From: Gelidibacter sediminis
GTDB taxonomy: Bacteria; Bacteroidota; Bacteroidia; Flavobacteriales; Flavobacteriaceae
DNA: 64,000 nt
Direction: 5' to 3'
NCBI RefSeq assembly: GCF_004364975.1
Contig: NZ_SOBW01000009.1
Location: forward strand, 62,001-126,000
The first letter of the stretch is position 1; each line of letters starts with the position of its first letter. A program made the translations under genes and the position numbers. Below the pieces are notes generated by a model. That model was given only the letters and a program-made list of their open reading frames with translations, made no database searches and had not been told where the DNA came from. This document shows, piece by piece, positions 1 to 64,000 of this stretch.

Positions 1-375
1 CCAGACCATTGTGTGCAGGGCACAAAAGGGGCTGAGTTTCATCCTGATCTTGATACTACCCAATGGGAAGCGATATTTAGAAAAGGTACAGATAAAGCTA
101 TAGACAGTTATAGTGGTTTTTATGATAATGGGTATTTAAAATCTACCGGATTGGCTGGATACTTAAGAGAAAAAGGAGTCTCTCAACTCTACTTGTGTGG
201 TCTCGCCGCAGATATATGTGTGTATTTTTCAACTTACGATGCGTTTAAAGAAGGGTTTGCATGCTTTTTTGTTGAAGATGCCTCCCAAGCACTTGATCAG
301 GAAGTTTATAAAGAATTGAGAAAGGAGATGGAGTATTTGGGAATTCAAATGATCTCTTCAAAAGACATTCAATAG
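1..375 (+). CDS. pncA: Nicotinamidase (PncA), 3' part; gene runs off the left edge
   Basis: Nicotinamidase hydrolyses nicotinamide to nicotinate and ammonia in the cytoplasmic NAD salvage pathway. The frame is already open at base 1 and reads PDHCVQGT, the isochorismatase-fold motif whose Asp and His lie at the metal site. The stop is TAG at 373-375. Further on, GLAADICV carries the expected catalytic cysteine, and FFVEDASQALD matches the end of the family. About 124 residues are visible, so roughly the first 80 or so are missing to the left. The GTG at 13 is an internal codon, not a start. The gene converges on the cytochrome gene that follows. Identity is well supported by two motifs in the expected order; the missing N-terminus cannot be judged. 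Confidence 0.9.
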   Translation, partial: PDHCVQGTKGAEFHPDLDTTQWEAIFRKGTDKAIDSYSGFYDNGYLKSTGLAGYLREKGVSQLYLCGLAADICVYFSTYDAFKEGFACFFVEDASQALDQEVYKELRKEMEYLGIQMISSKDIQ

Positions 376-453
376 TCACAGCATGATCATCATCAGTTAT
401 AACCCCATACTTACAGAGATCATGGGATTTAATTGTTAAAAATATCGATACTC

Positions 454-1485
454 TTATTTTGATTTTTTAAGATCAAACTTTTCTTTATAATATGCAATAA
501 TCGGGGGGAACGGGCCGTATTTATGCTGTTCAGCAGTAAAATTATCTTCCCAAGGGCCATATGGTGTAGACACCGGTTTTAGCTTTAAGTCTGGATAATC
601 TTTTTCCTTATTTGCTTTTTCAGGACGTTTAAAACTGTTAATATATCCTGCCACATGATAAGCTTCTTCATCAGTCAACACAGGCTTTTCTCTCGATGCC
701 AATAAATAAGGCATATTTGCTTTTATAAATTGTGCAGCGGTCAATACGCGGTGCATTCCTGCCCCGTCATTAAAGGTGTCATCACCCCATAATGGTGGGT
801 AAACGTAGCCGTCTTTAAAATCTTCGTGTTTTAAGCCTTGACCATCTTCTTGATGACATTCTATACAATGCTTGGTGAATATTTGTTGCCCTTTGTTTAA
901 GTCTACCGCTGTATTAGGGGGATCTAACTTAGTATAACCTGACACTTTTTTAACCTCGTCTTCAGGAATGCCCTCACTCAACCAATCCATATAAGCCACC
1001 ATGGCTCTCATCTCTCTGGAGTCTATGTCAATTTTCTGACCATTCATACTGCGCTCCATACAACCGTTGATACGGTCTTGAATAGTACCCATTGCATTAG
1101 AGCGCCCCCTAAAAGAAGGGTAGCGCTGGGTGACCCCTGCCCATGACCCTGAACCAGGCCTGTTGCCGGCATCTAAATGACAGCTCGTACATTTTAAATT
1201 GTTCCCGGACAGGCGCATCTTTGGATTTTCAGCTTGTGGGCCTAAGTATTTTTGAGTCTGGGTGAGCAGTTCATAACCGTATTTAACGTCTGGCATTATA
1301 AATGAGTTTGCCATATCTTCCTCTACATTTCTCGGTTGCCAAATGGTAATGGTGCGTTCTGATTTTTGTAATATCTTCGGATTTTTATTAAAAAAATATA
1401 ATCCAATAAAAACGGCAGCCATTAAACCAATTAACGCTGAAATTATAATGGCAATTCGTTTACTTACTATTTTATAGTTAATCAT
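454..1485 (-). CDS. Membrane-anchored dihaem c-type cytochrome, TsdA-like
   Basis: The protein has 343 residues. A hydrophobic segment at about 10-32 looks like a signal anchor, placing the rest in the periplasm. Two haem motifs follow: CTSCH at 99-103 and CIECH at 207-211. Between them, RINGCMERSMNG with Cys142 closely resembles the thiosulfate dehydrogenase (TsdA) and SoxA families, where a cysteine in this position is an axial ligand of the first haem. ANMPY near 258 may hold a Met ligand for the second haem. The likely role is oxidation or interconversion of thiosulfate/tetrathionate or another sulfur substrate with electron transfer to the respiratory chain. No sox genes are nearby, so the substrate is inferred. 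The ATG start at 1485 leads directly into the signal anchor. A related dihaem cytochrome of other function remains possible. Confidence 0.8.
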   Translation of the reverse strand: MINYKIVSKRIAIIISALIGLMAAVFIGLYFFNKNPKILQKSERTITIWQPRNVEEDMANSFIMPDVKYGYELLTQTQKYLGPQAENPKMRLSGNNLKCTSCHLDAGNRPGSGSWAGVTQRYPSFRGRSNAMGTIQDRINGCMERSMNGQKIDIDSREMRAMVAYMDWLSEGIPEDEVKKVSGYTKLDPPNTAVDLNKGQQIFTKHCIECHQEDGQGLKHEDFKDGYVYPPLWGDDTFNDGAGMHRVLTAAQFIKANMPYLLASREKPVLTDEEAYHVAGYINSFKRPEKANKEKDYPDLKLKPVSTPYGPWEDNFTAEQHKYGPFPPIIAYYKEKFDLKKSK

Positions 1486-1673
1486 GGTGTAGATAAATTA
1501 TTACGACCCTTAAAGTTAGCAAACTCTGCAAGGCATATTAACTCATTCAAGACTTATATGCGTGTAAAAACATTATGCTAACCTTAACAGGTGCATTCAT
1601 GAAAGGTGTAATTTTAGATGAGTTTATTGGGTCTTACGGTATACCGACGTCCAATTGATTATAATTGGTGCAT

Positions 1674-4600
1674 TCAGTCCTTCTGTGTTTTTCTAAGTTT
1701 TCTATTTCCAAGTCGGAATTTAACTTTTAACTTTTGCTTTTTTGCTCTTTTACTGTTTTGATCTTGTATAAATTGCAAGTAAAACTTAGACCCTGCGTCT
1801 TCAAAGGTCGTTTTCTCGGGCAAGTTTAAACCATCATTACTTTTAAGGTTTTTCCAGGGTACAGACAACCAGATGTTGGTGTATTCATTCAGTTTTAAAC
1901 GGCCTTCAAAAAACACTTGAATGGCAGAAGATTGAATTTGGGTTCTCGGGATTATAATCTCTCCATCGCGAATTTGAAAGGTTTGGGCAATAGGTCTAAA
2001 TCGTAAATTCTTAAAACGATCGGCTTTTAGCAATGGTACACTTTGCATTAAAGGTTTGTAATTGTATAAGGTTAAACTATCAATTTCTAACTTTAGAATT
2101 CCATTTAAAGAATTCATATTGATTTTTCCATCATTATTGGCAGTACCATTGGCTGTTAGTCTGTAGCTGAGGTTACCAGAAATTTGATCGGCTTTCCTTA
2201 GATCGTCATTGTTAAAGTAATCAAATCTGGTCACAAGTTCGTGGAGATTCAAGTTCTGTACGTCCATGTCAATGTTTACAGGTGTTTGATCTCCAGCACT
2301 GATGCCTATATCCACATCCATTGCTATTTTACCGCCATAGAAGTCTAGTTGTGTGTCCTGAATTTTAAAGCGGCCTTTAGTATCAAAAAGAAGTTGCGAT
2401 TGGTAGCTGGTAATGTCAAATTCTTTATGTTTTAGTGTGTCAACTTTTAATGCAATGGCAGGGTAAAAGGATGTGTTGATTCTATACAACACTTCTTTCC
2501 ACTTTTTTAAATTTAGAGTTTTCCTTTCCGTATTTTTTTTGGTGGTTGATTCTGACCGGTCTAAAAACTCCTTAATATTGCGGGTATCTAAATAAGGGGC
2601 GTATATTGAGAAGTCTGAACTGTGCTGTCTGATTTCAGAGGATCCATTGATGAAATCTGAAAAATTATCAATAGCTCCGGAGAAAAACACCTTGCTTTTG
2701 CCGGGTAATTGGATGTCTAAGGTCTTAAGGGTAGCTAAATCATTATGAATTTGTATGTGTAAACTGTCTACAGGAATCTGAAGATCGGCAGCTTCAAAAT
2801 CTACCAGGGTACCGCCAATTTTTAGATCACCGGAAGCCTCAGAATTAAGGAGTTCCAAATTTTTGGATTGACCTTTATAATGGCCTATGAATTCAAAATC
2901 ACCCGACCTAAATACAAAATTGGTTGTTTTTAAATAATCATTTAAATCTGCCGATTTTCCTTTCACCCGCATTGAAAAATCGAGATTGAACGGATTGTCA
3001 TTCAACAAGTCTGCTCTACTGGTATGCGCATTAATTTCACCAAGAATGTGCGCAACAGTAGATTTATAGGTTAAATCTAAATGGTCTAACTTTAATATGG
3101 AATCATTTTCGAAATATACCTGAGCAGCAATCCTTTCTGTAATCAGATCCCTGAATTTTAGCGAATCTATTGCCAATTGAATCTCAGGGTTGAATTTATT
3201 GACATCTTTAAAAATGGTGTGTAATGCTTTTTTATCATTAGATATTGATGATGCTGTATTATCGAAAGAATTGATAGTCGTTAAAAGTTGATCGCCATCA
3301 AAATAGGGTGCAGCTATTTTTAAAAACACCGAGCCTTCTTCTTCAATTTCATCCAACAAAAAGTTTGGAAATTCTTTAATATGGCCATTAAGCTGAATAG
3401 GATCAAATTCGTCAATCTCCAAGTTGAAGCGCTTCAAAACAATATCTGATCGATCTACAAACAATGCTAAGGAATCTATGGCAATATCCATTTGGGCAGG
3501 CGGGTAGTGCAGTGTTGTGTTGGTAAGCGTTAAGTCGCCTTTCGCACTTTTTAAAAGTTCGTTAAAAGCCCGTACATTGCCATTAACTTTTCCATTAAAC
3601 TTAAAATGACCGGAATCTATTCGGAATAATTCAATGTTGAAAAGAGTCTTAAACACCTTTAACGATCCTTCAGATGTTGCATCGGCATTCAAATAAATAG
3701 CTTCCTTTAACCGGCTTTCTGGTGGATACACCTTTATGCTGCCTTTAAGATTGGACAACGCATCCTCATACTTAAAATTGAAATTTTGTAGAACAATAGT
3801 CTCAGAATCTTTAAATTCTATTCTCGAGGTGACGTCATTGATCATTACATCTTTAAAGGTCAATGCTTTTACATCGATATCAAATTGCGGATGAAATTGG
3901 CTATATACCGCTTCTAAGGTTTCATGTAATGTTTGTCTATCTGACTGTTTTGCTTTGGATTCTGGTACAAATTCTTGTGCCATAGTTATGACTTCAGAAA
4001 TATTGAGGTTTTCAGAAGCTAATATAATTTGGCTGGTAGTAGGGGCAGCGGGCGATTTGGAAAGTAAACCTGCAATGTTTTTTAATGTGCCTCTAAAGAT
4101 TAAATTTTCCCCATTGGGAAGGTTGACGGTCAATTCCGTTAATTTCGAAATCTCATTTTGTAAGTCTATGGTAATTGATTGGATGGGAAGTTGGAGGCCA
4201 TTTTTCTTGAGTACAACACGTGTATCGTTCAGCCTAAAACGTCCAGTAGATTTATTCAAAATTTGAAAGATGTTAGGGATGTCGCCTGAAATAATGGTAT
4301 TTAACTGGAAAGATCCGCCTTTAAAGTCAAAATTATCAGTGTCTATGAGTTTGGTCAAGGTTTCATTTTTCCCTTTTAAACTAACGTTTGCTTGTATAAA
4401 GTTGGCAGCTTGGGGTGTGCTCTGATAATATGAATTGACAGTTGTTAGCCTAATGTCATCAAATTGACCGTTAAGCATGTCGAAGGTTATTTTGATATCT
4501 TTTGATGATTTTTTCGAACGTCCTAGACTGTCGCTGCTGTAAATATCAGTGGTCAAATTTCCATTGAATGCAGCATTTTTTAAATGAATGTTGTTGGAAA

Positions 4601-5624
4601 TAACGATCTCATTATTGATGGTTGAGAAAATTGCTTCAACATCTGGGTTGTTTCCAAAAGCAAATTTACCCTCAATTTTGATGGTACTTTCAAATGGTTT
4701 AAGAATCTCGTAAGCTTTTAATTTACTGGCAATACTATCACTCAATAATCTTTTGACAGCTTTAAAATCGGTGCTACTGTTTTGTAGATCAAACATAAAG
4801 CCATTAGCCGCCGCCAAATTAAAAGCTGCTGACAATTGAAAATTTTGGTCGTCTATATGTATTGGGAATTGGGGAATATTAATTGTATCCTCCCTTAAAT
4901 TAACAGTAAATGTTGGTTTTCCTATAACACGGGCATTTTTTAGGAAACTCCCTTTTTTAGTATTAAAACCTAAATGATTAACTGTTATGTCTAACCATGT
5001 GCTCCCTTTTAATTGATGCTGATTGCCTTTAAAGGTTGTTCTTAAATTATGAATGTGGAAATTGAGATCTTTATCCAAGAGTGTATCCTTATTACTATAC
5101 CTAATATTTTCCAATACTACGGTAGCCCCGTTTTGATGCAACCACGTAGGAAGTTGAAATCCTTCTTGATCTTGTTGTTTATTGCGTTTAAGATTTTCAT
5201 GATAAACACGTGATTTTTTACTGATAACTTCAGAAGTAAAAACCGCATTTTTGACACCTATTTTTCTGAATATAAAATTCCCCCTTATTAAATTTCCGGC
5301 GCCCATGACTAATTGCGCTTCTTCAATTTGAAGCGTTGTAAATTGGTCCGTAATTGTATCGGTGTTGGTATGTTTAATGTCCTTTAGAGTGAAGCCAACG
5401 TTTGGAAACCCGCTTAAAAAGCTTGCATTAATTTTCCCGATAACTAAGGTGCCCGAAGTATTCTCGGCGTACCATTCCTGAACCATATCTAAAACGCTAG
5501 CTCTATTAAACCAACCTATCGTAAATAAGCCGATAGGAACTAGAATTATTATGGCAAGGACGATAAGGAGGCGCCGCCACCATTTTCGGGGTTTTGGAAT
5601 GTTATTGGCCTTTGGGGATTTCAA
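1674..5624 (-). CDS. Very large AsmA-family membrane protein
   Basis: The protein has 1316 residues. The N-terminus is basic (KPRKWWRR) and followed by one transmembrane helix at about 18-40. The rest is a long beta-rich body with recurring LNL/FKGG-type segments and no cysteine-based active site. The C-terminal part (about 1090-1280), with SGNLSYRLTANGTANNDGKINMNS-like text split over several strands, matches the AsmA C-terminal region. AsmA/TamB-like proteins are bridge-like envelope proteins linked to phospholipid transport or outer-membrane assembly. Large versions are common in Bacteroidota. The protein is anchored in the inner membrane with its body in the periplasm. It stands alone, with 188 bases to the cytochrome gene downstream and a pseudogene upstream. 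Family assignment is firm; the cellular role here is inferred. Confidence 0.82.
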   Translation of the reverse strand: MKSPKANNIPKPRKWWRRLLIVLAIIILVPIGLFTIGWFNRASVLDMVQEWYAENTSGTLVIGKINASFLSGFPNVGFTLKDIKHTNTDTITDQFTTLQIEEAQLVMGAGNLIRGNFIFRKIGVKNAVFTSEVISKKSRVYHENLKRNKQQDQEGFQLPTWLHQNGATVVLENIRYSNKDTLLDKDLNFHIHNLRTTFKGNQHQLKGSTWLDITVNHLGFNTKKGSFLKNARVIGKPTFTVNLREDTINIPQFPIHIDDQNFQLSAAFNLAAANGFMFDLQNSSTDFKAVKRLLSDSIASKLKAYEILKPFESTIKIEGKFAFGNNPDVEAIFSTINNEIVISNNIHLKNAAFNGNLTTDIYSSDSLGRSKKSSKDIKITFDMLNGQFDDIRLTTVNSYYQSTPQAANFIQANVSLKGKNETLTKLIDTDNFDFKGGSFQLNTIISGDIPNIFQILNKSTGRFRLNDTRVVLKKNGLQLPIQSITIDLQNEISKLTELTVNLPNGENLIFRGTLKNIAGLLSKSPAAPTTSQIILASENLNISEVITMAQEFVPESKAKQSDRQTLHETLEAVYSQFHPQFDIDVKALTFKDVMINDVTSRIEFKDSETIVLQNFNFKYEDALSNLKGSIKVYPPESRLKEAIYLNADATSEGSLKVFKTLFNIELFRIDSGHFKFNGKVNGNVRAFNELLKSAKGDLTLTNTTLHYPPAQMDIAIDSLALFVDRSDIVLKRFNLEIDEFDPIQLNGHIKEFPNFLLDEIEEEGSVFLKIAAPYFDGDQLLTTINSFDNTASSISNDKKALHTIFKDVNKFNPEIQLAIDSLKFRDLITERIAAQVYFENDSILKLDHLDLTYKSTVAHILGEINAHTSRADLLNDNPFNLDFSMRVKGKSADLNDYLKTTNFVFRSGDFEFIGHYKGQSKNLELLNSEASGDLKIGGTLVDFEAADLQIPVDSLHIQIHNDLATLKTLDIQLPGKSKVFFSGAIDNFSDFINGSSEIRQHSSDFSIYAPYLDTRNIKEFLDRSESTTKKNTERKTLNLKKWKEVLYRINTSFYPAIALKVDTLKHKEFDITSYQSQLLFDTKGRFKIQDTQLDFYGGKIAMDVDIGISAGDQTPVNIDMDVQNLNLHELVTRFDYFNNDDLRKADQISGNLSYRLTANGTANNDGKINMNSLNGILKLEIDSLTLYNYKPLMQSVPLLKADRFKNLRFRPIAQTFQIRDGEIIIPRTQIQSSAIQVFFEGRLKLNEYTNIWLSVPWKNLKSNDGLNLPEKTTFEDAGSKFYLQFIQDQNSKRAKKQKLKVKFRLGNRKLRKTQKD

Positions 5625-5850
5625 GTTTGAAATTTATTGAAAAATAAGGAGAAATTTTGGGTTGGAAAACATAAGGATGAAAATACTTTCACTCAGCCTG
5701 GTCTGATAAACTGTATAAAACAACATGTCAATACGCCTAAAATAGCGTTTGTTAAACACATAAGGTTAAGGATTAAGCCTGAAGCTGCAATTTTAGGGTT
5801 TTTATAATTTTAATTTCTTTTAAAACGACAATTGTGATAAGGTTTAGAAA

Positions 5851-6335
5851 GTGAAGACATATTTACCGTTAATCAGTTGGGGTTTCCTAATTTGCCAACT
5901 TAAGGAACCGTCAAGCACATTCTGCTGAATTGGCCACTCAAGCAATTTTAGGAACACCAGTAAACATTTTAGAAAAGGAAAATAGTTGGACTTTAACCCA
6001 AACACCTGACAAATATTGAGCTTGGATAGATAGTGGCGCCATTGAAGAAATCAATCAGGCCGAATTTGATCGTTGGAAGGCTAGTATTATTTTTTGGTAA
6101 TAAAGCCACTGAGCCGTCACCAGGTGGTGTTGTTCATGTGGGTATGTGGGTAGGAATTAACGAGTTTATTCATTCTTCAGGCCGTGTTAAAATTTACAGT
6201 GTCGACAAAGACGCTCCAAATTTTGATGCTTATAACCTTAACAGATATGTGCGAACAAAACGCATCATTAATAGTGATGTTGGGGAGATAATTAATTTGA
6301 CCGAAACTAATGAGTTTGAAGTGGCTGCTCAGTAG
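5851..6335 (+). pseudogene. Decayed SH3-NlpC/P60 (C40) peptidase gene lacking its catalytic centre
   Basis: Three frames together resemble a Bacteroidota SH3-NlpC/P60 cell-wall peptidase. From 5851 a lipoprotein-like start (VKTYLPLISWGFLICQ) breaks off. From 5909 a second frame reads HSAELATQAILGTPVNILEK and then DSGAIEEINQAEFDRWKAS, the usual SH3 part, interrupted by TGA at 6017 and closed by TAA at 6098. A third frame then gives HVGMWVGINEFIHSSGRVKI and APNFDAYNLNRYVRTKRI, the C-terminal half of the peptidase domain with its His. The segment that should hold the catalytic Cys, expected between FDRWKAS and LVLFFG, is absent. So there is at least one nonsense change, two frame changes and a sizeable deletion. 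The intact enzyme would have cut peptidoglycan stem peptides. This copy should be non-functional. Confidence 0.8.
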
Positions 6336-6426
6336 GATTTAAGTAGCATCTAGCTGGTGAAACATTAGCAAGGGCATTTTTTAAGACGGATATTAGTCCA
6401 TCACAAAAACTATAAACACCGTGAGC

Positions 6427-6466
6427 AAAAAAAATCCTGACGTCAATAGAGGTCAGGATTTTTTTT
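6427..6466. terminator. Bidirectional rho-independent terminator
   Basis: The stem is AAAAAAAATCCTGAC (6427-6441) with its complement at 6452-6466 and a 10-base loop. It is flanked by an A-run on one side and a T-run on the other, so it can work in both directions. It lies 33 bases beyond the secA stop and also closes off the decayed peptidase gene arriving on the other strand. Confidence 0.85.
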
Positions 6467-6498
6467 AGTTATAATAATTCTGCTTTCACAGGTGTTCT

Positions 6499-9400
6499 TT
6501 ATTCTTCAGTTAACACCCAATCGCCTTTAATTAATAAAGGTTCTGCTTGTTTGTACTTTAGAGTTCTGTTTTCGCCACTCATCACATTCTTGATGGTCAC
6601 TCTATCATTACGACCAATTTTAGGTTTGTCGCGAACTATAGTTTCTACAACTTCCTGACGTTGGTTCATGTTTCCTGCGGCTCTACTTTGTGCTGAACGT
6701 TCATCCAAATTAGGAATTTCCTCTTTGGTAGTTTCCAACTTTTCTTTTGAACGTTTCTCACGAGCTTCCTGAATGGCATCTGTGGTTTCAGAAGGCAATT
6801 CGCCTTTAAATAAGAATGAAATCACATCTTTATTCACTTGATCAATCATCACCTTAAACAATTCAAACGCTTCAAATTTATAGATCAATAAAGGATCTTT
6901 TTGCTCATGTACCGCCAATTGAACCGATTGTTTTAACTCATCCATTTTACGTAAATGCGTTTTCCATGCATCGTCAACAATGGCAAGTGTAATGTTTTTC
7001 TCAAAATCATTAATCAACTGTTTCCCGTTAGTATTGTAGGCTTTTTCAAGATCAGTAACAACCTGCAAACTTTTTACACCATCCGTAAAAGGCACTACGA
7101 TACGCTTAAACTTGTCTCGTTGGTTTTCATAAACATTTTGAATTACAGGAAATGCCATATCCGCATTGCGCTGCATTTTTTCTTTGTAGTGGTTGAACGC
7201 CGCTTTGTAAATGACACCGGCAATTTCTTGTTCTGACATTTTACCAAATTCAGCTTCAGTAATTGGAGAACTCATAGAGAAATAACGAATCAATTCGAAC
7301 TCAAAATTCTTAAAATCGTTAGCCGCTTTATTGGTTTGGGTGATGCCTTCTGAGGTATCAAAAATCATATTAGCCAAATCGACACGCAAACGCTCACCAT
7401 GTAAGGCATGACGACGACGCTTGTAAATCACCTCACGTTGCGCATTCATCACATCATCATATTCTAACAAACGCTTACGAACACCAAAGTTATTCTCCTC
7501 AACTTTTTTCTGTGCACGTTCAATAGATTTAGAAATCATAGAGTGCTGAATCACTTCACCTTCCTCTAAGCCCATTCTGTCCATCATTTTGGCAATACGT
7601 TCACTACCAAAAAGACGCATCAAGTTATCTTCCAAAGAGACATAAAACTGTGAACTTCCTGGATCTCCCTGACGACCTGCACGACCACGCAACTGTCTGT
7701 CCACACGTCTGGAGTCATGACGCTCAGTCCCTACAATGGCCAAACCGCCTGCTTTCTTAACTTCTTCCGTTAATTTAATATCCGTACCACGACCCGCCAT
7801 ATTGGTAGCAATGGTCACCTGACCTGGTTGTCCCGCTTCCGCAACAATATCGGCCTCTTTTTTATGGAGTTTCGCGTTCAGTACGTTGTGTGGTACTTTG
7901 CGAAGGGTGAGCATTTTTCCTAACAACTCACTGATTTCAACAGAAGTTGTACCAATCAATACAGGACGGCCAGCTTGAGAAAGTTTTGTAACTTCATCAA
8001 TAACTGCGTTATACTTCTCACGTTTAGTTTTGTAAACTAAATCTTCTCTATCATCACGTGCAATTGGTCTATTGGTTGGAATTTCAACTACGTCCAATTT
8101 ATAGATTTCCCAAAACTCGCCAGCTTCAGTTACCGCAGTACCCGTCATACCTGACAGTTTGCGATACATTCTGAAGTAATTTTGCAGTGTTACCGTAGCA
8201 AATGTTTGGGTTACCGCTTCAATTTTTACGTTTTCTTTGGCTTCAATCGCTTGGTGTAATCCATCGCTATAACGACGGCCATCCATAATACGACCAGTTT
8301 GTTCATCAACAATCATCACCTTATTGTCAATGACTACGTATTGAATGTCTTTTTCAAATAGGGCATAAGCCTTCAATAGTTGGCTTAGTGTATGGATACG
8401 TTCAGACTTGATGCCGAAATCTCTAAATAATTCTTCTTTAGCTTCAGCTTCTTCTTCCTTTGAAAGATTCTGTGCTTCAATTTTTGAGATTTCCATCCCA
8501 ATTTCTGGCATCACAAAGAAGTTGGGATCATCATCACCTGATAAAAACTCAACACCTTTATCTGTTAATTCAACTTGATTGTTTTTTTCGTCAATCACGT
8601 AGTACAGTTCCGCATCTACCTTAGGCATTTCGCGATTATTGTCCTGCATGTATTGGTTTTCCGTTTTTTGGAGGAGTTGCTTGATGCCTTCTTCACTTAA
8701 AAACTTGATTAAAGCCTTATTTTTAGGAATACCTCTATACACACGAAGGAGTTTAAAACCACCTTCTTTGGTATCGCCTTCAGCAATCAGCTTTTTAGCT
8801 TCTGCCAAAACACCCGTTAAATAGGCGCGTTGTGCAGCAGCAATACTATCTACCTTTGGTTTTAGTTCTGTAAATTCATGACGATCACCCTGTGGTACTG
8901 GTCCAGAAATAATTAACGGCGTACGCGCGTCATCCACCAATACGGAATCCACCTCATCTACAATTGCAAAATGATGCGGACGCTGCACTAAATCGTCAGG
9001 CGAGTGCGCCATGTTATCACGTAGGTAATCAAAACCAAACTCATTATTGGTGCCGTAGGTAATGTCTGCCAAATATGCTTTTTTACGAGCGGCTGAATTA
9101 GGCTGGTGGTAGTCAATACAATCTACCGTCATCCCGTGGAACTCAAATAGTGGTGCCATCCATGCACTATCACGTTTTGCCAAGTAATCATTCACTGTTA
9201 CCAAATGCACGCCGTTACCAGCAAGCGCATTGAGGTACATTGGAAGTGACGCTACAAGCGTTTTACCTTCACCCGTTTGCATCTCAGCAATCTTACCTTG
9301 GTGTAAGGCCACACCACCTATTAATTGCACATCATAATGAATCATGTCCCAAGTGATTGGCTTGCCGGCAGCATCCCAAGAATTTGCCCAAATAGCTTTA

Positions 9401-9855
9401 TCATCTTCTAAGGTGACATAGTCTTTGCTTCCAGAAATTTCACGATCAAAAGTATTTGCCGTAACTGTGATGGAAGTATTATGAACAAAGCGCTTTGCAG
9501 TTTCTTTAACCACCCCAAAAGCTTCAGGAAGAATGTCGTTTAAGACTTCTTCTGTGGCTTTATAAATATCGTCTTTAATACGGTCAATTTTCTGATAAAT
9601 ATCTTCACGTTCATCAATATCATCTGTTGCTTCAGCATCTTTCTGAAGTTTTTCAATGGTATCATTAAAAGGCTTACGCGCGGCTGCTATTTTGGATTTG
9701 AAATACGCTGTTTTCGCCCTTAATTCGTCATGCGATAAGGCTTCTAAGGCTTTTTCAAAAGTTTTGACTTGTTCTACTATAGGAGTGATGGCTTTGACAT
9801 CCTGTTTGGATTTATCGCCAACAAAAACCTTCAATATTGAATCTAAAAAACTCAT
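6499..9855 (-). CDS. secA: Protein translocase ATPase SecA
   Basis: SecA is the peripheral motor ATPase that pushes preproteins through SecYEG. At 1118 residues it is longer than the roughly 840-900 of most bacteria and typical of the Bacteroidota form, which carries extra charged insertions (for example around 60-100 and 370-450). The Walker A motif MQTGEGKT is near 190-197 and the DEAD-like IVDEVDSVLVDDARTPLI follows. The second helicase domain contains TNMAGRGTDI and QLRGRAGRQGD. The C-terminus ends GDWVLTEE with no CxCxSGxxxxxCH zinc-binding tail, as is common in this phylum. The ATG start at 9855 has a -7 box upstream at 9939-9946, and a terminator follows the stop. Identity is certain. 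Confidence 0.98.
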   Translation of the reverse strand: MSFLDSILKVFVGDKSKQDVKAITPIVEQVKTFEKALEALSHDELRAKTAYFKSKIAAARKPFNDTIEKLQKDAEATDDIDEREDIYQKIDRIKDDIYKATEEVLNDILPEAFGVVKETAKRFVHNTSITVTANTFDREISGSKDYVTLEDDKAIWANSWDAAGKPITWDMIHYDVQLIGGVALHQGKIAEMQTGEGKTLVASLPMYLNALAGNGVHLVTVNDYLAKRDSAWMAPLFEFHGMTVDCIDYHQPNSAARKKAYLADITYGTNNEFGFDYLRDNMAHSPDDLVQRPHHFAIVDEVDSVLVDDARTPLIISGPVPQGDRHEFTELKPKVDSIAAAQRAYLTGVLAEAKKLIAEGDTKEGGFKLLRVYRGIPKNKALIKFLSEEGIKQLLQKTENQYMQDNNREMPKVDAELYYVIDEKNNQVELTDKGVEFLSGDDDPNFFVMPEIGMEISKIEAQNLSKEEEAEAKEELFRDFGIKSERIHTLSQLLKAYALFEKDIQYVVIDNKVMIVDEQTGRIMDGRRYSDGLHQAIEAKENVKIEAVTQTFATVTLQNYFRMYRKLSGMTGTAVTEAGEFWEIYKLDVVEIPTNRPIARDDREDLVYKTKREKYNAVIDEVTKLSQAGRPVLIGTTSVEISELLGKMLTLRKVPHNVLNAKLHKKEADIVAEAGQPGQVTIATNMAGRGTDIKLTEEVKKAGGLAIVGTERHDSRRVDRQLRGRAGRQGDPGSSQFYVSLEDNLMRLFGSERIAKMMDRMGLEEGEVIQHSMISKSIERAQKKVEENNFGVRKRLLEYDDVMNAQREVIYKRRRHALHGERLRVDLANMIFDTSEGITQTNKAANDFKNFEFELIRYFSMSSPITEAEFGKMSEQEIAGVIYKAAFNHYKEKMQRNADMAFPVIQNVYENQRDKFKRIVVPFTDGVKSLQVVTDLEKAYNTNGKQLINDFEKNITLAIVDDAWKTHLRKMDELKQSVQLAVHEQKDPLLIYKFEAFELFKVMIDQVNKDVISFLFKGELPSETTDAIQEAREKRSKEKLETTKEEIPNLDERSAQSRAAGNMNQRQEVVETIVRDKPKIGRNDRVTIKNVMSGENRTLKYKQAEPLLIKGDWVLTEE

Positions 9856-9938
9856 AAGGTATTATTGTTTACACGTTGACAAGCGCCGTGTAGATTAATA
9901 TATGTTTATTTGTATGCTGTTTTGCCATTTAAGGCTTA

Positions 9939-9946
9939 CAAAGATA
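9939..9946 (-). promoter_or_regulatory. -7 promoter element of secA
   Basis: On the minus strand this reads TATCTTTG, an exact match to the Bacteroidota -7 consensus TAnnTTTG. It lies 83 bases before the secA start, leaving a leader of about 75 bases. The -33 region is poor (TTTA instead of TTTG), so strength cannot be judged by eye. Confidence 0.6.
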
Positions 9947-9980
9947 CGGTTTGTGCTAAGGTTATTAAAAAATAGCGCAC

Positions 9981-10007
9981 AAAAAAAGTCTCTTAAGGAG
10001 ACTTTTT
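9981..10007 (-). terminator. Rho-independent terminator after the DUF2795 gene
   Basis: The stem is GTCTC (9988-9992) with GAGAC (9998-10002) and a five-base loop. An A-run at 9981-9987 becomes the T-run when read on the minus strand. It lies 20 bases past the stop of the DUF2795 gene and upstream of the secA promoter, so it insulates the two units. Confidence 0.7.
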
Positions 10008-10026
10008 AACTAATTTTTTTATCTAT

Positions 10027-10248
10027 TTAATATTCGTCCTCATTCCAGAGGTAGTCTTCATCGGTTGGATAATCTGACCAGATTTCTTCAATTGAGTCGT
10101 AAGAGTCACCTTCATCTTCAATTGCTTGTAAATTTTCCACCACTTCTAAAGGCGCACCAGTACGGATTGCATAATCTATTAATTCGTCTTTGGTGGCTGG
10201 CCAAGGCGCATCACTTAAATAGGATGCTAATTCTAATGTCCAATACAT
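10027..10248 (-). CDS. Small acidic DUF2795 protein
   Basis: The protein has 73 residues. The N-terminal part (MYWTLELASYLSDAPWPATKDELIDYAIRTG split across residues 1-31) fits DUF2795, a short domain in which helices pack around a PWPATK-type turn. The C-terminal 30 residues are strongly acidic (DEGDSYDSIEEIWSDYPTDEDY). Proteins of this form are conserved in Bacteroidota and usually annotated only by domain; no biochemical role is known to me. It is a single-gene unit with its own near-perfect promoter and terminator, which suggests steady independent expression. The ATG start lies 24 bases after the -7 element. Confidence 0.85.
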   Translation of the reverse strand: MYWTLELASYLSDAPWPATKDELIDYAIRTGAPLEVVENLQAIEDEGDSYDSIEEIWSDYPTDEDYLWNEDEY

Positions 10249-10271
10249 GTGTTATTCGGTTTAAATTTTTG

Positions 10272-10301
10272 CAAAAATAATTTTTTTGTTGTAAGAAACA
10301 A
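10272..10301 (-). promoter_or_regulatory. Promoter of the DUF2795 gene (-33 TTG, 19-base spacer, -7 TATTTTTG)
   Basis: Read on the minus strand, TTG (10301-10299) is followed by exactly 19 bases and then TATTTTTG (10279-10272). Both boxes and the spacing match the Bacteroidota primary sigma consensus. Transcription would begin a few bases below 10270, giving a leader of about 15-20 bases. Confidence 0.8.
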
Positions 10302-10406
10302 GTAAAAAATGAATTATTTAATCATTAATAAAAAGAACGTATAATTCTTACATAATTTCTTAACTATCAATATATAATCAAAAAAAATGTGACTGCCTAA
10401 TATATC

Positions 10407-10982
10407 TTAAGATTCTTTTTTAGGAATCCATTGAATTTCTTCGGCTTCCAGTTCATGAGACAACTTCCGTGCCAACACAAAAAGATAGTCGGATAACCGA
10501 TTCAGATAGGTTAAAGATTCCGGTTGAAACGGTTCTAAGTCATTAAGGGCAGAGGCTAAACGCTCCGCTCTACGGCAGACACAGCGTGCTATATGACAGA
10601 ATGACACGGTTTGATGGCCGCCTGGTAATACAAAATGTGTCATTGGGGGTAAGGCATCGTTCATTCGATCAATTTCCTTCTCTAAAAGTTCAATGTTTTC
10701 AGTTGAAATTTTGGGAATGTTTAATCGCTCTTTACCATTTTTAAGCGTTGCCTTAGCTGGGTCTGTGGCTAAAATTGCACCCACTGTAAAAAGACGATCT
10801 TGAATTATAATTAAAATATCTTTATAGTGCTGCTTAATTTGTTGGTCCCTGATAAGGCCCAAATGCGAATTAAGCTCATCTACAGTGCCATAACTGTCAA
10901 TGCGAATATGGTGTTTAGGAACTCTTGTCCCGCCAAATAGAGCGGTGGTCCCTTTGTCTCCTGTTTTAGTATAGATTTTCAT
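10407..10982 (-). CDS. ATP:cob(I)alamin adenosyltransferase, PduO/MMAB type
   Basis: This enzyme transfers the 5'-deoxyadenosyl group of ATP to cob(I)alamin, making adenosylcobalamin for enzymes such as methylmalonyl-CoA mutase or class II ribonucleotide reductase. At 191 residues it has the usual length for the family. The N-terminal ATP-binding motif YTKTGDKGTTALFGG starts near residue 4 and SYGTVDELNSHLG is at about 30-42. CRRAERL near 131-137 holds the arginine expected at the ATP/subunit interface, and YLNRLSDYLFVLAR near the C-terminus is characteristic. No other cobalamin genes are adjacent, consistent with a salvage role. The ATG start is supported by the conserved N-terminus. Confidence in the function is high. 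Confidence 0.93.
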   Translation of the reverse strand: MKIYTKTGDKGTTALFGGTRVPKHHIRIDSYGTVDELNSHLGLIRDQQIKQHYKDILIIIQDRLFTVGAILATDPAKATLKNGKERLNIPKISTENIELLEKEIDRMNDALPPMTHFVLPGGHQTVSFCHIARCVCRRAERLASALNDLEPFQPESLTYLNRLSDYLFVLARKLSHELEAEEIQWIPKKES

Positions 10983-11024
10983 AGTTCTAAGTTTTACAGC
11001 GCGAAGCTTGAAGGAAATGAATTA

Positions 11025-11032
11025 CGAAGATA
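11025..11032 (-). promoter_or_regulatory. Probable -7 element of the cobalamin adenosyltransferase gene
   Basis: On the minus strand this reads TATCTTCG, one change from TAnnTTTG. The same octamer serves as the -7 element before the initiating transferase at 60468. It lies 43 bases before the ATG. A TTTG occurs upstream but about 4 bases further away than the usual 19, so this is moderate evidence only. Confidence 0.45.
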
Positions 11033-11087
11033 CAATAGATTGAAAAGTTTTGCCACAAATACAGGAATGAATTTTGGGAAGATTGGG

Positions 11088-11304
11088 GAGTTAGGAGTGA
11101 GAAGTTAGGAGTGAGAAGTTAGGAGTGAGGAGTGAGGAGTGAGAAGTTAGGAGTGAGGAGTTAGGAGTTAGGAGTGAGGGGTGAGGTTTGAGTGCTGAGT
11201 ACTGCGAACTGCTTACTGCCAACTGCTGACTGAGTACTGCCAACTGCTGACTGAGTACTGCCAACTGCTTACTGCCAACTGCTGATTGAGTACTGCCAAC
11301 TGAA
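11088..11304. repeat. Tandem heptamer array, about 31 units, two sequence classes in one register
   Basis: From 11088 the sequence breaks cleanly into 7-base words. About 15 words of the type GAGTGAG, GAGTTAG or AAGTTAG pass through GTTTGAG and TGCTGAG into about 15 words of the type TACTGCC, AACTGCT or GACTGAG. The register is not lost where the sequence class changes. The array fills the space between the stop of the ABC ATPase gene (11314) and the promoter region of the adenosyltransferase gene. No spacer structure of the CRISPR kind exists. Function unknown. Confidence 0.9.
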
Positions 11305-11313
11305 GCCTGAACC

Positions 11314-11997
11314 CTAATTCCTCACATCGCTTTCAATCATACCATCCCTTAAACGGATAATGCGTGCTGCACGGGCCGCAACATCTTCTTCGTGAGTGAC
11401 TACAATTACAGTGTTCCCAGCAGTATGAATATCGTCAAACAATTGTAAGATTTCCAAAGAAGTTTTGGAATCCAAATTTCCGGTAGGTTCATCTGCCAAA
11501 ATAATGGATGGCTTGTTTACAAGTGCCCGTCCAACCGCCACACGTTGGCGTTGACCACCCGAGAGTTCATTAGGTTTGTGATGAATTCGGTCCGCTAAGC
11601 CTACGTCGGTCAGTACCTCTGTAGCACGGGCTTCACGGTCGGCTTTAGAGGCGCCGGCATAAATCATGGGTAAGGCCACATTGTCCAATGCAGTTGTTCT
11701 TGGCAATAAATTAAAGGTTTGAAATACAAACCCGATTTCTTTATTTCTGATTTCTGCCAGTTGGTCATCACTCAGTTTGCTGACATCTTGGTTGTTTAGA
11801 ATATACGTTCCAGAGGTTGGCGTGTCCAAACATCCTAAAAGATTCATCAAGGTCGATTTTCCAGAACCTGACGGACCCATAATGGCCACATAATCACCAC
11901 GTTCAATATCTAAATCGATACCTTTTAAAACATAGACCGTTTCTGAGCCTAATTGAAAGTTTCTGACGATATTTCTGATGTGAATGACGTTATCCAT
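11314..11997 (-). CDS. ABC transporter ATP-binding protein, LolD/MacB family
   Basis: The protein has 227 residues, a stand-alone nucleotide-binding domain. Walker [10 protein letters not shown] is at 41-49, the Q-loop VFQTFNLLP at 91-99, the signature LSGGQRQR at 145-152, Walker B IILADEPT at 165-172, and the switch His in VVTHEE near 200. The spacing and the [13 protein letters not shown] text are typical of the LolD/MacB/FtsE group, which drives lipoprotein release, macrolide/peptide efflux or cell-wall hydrolase control. No permease gene is adjacent, so the partner and substrate are unknown. The start is ATG at 11997. A long heptamer repeat begins 10 bases past the stop. Confidence 0.88.
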
Positions 11998-12094
11998 GTG
12001 ACGGTTTAATGTGTTATTTCTGATTACAGTGTGTCGATTTGAACCTGCAAAATAAACGATTTACGATTCATATGACGTGTAAAGGCACAAGATG

Positions 12095-12865
12095 TTACAC
12101 TCTAATTTTAAAATGTTGCTTTAATTGCTCTCTTCTAAAAAAGACGATGCCCCAATTAAAGGTGTCAACTGTAACGGTGACTTGAGGGTGGTTTTTGATG
12201 ATTTCCCATGCTTCCGTCATGCCATTTGACCAGTAAATATCGTCAAACACAAAAATAGAGTCGTTGTGAGCTGTGGGTAGAAGCATCTCGAAATAAGCTA
12301 ATGTAGACTCCTTGGAATGGTGCCCGTCAAAAAAAATAAAATCCCATGTGGATTGTGGCAGTTTAATGAGGGTCGTGTTAAAATCCCCTTGGATACTTTT
12401 AATGTTGGTGAGTTTTTTATCCGAAAAGTTTTGAGTCGCTACTTTTAACAATTCCGGGCAGCCTTCAATCGTCGTGATGTTAGCACTAGGGTGAGCTAAA
12501 GCCATAGCATGTGTGCCGATGCCAAGGTTGGTGCCCAGCTCTAAAACATGATCGGGCTTAAAATAATTTACCAAACGATAGAGTAGCTTTGTGTTTTTTA
12601 AACTTGTGCCCGAAGTTTTGGCAATGGCGTTAATAGGACGGTCATTTGTTTTGAAAACCTTTGAACCTGATCCGAAATCGGTAATATGGATGACGTCAGT
12701 GTTTTTAAACAACTCCCTACGGTACGATGCAATTTCAGCATACGCTTCATGTTTTGATCGGTCATAAAAACATTTCGTAACCAAATTGTACACAAACGGG
12801 GAATGAATCCCGTGTTGGTTGGTGGATTTTAAAATGAAGTTTATGTAAGATAACAATTGGTGCAC
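12095..12865 (-). CDS. Class I SAM-dependent methyltransferase, small-molecule O-methyltransferase-like
   Basis: The protein has 256 residues. The Rossmann SAM motif HVLELGTNLGIGTHAMA is at about 106-122, the acidic residue after strand 2 is in TTIEGCPE (131-138), and FIFFDGHHSKE at about 177-187 with FVFDDIYWSNG at 205-215 fits motifs near the metal or substrate site of O-methyltransferases. The N-terminal 100 residues (HQLLSYINFILKSTNQHGIHSPF) form a conserved Bacteroidota extension. It is soluble and cytoplasmic by appearance. Substrate unknown. It is not obviously in an operon; a heptamer array separates it from uup, whose stop lies about 300 bases upstream of this start. Confidence 0.8.
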   Translation of the reverse strand: MHQLLSYINFILKSTNQHGIHSPFVYNLVTKCFYDRSKHEAYAEIASYRRELFKNTDVIHITDFGSGSKVFKTNDRPINAIAKTSGTSLKNTKLLYRLVNYFKPDHVLELGTNLGIGTHAMALAHPSANITTIEGCPELLKVATQNFSDKKLTNIKSIQGDFNTTLIKLPQSTWDFIFFDGHHSKESTLAYFEMLLPTAHNDSIFVFDDIYWSNGMTEAWEIIKNHPQVTVTVDTFNWGIVFFRREQLKQHFKIRV

Positions 12866-12893
12866 GGTTGTAAACGAGTTGCCTTGATGCTTC

Positions 12894-13159
12894 TATTTAG
12901 TATTTAGTAGTCAGTATTCAGTATTCAGTGTTCAGTCTTCAGTATTCAGTATTCAGTATTCAGTTTTCAGTATTCAGTATTCAGTATTCAGTGTTCAGTA
13001 TTCAGTGTTCAGTATTCAGTATTCAGTGTTCAGTATTCAGTATTCAGTATTCAGTTTTCAGTCTTCAGTCTTGATTCTTGTCTCTTGATTCTTGACTTTT
13101 AGTTCTCTTCTTTATATTCTCTTCTCTATATTCATGTCTTTATTCTCTTCACTTTATTC
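12894..13159. repeat. Tandem heptamer array, about 38 units (TATTCAG type drifting to TCTTGAT/TTTATTC types)
   Basis: Starting at 12894 the sequence can be cut into 7-base words: TATTTAG, TAGTCAG, then a long run of TATTCAG with TGTTCAG, TCTTCAG and TTTTCAG variants. These change into TCTTGAT, TCTTGTC, TCTCTTC and TTTATTC words without losing register. The array ends 14 bases before the uup stop codon on the minus strand. The complement of its main word (CTGAATA) is the main word of the array at 60198-60393. Function unknown. Confidence 0.9.
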
Positions 13160-13172
13160 TCAACCCTCAAGT

Positions 13173-15035
13173 TTAAGATTCCAGTTTCTCTGAAAGTTCA
13201 AACCAGCGCTCTTCCTTAACAGCAATATCCTCTATTATTTTCTGCAATTCTTCAGACAGCTGATTGATTTTTTCCTGGGATAAGGATGCATCAAGGAATT
13301 TTTCCTCTAAGGCTTTCTTATCCAATTCTAAAGATCGGATTTTGCTATTTAGGGATTTCAGTTCTTTTTGCTCGTTATAAGATAACTTTTCTGCGGTATT
13401 GTCTTTGGTGTTGCCACCATTTGCAATTTCAGTTTTTACAGGCTCTACATAAGGTGTTGACGCTTCATAATCGCGGTAGTCTGAATAATTTCCTGGAAAA
13501 TCTTCAACCTCACCATTCCCCCTAAACACAAATAAATGATCGATAATCTTATCCATAAAATACCTGTCGTGAGACACCACAAGTAAACATCCAGGAAAGT
13601 CTAACAAGAAATCTTCAAGCACATTTAAGGTTACAATATCTAAATCGTTGGTAGGCTCATCCAAAATTAAGAAATTCGGATTTTGTATCAATACCGTACA
13701 TAAATACAGTCGTTTTTGTTCGCCACCGCTCAATTTTTCGACAAAATCATATTGCTTTTTGCGGTCGAATAAAAACTTTTCCAAGAGTTGCGAGGCGCTA
13801 ATCTGACGTCCTTTTGTCAATGGAATATATTCGCCATAGTCCTTGATCACATCAATAACTTTTTGGCCTTTCTTAATTTTAATGCCACTTTGAGTGTAAT
13901 ATCCAAACTTTACGGTGTCGCCAATAATCACCTTCCCAGAATCGGGCGTGATGGTTTGGGTCAACATGTTCAAGAATGTCGATTTTCCAGTGCCGTTTTT
14001 GCCGATGATGCCAATACGTTCTCCTTTTTTAAACACATATTCAAATCCGTCTAAAATGACTTTATCTTTAAACGCCTTAGACACCTTATGAAATTCGACA
14101 ATTTTACTGCCCAACCGCTCCATAGTGATTTCTAATTGGATTTTATGGTCATTTCGGCGTTGGCTGGCCTTGGCCTTGATATCGTGAAAATCGTCAATTC
14201 GCGATTTAGATTTGGTGGTTCGCGCCTTAGGTTGACGGCGCATCCAATCCAATTCTTTTTTAAAGAGCTGCTTGGCTTTGCCGGTCTCAACCGTTTCATT
14301 GGTAATACGGGCCTCTTTTTGTTCTAAATAATAAGAATAGTTTCCTTTATAGGTGTAAAGTTTACCATGGTCCAATTCGATGATTTCATTACAGACGCGT
14401 TCCAGAAAATACCGGTCATGCGTTACCATAAATAAGGTCATCTGTGCTTTGGCAAAATACTGTTCCAACCATTCAATCATTTCCAAATCGAGGTGGTTGG
14501 TAGGTTCATCCAATACCAAAAGGTCAGGATTGTTGATCAATGCTGTGGCCAAAGCCAAACGTTTCTTTTGGCCTCCAGAGAGTGTCTTAATTTTCTGGGT
14601 CAGGTCATCTAATTTTAGTTGGGAGAGAATTTGTTTGAAACGCAATTCAAATTCCCATGCATTATGACGGTCCATGCCTTCAAAGGCCTTCTGATACGCC
14701 TCACTGTCTTCCGGATTTAAAAGCGCTTTCTCATAACTTTCAATCACTTTTAAAATGGGTAGGTCAGAATTGAAAATGGTATCCTCAATAGTCAAGTTTT
14801 CATCATATTGCGGCGACTGTGATAAAAATGACAAGCGCAATCCCTTTCTGATCACCACTTGCCCATCGTCAGGTTGGTCCAAGCCCGAGAGGATATTGAG
14901 AATGGAAGTCTTGCCACTCCCATTTTTTGCCACAAAAGCAATTTTATCATCCTTGTGGATGCTAAAGGAAAGATCTTCAAATAGCGCTACTTCGCCATAA
15001 GATTTTGAGATGGATTCAACAGTTAAATAATTCAA
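13173..15035 (-). CDS. uup: ABC-F family ATPase Uup
   Basis: The protein has 620 residues with two ABC ATPase domains and no transmembrane segment. Walker A motifs are AKNGSGKT (about 37-44) and GKNGTGKS (about 343-350). Signatures LSGGQKKR and LSGGEQKR lie near 152 and 433, each followed by LDEPTNHLD or LDEPTNDLD. The linker of about 70 residues between the domains is basic (RRQPKARTTKSKSR). The last 80 residues form a coiled coil (ELKSLNSKIRSLELDKKALEE), the mark of Uup, which binds DNA/ribosomes. ABC-F proteins of this class act at the ribosome and have been linked to branched DNA intermediates and transposon excision. The ATG at 15035 leads directly into the first conserved strand. Identity at subfamily level is good. 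Confidence 0.9.
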   Translation of the reverse strand: MNYLTVESISKSYGEVALFEDLSFSIHKDDKIAFVAKNGSGKTSILNILSGLDQPDDGQVVIRKGLRLSFLSQSPQYDENLTIEDTIFNSDLPILKVIESYEKALLNPEDSEAYQKAFEGMDRHNAWEFELRFKQILSQLKLDDLTQKIKTLSGGQKKRLALATALINNPDLLVLDEPTNHLDLEMIEWLEQYFAKAQMTLFMVTHDRYFLERVCNEIIELDHGKLYTYKGNYSYYLEQKEARITNETVETGKAKQLFKKELDWMRRQPKARTTKSKSRIDDFHDIKAKASQRRNDHKIQLEITMERLGSKIVEFHKVSKAFKDKVILDGFEYVFKKGERIGIIGKNGTGKSTFLNMLTQTITPDSGKVIIGDTVKFGYYTQSGIKIKKGQKVIDVIKDYGEYIPLTKGRQISASQLLEKFLFDRKKQYDFVEKLSGGEQKRLYLCTVLIQNPNFLILDEPTNDLDIVTLNVLEDFLLDFPGCLLVVSHDRYFMDKIIDHLFVFRGNGEVEDFPGNYSDYRDYEASTPYVEPVKTEIANGGNTKDNTAEKLSYNEQKELKSLNSKIRSLELDKKALEEKFLDASLSQEKINQLSEELQKIIEDIAVKEERWFELSEKLES

Positions 15036-15459
15036 AGTCTAATTTTTTTACAAATAACGGTAATAAATCACAATGGAATGAATATACATTGTTTTAAAAC
15101 CGACAGATAATGTCATTCAATATTTAAATGAGTGTTGTCCGATAAAGAATCAAGAATCAATACTTGCTTGCAACAAACAGACAAACAACTGATGTTTGAA
15201 TTATAATAGCCAAATCACTCGCGGTAGCAATATTTTTTAAAAGGAAGGTGTTATGTCGAAACTCTCCTAATGTCTCTTGCTTTAAATGGGTTTGTCAGTT
15301 TATTATTTAATGTTATTGCACACTAATGGTTTACACATAAATTGTGTGATGCAAATTTAATAATCTTGATTCAATCGGTAAAAGCGCTCAAGAATTTAAA
15401 AGATGAGTTCGAGTTTGTAGGTTTTAGATTGTCATAAATTCAAAAATAGAGGGAATTGT
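15036..15459. other. Intergenic region between divergent uup and the polysaccharide locus
   Basis: This AT-rich stretch holds no open frame with protein-like sequence and no clear terminator. It contains the unmarked 5' regions of uup (minus strand) and of the polysaccharide locus (plus strand). I saw no operator-like inverted repeat beyond short chance palindromes. Confidence 0.5.
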
Positions 15460-15489
15460 TTTGATATTCACAGTGAAAACCTATATTTG
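15460..15489 (+). promoter_or_regulatory. Promoter of the polysaccharide locus (TTTG, 18-base spacer, TATATTTG)
   Basis: The -33 box TTTG is at 15460-15463 and the -7 box TATATTTG, an exact TAnnTTTG match, is at 15482-15489, 18 bases apart. Transcription should start near 15495. This rules out the TTG at 15487 as a translation start, because it lies inside the -7 box, and favours ATG 15511 for the first gene. Confidence 0.8.
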
Positions 15490-15510
15490 TTGAAATACAT
15501 GTCACCTTCT

Positions 15511-16302
15511 ATGAAACGATTATTATTGGTTATGGGCGTTCTTTTAACGTCTTTTTTAACATCCTGTATTCCTCATAAAGACATTGTGTATCTTCAAAAT
15601 AAAAACACTGCTACAGATTCATTACAAGTTATGATTGAGCAGCAAAAACCATATCGCGTTCAAATTAACGACATTTTGAACATCCGGATTAAAGTCTTGG
15701 ACCAGGACAATGTGAGTATTTTTAACCCAATTGGGGAGGGTAATCTAAATGCCAGTGCTTCTGAACGTGCTTATTTTGATGGGTTTACTGTAGATTCGCA
15801 CGGTAAGATAAGAATCCCTGAACTTGGGCAACTCAGTGTGCTAGGCAATACAACCGCCGAGATTGAGGAACTGATTAAGGAGCGACTCTTAGCCGAACAA
15901 TTTAAAGAAACGGCAAATATTTTTATCACGGTAAAATTATCTGGTTTGCGCTATACGGCCATGGGAGAAGTGGGGTCGCCAGGATCGCAGATTTTGTTTC
16001 AGGAGCGTGTCAATATCTTTCAGGCGGTGGCCAATGTTGGTGAGATTCCTGTAACAGGCGACCGTAAGGATGTGATGATCATTAGACAATACCCGCAAGG
16101 CCAGCAAATTCACCATCTTGATTTAACCGATGTGAATGTGATGAATTCGCCTTATTATTACATACAGCCTAATGACATGATTTATGTAAAACCACTTCAG
16201 CAAAAAACTTGGGGTACTGGTATTACAGGGCGAGAAACTTTGGGTACACTCATTACGGTATTAGGACTTGTCAGTACCACAATTTTATTATTAAGCAGGT
16301 AG
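15511..16302 (+). CDS. Outer-membrane polysaccharide export lipoprotein, Wza-like
   Basis: Wza-type proteins form the outer-membrane exit channel for capsule or exopolysaccharide. I place the start at ATG 15511 because upstream in-frame codons (TTG 15487, ATG 15499) fall inside or almost at the promoter. From there a lipoprotein signal peptide runs MKRLLLVMGVLLTSFLTSC with the lipidated Cys at 19. The polysaccharide export domain begins with YRVQINDILNIRI. One SLBB-type segment (YTAMGEVGSPGSQILFQE) follows. A hydrophobic helix (TLITVLGLVSTTILLLS) closes the protein, matching the C-terminal transmembrane helix of the Wza barrel, although at about 263 residues it is shorter than Wza of enterobacteria. 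The gene is followed after one base by the Wzc-like gene, its normal partner. Confidence 0.9.
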   Translation: MKRLLLVMGVLLTSFLTSCIPHKDIVYLQNKNTATDSLQVMIEQQKPYRVQINDILNIRIKVLDQDNVSIFNPIGEGNLNASASERAYFDGFTVDSHGKIRIPELGQLSVLGNTTAEIEELIKERLLAEQFKETANIFITVKLSGLRYTAMGEVGSPGSQILFQERVNIFQAVANVGEIPVTGDRKDVMIIRQYPQGQQIHHLDLTDVNVMNSPYYYIQPNDMIYVKPLQQKTWGTGITGRETLGTLITVLGLVSTTILLLSR

Positions 16303-16303
16303 G

Positions 16304-18787
16304 ATGGAAGATTACGACAACGACTTTTCAGAACCAAGGGGCACGTATTTCGACTTTAGAGGCTATTTGTTTAAAGCCCTCAACTTGTGGAAATTTGTGG
16401 TGTTAAGTGTGGCCTTCGCATTAATTGTGGCGTACCTAATTAATGTTAGAAAACAAAGCATTTACAAATTGAGCTCGCTGATTTCAGTAGAGAGTGATCA
16501 GAATCCATTTTTTACCGCCAATACGAGCATTTCCTTTAACTGGGGTGGTGTTTCTGGAAAAGTAGGAAAGGTGCTTACCACGGTTAAAACCCGTACACAT
16601 AATGAACTTGTGGTAGATTCGTTGCAATATTATATGCAGTATCTAAAACAGGGGAAATACCGCTTGGAGGATATTTATAAGAATGCCCCTTTTGTCTTGA
16701 ATTTAGATAAAACCAAAGGGCAAATACTAGGAAAACCAATAGGTATAAAATTTATTAATGAGAATCAATTTCAATTACTGGCCACTTTTGAATCGGGTGG
16801 GTTTACAACACAACGGTATTCTGATAAAGAAAAACTTAATGGCAGTATAAAAATTGGGGAGTTTGCTAAAACCTACAATTTAGGAGAACAAATCAATCTG
16901 CCCTTCTTTAACGGGTCTATCACCAAACGTCAGGATGCTACAATTGTACCAAATACACAGTTCTTTTTTCAATTTCTAAATTTTGATTCGGTGGTTAGCC
17001 AATATCAAAATGGGATGATCATTTCACCCTATTCCGGGAGCTCCTCTTCTGTATTGTCGCTATCGCTTGCAGGCAGTAATAAAGCCAAAATTGTGGATTA
17101 TCTGAATGCGACAACATCCATCTTGAGCAAGACCGAGCTCCAGCGAAAAAACTTATATGCCACCAATACCATCAAATTTATTGACAGCAGTTTAAACGCT
17201 GTAAATAATAATTTGAAGGATGTTACGGAAGAAATGAACACCTTCAGGAAACAAAATAAATTGTTTGACGTGACTGAAGAAATGGCGATTGTTTCAGAAA
17301 AATTAAAGGCATTGGATCTCAGTAGGGAAGAAGAACGGACCAAATTGAACTATCTCAATTCTTTAGAAACTTACCTGCGCACCAAAACAGATTACACCAA
17401 GATAGCCGCACCAACCTCTGTAGGTATTGATGAAAGCAATATTCTATCTAGTGTCGCGAAAATAACGGCGCTTGCCATAGAACGGCAGACAAAGGAATAT
17501 ACCGTAAAAGAAGGTAATCTAATATTTAAGGATATTGATAGGCAAATTGAAGCGGAAAAAAATGTGCTTTTAGAAACTATAGACAATACCAAACGCACCA
17601 TTGGGATCAACCTAAATAACATCAATAACAATATTGCCAAATTTGAAGGGCAGTTGAGTAATTTGCCTGAAGACCAGCAGGAGTATTTAAAGATTCAGCG
17701 AAAGATGGATATCAGCCAAGAGGCTTATAATATCTATTTGACCAAACGTGGTGAAGCGGCCATTGTGAAAGCCGCCAACGTCTCCGACATCAGTACGATT
17801 GATGAGGCCAAAGATATTGGCGGGGGGCGTATAGGTCCTAACAAGAATCTCAATTATATGATGGGCTTGATGTTGGGCTTTTTTATCCCCATGTTTCTCA
17901 TTTTTGTGGTGTTCTTGTTAGACAATACCATACATGGGTCTGATGAAGTACAGCGTTTGTCCAGTATCCCTATTATAGGCTTGATTGGGAAATACAACTA
18001 TAAAAACAACCTAGTGGTATTTGAAAAGCCTAAGTCGGCTGTGTCAGAATCCTTTAGGTCAATTAGGTCCAGTTTGCAGTTTTTTTATAAAAAACAAGGT
18101 GAAGAAGATGGTAAGGGTAAAACCATTATGATTACCTCCTCTGTGAGTGGCGAAGGGAAGACCTTTTGTTCTATCAATATTGCCACAGTATATGCCTTGT
18201 CTGGGAAAAAAACCTTGTTGTTGGGCTTGGATTTACGAAAGCCTAAAATTTTTGGCGATTTTCAAATCACTAATGATCAGGGCGTCGTGAACTACCTGAT
18301 TGGCGAAAGTGGTTTTGACGCTATTAATTACCAATCGCATATTGAAAATCTTGATGTAATTCCGTCAGGACCTGTACCTCCAAATCCGTCAGAATTATTG
18401 ATGGGCGACCGCATGAAGGAATTAATTGCCTACGCACGGAAACATTATGACATGATTGTGCTGGATACTCCACCATTAGGATTGGTCACTGATGCTCTAG
18501 AACTGACGCAATATGCCGATGCTACCTTGTTTATGGTGCGTTTAGACTATACAAAAAAGGGAATGCTCGCCTTAATTAACGCCAAATACAAAATGGGAGA
18601 GGTTAAGAACATCAGTTTTGTATTGAACTTCTACAAGCACAAAACCAATCACAATTATGGGTATGGTTATGGCTACGGTTATGGCTATGGTTACGGGTAT
18701 GGAATGTATGGCAATGCCTATCATGAGGGTAACGGCAGACGCTCGCTTTTAAAGCGCTTTAAGAAATTTATACAATCAAATACTTAA
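16304..18787 (+). CDS. Polysaccharide co-polymerase and tyrosine autokinase, Wzc-like
   Basis: This inner-membrane protein controls chain length and export by cycling between phosphorylated and unphosphorylated forms. It has 827 residues. Transmembrane helices lie at about 29-47 and 517-541. The periplasmic part between them includes coiled coils (about 290-340 and 400-470). The cytoplasmic BY-kinase domain has Walker A SGEGKT (615-620), Walker A' LGLDLRKP (near 640-648) and Walker B IVLDTPP (near 717-723). The C-terminal tail (about 783-804) is a run of Tyr-Gly pairs ending GMYGNAY, the autophosphorylation cluster. It follows the Wza-like gene by one base. No Wzb-type phosphatase gene is in the window. 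Fusion of co-polymerase and kinase in one chain is the Gram-negative arrangement. Confidence 0.93.
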   Translation: MEDYDNDFSEPRGTYFDFRGYLFKALNLWKFVVLSVAFALIVAYLINVRKQSIYKLSSLISVESDQNPFFTANTSISFNWGGVSGKVGKVLTTVKTRTHNELVVDSLQYYMQYLKQGKYRLEDIYKNAPFVLNLDKTKGQILGKPIGIKFINENQFQLLATFESGGFTTQRYSDKEKLNGSIKIGEFAKTYNLGEQINLPFFNGSITKRQDATIVPNTQFFFQFLNFDSVVSQYQNGMIISPYSGSSSSVLSLSLAGSNKAKIVDYLNATTSILSKTELQRKNLYATNTIKFIDSSLNAVNNNLKDVTEEMNTFRKQNKLFDVTEEMAIVSEKLKALDLSREEERTKLNYLNSLETYLRTKTDYTKIAAPTSVGIDESNILSSVAKITALAIERQTKEYTVKEGNLIFKDIDRQIEAEKNVLLETIDNTKRTIGINLNNINNNIAKFEGQLSNLPEDQQEYLKIQRKMDISQEAYNIYLTKRGEAAIVKAANVSDISTIDEAKDIGGGRIGPNKNLNYMMGLMLGFFIPMFLIFVVFLLDNTIHGSDEVQRLSSIPIIGLIGKYNYKNNLVVFEKPKSAVSESFRSIRSSLQFFYKKQGEEDGKGKTIMITSSVSGEGKTFCSINIATVYALSGKKTLLLGLDLRKPKIFGDFQITNDQGVVNYLIGESGFDAINYQSHIENLDVIPSGPVPPNPSELLMGDRMKELIAYARKHYDMIVLDTPPLGLVTDALELTQYADATLFMVRLDYTKKGMLALINAKYKMGEVKNISFVLNFYKHKTNHNYGYGYGYGYGYGYGYGMYGNAYHEGNGRRSLLKRFKKFIQSNT

Positions 18788-18797
18788 GTCACCACTT

Positions 18798-19388
18798 TTG
18801 ATCACTCCCAGACAGTTGCAAATAAAGCGTGTTTTCGATGTGCTTTTTGCCCTATTTTTATTGCCTATCCTGATCGTTCCTATTGGAATACTCATTGTAT
18901 TGGCCCGTTTGGATACAGGGGCTAGTGGTTTGTTTTTACAAGAGCGGATTGGGCAGTATGGTAAGCCCTTTAAAATTTATAAAATTAGAAGTTTAAAACA
19001 AGGGGTGCATCGTTTGGGGCATATGGATTACCATGCGACGTCTTTTGGGGGCTTTATAAGAGTACATAAATTGGATGAACTGCCACAACTGTTTAATGTT
19101 ATAAAGGGCGAAATGAGTTTTGTAGGGCCACGCCCCGATCTACCCGGCTTTGCGGATACGTTGGAAGGCGAAGACCGAATCATTCTAGATATCAAACCGG
19201 GTATTACGGGACCGGCTACCTTGAAATATAAAGATGAAGAATTGATTCTGGCAAAACAGTTAGACCCAGAAAATTACAATAGGACGGTTATCTGGAAGGA
19301 TAAGGTTGAAATCAATAAAAGATACGTGAAAAATTATAGTTTTTCTTTAGATTTGCACATTCTTTTAAAATCAATAAAAAACGCATAA
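18798..19388 (+). CDS. Small initiating sugar-phosphate transferase (bacterial sugar transferase, PglC-like)
   Basis: The protein has 196 residues and one N-terminal membrane segment at about 13-37 (LFALFLLPILIVPIGILIVLA), the monotopic phosphoglycosyltransferase form. Hallmarks are KRVFDV, FLQERIGQYGKPFKIYKIRSL, LDELPQLFNVIKGEMSFVGPRPD and GITGPATL. Such enzymes move a sugar phosphate from a UDP-sugar to undecaprenyl phosphate to start a repeat unit. The start is TTG at 18798; no ATG lies upstream in frame after the Wzc-like stop and the conserved text begins at once. The stop overlaps the ATG of the dehydrogenase gene by one base. The locus ends with a second, five-helix enzyme of this kind (60468), so two glycans or two redundant starts are possible. 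Confidence 0.88.
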   Translation: MITPRQLQIKRVFDVLFALFLLPILIVPIGILIVLARLDTGASGLFLQERIGQYGKPFKIYKIRSLKQGVHRLGHMDYHATSFGGFIRVHKLDELPQLFNVIKGEMSFVGPRPDLPGFADTLEGEDRIILDIKPGITGPATLKYKDEELILAKQLDPENYNRTVIWKDKVEINKRYVKNYSFSLDLHILLKSIKNA

Positions 19389-20680
19389 TGACGACACAAA
19401 CTAAAATAACTGTTATTGGATTAGGCTATGTAGGGTTGCCACTGGCAGTAGAATTTGCAAAAAAGTTTCTCGTAGTCGGTTTTGATATCAATCAAAAAAG
19501 AATTGATGAACTAAATCAAGGCATTGATAGAACTCTGGAAGTTAATAATGAGTTACTTCAATCTATATTGGTCACTGATAAAAACGCTGAAAGCGGATTG
19601 TTGGTGTCGAGCGAATTATCAGATATTGAAGATTCTGATTTTTATATCGTTACAGTACCAACACCAACAGATGCACTCAATAAACCCATTTTTACACCGT
19701 TGGTAAAAGCGAGTGAAACTGTAGGTAAGGTCCTAAAAAAGGACGCTGTGGTTATTTATGAATCTACAGTGTATCCAGGGGTTACAGAAGACATTTGCGT
19801 GCCTATTTTGGAAGAAGTCTCGGGACTGAAATTCAATGAAGACTTCTTCGCGGGCTATTCACCAGAGCGTATCAATCCAGGAGATAAAGTCCATACGGTA
19901 ACCCAAATTTTAAAAGTCACTTCCGGGTCTACTCCAGAAATTGCTATTAAAGTAGATAATCTCTATAAAACAATTATCACCGCAGGCACTCATATGGCGC
20001 CTAGCATTAAAGTGGCAGAAGCTGCAAAGGTAATCGAGAATTCCCAACGTGATATTAATATTGCCTTTGTGAATGAATTGTCTAAAATCTTTAGATTATT
20101 GGACATAGATACCAAAGCGGTTTTGGAGGCTGCGGGCACCAAATGGAATTTTATTAAAATGTCGCCAGGATTAGTTGGTGGTCACTGTATAGGTGTTGAT
20201 CCTTATTATTTGGCTCAAAAAGCTATAGAATCAGGTTATAATCCTGAAATTATTTTAGCAGGTCGTAAAATGAATGATAGTATGGGAGGCTATGTAGCTC
20301 AGGAAACTGTCAAGATGATGATTAAAAAAGGCGCGCGAATTAAAGGCGCCAAAGTTTTAGTGTTAGGGATCACTTTTAAAGAAAACTGTCCTGATATCAG
20401 AAACTCTCGAGTGATTGATATTGTGAAGGAATTTGAAAGTTATGATGTGGATGTTGAGGTGTATGATCCTTGGGCTTCCGCAGAAGAAGTTAAACATGAG
20501 TATGATTTGGATTTGATATGTACAGATACCAAATTGGCGTCCAAATATGAAGCGATAGTTTTGGCTGTTTCTCATGACAAATTTTTAGATTTAGACATCC
20601 AAAGTTTAAAATCAGAGACAGGCGTAATTTTTGACGTTAAATCCTTATTACCAAAAGATTCCGTAGACGGCAGATTATAA
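19388..20680 (+). CDS. tviB: UDP-N-acetylhexosamine 6-dehydrogenase, TviB-like
   Basis: This nucleotide sugar dehydrogenase oxidises C6 of a UDP-sugar to the uronic acid with two NAD. It has 430 residues. The NAD-binding motif GLGYVGLPLA is at 11-20. SPERINPGD lies in the substrate region. The catalytic cysteine is Cys267 in SPGLVGGHCIGVDPYY. FKENCPDIRNS and YDPWA are near the C-terminal domain. Among family members, the opening EFAKKFLVVGFDIN and RTLEV resemble TviB/WbpO-type UDP-GlcNAc dehydrogenases more than UDP-glucose dehydrogenases. The gene directly behind it is a TviC-like 4-epimerase; the two would give UDP-GalNAcA. The stop TAA shares its last A with the next start. Confidence 0.88.
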   Translation: MTTQTKITVIGLGYVGLPLAVEFAKKFLVVGFDINQKRIDELNQGIDRTLEVNNELLQSILVTDKNAESGLLVSSELSDIEDSDFYIVTVPTPTDALNKPIFTPLVKASETVGKVLKKDAVVIYESTVYPGVTEDICVPILEEVSGLKFNEDFFAGYSPERINPGDKVHTVTQILKVTSGSTPEIAIKVDNLYKTIITAGTHMAPSIKVAEAAKVIENSQRDINIAFVNELSKIFRLLDIDTKAVLEAAGTKWNFIKMSPGLVGGHCIGVDPYYLAQKAIESGYNPEIILAGRKMNDSMGGYVAQETVKMMIKKGARIKGAKVLVLGITFKENCPDIRNSRVIDIVKEFESYDVDVEVYDPWASAEEVKHEYDLDLICTDTKLASKYEAIVLAVSHDKFLDLDIQSLKSETGVIFDVKSLLPKDSVDGRL

Positions 20681-21681
20681 TGATGTATACACATGCATAC
20701 CATACCGAAGATTTATCAACATACAGCTTTTTAGTGACAGGAGGTGCCGGATTTATTGGATCTAATTTGGTTCAATATCTACTGCAACATGGCGCTAAAA
20801 AAGTGAGGGTGTTAGATAATTTTTCGAATGGGTATCGTGAAAATTTACAGGAATTTATGGACCATCCCGCTTTCGAATTATTAGAAGGTGATATTAGGGA
20901 TGTGGACACCTGTCATAAAGCGGTACAGGATATGGACTTTGTGTCGCATCAAGCGGCATTAGGCTCCGTACCCCGATCCATCAATGATCCCGCAACCACC
21001 AATGAGGTTAACATCTCAGGGTTTTTAAATATGATGGTTGCGGTAAAGGAAAGTCAATCAGTAAAACGCATGGTGTATGCGGCTTCGAGTTCTACTTATG
21101 GTGATAGTCCGTCCTTGCCAAAAGTTGAGGATATCATTGGCAAACCCTTATCACCTTATGCAGTCACAAAATACGTGAATGAATTGTATGCTGATGTGTT
21201 TGGTAAAACTTACGGCACAGACACGGTGGGGTTGCGTTATTTTAATGTATTTGGTCCAAAACAAAGCCCAAATGGTGCTTATGCGGCGGTCATTCCGTTA
21301 TTTATGCAAGCATTAAAAGATAATCAATCACCAAAGATAAATGGCGATGGCGGACAAACGCGCGATTTTACATTTGTAGACAATGCGGTACAAGCCAATG
21401 TAAAAGGGTTTTTTGCCTCAAAAGCAGCAGCTAATCAGGTCTTCAATGTGGCCTGTGGCGAACGAATAGACATCAATTATTTATGGGAAGCTTTACAATC
21501 CGCCGCTGATTCTAAACTGGAGGCCATATACGGTCCAGAACGCCAAGGCGATGTCCGCGATTCTTTAGCAGATATCTCAAAAGCCCAAAAGTTATTAGGC
21601 TATCAGCCATGCTATACGGTGCGCGAAGGTTTGAAAATTACTTGGGACTGGTTTGCAAAATCTACACCAGCACAAGATTAA
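20680..21681 (+). CDS. tviC: UDP-N-acetylhexosaminuronate/hexosamine 4-epimerase, TviC-like SDR
   Basis: The protein has 333 residues and is an extended short-chain dehydrogenase. The NAD motif GGAGFIGSN is at 21-29, the Asp after strand 2 is in VRVLDNFSNG, the Ser is in AASSSTYGDS (about 133-142) and the catalytic pair Tyr159/Lys163 is in SPYAVTKY. RYFNVFGPKQSPNGAYAAV and the long N-terminal extension before the Rossmann strand match TviC/WbpP, which epimerise C4 of UDP-GlcNAc or UDP-GlcNAcA. It overlaps the stop of the TviB-like gene by one base, so the two are translationally coupled. Its stop marks the end of the first block of the locus; an accessory patch with no glycan gene follows. 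Confidence 0.88.
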   Translation: MMYTHAYHTEDLSTYSFLVTGGAGFIGSNLVQYLLQHGAKKVRVLDNFSNGYRENLQEFMDHPAFELLEGDIRDVDTCHKAVQDMDFVSHQAALGSVPRSINDPATTNEVNISGFLNMMVAVKESQSVKRMVYAASSSTYGDSPSLPKVEDIIGKPLSPYAVTKYVNELYADVFGKTYGTDTVGLRYFNVFGPKQSPNGAYAAVIPLFMQALKDNQSPKINGDGGQTRDFTFVDNAVQANVKGFFASKAAANQVFNVACGERIDINYLWEALQSAADSKLEAIYGPERQGDVRDSLADISKAQKLLGYQPCYTVREGLKITWDWFAKSTPAQD

Positions 21682-21802
21682 ATCTGTTTAATTCTCAAAC
21701 AGTTAGTTCAAAACGATACTTGTCCACAATTATTAGTACTTAGTTCGTTATTGCAGGGACATGTCAATAAAATTCAGCAAGTATATTAGTAGTTACACTC
21801 AA

Positions 21803-21874
21803 AAAGCTCCTCCCTTTAGCCAAAGGGAGGTGTCTGGTTCTCCTTCGGAGGAGAACCAGACGGAGGGTTTGAGG
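21803..21874. repeat. Left palindromic element flanking the DUF559 gene
   Basis: It contains two hairpins: CCTCCCTTT/AAAGGGAGG (21809-21830) and a 12-base stem GTCTGGTTCTCC (21832-21843) with its complement (21850-21861). It then continues AGACGGAGGGTTTGAGGA. The overall order AAAGCTCC, hairpin with AGCC loop, GGTG, AGACG, TTTG recurs in inverted orientation on the other side of the gene at 22304-22358. Confidence 0.75.
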
Positions 21875-21877
21875 AAT

Positions 21878-22240
21878 CTAACTAAAACATTCAGTTATTT
21901 CTTTCAGCACAGAAGGTAAACCATCAAAAACGAATTTATTTTCAAATCGGATGACTTTATATCCGAGACTCTCAAAATATAACGTGCGCTTGCAGTCGTA
22001 TTCCTGAACTTCAGGATTGAAATGGCCTTGTCCATCCAATTCAATAATTAAATTCTCAGAAGCACAATAGAAATCTACAATATAATGGCCGATGCTGTGT
22101 TGTCTGGTAAATCGCTTGTTTTCTAACTGTCTCGATTTTAAGTGTGTCCATAGAAAAGCTTCGGCGGGAGTTAGGTTTCCTCTAAGAACTCTCCAGTAAC
22201 CTTGTAATTCAATTTTAGTATGGAGGCGTGGTTTGGACAT
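21878..22240 (-). CDS. DUF559 protein, predicted PD-(D/E)XK nuclease related to Vsr
   Basis: The protein has 120 residues. Core text is LTPAEAFLWTHLKSRQL, FTRQHSIGHYIVDFYCASENLIIELDGQGHF and YFESLGYKVIRFENKFVF. This is the DUF559 fold, related to very-short-patch-repair endonucleases; IVDFYC with IIELDG gives the Asp...Glu-x-Asp pattern of a PD-(D/E)XK-like active site near residues 70-88. No methylase gene is adjacent, so it is not part of a visible restriction-modification pair. The gene lies, alone and against the direction of the polysaccharide locus, between two inverted copies of a palindromic element (21803-21874 and 22304-22358), which suggests that gene and repeats move or spread as a unit. 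Nuclease activity is predicted only. Confidence 0.82.
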   Translation of the reverse strand: MSKPRLHTKIELQGYWRVLRGNLTPAEAFLWTHLKSRQLENKRFTRQHSIGHYIVDFYCASENLIIELDGQGHFNPEVQEYDCKRTLYFESLGYKVIRFENKFVFDGLPSVLKEITECFS

Positions 22241-22303
22241 GTATTAAAAATACAATTTATTTGCATATTCAGTTGGTTTTTTTTGAGGGAGAAATTTTCA
22301 AAC

Positions 22304-22358
22304 ATCCCGTCCAAACTGCGTCTGTCCACCCCTCTTCGGCTGAAGAGGGGAGCTTTGT
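22304..22358. repeat. Right palindromic element flanking the DUF559 gene (inverted relative to the left one)
   Basis: Contains the hairpin CCCCTCTTC (22329-22337) with GAAGAGGGG (22342-22350). Its reverse complement reads AAAGCTCCCCTCTTCAGCC, GAAGAGGGGTGG, then AGACGCAGTTTGGACGGG, matching the left element in order and spacing apart from a missing inner hairpin. Confidence 0.7.
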
Positions 22359-22527
22359 TAGCTACATATCACAATAATTCAGATGAGTGTAATGTTAGTA
22401 ACAATTAGAGTGAGCAATCTCATGATTTGAAGGTTTTAATCAACAGATTGGCGCGTCACTCCTTCGTCACTCCTCGCAATGACGGTGTGTAGGCGTCGCT
22501 CCACACGTCGCTCCTGACAATGTCGAT
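22359..22527. repeat. Intergenic stretch with REP-like palindromic fragments
   Basis: Between the right DUF559 element and the terminator at 22531 lies about 170 bases without a gene. From 22440 it holds short inverted words of the kind CGTCACTCC, CTCGCAATGACGG and GTCGCTCC, similar to the elements at 25731-25860 and 54588-54671. The last part (from 22505) begins the block that is duplicated at 25876. Confidence 0.5.
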
Positions 22528-22530
22528 AAA

Positions 22531-22558
22531 AAAAGCGAACCAATTTTGGTTCGCTTTT
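22531..22558 (-). terminator. Rho-independent terminator of the conserved hypothetical gene
   Basis: The stem is AAAAGCGAACCA (22531-22542) with TGGTTCGCTTTT (22547-22558) and a four-base loop, 20 bases past the stop codon. An A-run precedes it on the plus strand, giving a T-run in the direction of the gene. Confidence 0.85.
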
Positions 22559-22577
22559 CATAACAGTCAGAGAATTG

Positions 22578-23324
22578 CTATACAACCTCAATCAGTTGCA
22601 AGGCATTAAACACCCCATTGTTTAATGGGTATTGAACGCCATTAACTTCTTGATAAAAGCTAATGTACAGGGCGTACAATTGTATGCCGCTGCCTGTTGG
22701 AACTGCTGGTGTGAGCACTACATTGGAAACTGTCAAATCAATTGGTAAATTGATAAGAGTGCTCAACTCCGCTTTGTGTTGTCGCGTTTCAAAATCCACC
22801 TTCACAAAGGCGGCTCTCAAACTGACATGTGTGGCGCTCACCGGATACGCAATATCCTCAGCAGGAATAAAACTCGGAATTTGCACTTCACCCGATGTTG
22901 GGTTGAGCGTGAATTCTGCCAACAATACACTCTCTAATGGCGCTCGATTGTTGAAATCGAAGCCGCGAAGCTGAGTTTTGCCATCAACGGTTAAAAGTCC
23001 GGTGGCTACATTGCGTTTGCCACGCTCAGAAGTGAGATCCGCATTTTTGACTCGAGTCATGTGTTGCGTTAAACGCGAGGTCACACGACTGTCTTGCGCG
23101 TCCTTTAACAGCGGACGCAGCACCCTTCTTAAAAGTTTGCCAGCTTTTGCCGAATCTGCAAACTCTTGACCGTTTTCGCGAGTGCGTTTAAATGCAGGAT
23201 CATTTTTTATCCGATCGCCACTTACACCACCTTTGGTGCGTACTAAATACCCATCTGTGCCCTTGTAAAAGGTAAGATCGTCTAGAGTACCCTCGATCTT
23301 GATTAAGCTTTTTAACTTTGCCAT
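22578..23324 (-). CDS. Conserved Bacteroidota hypothetical protein (KGTDGYLVRTKGG family)
   Basis: The protein has 248 residues, soluble, with no signal peptide or membrane helix. The N-terminal third is highly basic and looks conserved: IKIEGTLDDLTFYKGTDGYL, RTKGGVSGDRI, DPAFKRTRENGQEF, then AGKLLRRVLRPLL and SRLTQHM. The C-terminal two thirds are beta-rich (IPSFIPAEDIAYPVSATHVSLRA in pieces, LINLPIDLTVSNVVLTPAVP, LYALYISFYQEVNG) and end ALQLIEVV. Proteins of this shape occur in Bacteroidota, sometimes in several copies, but I know of no function. The gene has its own terminator. The last 12 or so codons and the terminator are present a second time at 25876-25994, as a truncated copy. The start is ATG 23324. 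Confidence 0.75.
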   Translation of the reverse strand: MAKLKSLIKIEGTLDDLTFYKGTDGYLVRTKGGVSGDRIKNDPAFKRTRENGQEFADSAKAGKLLRRVLRPLLKDAQDSRVTSRLTQHMTRVKNADLTSERGKRNVATGLLTVDGKTQLRGFDFNNRAPLESVLLAEFTLNPTSGEVQIPSFIPAEDIAYPVSATHVSLRAAFVKVDFETRQHKAELSTLINLPIDLTVSNVVLTPAVPTGSGIQLYALYISFYQEVNGVQYPLNNGVFNALQLIEVV

Positions 23325-23600
23325 TTTTTAGCTTGTATTAAAAATTTATATTAAAGTTTGTTTACCAGCTAGGCTTTTTTAGACTTGGGCAACGTGCATA
23401 CAACGGCGCCTTTGTAATTGGTTGTCAAGCTTATGAGCTTCTGATGGGACAATATTAGGGAGAAGTTTTTCAGTTGTTTGTCAATATTTCCGTTTCTGCA
23501 CTATAGGGGGCATCTTTGCTAAAGGAGCTGTTTATTTCCTTAAAAATTTAGCTATCATTTACACTTTAGTCTGCAGGCCATGCACGCTATTTACAATCTT

Positions 23601-23656
23601 CATACACTATCCATACAGCATCCATACAGCATCCATACAATATCCATACATCATTC
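23601..23656. repeat. Five tandem 11-base iterons, consensus CATACANNATC
   Basis: Units start at 23601, 23612, 23623, 23634 and 23645: CATACACTATC, CATACAGCATC twice, CATACAATATC, and a diverged CATACATCATTC. A step of 11 bases puts every unit on nearly the same face of the helix, as in arrays bound by replication initiators or transcription factors. The nearest gene is the HTH-like gene at 24394, about 740 bases away. Confidence 0.75.
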
Positions 23657-24020
23657 ATATATCTTATTGGATAAATTTAAATTTTTTTATACAGCTAAGC
23701 TTCCAAACTAAACTATGTCCGCGATGCCAAATTATAAAATGATTGATGCTCATACCCAAAAAAAAGAACTATTGAACTCAACTGATTTCGGTTTTGATAT
23801 CCTACTCCTTTTTTTTATGAAGTATATTTTTGGGAAAGCCACTACAGATAACTACTCTTATTTCTGTACTATAAATTTATAGTAAAGCAATAGTATCTTG
23901 GTGTACCTAATGGCTCTGGGAAATTCTAGATTTTGGGATCTTTATAATATTTCGGTAGTCTCAGGCAATGACCTAAGACACTACGCTGAAAGACCTAAGA
24001 CATAGGGCATGCTTTGCGAG

Positions 24021-24112
24021 CATTTAAAAATTAAACCCATTTGATTTTCATTTTTAAGTTTAAATACATAAACGCCATTTTGGGCTTTTGCAAAATGATC
24101 TATTTTTAAATG
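24021..24112. repeat. Nested inverted repeats (11-base outer arm, 7-base inner arm)
   Basis: The outer arms CATTTAAAAAT (24021-24031) and ATTTTTAAATG (24102-24112) are perfect complements 70 bases apart. In the interval, CATTTTG (24076-24082) pairs with CAAAATG (24091-24097). It may be a structured RNA, a small non-autonomous element, or AT-rich chance. Confidence 0.45.
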
Positions 24113-24393
24113 TCCCGGACAGCTTGCTGCTCTAAGCAAAAGAATATTGTATAAGATTTTAATCGGACAACACTATAAACATTTGGTAATTTTTAAAAAT
24201 GTAAGGTTATCTTCTGATTTAAAACATGTTATGTAGTAGATGCAACACTCAATGATAACCTAAAATGTCAATAATATAAGATATGTCTTACTATTAATTA
24301 CACTTTATCTAATTTATATGTATTTGCATGTGTTTTTAAGGATCAATACCTAAATTTAAGAAAATACATTAATTAATCCTCCAAATCCCAAAA

Positions 24394-24720
24394 GTGATGA
24401 AACCTAGATTATTTTTAAATTCAACCGATATAGCCAGTATAACTGGCTATTCACAACGGAATGCCCGTAATATTATGGGATGGATCCGAACCGAAAAAGG
24501 GCTCTCCAGTAAACAGGCAATTAGTATTTTTCATTTTTGCGAGTGCTTTGATTTTCCTATCTATATTATTTATGAGTATATCAACAACCCAGACTTTAAT
24601 TTAATCCCCATAAATGAGCTTGAGATTTATAAAGCCAAGGCACACCAACGTGCGCAACCAGCGACACCTCTAGACTTAAGTGTTTTCGAACCGATTATTA
24701 ACCAGCCAAGAAAAATTTAG
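24394..24720 (+). CDS. Small HTH-like protein of unknown role
   Basis: The protein has 108 residues. LFLNSTDIASITGYSQRNARNIMGWIRTE (residues 5-33) reads as a helix-turn-helix of the MerR-like or excisionase-like kind found in Bacteroidota mobile DNA: a short sheet residue, a helix, a turn at TGYS, then a basic recognition helix. SSKQAISIFHFCECFDFPIYII follows as a second helical part. The last 30 residues (HQRAQPATPLDLSVFEP) look disordered. It is probably a DNA-binding protein. It sits alone between the iteron-bearing stretch and the ruined permease gene, within the accessory patch. The ATG at 24394 is followed at once by a second ATG-like Met; either may start. Confidence 0.55.
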   Translation: MMKPRLFLNSTDIASITGYSQRNARNIMGWIRTEKGLSSKQAISIFHFCECFDFPIYIIYEYINNPDFNLIPINELEIYKAKAHQRAQPATPLDLSVFEPIINQPRKI

Positions 24721-24807
24721 GATTCTTCTAAATGACATGTGATTGGTCCAGTATTTTAACGATTTATTAAAATAGTTTCTTTAATTCCCAATTTCCAATA
24801 GCTTTTG

Positions 24808-24815
24808 TATATTCG
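24808..24815 (+). promoter_or_regulatory. Possible -7 element before the permease pseudogene
   Basis: TATATTCG, one change from TAnnTTTG, lies 22-29 bases before the former start of the permease gene. No matching -33 TTG at 19 bases was seen. It may be a fossil promoter of the old exporter operon. Confidence 0.35.
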
Positions 24816-24836
24816 CTTCTACCTAACCATAAAATT

Positions 24837-25697
24837 TTGAGTGCTCATAAACCAGACGATTGGCTGTACACTATTTCATCCAAGCAAAACTAATCGAATT
24901 TAATTTTACCGAAATCTGGCGGTATCGCGATTTGCTGTTTTTTTTGTAAAACGCGATGTGGTGACGGTGTATAAGCAGACCATCTTGGGGCCGCTTTGGT
25001 ATCTCATTCAGCCTTGTTTACAGCACTTAGCTTTACACTTATTTTTAATAAAGTGGCCAATATCGAAACAGGTACGGTGCCGCCGTTCTTATTTAACTTG
25101 GCGGGGATTTCCATATGGAATTATTTTAATACCTGCCTGATGTCTACAAGTGATACCTTAACAAGTAATGCTGAAATTTTCGGGAAAGTCTATTTTCCGC
25201 GAATTATCATGCCTTTATCTGTTATTATTTCTAATTTGATGAAGTTTGGAATACAGCTACTGATTTTTATTGCGTTTTATGTATAGTATTATGTTAATGA
25301 TGCAGCTATTCATGTGGATAGCAGTATTGTGTTTTTTCCTTTTATTGTCATTTTGATGGGCTTGCTCGGATTGGGCATAGGGATGCGCATCAGTAGCATA
25401 TTCACGAAATACCGAGACTTGAAATTTTTAGTTGGTTTCGGGGTGCAGTTGCTGATGTATGTATCGGCGGTGATGTATTCGTTAGCATTCATGCGCGAGA
25501 AACTATTTAAAATAGTTTGGATAGTAGAATATAATCCAGTTGCCTATATGATTGAAACAGCACGTTATATGTTATTGGGAACGGGGACCTTTAATTGGTT
25601 CGGCATTTTATATACGATTGGAGTGACCTTGGTCATTTTGTTTTTAGGAATTGTAGTGTTTAACATAACGGAGAAGACGTTTATTGATACGGTGTAG
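24837..25697 (+). pseudogene. Ruined ABC-2 permease gene (Wzm-like), three frameshifts and one nonsense codon
   Basis: Pieced together, the frames give a full-length polysaccharide ABC permease. SAHKPDDWLYTISSKQ (frame from 24840) is followed by a shift near 24885 into IEFNFTEIWRYRDLLF. A shift in the eight-T run at 24938-24945 leads to VKRDVVTVYKQTILGPLWYL. A shift near 25012 leads to FTALSFTLIFNKVANI. TAG at 25284 interrupts the frame before YYVNDAAIHVDSS. The rest, with LMYVSAVMYS and EYNPVAYMIETARYML, is intact to the TAG ending at 25697. The former start is probably the TTG at 24837 (once ATG). It lies in the position and orientation expected for the first gene of a wzm-wzt pair. The intact permease at 26209 is of a different sequence class and could have replaced it. 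Confidence 0.88.
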
Positions 25698-25762
25698 TGG
25701 CGAAAACGAAACTCTTATTATAAACCGTCATTGCGATGAGCGGATCCCTTCTCAACAAGCGT

Positions 25763-25848
25763 CATTGCAAGGGAGGTACGACCGCGGCAATCTCCAGGTT
25801 GAGGCGCCATAACAAACAGATTGCTTCAGTCGTACCTCCTTCACAATG
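25763..25848. repeat. REP-like hairpin with 31-base arms
   Basis: The arm at 25763-25793 (starting CATTG, containing GGAGGTACGAC, ending GCAATCT) is complementary to the arm at 25818-25848 at about 26 of 31 positions, with a 24-base loop. The words CGTCATTGC and GATTGC also occur in the elements at about 22440-22520 and 54588-54671, so this is a member of a dispersed palindromic family. Confidence 0.75.
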
Positions 25849-25875
25849 GCGGAACATATTGCCACGTCAATCCTT

Positions 25876-25994
25876 ACGTCGCTCCTGACAATGTCGATAA
25901 AAAAAGCGAACCAAAATAGGTTCGCTTTTTATAACCGTCAGAGAATTGCTATACCACTTCAATGATTTGCAAAGCATTCAACACTCCATTGTTT
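25876..25994 (-). pseudogene. Truncated copy of the 3' end of the conserved hypothetical gene, with its terminator
   Basis: This block matches 22505-22616 closely: the shared ACGTCGCTCCTGACAATGTC, a terminator (AAAAAGCGAACC 25901-25912, GGTTCGCTTTTT 25919-25930), then on the minus strand the codons NNGVLNALQIIEVV and a stop, against NNGVFNALQLIEVV in the intact gene. The homology ends abruptly at about 25995. The rest of the gene is absent. It is a remnant of a second copy of the gene, or of a duplication and deletion that shaped the patch. Confidence 0.85.
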
Positions 25995-26152
25995 GTAAAG
26001 CACGTGGGATGGCGTGTGAATCTTAACTAACTTTTTTTTTATGCTCAATTCAATAAGAGTATGAGGAATTTTGTTGTTCTCTTTATTATAGGAGCATCCA
26101 TTCTTTTTACAATTCTTGATTCCTATTACTTCTTTAATTAGGCATCATTGTT

Positions 26153-26160
26153 TATATTAG
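26153..26160 (+). promoter_or_regulatory. Possible -7 element before the ABC exporter genes
   Basis: TATATTAG, one change from TAnnTTTG, lies 49-56 bases before the permease start. The same octamer precedes the genes at 34736 and 40457. No convincing -33 box is present, so this is weak evidence. Confidence 0.3.
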
Positions 26161-26208
26161 CCACAACCAATCACAACTAAGAATATATCTTCGTATTAGT
26201 ATTAATTT

Positions 26209-27054
26209 ATGCCTTTAGAAACTCGAGTTTATCAAAAAGAAAGAACCATAAAATTTGGGGCGCTTTTAAAAGCGAGTTTAGGAGATATGTATGCTTCCCG
26301 ATTTTTGGCTAGGCAGTTGGCCGAGCGAGACATTAAGGCCCAATATCGACAATCTTATTTAGGTATTCTTTGGGCATTTATGACGCCATTAGCTACAGCT
26401 GCAGTTTGGATTATTTTAAATAGTAGTGGTACTGTTAGAATTTCAGATACTGGAGTACCATATCCGGTGTATGCGTTTACTGGGACTTTGATATGGTCCA
26501 TTATCGTAGCGTCTATTAATTCTCCTATGCAGAGTACACAAGCAGCAAAGGGTATACTTACTAAAATCAACTTTCCTAAAGAGGCCTTATTGCTGTCTGG
26601 TGTGTATAAATTGTTATTTGATAGTTCTGTCAAGATACTGCTACTGGTCTTATTTGTATTTTTCTACGGCGTCGGTTTTCACTGGAGTTTATTATTGTTT
26701 CCTGTAGCAATGCTAGGTGCTATTATGTTTGGTACTACAGTAGGTTTGTTTTTAACACCCATGGGTCTACTATATAAAGATATAGGTAAGATTATTACCT
26801 TTGGAATGCAGTTTTTAATGTATGTCACTCCAGTAGTATATGCTATTCCTGAAACAGGTGTTATGAAAACCATTATGACTTGGAACCCTATAACGCCCAT
26901 CATTTTAACCGCACGGGACTTAGTGGTTGGTTTTCAGCCAGCTTTTCTAAATTATTTCCTTATCGTGCTGATTGTTTGTGTGCCTTTGTTGTTTTTAGGA
27001 TTGATTATTTATAGGATATCGATTCCTATTATTGTGGAACGACTGAGCGCTTAG
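26209..27054 (+). CDS. ABC-2 type polysaccharide/polyol phosphate permease, Wzm-like
   Basis: This is the membrane half of an ABC exporter that moves a lipid-linked polysaccharide across the inner membrane. It has 281 residues. An amphipathic N-terminus (RFLARQLAERDIKAQYRQSYLG) precedes about six transmembrane segments. FLTPMGLLYKDIGKIITFGMQFLMY and WNPITPIILTARDLVVG are typical of the ABC-2 permease family used for O-antigen, capsule and teichoic acid export. The ATPase gene 27138 is 83 bases downstream and clearly its partner. The protein differs in class from the ruined permease just upstream. Confidence 0.88.
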   Translation: MPLETRVYQKERTIKFGALLKASLGDMYASRFLARQLAERDIKAQYRQSYLGILWAFMTPLATAAVWIILNSSGTVRISDTGVPYPVYAFTGTLIWSIIVASINSPMQSTQAAKGILTKINFPKEALLLSGVYKLLFDSSVKILLLVLFVFFYGVGFHWSLLLFPVAMLGAIMFGTTVGLFLTPMGLLYKDIGKIITFGMQFLMYVTPVVYAIPETGVMKTIMTWNPITPIILTARDLVVGFQPAFLNYFLIVLIVCVPLLFLGLIIYRISIPIIVERLSA

Positions 27055-27137
27055 GGGCAGGGATGGGAGATGGTAAGTTGGTATTAGCAAATTTCGGATA
27101 GATTACAAGGAGAAGTGGAAATAAAAGTTTAATATAC

Positions 27138-28361
27138 ATGTCTGAAGATAGATCTATGGTTGCCGATAAGGAAGTGCTGGTGAAGGTGGAGGGATTGAGC
27201 AAAAAATTTTGTAAGGATCTTAAAACAAGTCTCTGGTATGGGGTGAAGGATTTGATTAGTGGTGTACGTGGTTCTGCGGATGACCGGGAGTTACGCCCTA
27301 AAGAGTTTTGGGCAGTAAAAGATATTAATTTTGAGTTACGCCGTGGCGAGTGTTTGGGGCTGATAGGACATAATGGCGCAGGTAAATCTACCTTACTAAA
27401 AATTCTTAACGGATTGATAAACCCCGATGCAGGAAAGGTCACTATTAAAGGGAGAGTGGGTGCTTTAATAGAGCTTGGAGCCGGTTTTAACCCAATTCTT
27501 AGTGGGCGTGAAAATATTTATAATAATGGGGCTATTTTAGGCTTTAGCCGAAAAGAAATAGACAGCAAACTAGAAGAAATTATAGCTTTTGCAGAGCTAG
27601 AAGAATTTATAGATATGCCAGTACAGCATTATAGCTCTGGTATGAAAGTGCGTTTGGGCTTTGCAGTAGCCGCACAGATGGAACCCGATGTGATGATTAT
27701 AGATGAGGTTTTGGCTGTGGGGGATATGGGGTTTATGTTGAAGTGTTTTAAAACTATTGATACTATTTTACCACATACAGCAATTATTTTTGTCAGCCAT
27801 AGTATGCCTATGGTATCTCGAATTTGTAGTCAGATTATTCTATTGGATACAGGTAATATTGTTTATAAAGGAGATGACGTTGGAAAGGCTATAGACCTAT
27901 ATTATAAAAAATTTATACAAAATTCGAGTAATGTGGTATTTGATGATGGAACAATAGAATTATTAGACGCTAAAATCGTTAGTGATGAACACAATGATAA
28001 CATACCTTTGATACGGTGGGACGAAACTTTGAAGTTTTATTTAAAGTTTAAGAGGTATAATCTTGAGAATAATTTAATTTTTATTTTAGTTTTATTTGAT
28101 AAAGAACAAAGACCAATTGCTCATTTAAACCATAATGATGAAAACTCAAAAATAGATTTGAAAAAAGAGATTATAGAGTTTTTTATCGAACACAAAAATC
28201 TACAATTGTCAAAAGGATTTTACTCGGTAGATATATCTGTATATAAAGCTAAAACTAGAGAACCTTATCTAAAAGTAAAAGGAGCATTTTTATTTCAAGT
28301 TTCTCATGAAATTGAGATTTTTCCATCTTTTTTGCTAGCAACTGATTTTTTTGATGTATAA
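27138..28361 (+). CDS. ABC polysaccharide exporter ATPase with C-terminal glycan-binding domain, Wzt-like
   Basis: The protein has 407 residues. The nucleotide-binding domain covers about 10-245: Walker A GHNGAGKST (about 77-85), signature YSSGMKVRLGF (near 165), Walker B VMIIDEVLAVGD (near 185-196), and VSHSMPMV with the switch His. Residues about 265-400 form a separate beta-rich domain (LKFYLKFKRYNLENNLIFILV, KGFYSVDISVYK) in the position of Wzt-C, which binds the modified non-reducing end of the glycan before export. This implies that the exported chain carries a terminal mark, for which the adjacent methyltransferase and sulfotransferase genes are candidates. The C-terminal domain is more AT-rich than the ATPase part, suggesting exchange of specificity by recombination. 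Confidence 0.9.
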   Translation: MSEDRSMVADKEVLVKVEGLSKKFCKDLKTSLWYGVKDLISGVRGSADDRELRPKEFWAVKDINFELRRGECLGLIGHNGAGKSTLLKILNGLINPDAGKVTIKGRVGALIELGAGFNPILSGRENIYNNGAILGFSRKEIDSKLEEIIAFAELEEFIDMPVQHYSSGMKVRLGFAVAAQMEPDVMIIDEVLAVGDMGFMLKCFKTIDTILPHTAIIFVSHSMPMVSRICSQIILLDTGNIVYKGDDVGKAIDLYYKKFIQNSSNVVFDDGTIELLDAKIVSDEHNDNIPLIRWDETLKFYLKFKRYNLENNLIFILVLFDKEQRPIAHLNHNDENSKIDLKKEIIEFFIEHKNLQLSKGFYSVDISVYKAKTREPYLKVKGAFLFQVSHEIEIFPSFLLATDFFDV

Positions 28362-28373
28362 AATTATAAAATA

Positions 28374-29075
28374 ATGAAAGAGTTGAAAAATATAATTAAA
28401 AAATCAAATAATAGATTTGATTTTTGGATATCCTTTATAAATCAAAGAAAAGTCAGTAAAATCGCCGAAATTGGAGTTTTTAAAGGTGAGTATGCTGAGA
28501 AAATTTTATTAAGCTGTAGTGAAGTTTCAAAGTATTTAATGATTGATCCATGGCAGCATTTAGATAATTGGAACAAGCCTGCAAATGTTGGAAACGATAC
28601 TTTTGAAGAATTTTATAATGAGGCCTTAAAAAGAACTGATTTTGCAGATAATATAAGAGAAATTTTACGTGGTAGAACAAAAGATGTTCATGATAGAATT
28701 AAGAATGATTCCTTAGATTTTGTTTACATAGATGGAGATCATACCTTAAGAGGGATAAGTGTTGATTTAATAACTATTTGGGATAAAATAGCTCCTAATG
28801 GATTCATAGGAGGAGATGATTTTTGTTCTAGTATTTGGCAACATGATGGTACTTTTGAACCTACATTAGTTTTCCCCTTTGTTGTTTACTTTGCAGAAGC
28901 TAAAGATGCTGTGGTATATGCATTGCCTTTTAATCAATTTTTAATTGAAAAAGGGTCTAAAGGATTTAAGTTTATTGATTTAACAAAAGGAGAATATGAA
29001 AATTTAGGTTTATTATATCAGTTAAAACTTAAAAAAAATCAAAATAAAAAATCATTTTTATCTAAACTATTTTAA
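28374..29075 (+). CDS. Class I SAM-dependent methyltransferase (Methyltransf_24 type)
   Basis: The protein has 233 residues. SAM motif KIAEIGVFKGEYAEKIL is near 28-44, an acidic strand end is in YLMIDPWQHL, and FVYIDGDHTLRGISVDLITIW with GFIGGDDF matches the O-methyltransferase group that includes glycan-modifying and TylF-like enzymes. It starts 12 bases after the Wzt-like stop. Its position next to a Wzt with a glycan-binding domain is where chain-terminating methyltransferases occur in O-antigen clusters, so capping or decoration of the glycan is a reasonable inference. Base composition is very AT-rich, unlike the wza-tviC block. Confidence 0.75.
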   Translation: MKELKNIIKKSNNRFDFWISFINQRKVSKIAEIGVFKGEYAEKILLSCSEVSKYLMIDPWQHLDNWNKPANVGNDTFEEFYNEALKRTDFADNIREILRGRTKDVHDRIKNDSLDFVYIDGDHTLRGISVDLITIWDKIAPNGFIGGDDFCSSIWQHDGTFEPTLVFPFVVYFAEAKDAVVYALPFNQFLIEKGSKGFKFIDLTKGEYENLGLLYQLKLKKNQNKKSFLSKLF

Positions 29076-29077
29076 GA

Positions 29078-29707
29078 ATGAAGCTAATTTTAATTCATAT
29101 ACCAAAAACTGCTGGCAGTGCAATCTATTTAACATACAAGGAAGATTTATTTAAGTATTGGGGGCACGATACAAGAGAAAATGATTTTGAAACTTATGCT
29201 GAATATATTATTAAGAATAAAAACTCATTCACGCATCTTAAAAACTTATTTTTAAATAGTTCGAAAAAGGATAGAATTATATCGTTTGCAGTGGTTAGAA
29301 ATACATGGGATAGAGTGTTCTCCAGTTATAATTACCTCTCTAAAGGAGGGCTTGAGGTAATGGACGATAAAGATTATAAACAATATGTGGAGCCATATGA
29401 TGATTTTAATCATTTCGTATCAGAAGGTCTTGAGAAAGCATACCTAGAGCAAATTCATTTTAGATCTCAACTTTATTGGATTGCGGACAAACATTTAAAT
29501 ATACAAGTAGATAATGTTTTACATTTTGAAAATATTGATAAAGAACTTGAAGAGTTTATGAACAAGTACTTAATTAAGCCTAAAAAATTAATGGTTTATA
29601 ATAAAAAGGGGTCTATTAATTATAAAGATGTCTATTCTAAGCCGAGTGTCAAAAAAGTTGAAGAAATTTATAATGACGAAATACAAAAATTTGGTTTCAA
29701 ATATTAA
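29078..29707 (+). CDS. Sulfotransferase family protein
   Basis: The protein has 209 residues. The 5'-phosphosulfate loop IHIPKTAGSAIY is at about 5-16, and the 3'-phosphate motif AVVRNTWDRVFSSYNYL is at about 71-87. Both are the classic PAPS-binding motifs of the Sulfotransfer_2 family, whose known members sulfate sugars. ENIDKELEEFMNKY toward the end fits the family. It probably transfers sulfate from PAPS to a residue of the surface glycan. It starts 3 bases after the methyltransferase stop and shares its very AT-rich composition. A second, unrelated sulfotransferase is at 44514, and PAPS-forming genes begin at 62595. Confidence 0.82.
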   Translation: MKLILIHIPKTAGSAIYLTYKEDLFKYWGHDTRENDFETYAEYIIKNKNSFTHLKNLFLNSSKKDRIISFAVVRNTWDRVFSSYNYLSKGGLEVMDDKDYKQYVEPYDDFNHFVSEGLEKAYLEQIHFRSQLYWIADKHLNIQVDNVLHFENIDKELEEFMNKYLIKPKKLMVYNKKGSINYKDVYSKPSVKKVEEIYNDEIQKFGFKY

Positions 29708-29826
29708 ATAACAAATGCCTAATAAAAAGTGATATTCTAATGGGAATTAATCTAATATATCACATGAATTTTAACAAAGGGTTTTAATAGATAAATGAAA
29801 AGCCTTTAAATAAAAAATACTTCAAA

Positions 29827-31434
29827 TTGATTATTTCAGTTGCATTATGCACTTATAACGGTGAAAAATATATAAAGGAGCAACTTGATAGCATAATTAA
29901 TCAAACCTATCAAGTTGATGAAATTATTGTTTGTGATGATTCTTCAACAGATAAAACACTACAGATTTTAAAAGAATATGCTTTTCAATATCCTAACTTA
30001 ATCTCAATATTTGAGAATAAGACTAATTTAAGAACTATAAAAAACTTTGAAAAAGGTATTTCCTTGACAAGTGGAGACTTAATTTTCTTAGCGGATCAGG
30101 ATGATATTTGGAAGACAACTAAGGTTGAAATAATTGTAGATTATTATAAAAACACTAAGAATTTTAAGTTAGTGTTTACAAATGGAGATTTGATAGATGA
30201 TAAAGGGAATTTAATGAATTCTACATTATGGGATGAATGGGGCTTTTCGAAAGAAAGGCGTAAACTATGGTTAGATAATGATAAAGCATATAAGGATTTA
30301 GTATTAAATAAGAATAAAATTACTGGGGCAACAGTTTGTATAAATAAGAGTATTAAAAGTAATGCTATTCCAATTTATACTCCGGACGGTTATTGGCATG
30401 ACGCATGGTTAGGTTTACATGCTGCAGCTCAAGGAGGTTTGTGTTTTATAGAACAAAGTTTGATTTTATATAGAATTCATGAAAGTCAACAAATTGGAAT
30501 ATCTAAAAAAACAAAAAAAATGGATATTCCAAAAAAAACTTCATCAGTATCCAAAAATGAGTTTTATTCTTATTTAAATAGATTGTATCCTTATAAAAGC
30601 TATTTGCTGCCAAATTATAAGAAGAAAACTAACTTAAACCCTTTGGCTTTAAAATTTCGTAAGCTTAAAAATCGTGTAAAACTGAAAATCAAGCATTTTT
30701 GTGAGAATCAAGTTGGAGATTTCTATTTCAAACACGAGGGTTTTTGTCCATGTTGTGAGAAAGAGGTTCTATTTGTAGCAAAACATTCTTGGCTACGTGA
30801 TCATTTTAAATGTAATAGTTGTAATTCTATTCCAAGAGAAAGGGCGTTAATGCACACTATTAAAAACGATTATCCTAATTGGAAAAACTTAACTATACAC
30901 GAATCTTCACCTGGTAACAGGGGGCATAGTGTTTTATTAAAGAAAAATGCTAAAAATTATACGGTTACTCAATTCTTCATGAATGCTGATCTAGGTAGCA
31001 CAGTAAATGGAGTTCGGAATGAAGATTTAGAGCGTCAAACCTTTCAAGATGCTAGCTTTGATTTGGTTGTAACTTCAGATGTTATGGAGCATATTTATGA
31101 GCCAGAAAAAGCTTTTAAAGAAATTTTCAGAACACTAAAACCAGGAGGTGCACATATTTTTTCTGTTCCTATTATTAATAAGCATATAGCCACACAAAGA
31201 TGGGCAACTAAAAATGACGATGGGAGTCCAAATTTTTTATTCGAACCTGAATGGCATGGGAATCCTGTAGATAAAAAAGGTTCTCCTGTTACCTTTCATT
31301 GGGGTTATGATATTAAAGAATTCATTGAAAAGCATACAAGTGCATTATGTGAAATTATATATATTGATGATTTAAACTATGGTATTCGAGCAGAATATAT
31401 TGAGATTGTCGTTATGAAAAAACCATTAAAATGA
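29827..31434 (+). CDS. Fusion of a family 2 glycosyltransferase and a zinc-ribbon methyltransferase
   Basis: The protein has 535 residues in two parts. Residues 1-about 240 are a GT-A family 2 transferase: ISVALCTYNGEKYIKEQLDS, VCDDSSTDKT, and LADQDDIWKT as the metal-binding site. Residues about 305-340 hold four cysteines in two pairs (FCPCCEKE and FKCNSCNS), a likely zinc ribbon. Residues about 350-535 are a SAM methyltransferase: ESSPGNRGHS, then FDLVVTSDVMEHIYEPEKAFKEIFRTLKPGGAHIF in consecutive segments. The two activities would add and then methylate a sugar. The start is TTG 29827; no ATG is in frame after the upstream stop. The stop overlaps the next ATG (ATGA). A 119-base gap precedes it. 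Confidence 0.82.
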   Translation: MIISVALCTYNGEKYIKEQLDSIINQTYQVDEIIVCDDSSTDKTLQILKEYAFQYPNLISIFENKTNLRTIKNFEKGISLTSGDLIFLADQDDIWKTTKVEIIVDYYKNTKNFKLVFTNGDLIDDKGNLMNSTLWDEWGFSKERRKLWLDNDKAYKDLVLNKNKITGATVCINKSIKSNAIPIYTPDGYWHDAWLGLHAAAQGGLCFIEQSLILYRIHESQQIGISKKTKKMDIPKKTSSVSKNEFYSYLNRLYPYKSYLLPNYKKKTNLNPLALKFRKLKNRVKLKIKHFCENQVGDFYFKHEGFCPCCEKEVLFVAKHSWLRDHFKCNSCNSIPRERALMHTIKNDYPNWKNLTIHESSPGNRGHSVLLKKNAKNYTVTQFFMNADLGSTVNGVRNEDLERQTFQDASFDLVVTSDVMEHIYEPEKAFKEIFRTLKPGGAHIFSVPIINKHIATQRWATKNDDGSPNFLFEPEWHGNPVDKKGSPVTFHWGYDIKEFIEKHTSALCEIIYIDDLNYGIRAEYIEIVVMKKPLK

Positions 31435-32513
31435 AATCGAAACTACGAGCTATAGCGTTTGTGTTGCCTCAATACCATCCTATTCCTGAAAATGATACAT
31501 GGTGGGGAAAAGGGTTTACTGAGTGGACTAATGTAACAAAAGCTAAACCATTGTTTGAAGGGCATTATCAACCGCACTTACCTACAGACCTAGGTTTTTA
31601 TGATTTAAGATTACCGGAAGCAAGAGTAGAGCAAGCAGCTATAGCAAAAGAGCATGGTATATATGGTTTTTGTTATTACCATTATTGGTTTAATGGAAAG
31701 CGCCTTTTGGATCAACCTATTGATGGTATGTTAAATCAAAAAGATTTAGACATGCCTTTTATGTTATGTTGGGCAAATGAAAATTGGACTCGTAGATGGG
31801 ATGGTAAGGAAGAAGATGTTTTAATGGGGCAGAACTATAGTTCTGACGATGACAAAGAACATATGCGATGGCTGTGTGAACACGTGTTTTCTGATAATCG
31901 ATATATAAAAGTTGATGGGAAGCCAGTTTTTGTGACTTATAGGTATAACTTGTTTCCTGATATAAAAAAGACCCTACAATTATGGCGAGATATAGCGGTA
32001 CAGGAATATGGATTTAAAGATTTATACTTATGTTTTACTGAAAGCTTTGGGGAACAAGTTATTCCAAGTCAAATTGGTTTTGATGCAGCTATAGAGTTTT
32101 CACCACATGCAGTTATAAAGAATAAAATTAAAGTAAAACCAAAGCAATTTGTATTAGGTAAGCTAATAAAAGCTAGAAAATCCTTAGACGTTGATTTTAG
32201 AGATTTTAAATTAGGGGTTGAAGATTGTATGAATCGTACTGTTCCAAAATATAAACTATATAGAGGGGTAACTCCATCATGGGATAATACTGCAAGAAGA
32301 AATGAAAATGGTGTAGTAGCAAAGGGTAGCAGTCCAGAGCTCTATTATAAGTGGTTGAAGCATGTGGTAGATAATTTCAAACCTTATTCAAGCGAAGAGA
32401 ACTTTGTGTTTATTAATGCAATGAATGAATGGGCGGAAGGTAATCATTTGGAACCTTGTATACAATATGGTAGAGCCTATTTGGAGTCTACTAAAAAAGC
32501 ATTAGAAAGTTGA
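31431..32513 (+). CDS. WbsX-like glycan protein with a GH99-like domain
   Basis: The protein has 360 residues. It opens AIAFVLPQYHPIPENDTWWG, followed by GKGFTEWTNV, GIYGFCYYHYWFNGKRLLD, MLCWANENWTRRWDG and FINAMNEWAEGNHLEP, the conserved blocks of the WbsX family. These proteins occur in O-antigen and capsule loci and share the fold of family 99 endo-mannosidases/mannanases. Some are annotated as glycosyltransferases, though the reaction is not settled for most. No signal peptide is seen, so it acts in the cytoplasm, which argues for a biosynthetic role. It overlaps both neighbours by four bases. Confidence 0.85.
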   Translation: MKSKLRAIAFVLPQYHPIPENDTWWGKGFTEWTNVTKAKPLFEGHYQPHLPTDLGFYDLRLPEARVEQAAIAKEHGIYGFCYYHYWFNGKRLLDQPIDGMLNQKDLDMPFMLCWANENWTRRWDGKEEDVLMGQNYSSDDDKEHMRWLCEHVFSDNRYIKVDGKPVFVTYRYNLFPDIKKTLQLWRDIAVQEYGFKDLYLCFTESFGEQVIPSQIGFDAAIEFSPHAVIKNKIKVKPKQFVLGKLIKARKSLDVDFRDFKLGVEDCMNRTVPKYKLYRGVTPSWDNTARRNENGVVAKGSSPELYYKWLKHVVDNFKPYSSEENFVFINAMNEWAEGNHLEPCIQYGRAYLESTKKALES

Positions 32514-33433
32514 ATCCAAAAGTCTCTATTATCATCCCAAATTATAATCACAAGCCTTTTTTGCAGGAGCGCTTAGATTCGGTTTTTAATCAAACTTTTC
32601 AAGATTTTGAGGTGATATTGCTGGATGATACTTCAACAGATGGAAGTGCAGAATTGCTAAAAAACTATCAGAATCATCCTAAAGTAAGCCAATTGATTAT
32701 AAATACTGTAAATTCAGGAAGTCCGTTTAAGCAATGGCAAAAAGGAATAGCGTTAGCAAAAGGAGACCATGTTTGGATAGCTGAGAGTGACGATTATTGT
32801 TCATTAGATTTTTTGGAAACTTGTTTAGAGGCATTTACAAAATCTGTACAGGTTGTTTATGTGCAGAGTATAGATGTAGATTCTGAAGGAAAAAAAATTT
32901 CGCATAGAATTAATTATACAATAAACTTTAAGCCAAATATTTGGGAAAGTGATTTTAATATGAAAGGCGATGTTTTTATAGCCAAATATCTTTCCGTTAA
33001 AAATGTGATTCCCAATGCAAGTGCCGTTGTTTTTAAAAAACAATTAGTGCAACCACAATTCTTTAATAAGCAATTGTTAAATATGCGTATGTGTGGAGAC
33101 TGGTTGTTTTGGTTGCAGCTAGTAAATCAAACATATATCTCTTTTATTAATAAGGATTTAAATTATTTTAGACATCATAATCAGGTAAGCAGGAATCATC
33201 ATGATTGCAATAAAAAGAAAAAACGAATCATTGAGGAAGTTATAATACGAGACTATTTAAAAGTTAAGCAAGGTGTAGAGAATACAACTTCAGATAAAAC
33301 TCTTGAGCAGCGTTGGTTTAACTTACATGCTAAAAACAGTTTGTTTGATAGTGAGTTCTATAAGTTACGTAGCTCTTTTAATGGAAAGTTTCAGTTAGGA
33401 CTCCAATTCATGTATTTTAAACTTAAAAGTTGA
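32510..33433 (+). CDS. Family 2 glycosyltransferase
   Basis: The protein has 307 residues. The GT-A core runs from VSIIIPNYNHKPFLQERLDSV at the N-terminus, through LDDTSTDGSAELL, to WIAESDDYCSLDFLE as the nucleotide-sugar/metal site near residues 84-98. RMCGDWLFWLQLV and YFRHHNQVSRNH lie in the acceptor region and are shared by many capsule transferases. It is soluble or membrane-associated in the cytoplasm, adding one sugar to the lipid-linked repeat. The TTG start overlaps the previous stop (TTGA), and the stop overlaps the next ATG. Sugar and acceptor are unknown. Confidence 0.85.
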   Translation: MNPKVSIIIPNYNHKPFLQERLDSVFNQTFQDFEVILLDDTSTDGSAELLKNYQNHPKVSQLIINTVNSGSPFKQWQKGIALAKGDHVWIAESDDYCSLDFLETCLEAFTKSVQVVYVQSIDVDSEGKKISHRINYTINFKPNIWESDFNMKGDVFIAKYLSVKNVIPNASAVVFKKQLVQPQFFNKQLLNMRMCGDWLFWLQLVNQTYISFINKDLNYFRHHNQVSRNHHDCNKKKKRIIEEVIIRDYLKVKQGVENTTSDKTLEQRWFNLHAKNSLFDSEFYKLRSSFNGKFQLGLQFMYFKLKS

Positions 33434-34554
33434 TGAACATTGCCATTTTTACACCTAGTCTAAACCCTTATTCTGAAACCTTTATTCAGGCACATAAAAA
33501 CTATCTTCAAGGAGAAGTTTTTTATTATTATGGGCCGAGAGGGCGTATACAATTAGAGGGAAGGGATGCTTTGGTTTCAAAAATTAAGAATTGGCAATAT
33601 CGCATTCAAACGAAGCTTTATAAGCACCCAACGTCTTATATTAATACTCAATCTATTTCGGCCTCTTTAAAACAGCAGGCTATTGATGTTATCTTGGTGG
33701 AGTATGGTACTCATGCATTTAACTTATTAGATTTATTACGGGAATGTGAGTTACCAATTGTAGTTCATTTTCATGGTTATGATGCGAGCGTTAAGCAGGT
33801 AATTGAAAAATGTAATCACTATAAAGAGGTGTTTGCAAAAGCCACTTCTGTGATTGCAGTTTCTAGAAAAATGCAACAGTTGTTGTTGGATCTTGGTTGT
33901 CCTTCTGAAAAACTTGTTTATAACGTTTATGGTCCACAGCCAGAATTTGAAACAGTCATTCCTACATATAGTAAGAAGCAATTTATTGGTATTGGTCGAT
34001 TTACTGATAAAAAAGCCCCTTATTATACGATTATGGCTTTTAATCAAATTATAGCCAATCACCCAGATGCGCGTTTGCTTTTAGCTGGAGATGGAGCATT
34101 GCTTAATATGTGTCAGAACTTAGTAAAACACTTTGGTTTTGAGGAGCAGGTTATATTTTTAGGAATTGTTTCACCTGAAGCCTATCGAGAATTATTAACA
34201 GAATCATTAGCGTTTGTACAACACTCTATTACAGCAAATAATGGAGATATGGAAGGTACACCCTTAGCAGTATTAGAAGCTAGTGTTGCAGGGTTGCCTG
34301 TTATTTCTACTAATCATGCTGGAATTCCTGATGTTATTGAACATGGGAAAACTGGTCTATTATCTGAGGAACACGATGTAGATGCGATGGCAGAAAATAT
34401 GTTACACCTCTTGGGAGATGTTGATCTTGCTAAGAAACTTGGTGCCGCAGGTAAAGCTCGTATTTTAGAACATTATAGTATGCAGCGTCATATTAATGTA
34501 TTAGGAGATGTGTTGTCGTCTGCTGCTGGAGATTCTTTCCTGCACCCTGAATGA
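33433..34554 (+). CDS. Family 4 glycosyltransferase
   Basis: The protein has about 373 residues and the GT-B fold. I use the ATG at 33433, which overlaps the preceding TGA; a TTG three bases before is also in frame. The N-terminal domain opens IFTPSLNPYSETFIQAH, the YSETF motif seen in WcaL-like transferases. The C-terminal domain has FIGIGRFTDKKAPYY, RLLLAGDG and the nucleotide-sugar site DMEGTPLAVLEASVAGLPVI with the two glutamates typical of GT4. PYSETF also occurs in the transferase at 48998, so the two may be related. The donor sugar is unknown. A gap of 180 bases follows, with a possible promoter. Confidence 0.86.
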   Translation: MNIAIFTPSLNPYSETFIQAHKNYLQGEVFYYYGPRGRIQLEGRDALVSKIKNWQYRIQTKLYKHPTSYINTQSISASLKQQAIDVILVEYGTHAFNLLDLLRECELPIVVHFHGYDASVKQVIEKCNHYKEVFAKATSVIAVSRKMQQLLLDLGCPSEKLVYNVYGPQPEFETVIPTYSKKQFIGIGRFTDKKAPYYTIMAFNQIIANHPDARLLLAGDGALLNMCQNLVKHFGFEEQVIFLGIVSPEAYRELLTESLAFVQHSITANNGDMEGTPLAVLEASVAGLPVISTNHAGIPDVIEHGKTGLLSEEHDVDAMAENMLHLLGDVDLAKKLGAAGKARILEHYSMQRHINVLGDVLSSAAGDSFLHPE

Positions 34555-34710
34555 CAGCTTGATTAACAGTGGGTATCAGCCATTCACTTATGAGAAAGAT
34601 ATTGAACTAAAACATGTAATTATTTATAAATTGACTTTAGTTTATAAGTCAAGTCATTTTAATTTCTTTCCTTTTTTTGTGTTTATGAAGGTCTATTTCT
34701 TATGACTTTG

Positions 34711-34718
34711 TATATTAG
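34711..34718 (+). promoter_or_regulatory. Possible -7 element inside the locus
   Basis: TATATTAG lies 18-25 bases before the ATG at 34736, in a 180-base gap without a gene. The octamer is identical to those at 26153 and 40437. With no clear -33 box it is only a candidate internal promoter. Confidence 0.3.
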
Positions 34719-34735
34719 TCGAGTATTCGCTAGCT

Positions 34736-35710
34736 ATGCAAGATCAGCCTTTAGTTTCTATTATTATACCCACTTTTAATCGCGCACATCTTATTGGTGA
34801 AACGCTAGATTCTGTATTGGCACAAACTTACCAAAATTGGGAGTGTATAGTTGTGGATGATGGGAGTACGGATGGTACGGAAACTTTGATGACTGATTAT
34901 GTAACTAAAGATACTAGATTTCAGTATCATCAACGCCCTGATTCACATCTGCCTGGAGGTAATGGTGCCAGGAATTATGGGTTTGATCTTAGTAAAGGGG
35001 AGTATGTGCAATGGTTTGACGATGATGATGTGATGTTGCCGGTTTTTTTAGAAGTAAAGCTAACTGCTTTTACGGAGAATAATGATTTAATAATATGTTC
35101 AGGTTTAATGGTAGATCGTGATTTAAACTCTATTGGGATTTTGAGCTATGACGATACCGTTTCATTATTTAAAGGGTTTGTGCTTTGGCGCAACCAGATA
35201 ACCACAAATTGTGTTTTGTTTAAACGACAGTTTCTATTAAATCTGAATCTTTTTAATCCACAAATCTTAAGAGGGCAGGAGAGTGAGTTTTTTTCTCGTA
35301 TATTTTTTGAATTATCGAAAACTCAATATAGTATTTTGCGGAGAGAGTTATTCTTGTATAGGCAACATGATACCACTAAATCTACTAAAAATGAGATTTA
35401 TGTACCTAATTTCAAAACTTCAGAAACTTATGTGGCTCTAGAAAACCTAAAAAGAAGCATTGTACTTAATGATCCTGGGTTAATTCAGTATTTTTATAGA
35501 TTATTGATTCATTTTTTGTTTAGAGCTTTAGAGCATCAAGATAAACCAAATGTAAAAAACACTTTAAGTTCTTTAACAAAAATGATTAAACCTTTAAATT
35601 GGTGGTTGGTTTTACAGTTAGAGGTATTAGTCAACTTTTTGCAAGTGCAAAAGCGAAGTTATCATAAGATAGAGATGTACTTTAAAACTTATAAATTATT
35701 TCATGACTAA
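34736..35710 (+). CDS. Family 2 glycosyltransferase
   Basis: The protein has 324 residues. It opens PLVSIIIPTFNRAHLIGETL, then WECIVVDDGSTDGTETL and GARNYGFDLSKGEYVQWFDDDDVMLP, which holds the DxD metal site near residues 98-101. The C-terminal third (LFLYRQHDTTKSTK) is helical and variable. It closely resembles the next gene and the one at 37520 in the first 110 residues, which suggests tandem duplication followed by divergence of the acceptor half. It overlaps the following gene by 8 bases. Confidence 0.87.
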   Translation: MQDQPLVSIIIPTFNRAHLIGETLDSVLAQTYQNWECIVVDDGSTDGTETLMTDYVTKDTRFQYHQRPDSHLPGGNGARNYGFDLSKGEYVQWFDDDDVMLPVFLEVKLTAFTENNDLIICSGLMVDRDLNSIGILSYDDTVSLFKGFVLWRNQITTNCVLFKRQFLLNLNLFNPQILRGQESEFFSRIFFELSKTQYSILRRELFLYRQHDTTKSTKNEIYVPNFKTSETYVALENLKRSIVLNDPGLIQYFYRLLIHFLFRALEHQDKPNVKNTLSSLTKMIKPLNWWLVLQLEVLVNFLQVQKRSYHKIEMYFKTYKLFHD

Positions 35711-36605
35711 TTCTTCTCTAGTTTCTATCATTATTCCCACCTTTAATCGCGCTAAGTATGTTGGTGAAGCATTAGAGAGCATCATTGCTCAAACATATAC
35801 CAATTGGGAGTGTATTGTTGTTGATGATGGCAGTACGGATGATACAGCAGAAATAATGAGTACTTTTTGTGTAAATGATCCGAGAATTATTTTTTATAAA
35901 CGTCCTAATGATTACCCCAAAGGCGTAAATGGTGCACGAAACTTTGGACTTCATAAAAGTAAAGGTGTATATATTGCTTTTTGTGATGATGATGATTTTT
36001 GGCTGTTTGATAAATTGGAAAAGCAGATACCTATATTTCAGGCGCATCCGGAAGTTGGCTTGGTTACTGGTAATATAGAATTTGTAAATGCTGATGGTGT
36101 TAGAAGAGGGCGTGTAATTAAACAAACAGGTAATCATGGTTATGTTTTTGAAGACTTATTATTTAAAAACAGACTTTCAATGATAACTCCAGTTTTAAGG
36201 AGAGAGGTTTTTGAAAAAGTAGGATTGTTTAATACAGATTTTAAAATTTCAGAAGATTGGGAATATTGGAGACGAGTAGCCTATTATTATCCGTTTTATG
36301 CTTTGCCAGATGTTTTAGCTTGTGTTAGGAAGCACGATGCTAACACCTCACTTATTGTATCCGATACTCCTTATGAACAATATTTCCGGTATCGTGAATT
36401 AACCAAAGCACTATTAGTATGGGGGGAAGGGCGTTTTACTAAAGCGGATCGGCAGTTGATTGCTGAAGTTGAAGCAAAACGTTATAAGCACTTAATACGG
36501 AATCATTGCCCTGGGATTGGGAATAAATTGCAATTATTTAAGAGGATTATTAGGAATGAAGTAAATGCAGGATGTTATTTTGTTTATTTGCTTTTAAGGT
36601 TCTAA
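35703..36605 (+). CDS. Family 2 glycosyltransferase
   Basis: The protein has 300 residues. It opens SLVSIIIPTFNRAKYVGEAL, then WECIVVDDGSTDDTAEIM, GARNFGLHKSKG and YIAFCDDDDFWLFDKLEKQ, with the DxD site near residues 96-100. FKISEDWEYWRRVAYY and CVRKHDANTSL are acceptor-side motifs often seen in capsule transferases. It is a close relative of the gene it overlaps by 8 bases upstream. The sugar transferred is unknown. A 120-base AT-rich gap follows. Confidence 0.87.
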   Translation: MTNSSLVSIIIPTFNRAKYVGEALESIIAQTYTNWECIVVDDGSTDDTAEIMSTFCVNDPRIIFYKRPNDYPKGVNGARNFGLHKSKGVYIAFCDDDDFWLFDKLEKQIPIFQAHPEVGLVTGNIEFVNADGVRRGRVIKQTGNHGYVFEDLLFKNRLSMITPVLRREVFEKVGLFNTDFKISEDWEYWRRVAYYYPFYALPDVLACVRKHDANTSLIVSDTPYEQYFRYRELTKALLVWGEGRFTKADRQLIAEVEAKRYKHLIRNHCPGIGNKLQLFKRIIRNEVNAGCYFVYLLLRF

Positions 36606-36725
36606 CCGTAGTTTGAATATTTGATTTTACAATCTTACTTTTCAAATTGGAGTTATAGTTGTTTTATGAATATATGTATTTCAGTATAAATATCAAGTGG
36701 ATAATGTTTAATGAAAGATTAAGTA

Positions 36726-37451
36726 ATGATTAAAACAATCTTGAATAAGTATATAAATAGTATAATTTCAAAACTTATAAAAAAGCAAAAGGCAATTCAA
36801 CAAGAACAGTTTGCATATAATGCAATTTCTGGATTGTTTAATGAATCGCAATTTATACCTTTTACAACATGGACAATTTCACCAAGTACTATTCAACATG
36901 TGCTAAATGACATAGAAATCAATCAAAGAAAAAGTATTGTAGAGTTTGGGTCTGGTGCTTCTACTTTTTTCATCGCAAAACTTCTTAAAACAAAAGACTC
37001 TGAAGCTTCATTTTTTAGCGTAGAATCTGATGAGCTTTGGGCTAGAAACATTGAGAATAAAATCAAAAAAATGCAACTCGAAAAATTTGTTACTATAATC
37101 TACACTCCAATTATTAAAGTGCCGAAAGAAATTTCGTTTAAAGGTCAATCCTATTGGTATGACACTGATATATTAAATAAGAAATTAGGGAATGTTAATG
37201 CTATAGATTTGGTTCTTGTTGATGGTCCATTGGGTAAATCTAATCCATATGCAAGATTTTCTGCAATACCTTATTTACGTTCAAAGCTAACTGAACAGTA
37301 CAGCGTTTATCTAGACGATATTAACAGGAGTGAAGAAAGAGAAATTGCTAATGAATGGAAAAATAGTTTGAATTGCGAAATAAGACAATTTGATCGGTAC
37401 GCAATGTTATATACTGATAGAAATTATATAACTGGCCCATTTCGAGTTTAA
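36726..37451 (+). CDS. SAM-dependent methyltransferase-like protein
   Basis: The protein has 241 residues. IVEFGSGASTFFIAKLLK near residues 76-93 is a class I SAM motif, FFSVESDELWARNIENKI gives the acidic strand-2 end, and IDLVLVDGPLGKSNPYARF the active-site loop. It lacks the catalytic features of better-known groups, so the modified atom cannot be predicted. Composition is very AT-rich, shared with the next gene, suggesting joint acquisition. It begins 120 bases after the preceding gene and 68 bases before the next. A role in decorating the glycan is inferred from position. Confidence 0.68.
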   Translation: MIKTILNKYINSIISKLIKKQKAIQQEQFAYNAISGLFNESQFIPFTTWTISPSTIQHVLNDIEINQRKSIVEFGSGASTFFIAKLLKTKDSEASFFSVESDELWARNIENKIKKMQLEKFVTIIYTPIIKVPKEISFKGQSYWYDTDILNKKLGNVNAIDLVLVDGPLGKSNPYARFSAIPYLRSKLTEQYSVYLDDINRSEEREIANEWKNSLNCEIRQFDRYAMLYTDRNYITGPFRV

Positions 37452-37519
37452 GAAGAGCAATTATCATAGCTGTAAAATCAAAATCTATAACCTTACTTGA
37501 AAATTTTAATTGTATCATT

Positions 37520-38452
37520 TTGAATCCACTAATATCAATAGTAATACCAACATTCAATAGGGCGCACTTAATTGTAGAAACCATTGAAAGTATACAAAAA
37601 CAAAGTTATCCAAATTGGGAATGTATTATTATCGATGATTTCTCTACAGATGATTCAGATAACATTATTAAAAAGTTAATTAAAAAGGATTCTAGAATTA
37701 AGTTTTTTAAAAAAACCAAAAACAAAAATAAAGGGGCGCCTGCCGCCAGAAATTATGGGTTTAGTAAAAGTAAGGGAGATTATATTAATTGGTTTGATAG
37801 TGACGACTTAATGCATCCTAAAAAACTAGAAATTGATTTAAAACTAATTTCTTCAGGTGATTTTGATTTTACAATAAGTCAATCGGTATTTTTTAAAGAA
37901 CAAGCAAAACCTAGTAAAAACATGTGGAATGAGACTCTTTGGAGCCAGGATCCAATTAATGATTTTATTCTGTTTAAAATCGGTTGGGGTATTAATTCTC
38001 CCTTATGGAAAAAAGAATCATTAAAACGATGCAAATTGCAATTTAATGAGCAATTAATAACTGCTAATGATTATTTATATCATATTCAGGCATTACAATT
38101 TGGGTTAAAACCAATAAGTAATAATAAGACGCTTGTTTACCAAAGAGAACATATTAATCAATTAAAGAACTATCGTTTTAAATCGCCATCTAAATTAAGA
38201 GTCAACTATTATTTATATAAAAATCAAAAGGATCTACAATTAAATACGGAAGTTCTCTGTTTTTTAAACAGACAGTATGTTAATCAGTTTTCTAACGTTC
38301 TTAAAAACAAAGAGTTAATGTTGGCTGCTTCGTTCTTGTACAAATCTTGGCATATAAACTATTATTTTAAGACTAAAATAAAATTATATCAACTTTTAGT
38401 TATAGGTATGTTTTATAAAGTTTTTAATAAAGGTTACAACAAATTAAACTAA
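37520..38452 (+). CDS. Family 2 glycosyltransferase
   Basis: The protein has 310 residues. It opens PLISIVIPTFNRAHLIVETI, then WECIIIDDFSTDDSDNII, GAPAARNYGFSKSKG and YINWFDSDDLMHPKKLE with the metal site near residues 96-100. It is the third member of the set with 34736 and 35703. The start is TTG 37520; the homology with its paralogues begins two residues later, which supports that choice. The gene is rich in AAA/AAT codons. Six bases separate its stop from asnB. Confidence 0.86.
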   Translation: MNPLISIVIPTFNRAHLIVETIESIQKQSYPNWECIIIDDFSTDDSDNIIKKLIKKDSRIKFFKKTKNKNKGAPAARNYGFSKSKGDYINWFDSDDLMHPKKLEIDLKLISSGDFDFTISQSVFFKEQAKPSKNMWNETLWSQDPINDFILFKIGWGINSPLWKKESLKRCKLQFNEQLITANDYLYHIQALQFGLKPISNNKTLVYQREHINQLKNYRFKSPSKLRVNYYLYKNQKDLQLNTEVLCFLNRQYVNQFSNVLKNKELMLAASFLYKSWHINYYFKTKIKLYQLLVIGMFYKVFNKGYNKLN

Positions 38453-38458
38453 TAATTT

Positions 38459-40285
38459 ATGTGCGGTTTCCTAGGAGAATTTACTTTTCAAAAACATCCA
38501 TTAAGAGAAGCGTCTTCCTTTAAAAGGCTTTTGGCACTGTCTACACATCGGGGGCCTGATTCAAGTGCATTTACAAGAGGTGCTGGATATCAATTAGGTT
38601 TTAACCGATTGGCTATTTTAGATCTTTCCCCACAAGGAAATCAGCCTAAACAAAGCCTGAGTGGTAGGTATCAGGTCGTGTTTAATGGAGAAATTTATAA
38701 TTATAAAGATTTAGCGAAGAGTTATGATCTGACTAATTTAGCTTCTAGTTCTGATACAGAAGTGTTGATTCATTTACTAGATAGTCAAGGTGTAGAAGCA
38801 ACTGTTCAACTTCTTAATGGGATGTTCGCTATTGCTATAATAGATATTAAAGCAGATTGCTTATACCTTACACGAGATTTTGCTGGAATTAAGCCCTTGT
38901 TTTATGGAGTAGCTACAGAAGGAGTAGTCATGGCCTCTCAGTTTGACCAAGTATATAAGCATTCATGGTTCTGTAGGTCACTAGACTTAAAACCTGAAAT
39001 AGTAAAAGAGTATTTTGGTTTTGGTTATATGCAAGCGCCCAATACCATTTATAAATCTGTTTTTCAAGTCAACCCTGGTGAATTAATACGGATAGATAGG
39101 GAAGGAAATACCTCTAAGAAAAAACTGGTTTCCTTCACAAAAACGCAAAAACCAGTATCAACCGAAACTGTATTATCATCTATTGTACAACATGCCGTTT
39201 CTAAGCAACTGGTGAGTGATGTTCCTATTGCCGCTTTTTTGAGTGGTGGTATTGATAGTCCCTTAATTTCTGCCTATGCAAAAAAACAAATCCCTAGTAT
39301 TGAGGCATTCACATTGGAGGTTGATAACCCTAACTTAAATGAAAGCGAGATAGCGAAGGCTTATGCAAATCATTTAGAAATAAAACAACATATTGTTCCA
39401 GTTAAGGAATCGGACTTATTATCAGAAATTGATACACATTTTAAGGCTTATCCGGAACCCTTTGGTGATTATTCTAGTATCCCGACATATGTTATTGCTA
39501 AGGAAGCCAAAAAGAAACATACGGTGATGTTGTCGGGAGATGGAGGTGACGAATTGTTCTGGGGGTATCCTCGTATGCTAGATATTATAAATAAACGCTG
39601 GTGGTTTAAGTTGCCATTTTTCCTGAGGAAGCCTTTGGTGCAGGTGACCAATAAATTAGGGTTTACTAATACTTGGGCTCCTTATTTCAGAAATTTAAAT
39701 GCTTTTATTAGTAACAAACATTTACAAATACCTAAAAGCACTTTGGATAAAGCCTTTCCATTGGTTTCTCATTCATCAGAGATGCAGGAGTTATATCAAT
39801 TTAAGAATTCAGGAACTAAAAGCTTGTTACATCAATTACGGTGGAATGAGTTTTATGCACATTTACAGCGGGTATTAATAAAAGTAGACCGTGCTAGTAT
39901 GGCACATAGTTTAGAAGTTCGTGTTCCTTTTTTAGATAAAAATAGCATTGAATGGGCTTGGAATCAAGAAGGACAGCTCCGAACGAAACAGGATTTAAAA
40001 AAGGAGTTGAAGAGTTTATTGGCTCAAGTGGTTCCTGAATCGGTAATAAATCAAAAGAAGATGGGGTTTACGGTGCCTTTAAAAGTTTGGTTACGAAAGG
40101 AATTACAAACGGATGTGATGCATGTGGTTTTTGAAACTCCTTTTTATGGTGCTGAGGTTATGGATGTGACGGTGCTGCAAGATTATGTTCGAGATTTTAT
40201 TGATAAAAAACATGATAATGCTTGGGGAGTATGGCATATTTATGCATGGCAGAAGTGGTGGCTGGCACATGGGGTTGATAGTTAA
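38459..40285 (+). CDS. asnB: Glutamine-hydrolysing asparagine synthase (AsnB family) in the glycan locus
   Basis: The protein has 608 residues. The N-terminal glutaminase domain begins MCGFLGEF; the Met is removed to expose Cys2 as nucleophile. STHRGPDS, GFNRLAILDLSPQGNQP and NGEIYNY are its conserved blocks. The synthase domain has the PP-loop SGGIDSP at about 260-266 and later MLSGDGGDELFWGYPR and VRVPFLDKNSIE. In general metabolism it makes asparagine, but AsnB homologues within O-antigen and capsule loci (WbpS type) amidate uronic acids. With tviB/tviC upstream, amidation of a GalNAcA-type residue is the more likely job here. A short heptamer array begins two bases after the stop. Confidence 0.88.
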   Translation: MCGFLGEFTFQKHPLREASSFKRLLALSTHRGPDSSAFTRGAGYQLGFNRLAILDLSPQGNQPKQSLSGRYQVVFNGEIYNYKDLAKSYDLTNLASSSDTEVLIHLLDSQGVEATVQLLNGMFAIAIIDIKADCLYLTRDFAGIKPLFYGVATEGVVMASQFDQVYKHSWFCRSLDLKPEIVKEYFGFGYMQAPNTIYKSVFQVNPGELIRIDREGNTSKKKLVSFTKTQKPVSTETVLSSIVQHAVSKQLVSDVPIAAFLSGGIDSPLISAYAKKQIPSIEAFTLEVDNPNLNESEIAKAYANHLEIKQHIVPVKESDLLSEIDTHFKAYPEPFGDYSSIPTYVIAKEAKKKHTVMLSGDGGDELFWGYPRMLDIINKRWWFKLPFFLRKPLVQVTNKLGFTNTWAPYFRNLNAFISNKHLQIPKSTLDKAFPLVSHSSEMQELYQFKNSGTKSLLHQLRWNEFYAHLQRVLIKVDRASMAHSLEVRVPFLDKNSIEWAWNQEGQLRTKQDLKKELKSLLAQVVPESVINQKKMGFTVPLKVWLRKELQTDVMHVVFETPFYGAEVMDVTVLQDYVRDFIDKKHDNAWGVWHIYAWQKWWLAHGVDS

Positions 40286-40286
40286 A

Positions 40287-40314
40287 ATTGAAGAATGAAG
40301 AATGAAAAGTGAAT
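40287..40314. repeat. Short heptamer array after asnB
   Basis: Four words: ATTGAAG, AATGAAG, AATGAAA, AGTGAAT, starting two bases after the stop codon. Short, but of the same 7-base step as the long arrays. Confidence 0.5.
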
Positions 40315-40436
40315 TGGGGCTTTTTAAATGCATTAGGAATTAGGTATGTTAATTAGTAATCTAATTATTTCATATTTACTGGATATAATGAATTTAAAAT
40401 ACAAGCATTTACATTTAGATGCCAAGGTCTTTTTGC

Positions 40437-40444
40437 TATATTAG
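40437..40444 (+). promoter_or_regulatory. Possible -7 element before the synthase-like gene
   Basis: TATATTAG lies 13-20 bases before the ATG at 40457, in a 171-base gap. It is the same octamer as at 26153 and 34711. The region 19-22 bases upstream reads ATTTAG, a weak -33 box at best. Confidence 0.35.
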
Positions 40445-40456
40445 CTTGCTATTACT

Positions 40457-41848
40457 ATGATAACTGTAAAATCTCCAATATTACCTACCAAGCAAGTTTT
40501 TGCAAAAAGACCAGATACACCGCATGAGCTAGATTTCGAAGCTATTTGTGTATTTGTAGCTACGGGGTTTTTTATGGGAGAAGATACTTATTGGAAAGAT
40601 GAGATGTGTTTGTTACCTGCACATGATCATGAGTTAGATGCTGATGGGTATTTGTTTAAGAGTACTTCTAACTTTACTTGGCATTATAGCCCTAGAGATA
40701 TTAGTTTTGAGCAGGCTACAGATGAGTATATACAATTACTGAAAGTTATTACAAAAGAACAGGTTGGAGATAACCCTGTAATTTTAGCACTTTCAGGTGG
40801 TTTAGATAGTAGAAGTCAAGCGCTAATATTAAAAGATTTAGGGAATCTGGTTCATGGCTTTAGTTACTCCTTTGATGGTGGGTTTCCAGAACATAAAATT
40901 AGTGCTCAAATCGCCCAATATTGTGGTTTTACTTTTGATGGCTTTAGCATCCCTAAAGGGTATTTGTGGGAATCTATTGATGAACTCGCAAGTATTTTAG
41001 GGTGTTATTCGGAGTTTACTCACCCTAGACAAATGGCCATTTTACCACAGTTAAAAGCTATGGAAGGCGTGTTTTCTTTAGGGCATTGGGGGGATGTGTT
41101 TTTTGATAGAGGTGCACCCGAAGGAATCACCGAAGCCGATGTTATTCCCTTGCTTTTAAAAAAAATGATTAAGCCTAAAGGGCTTGAATTGGCCGAGAAA
41201 TTATGGCAGACTTGGGGTTTAGAGGGTGATTTTAAATCGTATTTAATTGCTCGCATAGAAACTGATTTGGCCGCAATAAAAATTGACAATATCAGTGCGA
41301 AGGTGCGTGCGTACAAAACGAGTCAGTGGGCGCACCGTTGGACCACAACGAATTTATCGGTGTTTGAAGCAGCACATTCAATTACATTACCTTACTATGA
41401 TAATAGAATGTGCGAGTTTATATGTGGGATACCAGAAGCTTATTTGGCAGATAGACGCATGCAAATCGCCCATTTAAAGCAGGATAATCGGTTAGCGGAC
41501 ATAACTTGGCATGCACAAAACCCTTTCAATCTAAATAATTACCAATACAATAAAGTGCCATATAATTTACCTTATCGCATTTATAATAGGGTACAAAGAG
41601 AGTGGAATCATTTATTAGGTAAACCTTATATACAGCGCAATTGGGAATTGCAGTTTCTTGGTGAGGATAATGAGTATGAACTAAAAAGGCGTTTTTTTGA
41701 AACGGGTTTTAATAGTTTTATTCCTAAGGTAATTGTTGAAGAGGTTTATGGTCATTTTAAAAAAACAGATCCTATTCATTATGCACACCCTATGAGTATG
41801 TTGCTAACTTTGTCTGTATGGCATAAAAGGAATTCAGTATGCGTGTGA
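40457..41848 (+). CDS. Asparagine-synthase-like ATP-binding protein without a glutaminase domain
   Basis: The protein has 463 residues. The PP-loop LSGGLDSRSQALIL is at about 112-125 and is followed by FSYSFDGGFPEHKISAQIA and FSLGHWGDVFFDRG, matching the synthase domain of the AsnB family. The N-terminal 100 residues contain no catalytic Cys2 and no glutaminase blocks; they read FMGEDTYWKDEMCLLPAHDH, which resembles the leading segment of other synthase-only proteins in capsule loci. It could adenylate a carboxylate and use ammonia or another amine, or depend on the full AsnB 170 bases upstream. The product is unknown. It overlaps the next gene by 10 bases. Confidence 0.75.
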   Translation: MITVKSPILPTKQVFAKRPDTPHELDFEAICVFVATGFFMGEDTYWKDEMCLLPAHDHELDADGYLFKSTSNFTWHYSPRDISFEQATDEYIQLLKVITKEQVGDNPVILALSGGLDSRSQALILKDLGNLVHGFSYSFDGGFPEHKISAQIAQYCGFTFDGFSIPKGYLWESIDELASILGCYSEFTHPRQMAILPQLKAMEGVFSLGHWGDVFFDRGAPEGITEADVIPLLLKKMIKPKGLELAEKLWQTWGLEGDFKSYLIARIETDLAAIKIDNISAKVRAYKTSQWAHRWTTTNLSVFEAAHSITLPYYDNRMCEFICGIPEAYLADRRMQIAHLKQDNRLADITWHAQNPFNLNNYQYNKVPYNLPYRIYNRVQREWNHLLGKPYIQRNWELQFLGEDNEYELKRRFFETGFNSFIPKVIVEEVYGHFKKTDPIHYAHPMSMLLTLSVWHKRNSVCV

Positions 41849-42831
41849 AATTATCTGTAGTAATCCCAGTTTATAACGGTGCAGACTTTATTGATAAATC
41901 GTACCATTCCATACTTCATCAAAGTATAGAAGATTTTGAGATTCTTTATGTGGATAATAATTCTTCAGATGATTCTGTTTTAAACATAAAACATATCTTA
42001 GAAATGGACTCGAGGGTTCGCTTATTGCATCAAGCCAAGCAAGGAGCTGCTCCTGCGAGAAATATGGGGATTAAAGCTGCGCAAGGTGAATATATTTATG
42101 TGTTTGATGTAGATGATGAAATATATCCCGAAGCTTTAAATAGCATGATGCAGGTGTTAGATAGTTATCCAGATGTTTCTGCTGTTTTTGGAAAAATGGT
42201 AAAATCGTATAAAGGGATTGCGCAAACCAAAAAGCCAACAGACGAGACTGGAGGAGTAAATATTCAGGAAACTCCCTATTGGGGGTTAAAGTGGTTTTCC
42301 AATCTAAAAACAGTTGTAGGACCGCCTGCTTTTTTATATAGAAAAACAGTGTTTGAAACAATAGGGCTGTATAATGAGTCTATTACAAACAATGAAGACA
42401 CTGCCCTAGATATAAAATTAGGTATGACCCAACGGATTGCCTTTTTAGATACCTATGTGTATTTATATTTTAAACACTCTGAATCTACCATAGAACAAAC
42501 TAAACGTGAAATACCACGAGCATTTATGATATGGCCTCGACTGGTTAAAGAACATTTACCTTTTTACTTAGAAAACAAGACTCCAAAACGCTTCCAGGAA
42601 CTGTTGTTTAGTCAGTTGTTTCAGGCTATGGGAAGACAATTGGTTTACACAACAGGAATTTCAACCCGGGTTCATTTAAAGCGAGAGTTGTATTTAGATT
42701 TAAAAAGTATTTCTGTTCCTTTTGCTATTCGTATCTATTTAACAATATTAAGTATCTTGCCTTTAGAAAACTTGAGAAAAGTATATGGTTATTATATAGT
42801 GCCCTATGCTGTTAAACAACTTATAAAATAA
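41839..42831 (+). CDS. Family 2 glycosyltransferase
   Basis: The protein has 330 residues. It opens KLSVVIPVYNGADFIDKSYHS, then LYVDNNSSDDSVLNI, GAAPARNMGIKAAQG and YIYVFDVDDEIYPEAL, with the DxD site near residues 91-97. NEDTALDIKLGMTQRI lies in the acceptor region. The last 80 residues include a hydrophobic stretch (PFAIRIYLTILSILPL), suggesting association with the inner membrane. It overlaps the synthase-like gene by 10 bases, so translation is probably coupled. The sugar is unknown. Confidence 0.86.
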   Translation: MRVKLSVVIPVYNGADFIDKSYHSILHQSIEDFEILYVDNNSSDDSVLNIKHILEMDSRVRLLHQAKQGAAPARNMGIKAAQGEYIYVFDVDDEIYPEALNSMMQVLDSYPDVSAVFGKMVKSYKGIAQTKKPTDETGGVNIQETPYWGLKWFSNLKTVVGPPAFLYRKTVFETIGLYNESITNNEDTALDIKLGMTQRIAFLDTYVYLYFKHSESTIEQTKREIPRAFMIWPRLVKEHLPFYLENKTPKRFQELLFSQLFQAMGRQLVYTTGISTRVHLKRELYLDLKSISVPFAIRIYLTILSILPLENLRKVYGYYIVPYAVKQLIK

Positions 42832-42840
42832 ATAGACCTA

Positions 42841-43428
42841 TTGAAACCATGGCATTATATAAAGCATGTATTTAGGAGGTTACTAATAAGTAGCTTATAT
42901 AGACGGTACGTGGTAAAGAATTCTGTAATACAGGCAGATATACAACAAACACTGCAGGTGCGTGGCTCTAATGCACAAGCCTATCCTTTAAAAAAACAGT
43001 TTGTTCATTTGATGTTGTATTATCCAGATTATGCATATATCTTTTTTTGGCGGATTAACAAGCCATCTTATAGGTGGAAGAATCTATTTGTGGATACTGT
43101 GCACTGTAAAATTTTCAGGAGTACTAAAATAGCAGGAGGACTTATATGTTACCACCCTTTTGCCTCTGTAATTAATGCGAAATCTATAGGACGCAATTTT
43201 CAATTTAGAAATGGGTTAACCATTGGGAATAAGGGAAATAACAACCATTTGCTCCCCGTGATTGGTGATGATGTTACGGTTGGAGCTCAAGTAGTTATTA
43301 TTGGGGATATAAGTATTGGTAATAACGTGATTATAGGTGCCGGATCGGTCGTGGTCAAAGATGTGCCTTCAAATTGTGTCATTGCTGGAAATCCAGCACA
43401 AATTATTAGGCATATAGATGAAGCTTAA
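42841..43428 (+). CDS. Serine acetyltransferase-like hexapeptide-repeat acyltransferase
   Basis: The protein has 195 residues. The C-terminal half is a left-handed beta-helix of hexapeptide repeats (VIGDDVTVGAQVVIIGDISIG, NNVIIGAGSVVVKDVP) ending in SNCVIAGNPAQIIRHI, as in the CysE/WcaB-type O-acetyltransferases of capsule loci. NGLTIGNKGNNNHLLPVIGDD contains the turn that usually carries the acceptor-side residues; the expected catalytic His in the centre is not obvious, though HPFASVINAKSIG precedes it. It likely O-acetylates a sugar using acetyl-CoA. The start is TTG 42841; the nearby ATG is out of frame. It overlaps the next gene by 11 bases. Confidence 0.8.
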   Translation: MKPWHYIKHVFRRLLISSLYRRYVVKNSVIQADIQQTLQVRGSNAQAYPLKKQFVHLMLYYPDYAYIFFWRINKPSYRWKNLFVDTVHCKIFRSTKIAGGLICYHPFASVINAKSIGRNFQFRNGLTIGNKGNNNHLLPVIGDDVTVGAQVVIIGDISIGNNVIIGAGSVVVKDVPSNCVIAGNPAQIIRHIDEA

Positions 43429-44521
43429 AAAGACACGTATTCTATTTACCATTTCGAATTTTAATACTGCAGGGAGTGGGAAGGTGGTATATGATCTGGC
43501 AAAAGGTTTAGATCCTAATGTTTTTGAAGTAGAAATAGCTTGTGGAAGCCGTGAAGGCGCTTTTTTTAAAGTCGTCGAAACTTTAGGCTTGCCCATCCAT
43601 ATTTTTGAAACCAAAACATCTTATCGCCCTTATCAAACTTTATTGTTTCGAATATGGAAAATTTCAAAATTTTATAAAAAACATAATTTTGATGTCATTC
43701 ACTCTTGGCAATGGAGTAGTGATTGGACCGAGGCTTTAGCGGCACGGTTGGTTGGTGTAAAATGGGTCTATACTAAAAAGGCTATGGGATTTAATAATCG
43801 GCATTGGCATATAAAAAGTTATTTGGCACATTTTATTATCACAATCAATGAGGAGATGCGTGGTTATTTTCCAAATAAAAAAGCACAAGCTTTGATTCCT
43901 TTAGGTATTGATACCAATTATTATAAAACCGATGCAGTGCCCAAACGTAGTGAGGTTAATAGTAAGAAATTCAATATCATTACTGTTGCTAATCTAGTGC
44001 CAGTTAAAGGCATTCAAGTGTTAATTGAAGCGTTACATAAGCTAAAGGATCAGAATGTCACCTTGGCTATTTTAGGTGATTGCGATACTGATTATGGTCG
44101 TGCAATGATTGAATTGAGCTCACATTTAGGGATGCAGGAACAGATCCGGTTTTATGGTAAACAGCTCGATGTACGCCCGTATTTGTCGGCTGCCGATTTG
44201 TATGTAATTCCAACCTTGGATGAAGGGCGTAGAGAAGGGATGCCTATGGCGTTAGTTGAGGCCATGAGCATGGGCATCCCGGTTTTAGGATCTGATATTA
44301 CGGGCATTAATTATGTGTTAAAAGATTTTAAAAATCTTTTATATTCAGCAGGAGACATAGATGAGTTGGTTTTAAAAATAAAGGGGTTTCAAGCTATGGA
44401 TAGAGAAGAACGACTTGCTTTAGGGAAGGAACTGAGACTGTATTGCAATACGAATTTTGCAATGCATAGTTTTATTACCGCGCATGAAAATTTATATAAA
44501 TCCCTTTTAAAGAATGAGTAA
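43418..44521 (+). CDS. Family 4 glycosyltransferase
   Basis: The protein has 367 residues and the GT-B fold. The N-terminal domain opens RILFTISNFNTAGSGKVVYDLA with the usual glycine-rich acceptor loop. The C-terminal domain has FNIITVANLVPVKGIQVLIEAL, LAILGDCD, IRFYGKQLDVRPYLSAADLY and GRREGMPMALVEAMSMGIPVL with the two glutamates of the nucleotide-sugar site. All features of GT4 are present and the length is normal. It overlaps both neighbours (11 bases and 8 bases). The sugar is unknown. Confidence 0.88.
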   Translation: MKLKKTRILFTISNFNTAGSGKVVYDLAKGLDPNVFEVEIACGSREGAFFKVVETLGLPIHIFETKTSYRPYQTLLFRIWKISKFYKKHNFDVIHSWQWSSDWTEALAARLVGVKWVYTKKAMGFNNRHWHIKSYLAHFIITINEEMRGYFPNKKAQALIPLGIDTNYYKTDAVPKRSEVNSKKFNIITVANLVPVKGIQVLIEALHKLKDQNVTLAILGDCDTDYGRAMIELSSHLGMQEQIRFYGKQLDVRPYLSAADLYVIPTLDEGRREGMPMALVEAMSMGIPVLGSDITGINYVLKDFKNLLYSAGDIDELVLKIKGFQAMDREERLALGKELRLYCNTNFAMHSFITAHENLYKSLLKNE

Positions 44522-45365
44522 ATTCAACAAACAGGTTATTGTAGTAGGGAGTGCACGTAGTGGCACGAGTTGGTTAAGTGAGACTTTGGCCCAGCCTTTC
44601 CGATATAGAATGCTGTTTGAACCTGATCAAGAAACGCGCACTAAACGAGGTCACTTGCTTTGTGATCAATGGCTGACTTCAAAAGCTGATTCGCCCGAAG
44701 CATATAGCTATTTAAAATCTGTTTTTCATAACCGTGTGGATTGCGATTGGATAGCCCAAAATAGTAATAGGACGTTTAAACGTCATTTATGGCCATTTAT
44801 ACCTAAACGCTATATTATCAAATTTGTACGCTGTAATCTGTCTGCGCACTATATGAATTCAGAATTTGGTATCCCATTAATTCACATTATTAGAAATCCC
44901 TATGATATTATTCGATCACAAGAACAGGTTAAATTTCCTTGGTTATATGATTTATCCAAATTCGCGCAACAGAAGAAGCTCGTCAAACTCATTCAAGATG
45001 GTTTCAATTATGATATCAGTTCAGTAAAACACCTAACCGATGTTGAAATATTAACCCTGCGTTGGTGTATTGAAAATGTCATTCCGTTAGAAGTATTAAA
45101 ACCTTATTCAGTGAATGCTTCGGTAGTGCGTTACGAAGACCTATTGGATAATGTGGATTTGTTTTATAACCTATGCGCTACTTATAATTTAGAACCTGCA
45201 GTAAATTTGGAAAAACACTTTAAGCAGCCGTCTTCTAAAACGCATCCCAATAGTGCCATATTAAAGAACCATGGTGAAATAAAAAGTTTACCCAAACAAA
45301 CCTTGAAAGAGATCAACGCCATATTAGATATTTTTAAGACAACGCTTTATGCAAGACGTAATTAA
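44514..45365 (+). CDS. Sulfotransferase family protein
   Basis: The protein has 283 residues. The 5'-phosphosulfate loop VVGSARSGTSWLSE is at about 10-23 and the 3'-phosphate region HIIRNPYDIIRSQEQ near 125-139, the two PAPS-binding motifs. Between them are FEPDQE and a His-rich stretch that may form the sugar site. It resembles bacterial glycan sulfotransferases of the Sulfotransfer_1/3 kind and is not closely similar to the shorter one at 29078, so two distinct sulfation positions are plausible. It overlaps the GT4 gene upstream by 8 bases and is 5 bases from the MBOAT gene, so it lies in the middle of one transcript. Confidence 0.83.
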   Translation: MSKFNKQVIVVGSARSGTSWLSETLAQPFRYRMLFEPDQETRTKRGHLLCDQWLTSKADSPEAYSYLKSVFHNRVDCDWIAQNSNRTFKRHLWPFIPKRYIIKFVRCNLSAHYMNSEFGIPLIHIIRNPYDIIRSQEQVKFPWLYDLSKFAQQKKLVKLIQDGFNYDISSVKHLTDVEILTLRWCIENVIPLEVLKPYSVNASVVRYEDLLDNVDLFYNLCATYNLEPAVNLEKHFKQPSSKTHPNSAILKNHGEIKSLPKQTLKEINAILDIFKTTLYARRN

Positions 45366-45370
45366 TTAGC

Positions 45371-46798
45371 ATGCTCTTCAACTCCCTAGACTTCGTTATT
45401 TTCCTCCCTATAATATTCATATTGTATTGGGTGGCATTTAATCGTTCTTTAAAATGGCAGAATATTTTATTGGTAATAGCGAGTTATCTATTTTATGCAT
45501 GGTGGGACTGGCGTTTTTTGGGACTTATAGCAATGAGCACGCTTGTAGATTTTATGGTTGCCAAACGTTTGCAAAGCACTAATAGTAAGAAGACACGCAA
45601 GTTTTTACTCCTTATAAGCGTTGTGTTTAATTTAGGCCTGCTTGGGTTTTTTAAATATTTTAATTTTTTTATCGAAAGTTGGGTTGATGCTTGGTCTAAC
45701 CTGGGTGTGTCCATGCAAACATCCACTTTAGATATAATTTTACCAGTAGGTATTTCCTTTTATACCTTTCAGACCTTGAGTTATACCATTGATGTCTATC
45801 GACGCAAAATGGTGGCTACCAACAATCTGATTCAGTTTACTGCTTTTGTATCCTTTTTTCCTCAATTGGTGGCGGGACCTATTGAACGCGCCAGTCATTT
45901 GTTGCCACAATTTAAAGTTAAACGCATTTTTGATTCTCAATTTGCCTTAAGTGGATTTTATTTGATTATTTGGGGACTTTTCAAAAAAGTTGTCATAGCA
46001 GATAATTGTGCTTTTTTTGTGAATCAGATATTTGATTCACCTGGAGGCTATTCTTCCTTGGAATTGTTTATGGGTGCTGTGCTTTTCGCCTTTCAAATTT
46101 ATGGCGACTTTTCAGGGTATTCGGATATTGCAATTGGTGTTGCCCGCTTATTTGGCTTTTCTTTGATGACCAATTTTGCCTTTCCTTATTTTGCTAGAGA
46201 TATTGCGGAATTTTGGAGACGCTGGCATATTTCACTTTCTACATGGTTTCGAGATTATGTGTATATTCCGCTTGGCGGGTCGCGAGGGACTTCTTGGGAG
46301 CGACTGCGGAATGTTATGATTGTATTTTTGGTGAGTGGGTTTTGGCATGGCGCCAATTGGACATTTATAATTTGGGGAGGCATTCATGGGGTATTGTTTT
46401 TGCCATTGTTATTAACTAAAACCAATCGTACACACGTTTTGTCTACACGGATGACCTATCATCATTTACCAAAAATATTGCTGACTTTTTTAGTTGTGAC
46501 TATAGCATGGGTGTTTTTTAGAGCGGATACGGTAGGTATTGCCTATAATTATCTATCGGATTTGTTTCAATTTCAAGATTTTTCATTCAAACTCTTTACT
46601 AAAAACTCAAAAATGACCTTATTTAGTCTTATTATCTTATTTAGTGTTGCTGTCATGTTGTTTTTCGAATTTTGGGCCGTTCAAAAGGATGAACGCGAAG
46701 TCGTTTTGTCAAAGTACTCGGCCATTCTCATAAGCATTTTGATTATTTTTATGGGAGTCTTTAAAAACCCTTCTGACTTTATTTATTTCCAGTTTTAA
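45371..46798 (+). CDS. MBOAT family O-acyltransferase, AlgI-like
   Basis: This polytopic inner-membrane protein passes acyl groups (usually acetyl) across the membrane for modification of an exported polysaccharide. It has 475 residues with about ten hydrophobic segments. Characteristic text: PVGISFYTFQTLSYTIDVYR, FFPQLVAGPIERASHLLPQ, YGDFSGYSDIAIGVARLFGF, FWRRWHISLSTWFRDYVYIPLGG split over two segments, and GFWHGANWTFIIWGGIHG, which contains the two conserved His (near 325 and 338) at the active site. The next gene encodes an SGNH-like periplasmic partner, the usual pairing in alginate, cellulose and peptidoglycan acetylation systems. The start is ATG at 45371. Confidence 0.93.
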   Translation: MLFNSLDFVIFLPIIFILYWVAFNRSLKWQNILLVIASYLFYAWWDWRFLGLIAMSTLVDFMVAKRLQSTNSKKTRKFLLLISVVFNLGLLGFFKYFNFFIESWVDAWSNLGVSMQTSTLDIILPVGISFYTFQTLSYTIDVYRRKMVATNNLIQFTAFVSFFPQLVAGPIERASHLLPQFKVKRIFDSQFALSGFYLIIWGLFKKVVIADNCAFFVNQIFDSPGGYSSLELFMGAVLFAFQIYGDFSGYSDIAIGVARLFGFSLMTNFAFPYFARDIAEFWRRWHISLSTWFRDYVYIPLGGSRGTSWERLRNVMIVFLVSGFWHGANWTFIIWGGIHGVLFLPLLLTKTNRTHVLSTRMTYHHLPKILLTFLVVTIAWVFFRADTVGIAYNYLSDLFQFQDFSFKLFTKNSKMTLFSLIILFSVAVMLFFEFWAVQKDEREVVLSKYSAILISILIIFMGVFKNPSDFIYFQF

Positions 46799-46800
46799 AT

Positions 46801-47709
46801 ATGAAACCATTTTTGAAAAATGTTGGAATTATAGTGCTTATTACCGTAGCACTGTCTGCGCTACTTTCTACAACTAGTCTGTGGTCGTTACGACAATCCA
46901 ATTTTTATAAACCGTCGTTTTTGGCTAATTCTATTACTGAAGATTCTTTTGATTATATAATTTTAGGAGCGAGTACCGGCCTTACGACTTTAAATACGAA
47001 TGTTATAGATTCCATTGTTGGTACAGTGGGTCTCAATCTCGCTATGGATGACACTTCCTTAGCCACTCAATATGTTATGTTAGAACACTTCATTGCTCTC
47101 GGCAAGTCTACTACTTATTGTATATTGGCTCCAAGTAACACAAGTTATGATGTCATAAATAATCGTTTGAGCAATAATGATTATCGCTTTTTGCCCTACG
47201 TTCAAAATGAGTATGTGTATCAGCATTATAGCCAATACGCCATACGAGAAGCCAAATTATTGCAATACTCCAAGTTTATGCCGATGCTTGGAGTTGCTTA
47301 CTATAATTCTGAAGTGTTTTATCCGTCTATTAATGCACTTTTATATCCTGAAAAACGCAATAGATTTGATGAGCGAGGTAATTATACTTATCCGGGAAAA
47401 AATGCAGAAAATAGTCCCATAGTATCCAAAGACACTTTTGAGGTTGATTTCTCAAATCCCTATATGAAGGCCATTAAAAGCCTATGTGACAAGCAAGGTA
47501 TCCAACTGATTTGTTATCTTACTCCAATGAAAGAAAAGTCGGTAAAAATTATTAATAATGACTATTTAGTCCTCAATCATAGCGATAGCCTCTCAAATAC
47601 TAGATATTTTTTTGATGGTATTCATGTTAATTCAACGGGAAGAGTCGCATCCAGTCTACTTTTCGCTGAGCAGTTTATTAAATTAAAAAACTTACCTTTT
47701 GGGGAATGA
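46801..47709 (+). CDS. Membrane-anchored SGNH-like protein, probable partner of the MBOAT acyltransferase
   Basis: The protein has 302 residues. One N-terminal helix (about 7-26) anchors it, with the rest periplasmic. YIILGASTGLTTLN near 53-66 supplies a GxS block with candidate nucleophile Ser58, and FFDGIHVNSTGR (about 269-280) supplies the DxxH pair, Asp271 and His274. This is the SGNH arrangement seen in AlgJ/AlgX/DltD-type proteins that take the acyl group from an MBOAT and place it on the glycan. It begins 2 bases after the MBOAT stop, which strongly supports the pairing. Overall similarity to named families is low. The stop overlaps the next ATG. Confidence 0.75.
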   Translation: MKPFLKNVGIIVLITVALSALLSTTSLWSLRQSNFYKPSFLANSITEDSFDYIILGASTGLTTLNTNVIDSIVGTVGLNLAMDDTSLATQYVMLEHFIALGKSTTYCILAPSNTSYDVINNRLSNNDYRFLPYVQNEYVYQHYSQYAIREAKLLQYSKFMPMLGVAYYNSEVFYPSINALLYPEKRNRFDERGNYTYPGKNAENSPIVSKDTFEVDFSNPYMKAIKSLCDKQGIQLICYLTPMKEKSVKIINNDYLVLNHSDSLSNTRYFFDGIHVNSTGRVASSLLFAEQFIKLKNLPFGE

Positions 47710-48890
47710 GTCGACCACTTAAAATTGCCATTTATTCTGGTGAAATTCCAAGCACCACATTTATTGAGCGCCTTGTCACCGGTATTGCAAATTCAGGTGC
47801 TGAGGTCGTGCTTTTCGGAGTGTTACATCGTAAACCGTTGTATGACTCACGGGTTAAGATTATAGCCTATAAACACATGCGACTATCTAAGTTGTTCCAT
47901 TTAGTTCGATTTTCTATATTGCTTAAATTGTTCAAGGCGCAGAAAAAAAAGCGTTTGGATGCTTATTTAAAAACCAGAGATTCTCTTAATTTATATTCCA
48001 AAGTAAAATATTATCCTGTGTTATGGCACCAACCCGATGTGTTCCATCTACAATGGGCCAAAGGTTTGGACGATTGGATGTGGGTACAGGATTTTGGAAT
48101 GAAGTTGGTGTTGAGTTTACGTGGTGCGCATATTAATTATTCACCAGTCGCTGATACTGCATTGGCAGAGATGTATAATAAAAATTTCCCAAAAGTTGAT
48201 GGGTTTCATGCGGTCTCCAATGCCATGATTATGGAGGCTCAAAAGTATAATGCACTAGCAAATCGTATTCAGGTTGTGTATAGTGGTTTGGATTTGAACA
48301 CGTTGACTGAAATTGATGCTAGAATGCCATATGATAAAGCTATATTAAAAATAATTTCGGTGGGCCGTCCGCATTGGATCAAAGGGTATACCTATGCTTT
48401 GGATGCATGCAGACTTTTAAAAGATGTAGACATTAACTTTGAATATACAATTATTGGCGGTGCAGAGTCCATTGAATATCAATATCAAGTCCACGATTTA
48501 GGTTTGGACAATGAAGTTCGATTATTAGGGCCGCATGAATTCGATGTAGTGCAACATATGATCCAAGAATCCGACCTGCTTTTATTGCCAAGTGTTAAAG
48601 AAGGTATTGCCAACGTGGTATTGGAGGCGATGGCTTTAGGAACCTTGGTGTTGAGTACTGATTGTGGAGGAATGAATGAGGTCATTACAGATGCCGTGAA
48701 TGGATTTCTGGTGCCTGTTCGAGATGCAGAAGCTATTGCTGATGCTATTGTTCGCATAAGAAAATTATCGCCCGAGGAACAGTTATTGATCAAAAAGAAT
48801 GCGCAGGATACTATAAAACAGCAACACAACGTAGAAGGAATGGTTTCCGGTATGATGACACTTTATAATGAGGTAGTAGGTGTTAGGTAG
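47706..48890 (+). CDS. Family 4 glycosyltransferase with its C-terminus in a heptamer repeat
   Basis: The protein has 394 residues. The N-terminal domain opens KIAIYSGEIPSTTFIERLVTG. The C-terminal domain holds KIISVGRPHWIKGYTYALDA, FEYTIIGGAE, VRLLGPHEFDVVQHMIQESD and PSVKEGIANVVLEAMALGTLVLS, the GT4 nucleotide-sugar site. It overlaps the SGNH-like gene (ATGA). The last codons, EVVGVR and the TAG stop, are made of heptamer words (GTAGTAG, GTGTTAG), so the repeat array has probably replaced or extended the natural C-terminal end. The sugar is unknown. Confidence 0.86.
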   Translation: MSRPLKIAIYSGEIPSTTFIERLVTGIANSGAEVVLFGVLHRKPLYDSRVKIIAYKHMRLSKLFHLVRFSILLKLFKAQKKKRLDAYLKTRDSLNLYSKVKYYPVLWHQPDVFHLQWAKGLDDWMWVQDFGMKLVLSLRGAHINYSPVADTALAEMYNKNFPKVDGFHAVSNAMIMEAQKYNALANRIQVVYSGLDLNTLTEIDARMPYDKAILKIISVGRPHWIKGYTYALDACRLLKDVDINFEYTIIGGAESIEYQYQVHDLGLDNEVRLLGPHEFDVVQHMIQESDLLLLPSVKEGIANVVLEAMALGTLVLSTDCGGMNEVITDAVNGFLVPVRDAEAIADAIVRIRKLSPEEQLLIKKNAQDTIKQQHNVEGMVSGMMTLYNEVVGVR

Positions 48891-48928
48891 TAGGTGTTAG
48901 GTGGGAGGTGTTAGGTATTAGGTGGTGA
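48873..48928. repeat. Heptamer array across the stop codon of a glycosyltransferase gene
   Basis: Eight 7-base words: GTAGTAG, GTGTTAG, GTAGTAG, GTGTTAG, GTGGGAG, GTGTTAG, GTATTAG, GTGGTGA. The TAG stop at 48888-48890 lies inside. TAG in a 7-base step appears in all three frames within 21 bases. Confidence 0.75.
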
Positions 48929-48997
48929 TCGTTGATGGTAAAACCTCTAAAATAAAGAGATGATTAACGAAATATAGAATAGAAGTAATAATTTACA

Positions 48998-50194
48998 ATG
49001 AAACAACGTGAAAAACATACTCAGAAGATTGGCCTTGTGATGTCATCCGTTCCGGGTTATTCTGAAACGTTTTTTAGAAATAAGATACAAGGATTGCAGG
49101 ATTCTGGTTTTGAAGTCATCTTGTTTGTAGATTATCTTGATAAAAAGAATTTTAATACATCCTATAAGATTATTGGTGCCAAAAACTATGGTAAGAGTCG
49201 TTTTATGAATTTCATGAACGGAGGCCTTGCGCTCATTACAAGTTGTATGCTCCATCCAAGAGCGAGTTATAAGCACTATCAATTGGATAAGAAGGATGGT
49301 GTCTCCTTTTCTAAACGAATTAAAAATCTAATGTTGAATGCGTTTCTTCTTCGTCAAAAATTAGAGTGGTTACATTTTGGTTTTGGTATGCTCGCTAAAG
49401 ATCGTGAGAATGTAGCGGAAGCTATTGGTGCTCAAATGGCTGTGAGTTTTAGGGGCTATGATTTGTATTTGTCACCTCTGAAGCATCCAGACTGTTATGA
49501 TAGCTTGTTTTTGAAAAAAGCAAAATACCATGTGTTGTCTGAAGAAATGAAGCAAACCTTAATGGAGTATTCCATTGATGCAAAGAATATTCGTGTGATT
49601 ACTCCAGCCATTGATACTGATTTTTTTCAGAATGACCATAAGCCTCAAGTACGTAAGTTTATTGAAATCATTACTGTTGCGAGATTGCATTGGAAAAAGG
49701 GATTGGAATACACATTAGAAGCTTTGGCACTTTTAAAAGAAAGTGGTCTCAGTTTCAGGTATACAGTTATTGGTGATGGGATAGAGAAGGAACGACTTAT
49801 GTTTGCAGCACATCAATTGGGTCTTTCAAATCAGGTGATTTTTAAAGGCAAATTGTCTCCAAATGAAATAAAAAAACAGCTTTCTCAAAGCGATATCTAT
49901 GTGCAGTACAGTATTCAAGAAGGGTTTTGTAATGCGGTGCTTGAAGCGCAGGCCATGGGGCTATTGTGTATAGTGTCGAATGCGGAAGGCTTAGCTGAAA
50001 ATGTTTTGGATAAACACACAGGATGGGTAGTAGAAAAGCGGCAACCCATAATATTGGCTCAAAAAATCGAGGAGGTCATAGCACTTTCAGTGGTTGAAAA
50101 GCAATCCATTAGAGAGAGAGCGGTCGATAGGGTAAGGAATCAATTTTCGCTAACTCAGCAACAGCAAAAATTCCAGGAGTTTTATACCCACTAA
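48998..50194 (+). CDS. Family 4 glycosyltransferase, WcaL-like
   Basis: The protein has 398 residues. It opens KIGLVMSSVPGYSETFFRNKI, the YSETF motif also present in the gene at 33433. EWLHFGFGMLA and MAVSFRGYDLYL follow in the N-terminal domain and match WcaL-type colanic-acid transferases. The C-terminal domain has IEIITVARLHWKKGLEYTLEAL, YTVIGDGIEKERL, VIFKGKLSPNEI and SIQEGFCNAVLEAQAMGLLCI with the GT4 glutamates. It begins 107 bases after the preceding gene, beyond the heptamer array. The sugar is unknown. Confidence 0.87.
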   Translation: MKQREKHTQKIGLVMSSVPGYSETFFRNKIQGLQDSGFEVILFVDYLDKKNFNTSYKIIGAKNYGKSRFMNFMNGGLALITSCMLHPRASYKHYQLDKKDGVSFSKRIKNLMLNAFLLRQKLEWLHFGFGMLAKDRENVAEAIGAQMAVSFRGYDLYLSPLKHPDCYDSLFLKKAKYHVLSEEMKQTLMEYSIDAKNIRVITPAIDTDFFQNDHKPQVRKFIEIITVARLHWKKGLEYTLEALALLKESGLSFRYTVIGDGIEKERLMFAAHQLGLSNQVIFKGKLSPNEIKKQLSQSDIYVQYSIQEGFCNAVLEAQAMGLLCIVSNAEGLAENVLDKHTGWVVEKRQPIILAQKIEEVIALSVVEKQSIRERAVDRVRNQFSLTQQQQKFQEFYTH

Positions 50195-50301
50195 ATTTAA
50201 GGTAGGTGTTTATTGTAGTTTTTTAAACATATTTTGATAATGCTTATCTGTTTTTTAGCCAATAACAACTATTATTGTACAACTAATGATTTGAATTACC
50301 A

Positions 50302-51036
50302 ATGACCACTTACGAATTTTTGCGTTTACTCACTTTTCCAATAATGCCTGTGCATTTGCAAACGGTCAGAAAAGATATTAAACGCTTGGTAGCCAGGTCG
50401 AAGCACCCAAATCACCTTTCACTATTGGATGTAGGTGGAAGGAAATCCCCATACACCATAGGTGTTCCGGCTCGGGTGACGGTATTAGATGTGCCTCAGG
50501 AAGCTGGTACTAAAAAAGAGTTGAATTTGGGGTTTACAGCTACTCTTTTGGAAACTCTTAAAAAAAAGCGTTCCAATATTGATAATCTTGTCATACAGGA
50601 TATGACTAAATCTGAACTGAAGGATGCATCTTATGACGCTGTGGTATGCGTTGAAGTCATTGAGCATGTTGAAGCAGACGACAAGTTTGTTGAAAACATA
50701 GCCAAGGTGATAAGAAAAGGCGGCTGGGCCTATTTTACAACACCTAACGGCGATTTTATAAAAAATGATGGACCAGGTAAGAACCCAGATCATGTGCGTC
50801 ATTACACAAAAGTCGAACTGCAGCGGTTATTGGAAAAATATTTTGATGACGTAGATGTGCATTATGCTGTGAGAACTGGAAGGTATAGGGTCTTAGGGTT
50901 AAAAAGCTATAGCTTAAGGAATCCAGTAAAATCGATTCACTCTATTTATTCAAATTTAGTAAACAGCATTCAGTCGAGAGGAGTAGAATATGATTCACAA
51001 GGTACAGCTCATTTAATTGCTATAGGATACAAATAA
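50302..51036 (+). CDS. Class I SAM-dependent methyltransferase (Methyltransf_11/25 type)
   Basis: The protein has 244 residues. LLDVGGRKSPYTIGVP near 37-52 is the SAM motif, VTVLDVPQEAGT the acidic strand-2 end, and YDAVVCVEVIEHVEADDKFVENIAKVIRKGG (in segments) with WAYFTTPNGDFIKNDGPGKNPDHVRHY covers the post-motif region. The PxHxRHY-type segment is common in glycan and ubiquinone-like methyltransferases of this kind. It is cytoplasmic and the acceptor is unknown. It probably methylates a sugar of the repeat unit. It is preceded by a 107-base gap and followed by the nonsense-ridden glycosyltransferase remnant. Confidence 0.78.
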   Translation: MTTYEFLRLLTFPIMPVHLQTVRKDIKRLVARSKHPNHLSLLDVGGRKSPYTIGVPARVTVLDVPQEAGTKKELNLGFTATLLETLKKKRSNIDNLVIQDMTKSELKDASYDAVVCVEVIEHVEADDKFVENIAKVIRKGGWAYFTTPNGDFIKNDGPGKNPDHVRHYTKVELQRLLEKYFDDVDVHYAVRTGRYRVLGLKSYSLRNPVKSIHSIYSNLVNSIQSRGVEYDSQGTAHLIAIGYK

Positions 51037-51196
51037 AAGTTTTAAGCAGAGAGTGTTTGTAATTGGATTGTAAAACAAAACAAGCATCACAATAGACCCT
51101 TGAAATATTAATAATAAAAGAAACGACCAACTATAAGCTGTATAGGGATTTACGCTTAAAGTATTGTAATTATTTATAGAACTATTAACATTTTAA

Positions 51197-52219
51197 GTGA
51201 CAATTTTAATTTTTTATACTCGATCCTCTGGTCATTTATCTCGTTTTTTTGAAGAGGTCTCTAGGCAGTAAGCTAAAGATGGTTATGAAGTGCACAATTT
51301 TTCACTTAATCAAGAAGAGATGTGGAAAAAAAACATGGTGTTTATAAAAGTTGAAAAAAAAGGAGGCTATTTGATTAATTATTATGAAATATATAAAATT
51401 ATTAGAACAGTTAAGCTTAATGTAGTTCTATCCAATTTTAGCTATGTGAATCCAGCCCTGTTATTTGGGAAGATATGTGCTATAACCAAAAACATTGTAT
51501 GGTTTCATTCCTTAAATGAACAAACAGGGGCTTTATTAATGAATATTTTCATAAGGATAAGTTTTTTAAGGCTGGCAGATGTCATTATCGCTAATTCACA
51601 TCATACGAAAGATGAACTTCATCAAGATTTTAAAATTTCTATTTCTAAAATTAAAACAATTCCGTTTTGGTCATCAATTAATAAAGACAACATTGAAAGG
51701 AGTTATAAAATAGTCTCAAAAGTATTGAAAATAGGATGTCCTGAAAGATTGGTAAAAAATTAAAATCAAAAAGTAGTTTTGGAAGCTTTAGCTTTTTTTA
51801 AGAAAACCGATTATAATTTTTATATGGCAGGAACTGGTCCAAATAAAAATGAATTAGAAGCACATTGTGAAAAATGAGGAATTCACGAACAAGTAATTTT
51901 TAGAGGTAATCTGTCAGCCAATGAGATGGTTGTTTTTTAAAGAGATATGGACGTTATCATTCTAGCTAGTTTGTCTGAGGCATTAGGTTTAGTGTTTGTC
52001 GAAGCTATTTCGCTAGGCTGTCCAATTATAGTATCCGCCAAATTTGGTGCCTTAACTTTTATATAAGATAAAGATGTTTTAGAAAGCATTACGTTCGATC
52101 CTAAATCTGTTGAAGAGCTATTCGATCCTAAATCTGTTGAAGAGCTAAAAGATAAACTTAAGCCTTATTTTATCAATAGAGGTTCTTCTTCTGAGCATTT
52201 TAAATATATTTATATATAA
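51197..52219 (+). pseudogene. Family 4 glycosyltransferase pseudogene with five in-frame stops and no frameshift
   Basis: A single reading frame from GTG 51197 to TAA 52217 encodes a recognisable GT4 protein: TILIFYTRSSGHLSRFFEEV, then HNFSLNQEEMW, IVWFHSLNEQTG, ADVIIANSHHTKDEL, YNFYMAGTGPN, EQVIFRGNLSANEM, DVIILASLSEALGLVFVEAI and FDPKSVEEL. Stops interrupt it at 51269 (TAA), 51761 (TAA), 51875 (TGA), 51938 (TAA) and 52064 (TAA), yet no insertion or deletion shifts the frame anywhere. A 27-base direct duplication at 52094-52120 and 52121-52147 repeats FDPKSVEEL. Each stop is one substitution from a sense codon. The longest open piece (51290-51763) encodes only part of the fold. Loss of function is by far the simplest reading. 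Confidence 0.87.
52094..52147 (+). repeat. 27-base tandem duplication inside the glycosyltransferase pseudogene
   Basis: Two identical, in-phase 27-base units (52094-52120 and 52121-52147) encode FDPKSVEEL twice. Their perfect identity points to a recent duplication in a sequence that otherwise is decaying. Confidence 0.9.
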
Positions 52220-52370
52220 ATTTTCGATAAGTATAAAATTTATGCACATATAGAAAATGTTATTCTATCAAATTGAATTTGCTGCTGAGTATATTATATT
52301 ACGCATCTTCTAAACTAAATTAATCAAAATTGATTTAGAATTTAACAGTTAATTTAATTAAAATTATTAT

Positions 52371-53198
52371 ATGAAAATACTGTATGAGTTTATTTTTAGA
52401 AGGCTTTCAACAAAGACTAAGAATCGATTAGGGTCCAGTCATTTTTTTAAACCATTAAGAGATGTGTTATTGAGAAATAATGGAAGGTTTAAAGAAATAT
52501 TTGTTGAGATTGAAAAGTACTACTTAGAATATCCTATAAAATTTAGATACTATGCCTCTATAAAAAGTGCAATAAAAGCAAGAGATAAAGGGGTTGAGAA
52601 TACGATTTTAAGGAATTCTATTATTTTAAGTAAACAATTACATAAGTCACATGATGACTGTATCGTAATAGATGTTGGTTCAAATTTCGGTTTTATGAGT
52701 ATGGTGTGGGGACTGTCTATTTGCAAAAAAGGGACGGTACACTCCTTTGAAGCTAATAAAAACGTATATAATTCGTTTTTAAAATCACTAGATCACAATA
52801 ACTTAAAAAATATTATTCTGAGATATAATGCCATTGGAAAAACAAATAAAACAGTAAAAATGTATCATATGGATACAACTTCCAATTTCAACAAAACGAA
52901 CAATACAGATAAATATGATATGGTTCAAATGTTAACATTGGATAGCTACGACAATCAAAATCAATTAGGTAGATGTGATATTATTAAAATAGATGTGGAC
53001 GGCATTGAATATGATATATTGCAAGGTAGTTTAGAGGTTATGGAACGGTATCAGCCTCTTTATATAGTTGAAACTAATGATGATCCTCGAATAATTGATT
53101 TTTTTATTACGAATAATTATCATATTTTAGACATGGCATTGGAGCCTTATATTTTAAATACTCAATTACCTCCAAATATTTTTTGTCTTCCAAAATAA
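52371..53198 (+). CDS. FkbM family methyltransferase
   Basis: The protein has 275 residues. VIDVGSNFGFMSMVWG near 100-115 is the SAM motif, GTVHSFEANKNVYNSFLKSLDHN the strand-2 region with the acidic ligand, NAIGKTNKTVKMYHMD and MLTLDSYDNQ follow, and IIKIDVDGIEYDILQGSLEVM is the diagnostic FkbM block. FkbM-type enzymes O-methylate sugars and polyketides and are frequent in surface-glycan loci. The gene is very AT-rich, like the genes at 28374-31434 and 36726-38452. It lies 151 bases after the pseudogene and 5 bases before the next gene. The substrate is probably a hexose of the glycan, by inference. Confidence 0.85.
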   Translation: MKILYEFIFRRLSTKTKNRLGSSHFFKPLRDVLLRNNGRFKEIFVEIEKYYLEYPIKFRYYASIKSAIKARDKGVENTILRNSIILSKQLHKSHDDCIVIDVGSNFGFMSMVWGLSICKKGTVHSFEANKNVYNSFLKSLDHNNLKNIILRYNAIGKTNKTVKMYHMDTTSNFNKTNNTDKYDMVQMLTLDSYDNQNQLGRCDIIKIDVDGIEYDILQGSLEVMERYQPLYIVETNDDPRIIDFFITNNYHILDMALEPYILNTQLPPNIFCLPK

Positions 53199-53203
53199 AT
53201 TAA

Positions 53204-54541
53204 ATGCCATTCCTCTTTTTAAAATATCTCCAACCTACACACTATTTTCGTTTGTCTACGAACGTTGGCGCAACTGTGTTTCCTATAGTTGCTTGTTTGC
53301 CAGAGGAGGTTGTTAAGCAACTACAATGGGATGAAGGCTACACCTCCCAATTAGCTAAAGATTATGATTTATCATATCAGGCTGTACAGTTAGGTTATAT
53401 AGGCGTGGCTGATACGTATACTGATTTTGAATCTGTTTCAATACGGGATAACTATCATTTTATTCGCAAACACTTCCACCCTGCCTGGGTGTTTTATGTT
53501 ATGTTGATGCGAATTGTAACACACCATAATCCGATTAAGGAATTGCGCGCATGGTGGCAAACATCGTCTGTTAACCGCTCTGTTTCCAATTTAAATCCTC
53601 TAGTCTACCCCGAATGGCAATCTTATACCTCCAATTTAATAGCCCAACAGCCTTTAGTCAGCGTAATCATTCCAACTTTGAATCGTTATGAATATTTAAG
53701 CGATGTTTTAAAGGGTTTTGAAAAACAGGATTACGGGCATTTTGAAATTATTGTGGTAGACCAGTCGGAGCCCTTTCAATCCGATTTTTACAATAATTTT
53801 GATTTAAACCTTCGGGTCATTCGTCAGGACGAAAAAGCGTTGTGGTTGGCACGGAATAGAGCCATACAAAAAGCTAAAGGTGCGTTTATTGCGCTATCTG
53901 AGGATGATGTACGCATCCAACCTGATTGGATCTCGACACATTTAAAAGTGTTGGACTTTTTTAAGGCGCAAGTGTCGGCAGGTGTTTTTTATCCAGAAGA
54001 GCAAAGCATCCCAAAAGAAAGGTCTTATTTTGCATTGGCAACACAGTTCGCTACAGGCAATGCCATGCTTTATAAATCAGTTTTTGAAAAGGTAGGATTA
54101 TTCGATCGACAATTTGAAAAACAACGGATGGGTGATGGTGAATTCGGTTTACGTGTATATTTAGCGGGTATTAAAAGTGTTTCTAATCCGTATGCGAGTT
54201 GTATAGATGTAAAAGCAGGAACCGGTGGATTAAGAGAAATGGGAAGTTGGGATGCGTTTAGGCCATCCTCGTTTTTTGCACCAAGACCTATCCCTAGCGT
54301 ATTGTATTATTTTAGAAAATATTATGGCAATTCAGCGGCCCGATGGGCATTGCTACGAACGATACCTTTGTCAATCATGCCGTATCAGTTTAAAAAAAAC
54401 AAACCACTGTTGTTGATTGGAGTGCTCTTGAGTATCTTGCTACTGCCTGTAGTGCTTGTTCAGGTGATGAGAAGTTGGCGCTTGGCGAGTGAAAAGTTGA
54501 AGGAGGGGGACCGGATTGAAAGATTAGAGATTGAAGATTGA
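53204..54541 (+). CDS. Family 2 glycosyltransferase with an N-terminal extension
   Basis: The protein has 445 residues. The GT-A core starts late, at about residue 150: PLVSVIIPTLNRYEYLSDVL, IIVVDQSEP, ARNRAIQKAKGAFIALSEDDVRIQPDW (in segments) and GNAMLYKSVFEKVGLFDRQF. The first 150 residues (LPEEVVKQLQWDEGYTSQLA, FESVSIRDNYHFIRKHFHP, YVMLMRIVTHHNPIKELRAWW) belong to no family I recognise. A hydrophobic helix (KPLLLIGVLLSILLLPVVLVQ, about 399-419) near the C-terminus suggests membrane attachment. The final residues RLEIED and stop fall in a heptamer array. The sugar is unknown. Confidence 0.84.
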   Translation: MPFLFLKYLQPTHYFRLSTNVGATVFPIVACLPEEVVKQLQWDEGYTSQLAKDYDLSYQAVQLGYIGVADTYTDFESVSIRDNYHFIRKHFHPAWVFYVMLMRIVTHHNPIKELRAWWQTSSVNRSVSNLNPLVYPEWQSYTSNLIAQQPLVSVIIPTLNRYEYLSDVLKGFEKQDYGHFEIIVVDQSEPFQSDFYNNFDLNLRVIRQDEKALWLARNRAIQKAKGAFIALSEDDVRIQPDWISTHLKVLDFFKAQVSAGVFYPEEQSIPKERSYFALATQFATGNAMLYKSVFEKVGLFDRQFEKQRMGDGEFGLRVYLAGIKSVSNPYASCIDVKAGTGGLREMGSWDAFRPSSFFAPRPIPSVLYYFRKYYGNSAARWALLRTIPLSIMPYQFKKNKPLLLIGVLLSILLLPVVLVQVMRSWRLASEKLKEGDRIERLEIED

Positions 54542-54555
54542 AGATTGAAGATGAA
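54521..54555. repeat. Heptamer array across the stop codon of a glycosyltransferase gene
   Basis: Five words: AGATTAG, AGATTGA three times, AGATGAA. The TGA stop at 54539-54541 is part of the array. Confidence 0.65.
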
Positions 54556-54587
54556 TTTACGACCCTATGGTGGTCGTTCCAATAAGG

Positions 54588-54671
54588 GATTGCCACGCTG
54601 CGCTCGCCATGACGATTGGTGGAGCTTCGCTCGCAAGGACTGAGATTGCTTCGCTACGCTCGCAATGACTG
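54588..54671. repeat. REP-like element, two direct units with a partial third
   Basis: Units GATTGCCACGCTGCGCTCGC plus CATGACG (54588-54614) and GATTGCTTCGCTACGCTCGC plus AATGACTG (54644-54671) are near-identical; between them GGAGCTTCGCTCGCAAGGAC (54621-54640) is a further partial copy. Each contains an internal inverted pair. It belongs to the same dispersed family as 25763-25848 and lies in the 148-base gap before the next gene. Confidence 0.75.
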
Positions 54672-54689
54672 ATTAAATAATTAAACGCG

Positions 54690-55781
54690 TTGAAGAAAAA
54701 AATACTTATCGTGACTTCAGAATTTCCACCACAGCCTGGGGGGATAGGCAATCATGCGTATCATTTGGCGTTGTATTTGTCTAAAAACGATTATGAGGTA
54801 ACTGTTGTTGCGGATCAGCGTGGGGAGGAACAAGTGGAGAATAGGTTTGATGCTGGTTTGCCATTTGTAGTTAAACGGATTGCACTGCGTCATCTACGAT
54901 TGTGGATGTATTTGAATAGGATTATAGAAACTTTAAAGGTTTTGAAGAGTTCAGATGTTGTGATTGCGACAGGAAAGTTTGCTTTATGGAATGTCGCTTT
55001 TTGTTCACTTTTTTATAAGTTCCCCAAGATGGCAGTGATTCATGGCACGGAAGTGAATTTTAAGTCAGCTATTTTAAAAAAAACAATTGACCTATCCTTG
55101 AAACGTTTTGAATCTATTATCGCTGTATCGCATTATACGAAACAATTAGTAGTGCATTTGAAACGAGACGTACACATCATTCCTAATGGCATTGATATAA
55201 GTGATTGGTTAGTTGACAATGTTTCTAAGGTGCCATTGAAGGGGAGCCCTGTGTTAACTACAGTGGGGCGGGTGAGTTCACGTAAAGGGCAATTACAAGT
55301 TATTCGATTGTTACCGGAATTGAAGAAGCAATTTCCAGATCTTCATTACCATTGCATTGGAATTCCAACACAAGCCGAAGCGTTTTTAAGTCAAGCGAAA
55401 GTGTTAGGAGTAGACGCCAATGTGACTTTTCATGGCGCTGTGGATGATGCCACTTTAAAAGCATCACTTTTAGCTACGGATGTTTTTGTGATGTTAAGTA
55501 CAGAGAGCAAAACCGGCGATGTGGAAGGTTTTGGAATAGCCATTTTAGAGGCCAACGCTTTAGGAGTACCGAGCATCGGTTCTAAAGGGTGCGGGATACA
55601 AGATGCCATCAATGATGGTGTTTCTGGGTTCTTGGTTGATGCTCAGGATGTGGCTGCCGTCGGTGCGAGTATTAGTGCATTAATCGGTCATCCTCAAATA
55701 TTCAAGTCTCAAGCAGAACAATGGGCTCAGCAACATAGCTGGGACCATATTATACAACAGTATCTCATACATTTGCCATGA
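54690..55781 (+). CDS. Family 4 glycosyltransferase
   Basis: The protein has 363 residues. The N-terminal domain opens ILIVTSEFPPQPGGIGNHAYH, the glycine-rich loop of PimB/WbdA-like GT4 enzymes. The C-terminal domain has VLTTVGRVSSRKGQLQVIRLL, FHGAVDDATLKASLLATDVF and DVEGFGIAILEANALGVPSI with the paired glutamates. VIHGTEVNFK and IPNGIDISDWL lie between domains. The start is TTG 54690, followed by three lysines; conserved text starts at residue 5. It overlaps the next gene by four bases (ATGA). The sugar is unknown. Confidence 0.87.
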   Translation: MKKKILIVTSEFPPQPGGIGNHAYHLALYLSKNDYEVTVVADQRGEEQVENRFDAGLPFVVKRIALRHLRLWMYLNRIIETLKVLKSSDVVIATGKFALWNVAFCSLFYKFPKMAVIHGTEVNFKSAILKKTIDLSLKRFESIIAVSHYTKQLVVHLKRDVHIIPNGIDISDWLVDNVSKVPLKGSPVLTTVGRVSSRKGQLQVIRLLPELKKQFPDLHYHCIGIPTQAEAFLSQAKVLGVDANVTFHGAVDDATLKASLLATDVFVMLSTESKTGDVEGFGIAILEANALGVPSIGSKGCGIQDAINDGVSGFLVDAQDVAAVGASISALIGHPQIFKSQAEQWAQQHSWDHIIQQYLIHLP

Positions 55782-56902
55782 AAACCTTAACCATAATCTC
55801 TCATACAGAGCACTATCTGCTTCCTGACGGAAGTGTTGTCGGGTTGGGGTCTACAGTGACAGAAATCAATCATCTTTTACAAATTTTCGATAGCATTACG
55901 CATGCGGCCATGTTGCACGATTCACCAGCACCGCCCAATACGATGCCTTATCTTTCTGATCAGATTACATTTGTGGCATTACCTGCGGTTGGCGGGCGTA
56001 CTATAAGCGCTAAACTGGGAATCCTAATTCAAATTCCAAAAGTCATTGCGATTATCCGAAAGGCTCTTAAAGGAGCTGACTATTTTCAATTTAGGGCCCC
56101 TACAGGGATAGGTGTGTTTGTAATACCTTATTTATTATTTTTCAGCCGTAAAAAGGGATGGTATAAATATGCCGGAAACTGGAAACAAAGAAATGCGCCT
56201 CTAGCGTATTCAATTCAAAAATGGCTTTTAGAAAAACAATTGCGCCCAGTCACTATTAATGGATTTTGGGAAGATCAACCAAAACACTGTTTAAGTTTTG
56301 AAAACCCATGTTTGACTGAACAAGAAATCAAAATAGGACAAATGGTAATGTCCTCCAAATCGCTTCAGTTTCCTTTAGAACTCTGTTTTGTTGGACGTTT
56401 GGAAGCGGCAAAAGGGGTAGATTTAATCATTGCTGCTATAGAAGAGCTAGAATTAGAGACACGGAAAAAAATTGGGGTCATTCATTTAGTGGGTTCTGGA
56501 CCAGAAATAGACACCTATAAAAAACGTGTGGATGCCTTAAAATTGCCGTTTATAATTTATGGCCATCTCTCCCGAGTGGCAGTGCATCAAATTTACATGA
56601 CATCACATGCTATTTTATTGCCATCAGCATCTGAAGGCTTTCCAAAAGTGATTGCTGAGGCCATGAATTATGGTTGCATTCCTATAGTTTCAAATGTGTC
56701 TTCCATTAGTCATTATATCAGGGATGGTGAAAATGGATTTGTCATGACAGGCGTAAATAGTTCAGCCTTAAAGCAGTGTCTATTAAAATTAGTGTCTATG
56801 AGTCCGTCTACTCATCAATGGATGAAAGGGAATTCTATAGACTTTATTAGACGCTGTAGTTACGATTATTATAATCAACGCATATTAAATGAAATATTAT
56901 AA
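55778..56902 (+). CDS. Family 4 glycosyltransferase
   Basis: The protein has 374 residues. The N-terminal half is divergent: LTIISHTEHYLLPDGSVVGL, then ADYFQFRAPTGIGVFVIPYLL and KKGWYKYAGNWKQRN. The C-terminal half is a clear GT4 domain with LCFVGRLEAAKGVDLIIAAI, IHLVGSGPEIDTYKKRV, FIIYGHLSRVAVHQIY and PSASEGFPKVIAEAMNYGCIPIV. It overlaps the preceding GT4 gene. The unusual N-terminal half suggests an unusual acceptor. The sugar is unknown. Confidence 0.83.
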   Translation: MKTLTIISHTEHYLLPDGSVVGLGSTVTEINHLLQIFDSITHAAMLHDSPAPPNTMPYLSDQITFVALPAVGGRTISAKLGILIQIPKVIAIIRKALKGADYFQFRAPTGIGVFVIPYLLFFSRKKGWYKYAGNWKQRNAPLAYSIQKWLLEKQLRPVTINGFWEDQPKHCLSFENPCLTEQEIKIGQMVMSSKSLQFPLELCFVGRLEAAKGVDLIIAAIEELELETRKKIGVIHLVGSGPEIDTYKKRVDALKLPFIIYGHLSRVAVHQIYMTSHAILLPSASEGFPKVIAEAMNYGCIPIVSNVSSISHYIRDGENGFVMTGVNSSALKQCLLKLVSMSPSTHQWMKGNSIDFIRRCSYDYYNQRILNEIL

Positions 56903-56982
56903 AATTCATTTTTATAAACATGGCCCCTCTTTTAAATAAAAATGATATTTTTAACTCAAACTAATTCTAAGTCATTTAGTTA

Positions 56983-57789
56983 ATGTTTTTAAAAAAACTA
57001 CATTGGACTTTTAAACGCCATCCATTTTTATATATCAGCCGATTTTGGTTGTTATCCAAAAATTCAAGCGCATCAGCTATAGCCAATACTTCTTATAATA
57101 CATTGAATACTAAGGAGTCGATTCCATCATGCTTTTTTAAAGTTAATGAACGTATTTTTGAACACGGTAAACCGGATACAGATTTGGAGTGCATTAAAAA
57201 GTTGGTCACATGGTTAAATCGTCATACACATGTAGGCCCTGGTGTAAGTGCTCCTTCAGATCGAGCCCTTCAAATTATGATGTATGGAAAGGGAGGTGTT
57301 TGTAGTGATATTGCACAAATATTTAATAATTTTTGTGTGATTAATGACATTCAGGTAAGAGAATGGGGCACTACAAGTGTACCTTTTAATGTAGGCAATG
57401 GAGGACATTCCTTTAATGAGTTTTATAGTAAAGAATTACAAAAATGGATTCTAATCGATGCTTCCCTAGGAGTATTGTTTTATGGTGCCCAAAACAATCT
57501 TTTATCAGTATTAGGGCTCTATAAAAAAGTCAGATTAGGACATGCTATTGAGTACCGTACTATTTTTAAAAATAATGCAATTGAGAATGAACAAATTGTA
57601 AAAAATTATTTGAATTCAGATATTACGCCATTCTTAATTTGTGATTACAGAAATGCAACTTACGATCGATTTTTGAAAATTGGAAGACCTTTTATACCTG
57701 TATTTGTAATTCATTTTTTAGTGTATTTGCTTGGAAAAAGCTATCATTACAAGTTTCCATTAGACAATTATAAAAAAATTTTTAACTAA
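56983..57789 (+). CDS. Transglutaminase-like protein in the glycan locus
   Basis: The protein has 268 residues. The transglutaminase/papain-like triad is complete: Cys107 in GKGGVCSDIAQIF, His142 in NGGHSFNEFY and Asp159 in WILIDASLG, at the usual spacing. The N-terminus is basic with no clear signal peptide, and a hydrophobic segment lies near the end (FIPVFVIHFLVYLLG, about 237-251). Transglutaminase-core proteins act as peptidases, amide-forming or amide-cleaving enzymes. In a surface-glycan locus with two asparagine-synthase relatives, an amide-related step is conceivable but not shown. The gene sits between GT4 and Wzy-like genes, with 80 and 88 bases on either side. Confidence 0.75.
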   Translation: MFLKKLHWTFKRHPFLYISRFWLLSKNSSASAIANTSYNTLNTKESIPSCFFKVNERIFEHGKPDTDLECIKKLVTWLNRHTHVGPGVSAPSDRALQIMMYGKGGVCSDIAQIFNNFCVINDIQVREWGTTSVPFNVGNGGHSFNEFYSKELQKWILIDASLGVLFYGAQNNLLSVLGLYKKVRLGHAIEYRTIFKNNAIENEQIVKNYLNSDITPFLICDYRNATYDRFLKIGRPFIPVFVIHFLVYLLGKSYHYKFPLDNYKKIFN

Positions 57790-57877
57790 TGGCGCTTTTA
57801 ATTTGGATTCTGCCACCTTATAATCGTATAAAACTATCTTCCAATCGTATCTAATTTAAATTGCAATCCACTTTAAT

Positions 57878-59242
57878 TTGAAGACTAATATTACCTATAT
57901 CAGTATTGTTGGGTTCCATGTCGCTCTGGGAATTTTAATTTACATGAATGAAAGTCTTGCTAAACTCTATTTTTTTGCGGCAGTAATTTATTTCACCTAT
58001 CGCATCATAATAGTTTCTGGGAAAGAAAAAACATTTGAAGTTTTAAAGGCCTGTGCCTATTTTGTGGGTGCTGAGGTGTTTTTAAGAACTACTAAAGGAG
58101 CCATTTCTTATGAGGCGGGAAAATATATGGTTATTCTATTTTTATTGATAGGGATGTTCTATAAAGGACTTTCAGGAAAAGGGTATGCGTATTTTATTTA
58201 CCTCATGTTTTTGGTTCCCTCTATTTTTGTTGCCTCTACGACTTTAAGTTTTGATGCCAATTTTAGAACAAATATTGCCTTTGTGTTAAGTGGTCCTATT
58301 TGTTTAGGTTTAGCAGCCTTATTCTGTTATGATAAAAAAATTAGTCATGCACAGCTTTCCCAAATATTACTGTTCATGGTGCTTCCAATTTTAGCACATA
58401 CAGCTTATATTTATCTATATACACCTAACTTGCGGGATGTTTTAACAAGTACTGCGTCTAATAGAGCTGCAGCAGGAGGTTGGGGAGCAAATCAAGTGGC
58501 TGCGGCATTAGGTCTCGGAATGTTTATCATGGCGATTCGTCTCTTTACCAAATCGCCGAGCCTGGCATTGAAATTATTCAATGCTACCTTACTAGGTTTG
58601 ATTTCATTTAGAGCGATTACCACTATGAGTCGTGGAGGGGTAATTGCTGCTATTGCTGCCGTTGGCATATTTTTATTATATTATTTTCGCCACGCCAAAT
58701 CTCGGAAGCGTCAGGAAGTTATTGCAGTGTTTGGGTTGTTTTGTATCAGTTTAATATTCACATGGGCAGTTAGTATAAATCAGACGGATGGATTAGTGAA
58801 TCTACGCTATGCAAACAAGGATCACTTAGGACGCGATAAAGAAGATTTAACCACGGGGCGTGGTGAATTATTTCAAGAGGAGCTGTCCGGTTTTATTGCA
58901 AGTCCATTTTTGGGCATCGGTTCTAGTCGCGCTAAAGATCAGCGGATTGAAGATGAAGGACAGGGGGTCACCTCTCACAGTGAAGTGAGTCGCACTTTAG
59001 CGGAGCATGGTATTTTTGGGGTTATTATTCTAGTCATTCTTATTTTTAAACCTTTAGATATTCGTTCCCGAAATAAAGGCAACTATTATTTCTATGCCTT
59101 TTTAGCATTTTGGTTTTTAACCGTGAACCATATGTCCATGCGTATTGCAATGCCTGCCTTTATTTACGGCCTCGCCTTATTAAACGTTACTCATGAAAAA
59201 CGTACTCTACGTAGGAAACCATCTCCAGAACTCTCAGAGTAA
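57878..59242 (+). CDS. O-antigen ligase/polymerase family membrane protein (Wzy or WaaL-like)
   Basis: The protein has 454 residues and about eleven hydrophobic segments. GGWGANQVAAALGLGMFIMAI, FRAITTMSRGGVIAAIAAVG, and a large loop (FLGIGSSRAKDQRIEDEGQG, TSHSEVSRTLAEHGIFGV) match the Wzy_C domain shared by the O-antigen polymerase Wzy and the ligase WaaL. The loop His-Ser-Glu and arginines are typical. Which of the two reactions it performs cannot be told from sequence. With Wza and Wzc in the locus a polymerase is likely, although no Wzx flippase is present in the window. The start is TTG 57878. The stop lies 50 bases inside the next gene. Confidence 0.82.
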   Translation: MKTNITYISIVGFHVALGILIYMNESLAKLYFFAAVIYFTYRIIIVSGKEKTFEVLKACAYFVGAEVFLRTTKGAISYEAGKYMVILFLLIGMFYKGLSGKGYAYFIYLMFLVPSIFVASTTLSFDANFRTNIAFVLSGPICLGLAALFCYDKKISHAQLSQILLFMVLPILAHTAYIYLYTPNLRDVLTSTASNRAAAGGWGANQVAAALGLGMFIMAIRLFTKSPSLALKLFNATLLGLISFRAITTMSRGGVIAAIAAVGIFLLYYFRHAKSRKRQEVIAVFGLFCISLIFTWAVSINQTDGLVNLRYANKDHLGRDKEDLTTGRGELFQEELSGFIASPFLGIGSSRAKDQRIEDEGQGVTSHSEVSRTLAEHGIFGVIILVILIFKPLDIRSRNKGNYYFYAFLAFWFLTVNHMSMRIAMPAFIYGLALLNVTHEKRTLRRKPSPELSE

Positions 59243-60218
59243 TACTGGTTATAGTTCTGTTTTAGGACCTTTGCTTGAGCAAAGTGGCTATGACGTGCGT
59301 TATACTTCTGAGAAGTCTAATAAGGCCTTGAGACTTTTAGAGATGCTTTGGACAACATTTAGCACTCGAAAAAAGACAGCTGTTGTCCTTATTGACACTT
59401 ATAGCACTCAGAATTTCTATTATGCAGTGTTGGTGAGTCAACTGTGCCGGGTTTTGAAGTTACCATACATCCCGATTCTTCATGGTGGTAATTTGCCATT
59501 CCGTTTAAAGAAGACTCCTTATTTGTCCAAAGCACTTTTTAAAAACGCTTTGGTTAATGTGTCTCCGTCTACATATTTAATAGAAAACTTTGCAACATTA
59601 GGATATCAAAATGTGGTTTATATTCCGAATGTCATCACTCTAGAAAACTACACATACAGTCCAAAACCAGTTGATGTTCCAAAATTGCTTTGGGTGCGCT
59701 CTTTTTCTAAAATTTACAACCCTAAGCTAGCAGTTGAGGTTTTAAATGAACTTCAACAACGTGGTTATAAAGCTACATTAGCAATGGTTGGTCCTGATGC
59801 AGATGGGAGTTTAGTTGAGGTCAAAACTTTAGCCAATGCACTCAATGTAGAAGTTGCTTTTACAGGAAAGCTTTCAAAAACAGATTGGATTGCACTTTCT
59901 AAAGACTATAATGTATTTATCAATACCACCAATTACGATAATACACCTATTAGCGTGATTGAAGCTATGGCCCTGGGGCTTCCTGTAGTTTCTACAAATG
60001 TGGGTGGGATGCCGTATTTGATTACTGATGGTGTTGATGGAATTTTAATCCTACCTGATGATAAAGTAGTAATGGCAGATGCCATTTGTGCGCTTTTTGA
60101 GAATCCTTCTCATGCTGCAGCATTAGCGGATAATGCAAGACTTAAAGTGGAGCAATTTGATTGGCGGAAGGTTCGGGGGCTTTGGGATGAAGTGTTGAGA
60201 GTAAAGAATAGAGAATAA
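59193..60218 (+). CDS. Family 4 glycosyltransferase with its C-terminus in a heptamer repeat
   Basis: The protein has 341 residues. It opens NVLYVGNHLQNSQSNTGYSS, has ILHGGNLPFR and NVSPSTYLIENF in the N-terminal domain, and PKLLWVRSFSKIYNPKLAVE, LAMVGPDADGS and NTTNYDNTPISVIEAMALGLPVVS in the GT4 donor domain. The start ATG 59193 overlaps the Wzy-like gene by 50 bases; the conserved text begins at residue 2, so this overlap is real. The last residues VKNRE and the stop TAA are formed by the first words of the long heptamer array. The sugar is unknown. Confidence 0.86.
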   Translation: MKNVLYVGNHLQNSQSNTGYSSVLGPLLEQSGYDVRYTSEKSNKALRLLEMLWTTFSTRKKTAVVLIDTYSTQNFYYAVLVSQLCRVLKLPYIPILHGGNLPFRLKKTPYLSKALFKNALVNVSPSTYLIENFATLGYQNVVYIPNVITLENYTYSPKPVDVPKLLWVRSFSKIYNPKLAVEVLNELQQRGYKATLAMVGPDADGSLVEVKTLANALNVEVAFTGKLSKTDWIALSKDYNVFINTTNYDNTPISVIEAMALGLPVVSTNVGGMPYLITDGVDGILILPDDKVVMADAICALFENPSHAAALADNARLKVEQFDWRKVRGLWDEVLRVKNRE

Positions 60219-60393
60219 AGAATAAAGAATAAGGAATAGAGAGAAGAGAGAAAGGGGAATAATGAATACTGAATTTTGAATAACGAATACCGTATTTTGA
60301 ATAACGAATAACGAATTTTGAATAGCGAATACTGAATATTGGATTCTGAATACTGAAGACTGAAGACTGAGGACTGAAAACTGAATACTGCGT
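60198..60393. repeat. Tandem heptamer array, about 28 units, starting inside a glycosyltransferase gene
   Basis: From 60198 the sequence breaks into 7-base words AGAGTAA, AGAATAG, AGAATAA and so on, shifting through GGGGAAT into AATGAAT, ACTGAAT, TTTGAAT and AACGAAT, and ending with ACTGAAG, ACTGAGG and ACTGAAT. The register holds throughout. The ACTGAAT words are the complement of the TATTCAG array at 12894-13159. The array ends 26 bases before the promoter of the final transferase gene. In either strand it can be translated as 7-residue repeats, but no real gene is implied. Confidence 0.9.
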
Positions 60394-60418
60394 TAAAGGC
60401 ATAATTTCTTGAAAATTC

Positions 60419-60448
60419 TTGCATAATTGTGTAGACTTATTATCTTCG
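60419..60448 (+). promoter_or_regulatory. Promoter of the last gene of the locus (TTG, 19-base spacer, TATCTTCG)
   Basis: The -33 TTG is at 60419-60421, followed by exactly 19 bases and the -7 box TATCTTCG at 60441-60448. Transcription would start near 60455, only about 13 bases before the ATG at 60468. The final gene thus can be expressed apart from the long upstream operon. Confidence 0.7.
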
Positions 60449-60467
60449 CCTCAAGTCCAACCTAACC

Positions 60468-61859
60468 ATGTCAAAGAAAGCCATTCATTTTCAAGTATCC
60501 GAGCGAAAACTTATGCTCAGAGCTATGGATTTGTTTTTCATAGTGTTCGGGCTTTATGTCTTGGGTACTTTTTTTCCATACGCGTATTTGGAGATATCAT
60601 GGAACAATCGCGTGGCCATTTTTGTACTCTTTTTTTATATCCTGGTTTTTGGAACTGTCTTTGAAATTTATGACCTTCAGAAATCGAGTCAGTTGGATGT
60701 GTCATTTAAAAATATAGTATTGGCTGTGTCTACTGCGGTCATATTTTATTTCTTAACACCCGTACTTACACCTTTTCTACCCGAACGCCGACTTCAAATT
60801 GTCTATTTCTATCTCACCATTATAGTGTTCATGTTTTTCTGGCGGATAACCTATGTCAAGTTAATAGCTTCTCCCAGATTCTATAAAAAAGTTTTGATGA
60901 TTGGCGAAGTGGCCTACTTAAATGATTTTGTGGAAGGCCTTGTCAAATCTGATCCTAATTACAGAATCGTCGGTTTTATCAGTTGCGAAAATAAAGTCAA
61001 CCCTAATAAAAGCAACAGGGTAATTCAAGAATATGCCCCAAAGGATTTAATGAGGGTTATAGAGGAAGAACATATTTCAGAGGTGGTGGTGGCCAGCTAT
61101 AATTCTGAGACCATTACTGAAGACATCTATAGTGATTTAATGTTGCTGTTAGAACGTGGTTTTACCATTAGAGAATACACCCAAGTATATGAAGAGATTA
61201 CACATCGGGTGCCCTTACAGTTTGTAGGCAAGGAGTTTTATAAATATTTTCCCTTTAGCCGAAGCAATCATAACACCTTGTACATGTTTTTTAGTCGCGT
61301 GTTTGATATCTTGTTTTCAATAATTGGCCTAGTATGTGGACTGTTTCTATTGCCTTTTGTTATGATTGGTAATTTTTTTGGTAATAGAGGTCCGCTTCTT
61401 TATAGACAAAGACGCGTTGGTAAAAATGGTACCATTTTCGAAATTATAAAATTAAGGAGTATGGTAATTGACGCGGAAACCAATGGTGCACAGTGGGCCG
61501 AGCGCAACGATGTGCGCATCACAAATTTTGGAAGGTTCTTACGTCGAAGTCGGATTGACGAAATTCCACAATTTATCAACATCATAAAGGGGGAGATGAG
61601 TGTCATCGGCCCACGACCCGAACGCCCGGTATTTGTTAAGGAACTCGCCCGTACCATTCCCTTTTATGAAACGCGCCATATTGTAAAACCTGGTCTTACT
61701 GGGTGGGCCCAAGTGAAAACCCGTTACGGTGCTTCGGTTGATGAAAGCTTATTGAAATTACAGTACGATCTATTTTATATCAAGCGAAGAAGCTTCTTTT
61801 TGGATTTGAATATCATGGTCAAGACCATTAGTACGGTGTTGTATTATAGAGGGCAGTAG
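60468..61859 (+). CDS. Undecaprenyl-phosphate sugar phosphotransferase, WcaJ-like
   Basis: This polytopic enzyme starts a glycan by moving a hexose phosphate to undecaprenyl phosphate. It has 463 residues. Four hydrophobic segments lie in the first 140 residues, a CoA-binding-like nucleotide domain follows (about 140-240, VLMIGEVAYLNDFVEGL), then a fifth hydrophobic segment (about 275-300) and the catalytic bacterial sugar transferase domain: YRQRRVGKNGTIFEIIKLRSM, RSRIDEIPQFINIIKGEMSVIGPRPERP in two pieces, and KPGLTGWAQV. The smaller transferase at 18798 lacks the N-terminal half. Having both in one locus suggests two initiating sugars. It has its own promoter and ends the plus-strand glycan block. 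Confidence 0.9.
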   Translation: MSKKAIHFQVSERKLMLRAMDLFFIVFGLYVLGTFFPYAYLEISWNNRVAIFVLFFYILVFGTVFEIYDLQKSSQLDVSFKNIVLAVSTAVIFYFLTPVLTPFLPERRLQIVYFYLTIIVFMFFWRITYVKLIASPRFYKKVLMIGEVAYLNDFVEGLVKSDPNYRIVGFISCENKVNPNKSNRVIQEYAPKDLMRVIEEEHISEVVVASYNSETITEDIYSDLMLLLERGFTIREYTQVYEEITHRVPLQFVGKEFYKYFPFSRSNHNTLYMFFSRVFDILFSIIGLVCGLFLLPFVMIGNFFGNRGPLLYRQRRVGKNGTIFEIIKLRSMVIDAETNGAQWAERNDVRITNFGRFLRRSRIDEIPQFINIIKGEMSVIGPRPERPVFVKELARTIPFYETRHIVKPGLTGWAQVKTRYGASVDESLLKLQYDLFYIKRRSFFLDLNIMVKTISTVLYYRGQ

Positions 61860-61926
61860 ATTTGAGAGTTACGATTTTCGACCCGTCCGAACATCCCTTT
61901 TCTATACGGGCGGGTTGAAGATTGCT

Positions 61927-61968
61927 GAAGTTGAAATTGAAGCTGAAGTTGAAATTGAAGTTGAAGTT
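61927..61968. repeat. Hexamer array, seven units (GAAGTT/GAAATT)
   Basis: Seven 6-base words: GAAGTT, GAAATT, GAAGCT, GAAGTT, GAAATT, GAAGTT, GAAGTT. The array lies 68 bases after the stop of the WcaJ-like gene. It resembles the heptamer arrays in position and purine-rich content but has a 6-base step. A GC-rich imperfect palindrome (61881-61915, ACCCGTCCG with CGGGCGGGT) precedes it and may stop transcription, though it lacks a T-run. Confidence 0.65.
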
Positions 61969-62143
61969 TAATGTGGGAATGTTTTTACTGCTTCGTGAAA
62001 CTTAGTGTTTGTTATGTAATTCTTTATGTAGTAACAAACGAGCCATATAAAATGTAGTGAACTTTAGCATAAGGGTGTTCATCATTTATTTTAAACCAAA
62101 AAGCCTTCTCGTTGCTAACATTGAGGAGTGTAAAAAGAAATTA

Positions 62144-62590
62144 ATGCAATGGGAAATATTGAAAATTAGCAAACGGCATTTTGCCAAAACCATTTCATAT
62201 AGAATATTAGGGACCTTAGATACACTTTTGTTATCCTGGTTTATTTCAAGCGATATTACTGTTGGAATTAAAATAGGTGTTTTGGAGCTTGTTACAAAAA
62301 TGATATTATACTATTTTCATGAACTTTTATGGTTTAGATCAACAATAATATCCTCTAATCGGCGCCATATATTAAAAACACTAGCTTGGCGTGGCATTGG
62401 CACATTGGATACGTTTATACTGGGATGGATAATCACCGGAGATCCGTTAATAGGTCTAAAAGTTGGAGGTGCAGAACTAATTACTAAAATGGTGCTTTAT
62501 TTTCTGCATGAAAAATTATGGTATCGAATTGATTATGGTTTGGATGACAATATGCGAAGATCGAGAAGAATAAAGTTAAAACGCACTTAG
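62144..62590 (+). CDS. Tandem DUF2061 membrane protein of the sulfate assimilation operon
   Basis: About 148 residues from ATG 62144. The frame is open from GTG 62057, but the conserved part starts right after this ATG and the upstream residues look untranslated. Two copies of DUF2061 follow each other: KTISYRILGTLDTLLLSW with ELVTKMILYYFHELLWFR, and KTLAWRGIGTLDTFILGW with ELITKMVLYFLHEKLWYR. Each copy has two hydrophobic helices. DUF2061 proteins are found beside cysteine/sulfate assimilation genes in Bacteroidota, and here cysC starts 4 bases after the stop, so a role linked to sulfate uptake or assimilation is inferred. The biochemical function is unknown to me. Confidence 0.82.
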   Translation: MQWEILKISKRHFAKTISYRILGTLDTLLLSWFISSDITVGIKIGVLELVTKMILYYFHELLWFRSTIISSNRRHILKTLAWRGIGTLDTFILGWIITGDPLIGLKVGGAELITKMVLYFLHEKLWYRIDYGLDDNMRRSRRIKLKRT

Positions 62591-62594
62591 AAAC

Positions 62595-63194
62595 ATGAGT
62601 CTTAATTTATACGATTATAATTATAAAATTACGAGAGCTGATCGTGAAAAGCTTCATGGACATGAAGGGTTTTTGATTTGGTTTACCGGATTGTCAGGTT
62701 CTGGGAAATCTACTTTGGCAAATGCCGTGGAAACCCAACTACATAAAATGAACATTTCTACCTTTACTTTAGACGGCGACAATGTTAGACAAGGTATAAA
62801 TAAAGATTTGGGCTTTTCACCTCAAGACAGATCTGAGAATATAAGACGAATTGGAGAAATTGCCAAGTTAATGGTAGATGCAGGTGTGGTTACCTTAGCG
62901 GCGTTTATTTCACCTTATATAAAAGATCGCCACGCCATTAAAACAGTTGTAGGCAATGGTAAAGTTATTGAAGTTTATGTGAATACTTCTTTGGAAGAAT
63001 GTGAACGACGGGATGTGAAAGGCTTATACAAAAAGGCTCGCGAAGGAAAAATTAAAGAAATGACCGGCATTTCTTCCCCTTATGAAGCACCAATAAGTCC
63101 AGATCTTGAAATCGTCACAGATCATCAATCTGTAGAAACATCTGTTGCATTAATTCTAGAATTTATCATCCAAAAATTAAAGAAGGGAATATGA
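62595..63194 (+). CDS. cysC: Adenylyl-sulfate kinase CysC
   Basis: CysC phosphorylates adenosine 5'-phosphosulfate at the 3' position to give PAPS in the cytoplasm. It has 199 residues. The P-loop GLSGSGKST is at 32-40. TLDGDNVRQGINKDLGFS with the conserved Asp-Gly-Asp, RSENIRRIGEIAKLM, AFISPYIKDR and EVYVNTSLEECERRDVKGLY complete the family. PAPS serves both sulfate reduction and the sulfotransferases of the glycan locus just upstream. The stop overlaps the cysD start (ATGA). Confidence 0.95.
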   Translation: MSLNLYDYNYKITRADREKLHGHEGFLIWFTGLSGSGKSTLANAVETQLHKMNISTFTLDGDNVRQGINKDLGFSPQDRSENIRRIGEIAKLMVDAGVVTLAAFISPYIKDRHAIKTVVGNGKVIEVYVNTSLEECERRDVKGLYKKAREGKIKEMTGISSPYEAPISPDLEIVTDHQSVETSVALILEFIIQKLKKGI

Positions 63195-64000
63195 GTAATT
63201 ATGTTATTAGTCATCTGAAGGAACTGGAATCGGAAGCTATTTACGTTATTCGTGAGGTTGCTGCCCAATTTGAAAATCCAGCCATTTTATTTTCGGGCGG
63301 CAAGGATTCAATTGTGTTAACACATTTAGCTAAAAAGGCATTCTTTCCAGCCAAAATCCCATTTCCTTTAATTCATATTGATACTGGTCATAATTTCCCT
63401 GAAACTATCGCATTTCGTGATGCATTGGTTGAAAATCTAGGGGTGAGGCTCATTGTTGGATTGGTACAGGAAGCTATTGATAAAGGCCGAGTTAGAGAAG
63501 AAAACGGTGCTGATGCCTCGCGCAATTCGCTTCAAATAGTCACCTTGTTAGATACACTCGAAACGTATAAAGTGGATGCTGCCATGGGGGGCGCAAGAAG
63601 AGATGAAGAGAAAGCGAGAGCCAAAGAGCGTTTTTTTTCACATCGTGATGAGTTTGGTCAATGGGATCCTAAAAATCAGCGACCTGAGCTGTGGAATTTG
63701 TTTAATGGACGTCAGAATTATGGTGAGCATTTTAGAGTATTTCCAATTTCTAATTGGACTGAAATGGACGTATGGGAATATATCAAACAAGAGAATATTG
63801 ACTTGCCCTCGCTTTATTTTTCGCACCAACGCGATTGTGTACAAAGAGATGGCGCAATATTAGCCAATTCTGACTATATCAAGTTAAAGGAAAACGAGAA
63901 AGTCATGCCCATGACCGTTCGTTACCGTACATGCGGCGATATGACCATTACAGGAGCTGTAGAATCAACAGCAGATTCTTTAGATAAAATTATCAAAGAA
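63191..64000 (+). CDS. cysD: Sulfate adenylyltransferase subunit 2 (CysD), 5' part; runs off the right edge
   Basis: CysD is the ATP-sulfurylase catalytic subunit that, with the GTPase CysN, makes adenosine 5'-phosphosulfate from ATP and sulfate. From ATG 63191 the frame stays open to the end of the window (270 codons, of about 300 expected). The N-terminus SNYVISHLKELESEAIYVIR is typical, the PP-loop FSGGKDS is at 34-40, then FPLIHIDTGHNFPETIAFRD, AAMGGARRDEEKARAKER and RVFPISNWTEMDVWEYI. RYRTCGDMTITGAVES near the end matches the C-terminal region. The cysN gene is expected next. The start is fixed by the ATGA overlap with cysC. Confidence 0.95.
   Translation, partial: MSNYVISHLKELESEAIYVIREVAAQFENPAILFSGGKDSIVLTHLAKKAFFPAKIPFPLIHIDTGHNFPETIAFRDALVENLGVRLIVGLVQEAIDKGRVREENGADASRNSLQIVTLLDTLETYKVDAAMGGARRDEEKARAKERFFSHRDEFGQWDPKNQRPELWNLFNGRQNYGEHFRVFPISNWTEMDVWEYIKQENIDLPSLYFSHQRDCVQRDGAILANSDYIKLKENEKVMPMTVRYRTCGDMTITGAVESTADSLDKIIKE

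Follow-up and report, generated by a model that had tools for sequence, protein, structure and literature searches.

The 64,000-nucleotide stretch of the Gelidibacter sediminis genome analyzed here, referred to below as the window, contains a spacer that is filled with consecutive 7-base words, and the words in one half of it look quite unlike those in the other. The initial annotation reasoned that ordinary slippage copies the same unit, and that a change of word class with the step kept at exactly 7 suggests a mechanism that fixes length rather than sequence. The question raised by this locus is whether such a mechanism is needed. The features concerned are the following.

10407–10982, minus strand: cobalamin adenosyltransferase gene (PF01923 match), downstream of the array
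11076–11313, minus strand: heptamer array of 34 heptamers (238 bases), starting right at the ABC-ATPase stop codon
11184–11212, minus strand: class junction within the array, sense chain CAGTACT-CAGCACT-CAAACCT-CACCCCT-CACTCCT-AACTCCT
11314–11997, minus strand: ABC transporter ATPase gene (PF00005 match), ending with TAG; its stop codon adjoins the array

The array had been placed at 11088–11304, with 31 words, between an ABC ATPase gene and a cobalamin gene. The place and the ABC assignment stand, the cobalamin gene can be specified as an adenosyltransferase gene, and the length has to be corrected to the extent listed above. The array runs from the ABC-ATPase stop codon (complement at 11314–11316), which its edge abuts, to the anchor AAAATTC on the minus strand, a distance of exactly 34 x 7 bases; a further 93 bases separate it from the adenosyltransferase start codon. 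The period scan set its boundaries at 11081–11322, and the overlapping TRF rows include calls at 11087–11186 and 11195–11303.

On the sense strand, CAGTNNN words lie nearest the stop codon and are followed by CACTCCT/AACTCCT words. The description of two classes joined by intermediate words at a step of 7 is upheld: the array matches itself at 0.71 for lag 7 and at 0.66–0.74 for lags 14, 21, 28 and 35, compared with 0.17–0.32 for lags 1–6 and 8–13, and the junction is graded. What appears as a class change is a chain of words that mostly differ by 1–3 substitutions per step. The mean Hamming distance between words is 2.06 at lag 1 and grows to 2.88 by lag 10; at lag 20 it reaches 3.79, compared with the 5.13 expected of composition-random words. 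With the word order shuffled, the distance between neighbors is 2.97 ± 0.22, as opposed to the real value of 2.06. Most words have an identical or near-identical copy at most five units away, and the nearest word within five units lies at a mean distance of 0.44, versus 3.35 for random words. Similarity also decays with distance in two other arrays of the window, at 12894–13162 and 60190–60390. Such decay along an array is isolation by distance, i.e., the outcome of local copying combined with base substitution.

Our best explanation, to which we assign a probability of roughly two in three, is that this is an intergenic heptamer array of a known kind, probably functionless, in which whole heptamers are gained and lost while single bases drift. 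The gains and losses would occur by replication slippage or unequal recombination. The register would persist because misaligned copies pair well only if displaced by a whole number of array periods. Since copies would be made locally, neighbors would be alike and distant words would have diverged, so that the two ends look like two classes. We infer slippage from what it would leave behind, rather than from having observed it, and the lack of function is likewise our inference.

We simulated slippage and substitution with no length-fixing process, starting from six copies of a random heptamer and growing the array to 34 units. With multiples of 7 making up 60% of the slips attempted, a setting that favors the result, 89 of 540 arrays (27 settings with 20 arrays each) resembled the real ones and had no register break. 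A second simulation removed this preference, and 64 of 720 arrays (36 settings with 20 each, no preferred step length) still did so. Register breaks were judged by our own criterion, and the counts refer to arrays that reached 34 units, failed growth having been restarted. Most simulated arrays are unlike the real ones; the window's two longest arrays each have one invariant column. The simulations begin from a seven-base array, and they are silent on why the unit is 7. Within these models, slippage with substitution would be sufficient for a class change that keeps the register, which does not identify it as the actual process. Given drift in small steps, near copies within five units and an intact register in this minority of simulations, a dedicated register-keeping mechanism is not needed, contrary to the original proposal. 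A register that is held through sequence change need not imply dedicated machinery.

Orthologous spacers show how the array has changed. Among nine genomes of the genus, the ABC-ATPase and adenosyltransferase genes are adjacent in G. sediminis and in the genomes G205 (a sister species), G013, G199 and G203; the adjacent pair was not found in the stretches examined from the other four. G205 and G013 have the same two-part array, in the same order, in this spacer. G199 has other heptamers there (GTTCGGT, CTTCTAT), and G203 has no period-7 array above the threshold, a period-8 stretch being called instead. From GAGGAATTAG to AAAATTC, the spacing is 238 in G. sediminis and 119 in G205, a difference of 119 bases or 17 heptamers. 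Two anchors further out give a difference of 120, the additional base lying outside the array. G013 is without the near anchor, and by the far anchor it differs from G. sediminis by 10.

Six array pairs could be measured between G. sediminis and G205, a seventh being unmeasurable. Three of these differ by a multiple of 7 (119, 14 and 0) and three do not (12, 22 and 12), the array ends in the latter three being poorly alignable. In the array at 12894–13162, 23 ACTG words are absent from G205, and the more degenerate stop-proximal part is common to both species. Where both flanks of a G. sediminis locus could be mapped in the G205 DNA, five of nine orthologous segments contain period-7 DNA above the threshold; in the opposite direction, seven of eight segments do, a ninth that mapped to a 12-kb segment having been set aside. 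One G205 array (L189:17212) at first appeared to be absent from G. sediminis. A remnant of a few words is present there, so we claim no empty site.

Further afield, period-7 DNA occurs in this spacer in 7 of 29 syntenic relatives, with differing words (L036, L045, L046, L071, L078, L089 and L102). Judged by the adenosyltransferase, the nearest named loci belong to Psychroserpens, Algibacter, Winogradskyella and Lacinutrix (84–89% identity). In six relatives (L035, L048, L049, L051, L055 and L067), a short AACTTTT-like heptamer array adjoins the adenosyltransferase start codon; we take these arrays to resemble a repeated Bacteroidota -7 promoter element, TAnnTTTG. Elsewhere in G013 (L169), a unit some 150 bases long (a very rough estimate), comprising heptamer stretches and a AATCAGCGTTATCTGCGTTC-like segment, recurs several times in an 883-base spacer between methyltransferase and ABC-F genes, and a similar segment occurs in the corresponding spacers of G201–G204.

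The initial annotation named five further arrays, starting at 12894, 40287, 48873, 54521 and 60198, and proposed that such arrays are a general feature of the genome. A period-7 scan at score 16 recovered all five:

12894–13162, minus strand: second array, 38 words in a register-locked chain; sense AGAATAA-type, then AATCAAG, then the 23 ACTG words (mostly ACTGAAT)
40274–40313, plus strand: weak short array of TTGAAGA/ATGAAGA words; score 16.2, under the cut-off of 18 of the genome-wide period count
48871–48925, plus strand: short array of TAGGTGT/TAGGTAT words; overlaps the upstream reading frame at its end
54521–54552, plus strand: short array of AGATTGA words, overlapping the upstream reading frame's end, two thirds inside the frame
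60190–60390, plus strand: third long array, 28 words, changing from AGAATAA-type to ACTGAAT-type

The window also contains an intergenic period-11 array at 23592–23663 (CATACAGCATC) and a 27-base unit in perfect tandem duplication at 52094–52147 (TTCGATCCTAAATCTGTTGAAGAGCTA).

The genome-wide proposal is borne out in an 864-kb sample, consisting of the window and 40 systematically placed 20-kb stretches, at a score cut-off of 18. Period 7 outnumbers every other unit length, with 15 arrays, followed by periods 14 (three), 21 (two) and 35 (one); any other period has at most two. Among 27 arrays of period 7 or a multiple of it, 23 have less than half of their length in called reading frames. The sister species has 13 arrays of period 7, one of period 14 and at most two of any other period. 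In the loci from relatives, coding DNA included, there are 57 arrays of period 7, 31 of period 6, 11 of period 8, seven of period 33 and at most four of others. Exact intergenic runs of at least three copies at period 7 number 13 in G. sediminis, 28 in 80 relatives' loci and 15 in the genus stretches. The corresponding numbers are 0, 5 and 0 for period 6, 2, 6 and 0 for period 8, and 0, 1 and 0 for period 11, while periods 5, 9, 10 and 12 have none; pooled over periods 5–12 other than 7, they are 2, 12 and 0. A lack of excess over periods 6, 8 or 9 would have counted against the proposal; period 7 exceeds all three.

Merging loci of intergenic period-7 arrays gave 13 in 924 kb of G. sediminis, 10 in 352 kb of G205 and 27 in the 1.45 Mb from relatives' loci. 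Intergenic arrays that do not belong to the period-7 class number 6, 0 and 18 in these samples, respectively, and 11 of the 18 have period 8. In the intergenic autocorrelation of G. sediminis, lag 7 is the highest of lags 2–30, at 11.2 standard errors above the median. When the arrays are masked it drops to 3.7, and lag 2, at 8.2, is then higher. In the loci from relatives, lag 7 comes to 13.2 and is surpassed by lag 3, at 15.1.

We also considered whether 7 is preferred when repeats are born. Outside arrays, exact two-copy duplications of period 7 occur at 2.4 times the Markov expectation in G. sediminis (11 versus 4.5) and at 2.1 times in relatives (21 versus 9.8), compared with 1.3–1.8 times for periods 6 and 8. 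We rejected a preference at birth on this basis and place the bias toward 7 mostly in growth or spread.

Three further explanations invoke function, coincidence or error. An assembly artefact is extremely improbable: tandem arrays can be mishandled by short-read assemblies, but in the G205 and G013 assemblies, too, this spacer holds counterparts of the array, whose words differ in part. Two unrelated arrays that abut in phase by chance would fit the halves as they appear by eye. We consider this very unlikely, given the graded intermediates, the presence of both halves in the same order in G205 and G013, a chance of about 1 in 7 for equal phase, and the two other arrays of the window that are equally graded. 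A functional gene-end element, e.g., a terminator, a protein-binding array, an mRNA 3' element or a fail-safe series of stop codons (7 not being divisible by 3), would account for the crowding of array edges at upstream stop codons. In tandem spacers, the edge lies at most 5 nt from the upstream stop in 8 of 16 cases in G. sediminis, in 15 of 31 from relatives and in 8 of 19 from the genus, where 2.4, 6.2 and 2.9, respectively, would be expected, and the stop codon itself is often within the first word of the array. These expectations assume uniform placement with 60 nt left free on the promoter side where the spacer allows, and the counts include orthologous spacers repeatedly and rely on genes called simply as the longest ORFs. 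However, the size of the excess hinges on the handling of short spacers: when those shorter than the exclusion are taken as certain, a hand calculation for edges at most 15 nt away gives about 10.7 expected and 10 observed in G. sediminis, and about 14 and 16 in relatives. Over all gene ends, a second copy of the stop codon stands at +7 in 37 of 551 cases in relatives (15–31 at the other offsets tested) and in 14 of 333 in G. sediminis (7–16), a weak signal, and we leave nucleation at stop codons as suggestive. Further points against a gene-end element are the spacer of G203, with its lack of an above-threshold period-7 array, and the strand, which is not fixed: one array has CAGT as its sense word, the following one ACTG. 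Reading the arrays as RNA elements or terminators was unsupported in the two arrays tested: no Rfam family was found in 10300–13300, and the two arrays showed no terminator-like site inside them and no excess of sense-strand RNA structure (z of -0.99 and +2.37). We accordingly regard a gene-end function as improbable. As for gene orientation, the 23 G. sediminis arrays outside reading frames lie in 16 tandem, 6 convergent and 1 divergent spacers (52, 14 and 24 kb of intergenic DNA, respectively), and those of relatives in 49 tandem, 5 convergent and 1 divergent (107, 15 and 28 kb).

Another alternative is amplification directed by sequence, in which a fixed tetramer (ACTG; GTCA elsewhere) is recognized or serves as priming microhomology every 7 bases, the other three bases being free. 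This would fix the spacing and give loci a common core. In support of it, changes on word trees of ACTG arrays fall 43 times in the four core columns and 162 times in the three others, compared with 2369 and 2943 for other tetramers picked likewise; the split recurs in G. sediminis (14:46), G205 (9:37), the genus (15:57) and other relatives (5:22), one G. sediminis array being counted on both strands. However, picking the best tetramer biases such a count. With picking built in, the ratio is 0.36 for 24 ACTG-type arrays and 0.45 for 45 others, compared with null ratios of 0.63–0.84 in neutral trees and 0.43–1.29 in slippage simulations, so that most null models show somewhat weaker conservation of the best-conserved tetramer than the real arrays do. 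With no core preselected, changes on the minimum spanning tree of words do not depart significantly from an even spread among the seven columns (combined P 0.25; 59 arrays, each having 8 or more words and 6 or more counted changes), and a cold-block test is not significant either (combined P 0.18). The three most variable columns are contiguous in 26 of 78 arrays (15.6 expected). The signal of an architecture with four constant and three variable bases is strong if ACTG is chosen but mild when the core is picked unsupervised, and it does not reach significance in the column test; we leave it as suggestive.

The distribution of cores between genomes likewise speaks both for and against directed amplification. 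The whole G. sediminis genome has 149 overlapping matches to four ACTGNNN words and none to four GTCANNN words, and G205 resembles it in this respect. With the ACTG core at a spacing of 6 or 8, or with the core reversed, G. sediminis has no match. Some other Bacteroidota have the GTCANNN core, likewise at a spacing of 7: four genomes that were picked for high counts (G487, G320, G303 and G376) have 202, 258, 123 and 139 matches, respectively, and no ACTGNNN. On the other hand, both cores occur together in G199 of the same genus (150 ACTG and 42 GTCA matches), G313 (201 and 435) and G258 (69 and 37); G333 also has both. In a sample of 199 genomes of the family, ACTG occurs at spacing 7 in 68, at spacing 6 in 25 and at spacing 8 in 6, and the reversed core at spacing 7 in 30 (counted from the listing). 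In a phylum sample, in which spacing 7 alone was searched, ACTG occurs in 116 of 296 genomes. On balance we think directed amplification unlikely.

The preferred reading, drift with gain and loss of whole heptamers, has to be complemented in one respect, as the words are shared between loci. Of 13 intergenic loci in G. sediminis, 12 have a 12-mer in common with another locus, compared with 2 in a reversed control; for 10-mers the numbers are 12 and 5, and for 14-mers 9 and 0. In G205, 8 of 10 loci share a 12-mer, and none do in the reversed control. In these tests loci less than 3 kb apart were merged; the 13 loci exclude arrays more than half in reading frames and six pattern-chosen stretches (L218–L223). 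Between genera, 14-mers are shared in 22 of 1025 pairs of G. sediminis and relatives' loci, versus 9 of 1025 in the reversed control, the G. sediminis loci here including the six stretches. Local slippage from independent seeds does not explain this sharing, which requires either a sequence preference or loci that seed one another. Our guess is that seeding between loci is the source of the common words. If arrays seed one another, the dominance of 7 in one genome may reflect one founding family; its dominance across lineages would need explanation even with one founding family per genome. A stronger version, which we view as rather doubtful, is that the arrays of the genome form one interlinked, self-seeding family of an invariant tetramer and a free triplet, in which priming or recognition every 7 bases sets the unit and the tetramer (ACTG, GTCA) is swapped between lineages.

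Some additional observations concern the organization of arrays. Nine arrays have a register-locked flank without ACTG that measures 3 units or more (those of the window at 11081–11322, 12894–13162 and 60190–60390, and L126, L145, L218, L221, L222 and L223; L145 is an inverted pair, and L218–L223, retained in this count, were chosen by pattern). Read on the ACTG strand, eight of the nine have the longer flank on the 5' side of the ACTG block, which may hint at polar growth. In G487 (L204, L205, L206, L207 and L209), GGATGAC/AGATGAC arrays occur as inverted pairs roughly 20–400 bp apart, forming long inverted repeats; between their arms, the first pair of L204 and that of L207 have one and the same core, which contains hairpins (TGCGAGACCTCTGGTCTCGCAC, GTCGCCTCTGGCGAC), and in this they look like a dispersed element. 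At L220 in G. sediminis (contig C1, near 277.2–277.5 kb), a ACTGAGGACTGCGG block occurs three times at a 106-base spacing, a higher-order repeat carrying heptamers.

No description of such arrays in Bacteroidota had been known to the initial annotation. In fact, according to MacGregor 2015 (PMC4679880), TAACTGA and mixed heptamer arrays occur in Beggiatoaceae, Cyanobacteria and Bacteroidetes, with heptamer arrays in five Bacteroidetes, some of which have other heptamers within the same spacers. A limited literature search found no paper on register-locked word drift as such. The arrays in that account are, like ours, dispersed intergenic tandem arrays with a core that contains ACTG. Gramella forsetii and Aequorivita sublithincola are described there as having other heptamers in the same spacers, which resembles what we see here. 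Two Cyanothece strains are described as differing mostly by indels in 7-nt steps; in our case this pattern holds at the main locus between the nearest anchors, and for three of the six measured pairs overall. One array of G. sediminis (L111) contains TAACTGA twice in tandem. By contrast, neither strand of 11076–11313 contains TAACTGA, and its words drift along the array. The Beggiatoaceae genome described there also differs from the present case, in that its arrays are mostly placed immediately before start codons and its related heptamers seldom occur as repeats.

Rehm 2015 (PMC4692102) describes GGGAATC and GGGGA(C/T)T heptamer repeats in Xanthomonas and Nostoc that are, as here, genome-wide, have a genome-specific core, are over-represented in non-coding DNA and are few between divergent genes. 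Two Xanthomonas genomes are stated to keep 83% of sites with extensive variation in length and sequence, and inverted repeat pairs also occur among those heptamers. Unlike ours, the repeats are reported there as G-rich, as forming G-quadruplexes in vitro and as preferring four units (range 2–26); no set of four GGG tracts spaced by 7 bases exists on either strand of 11076–11313, and in this window the long arrays comprise 28–38 words.

The array studied here belongs to a set in which unit 7 is over-represented, which is mostly intergenic and scattered, and whose words are common to loci. It is a well-resolved new case of the kind already reported by MacGregor 2015 and Rehm 2015. The genus makes the old open question of the bacterial preference for unit 7 testable: the sister pair keeps many sites while length and words change, lengths can be read between anchors, and cores differ within the phylum at one spacing. 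As cited in PMC4679880 and PMC4692102, Mrazek 2007 found long heptanucleotide SSRs to be over-represented in prokaryotes and advanced a polymerase-footprint hypothesis; the over-represented unit is 7, as here, and the hypothesis addresses the same question.
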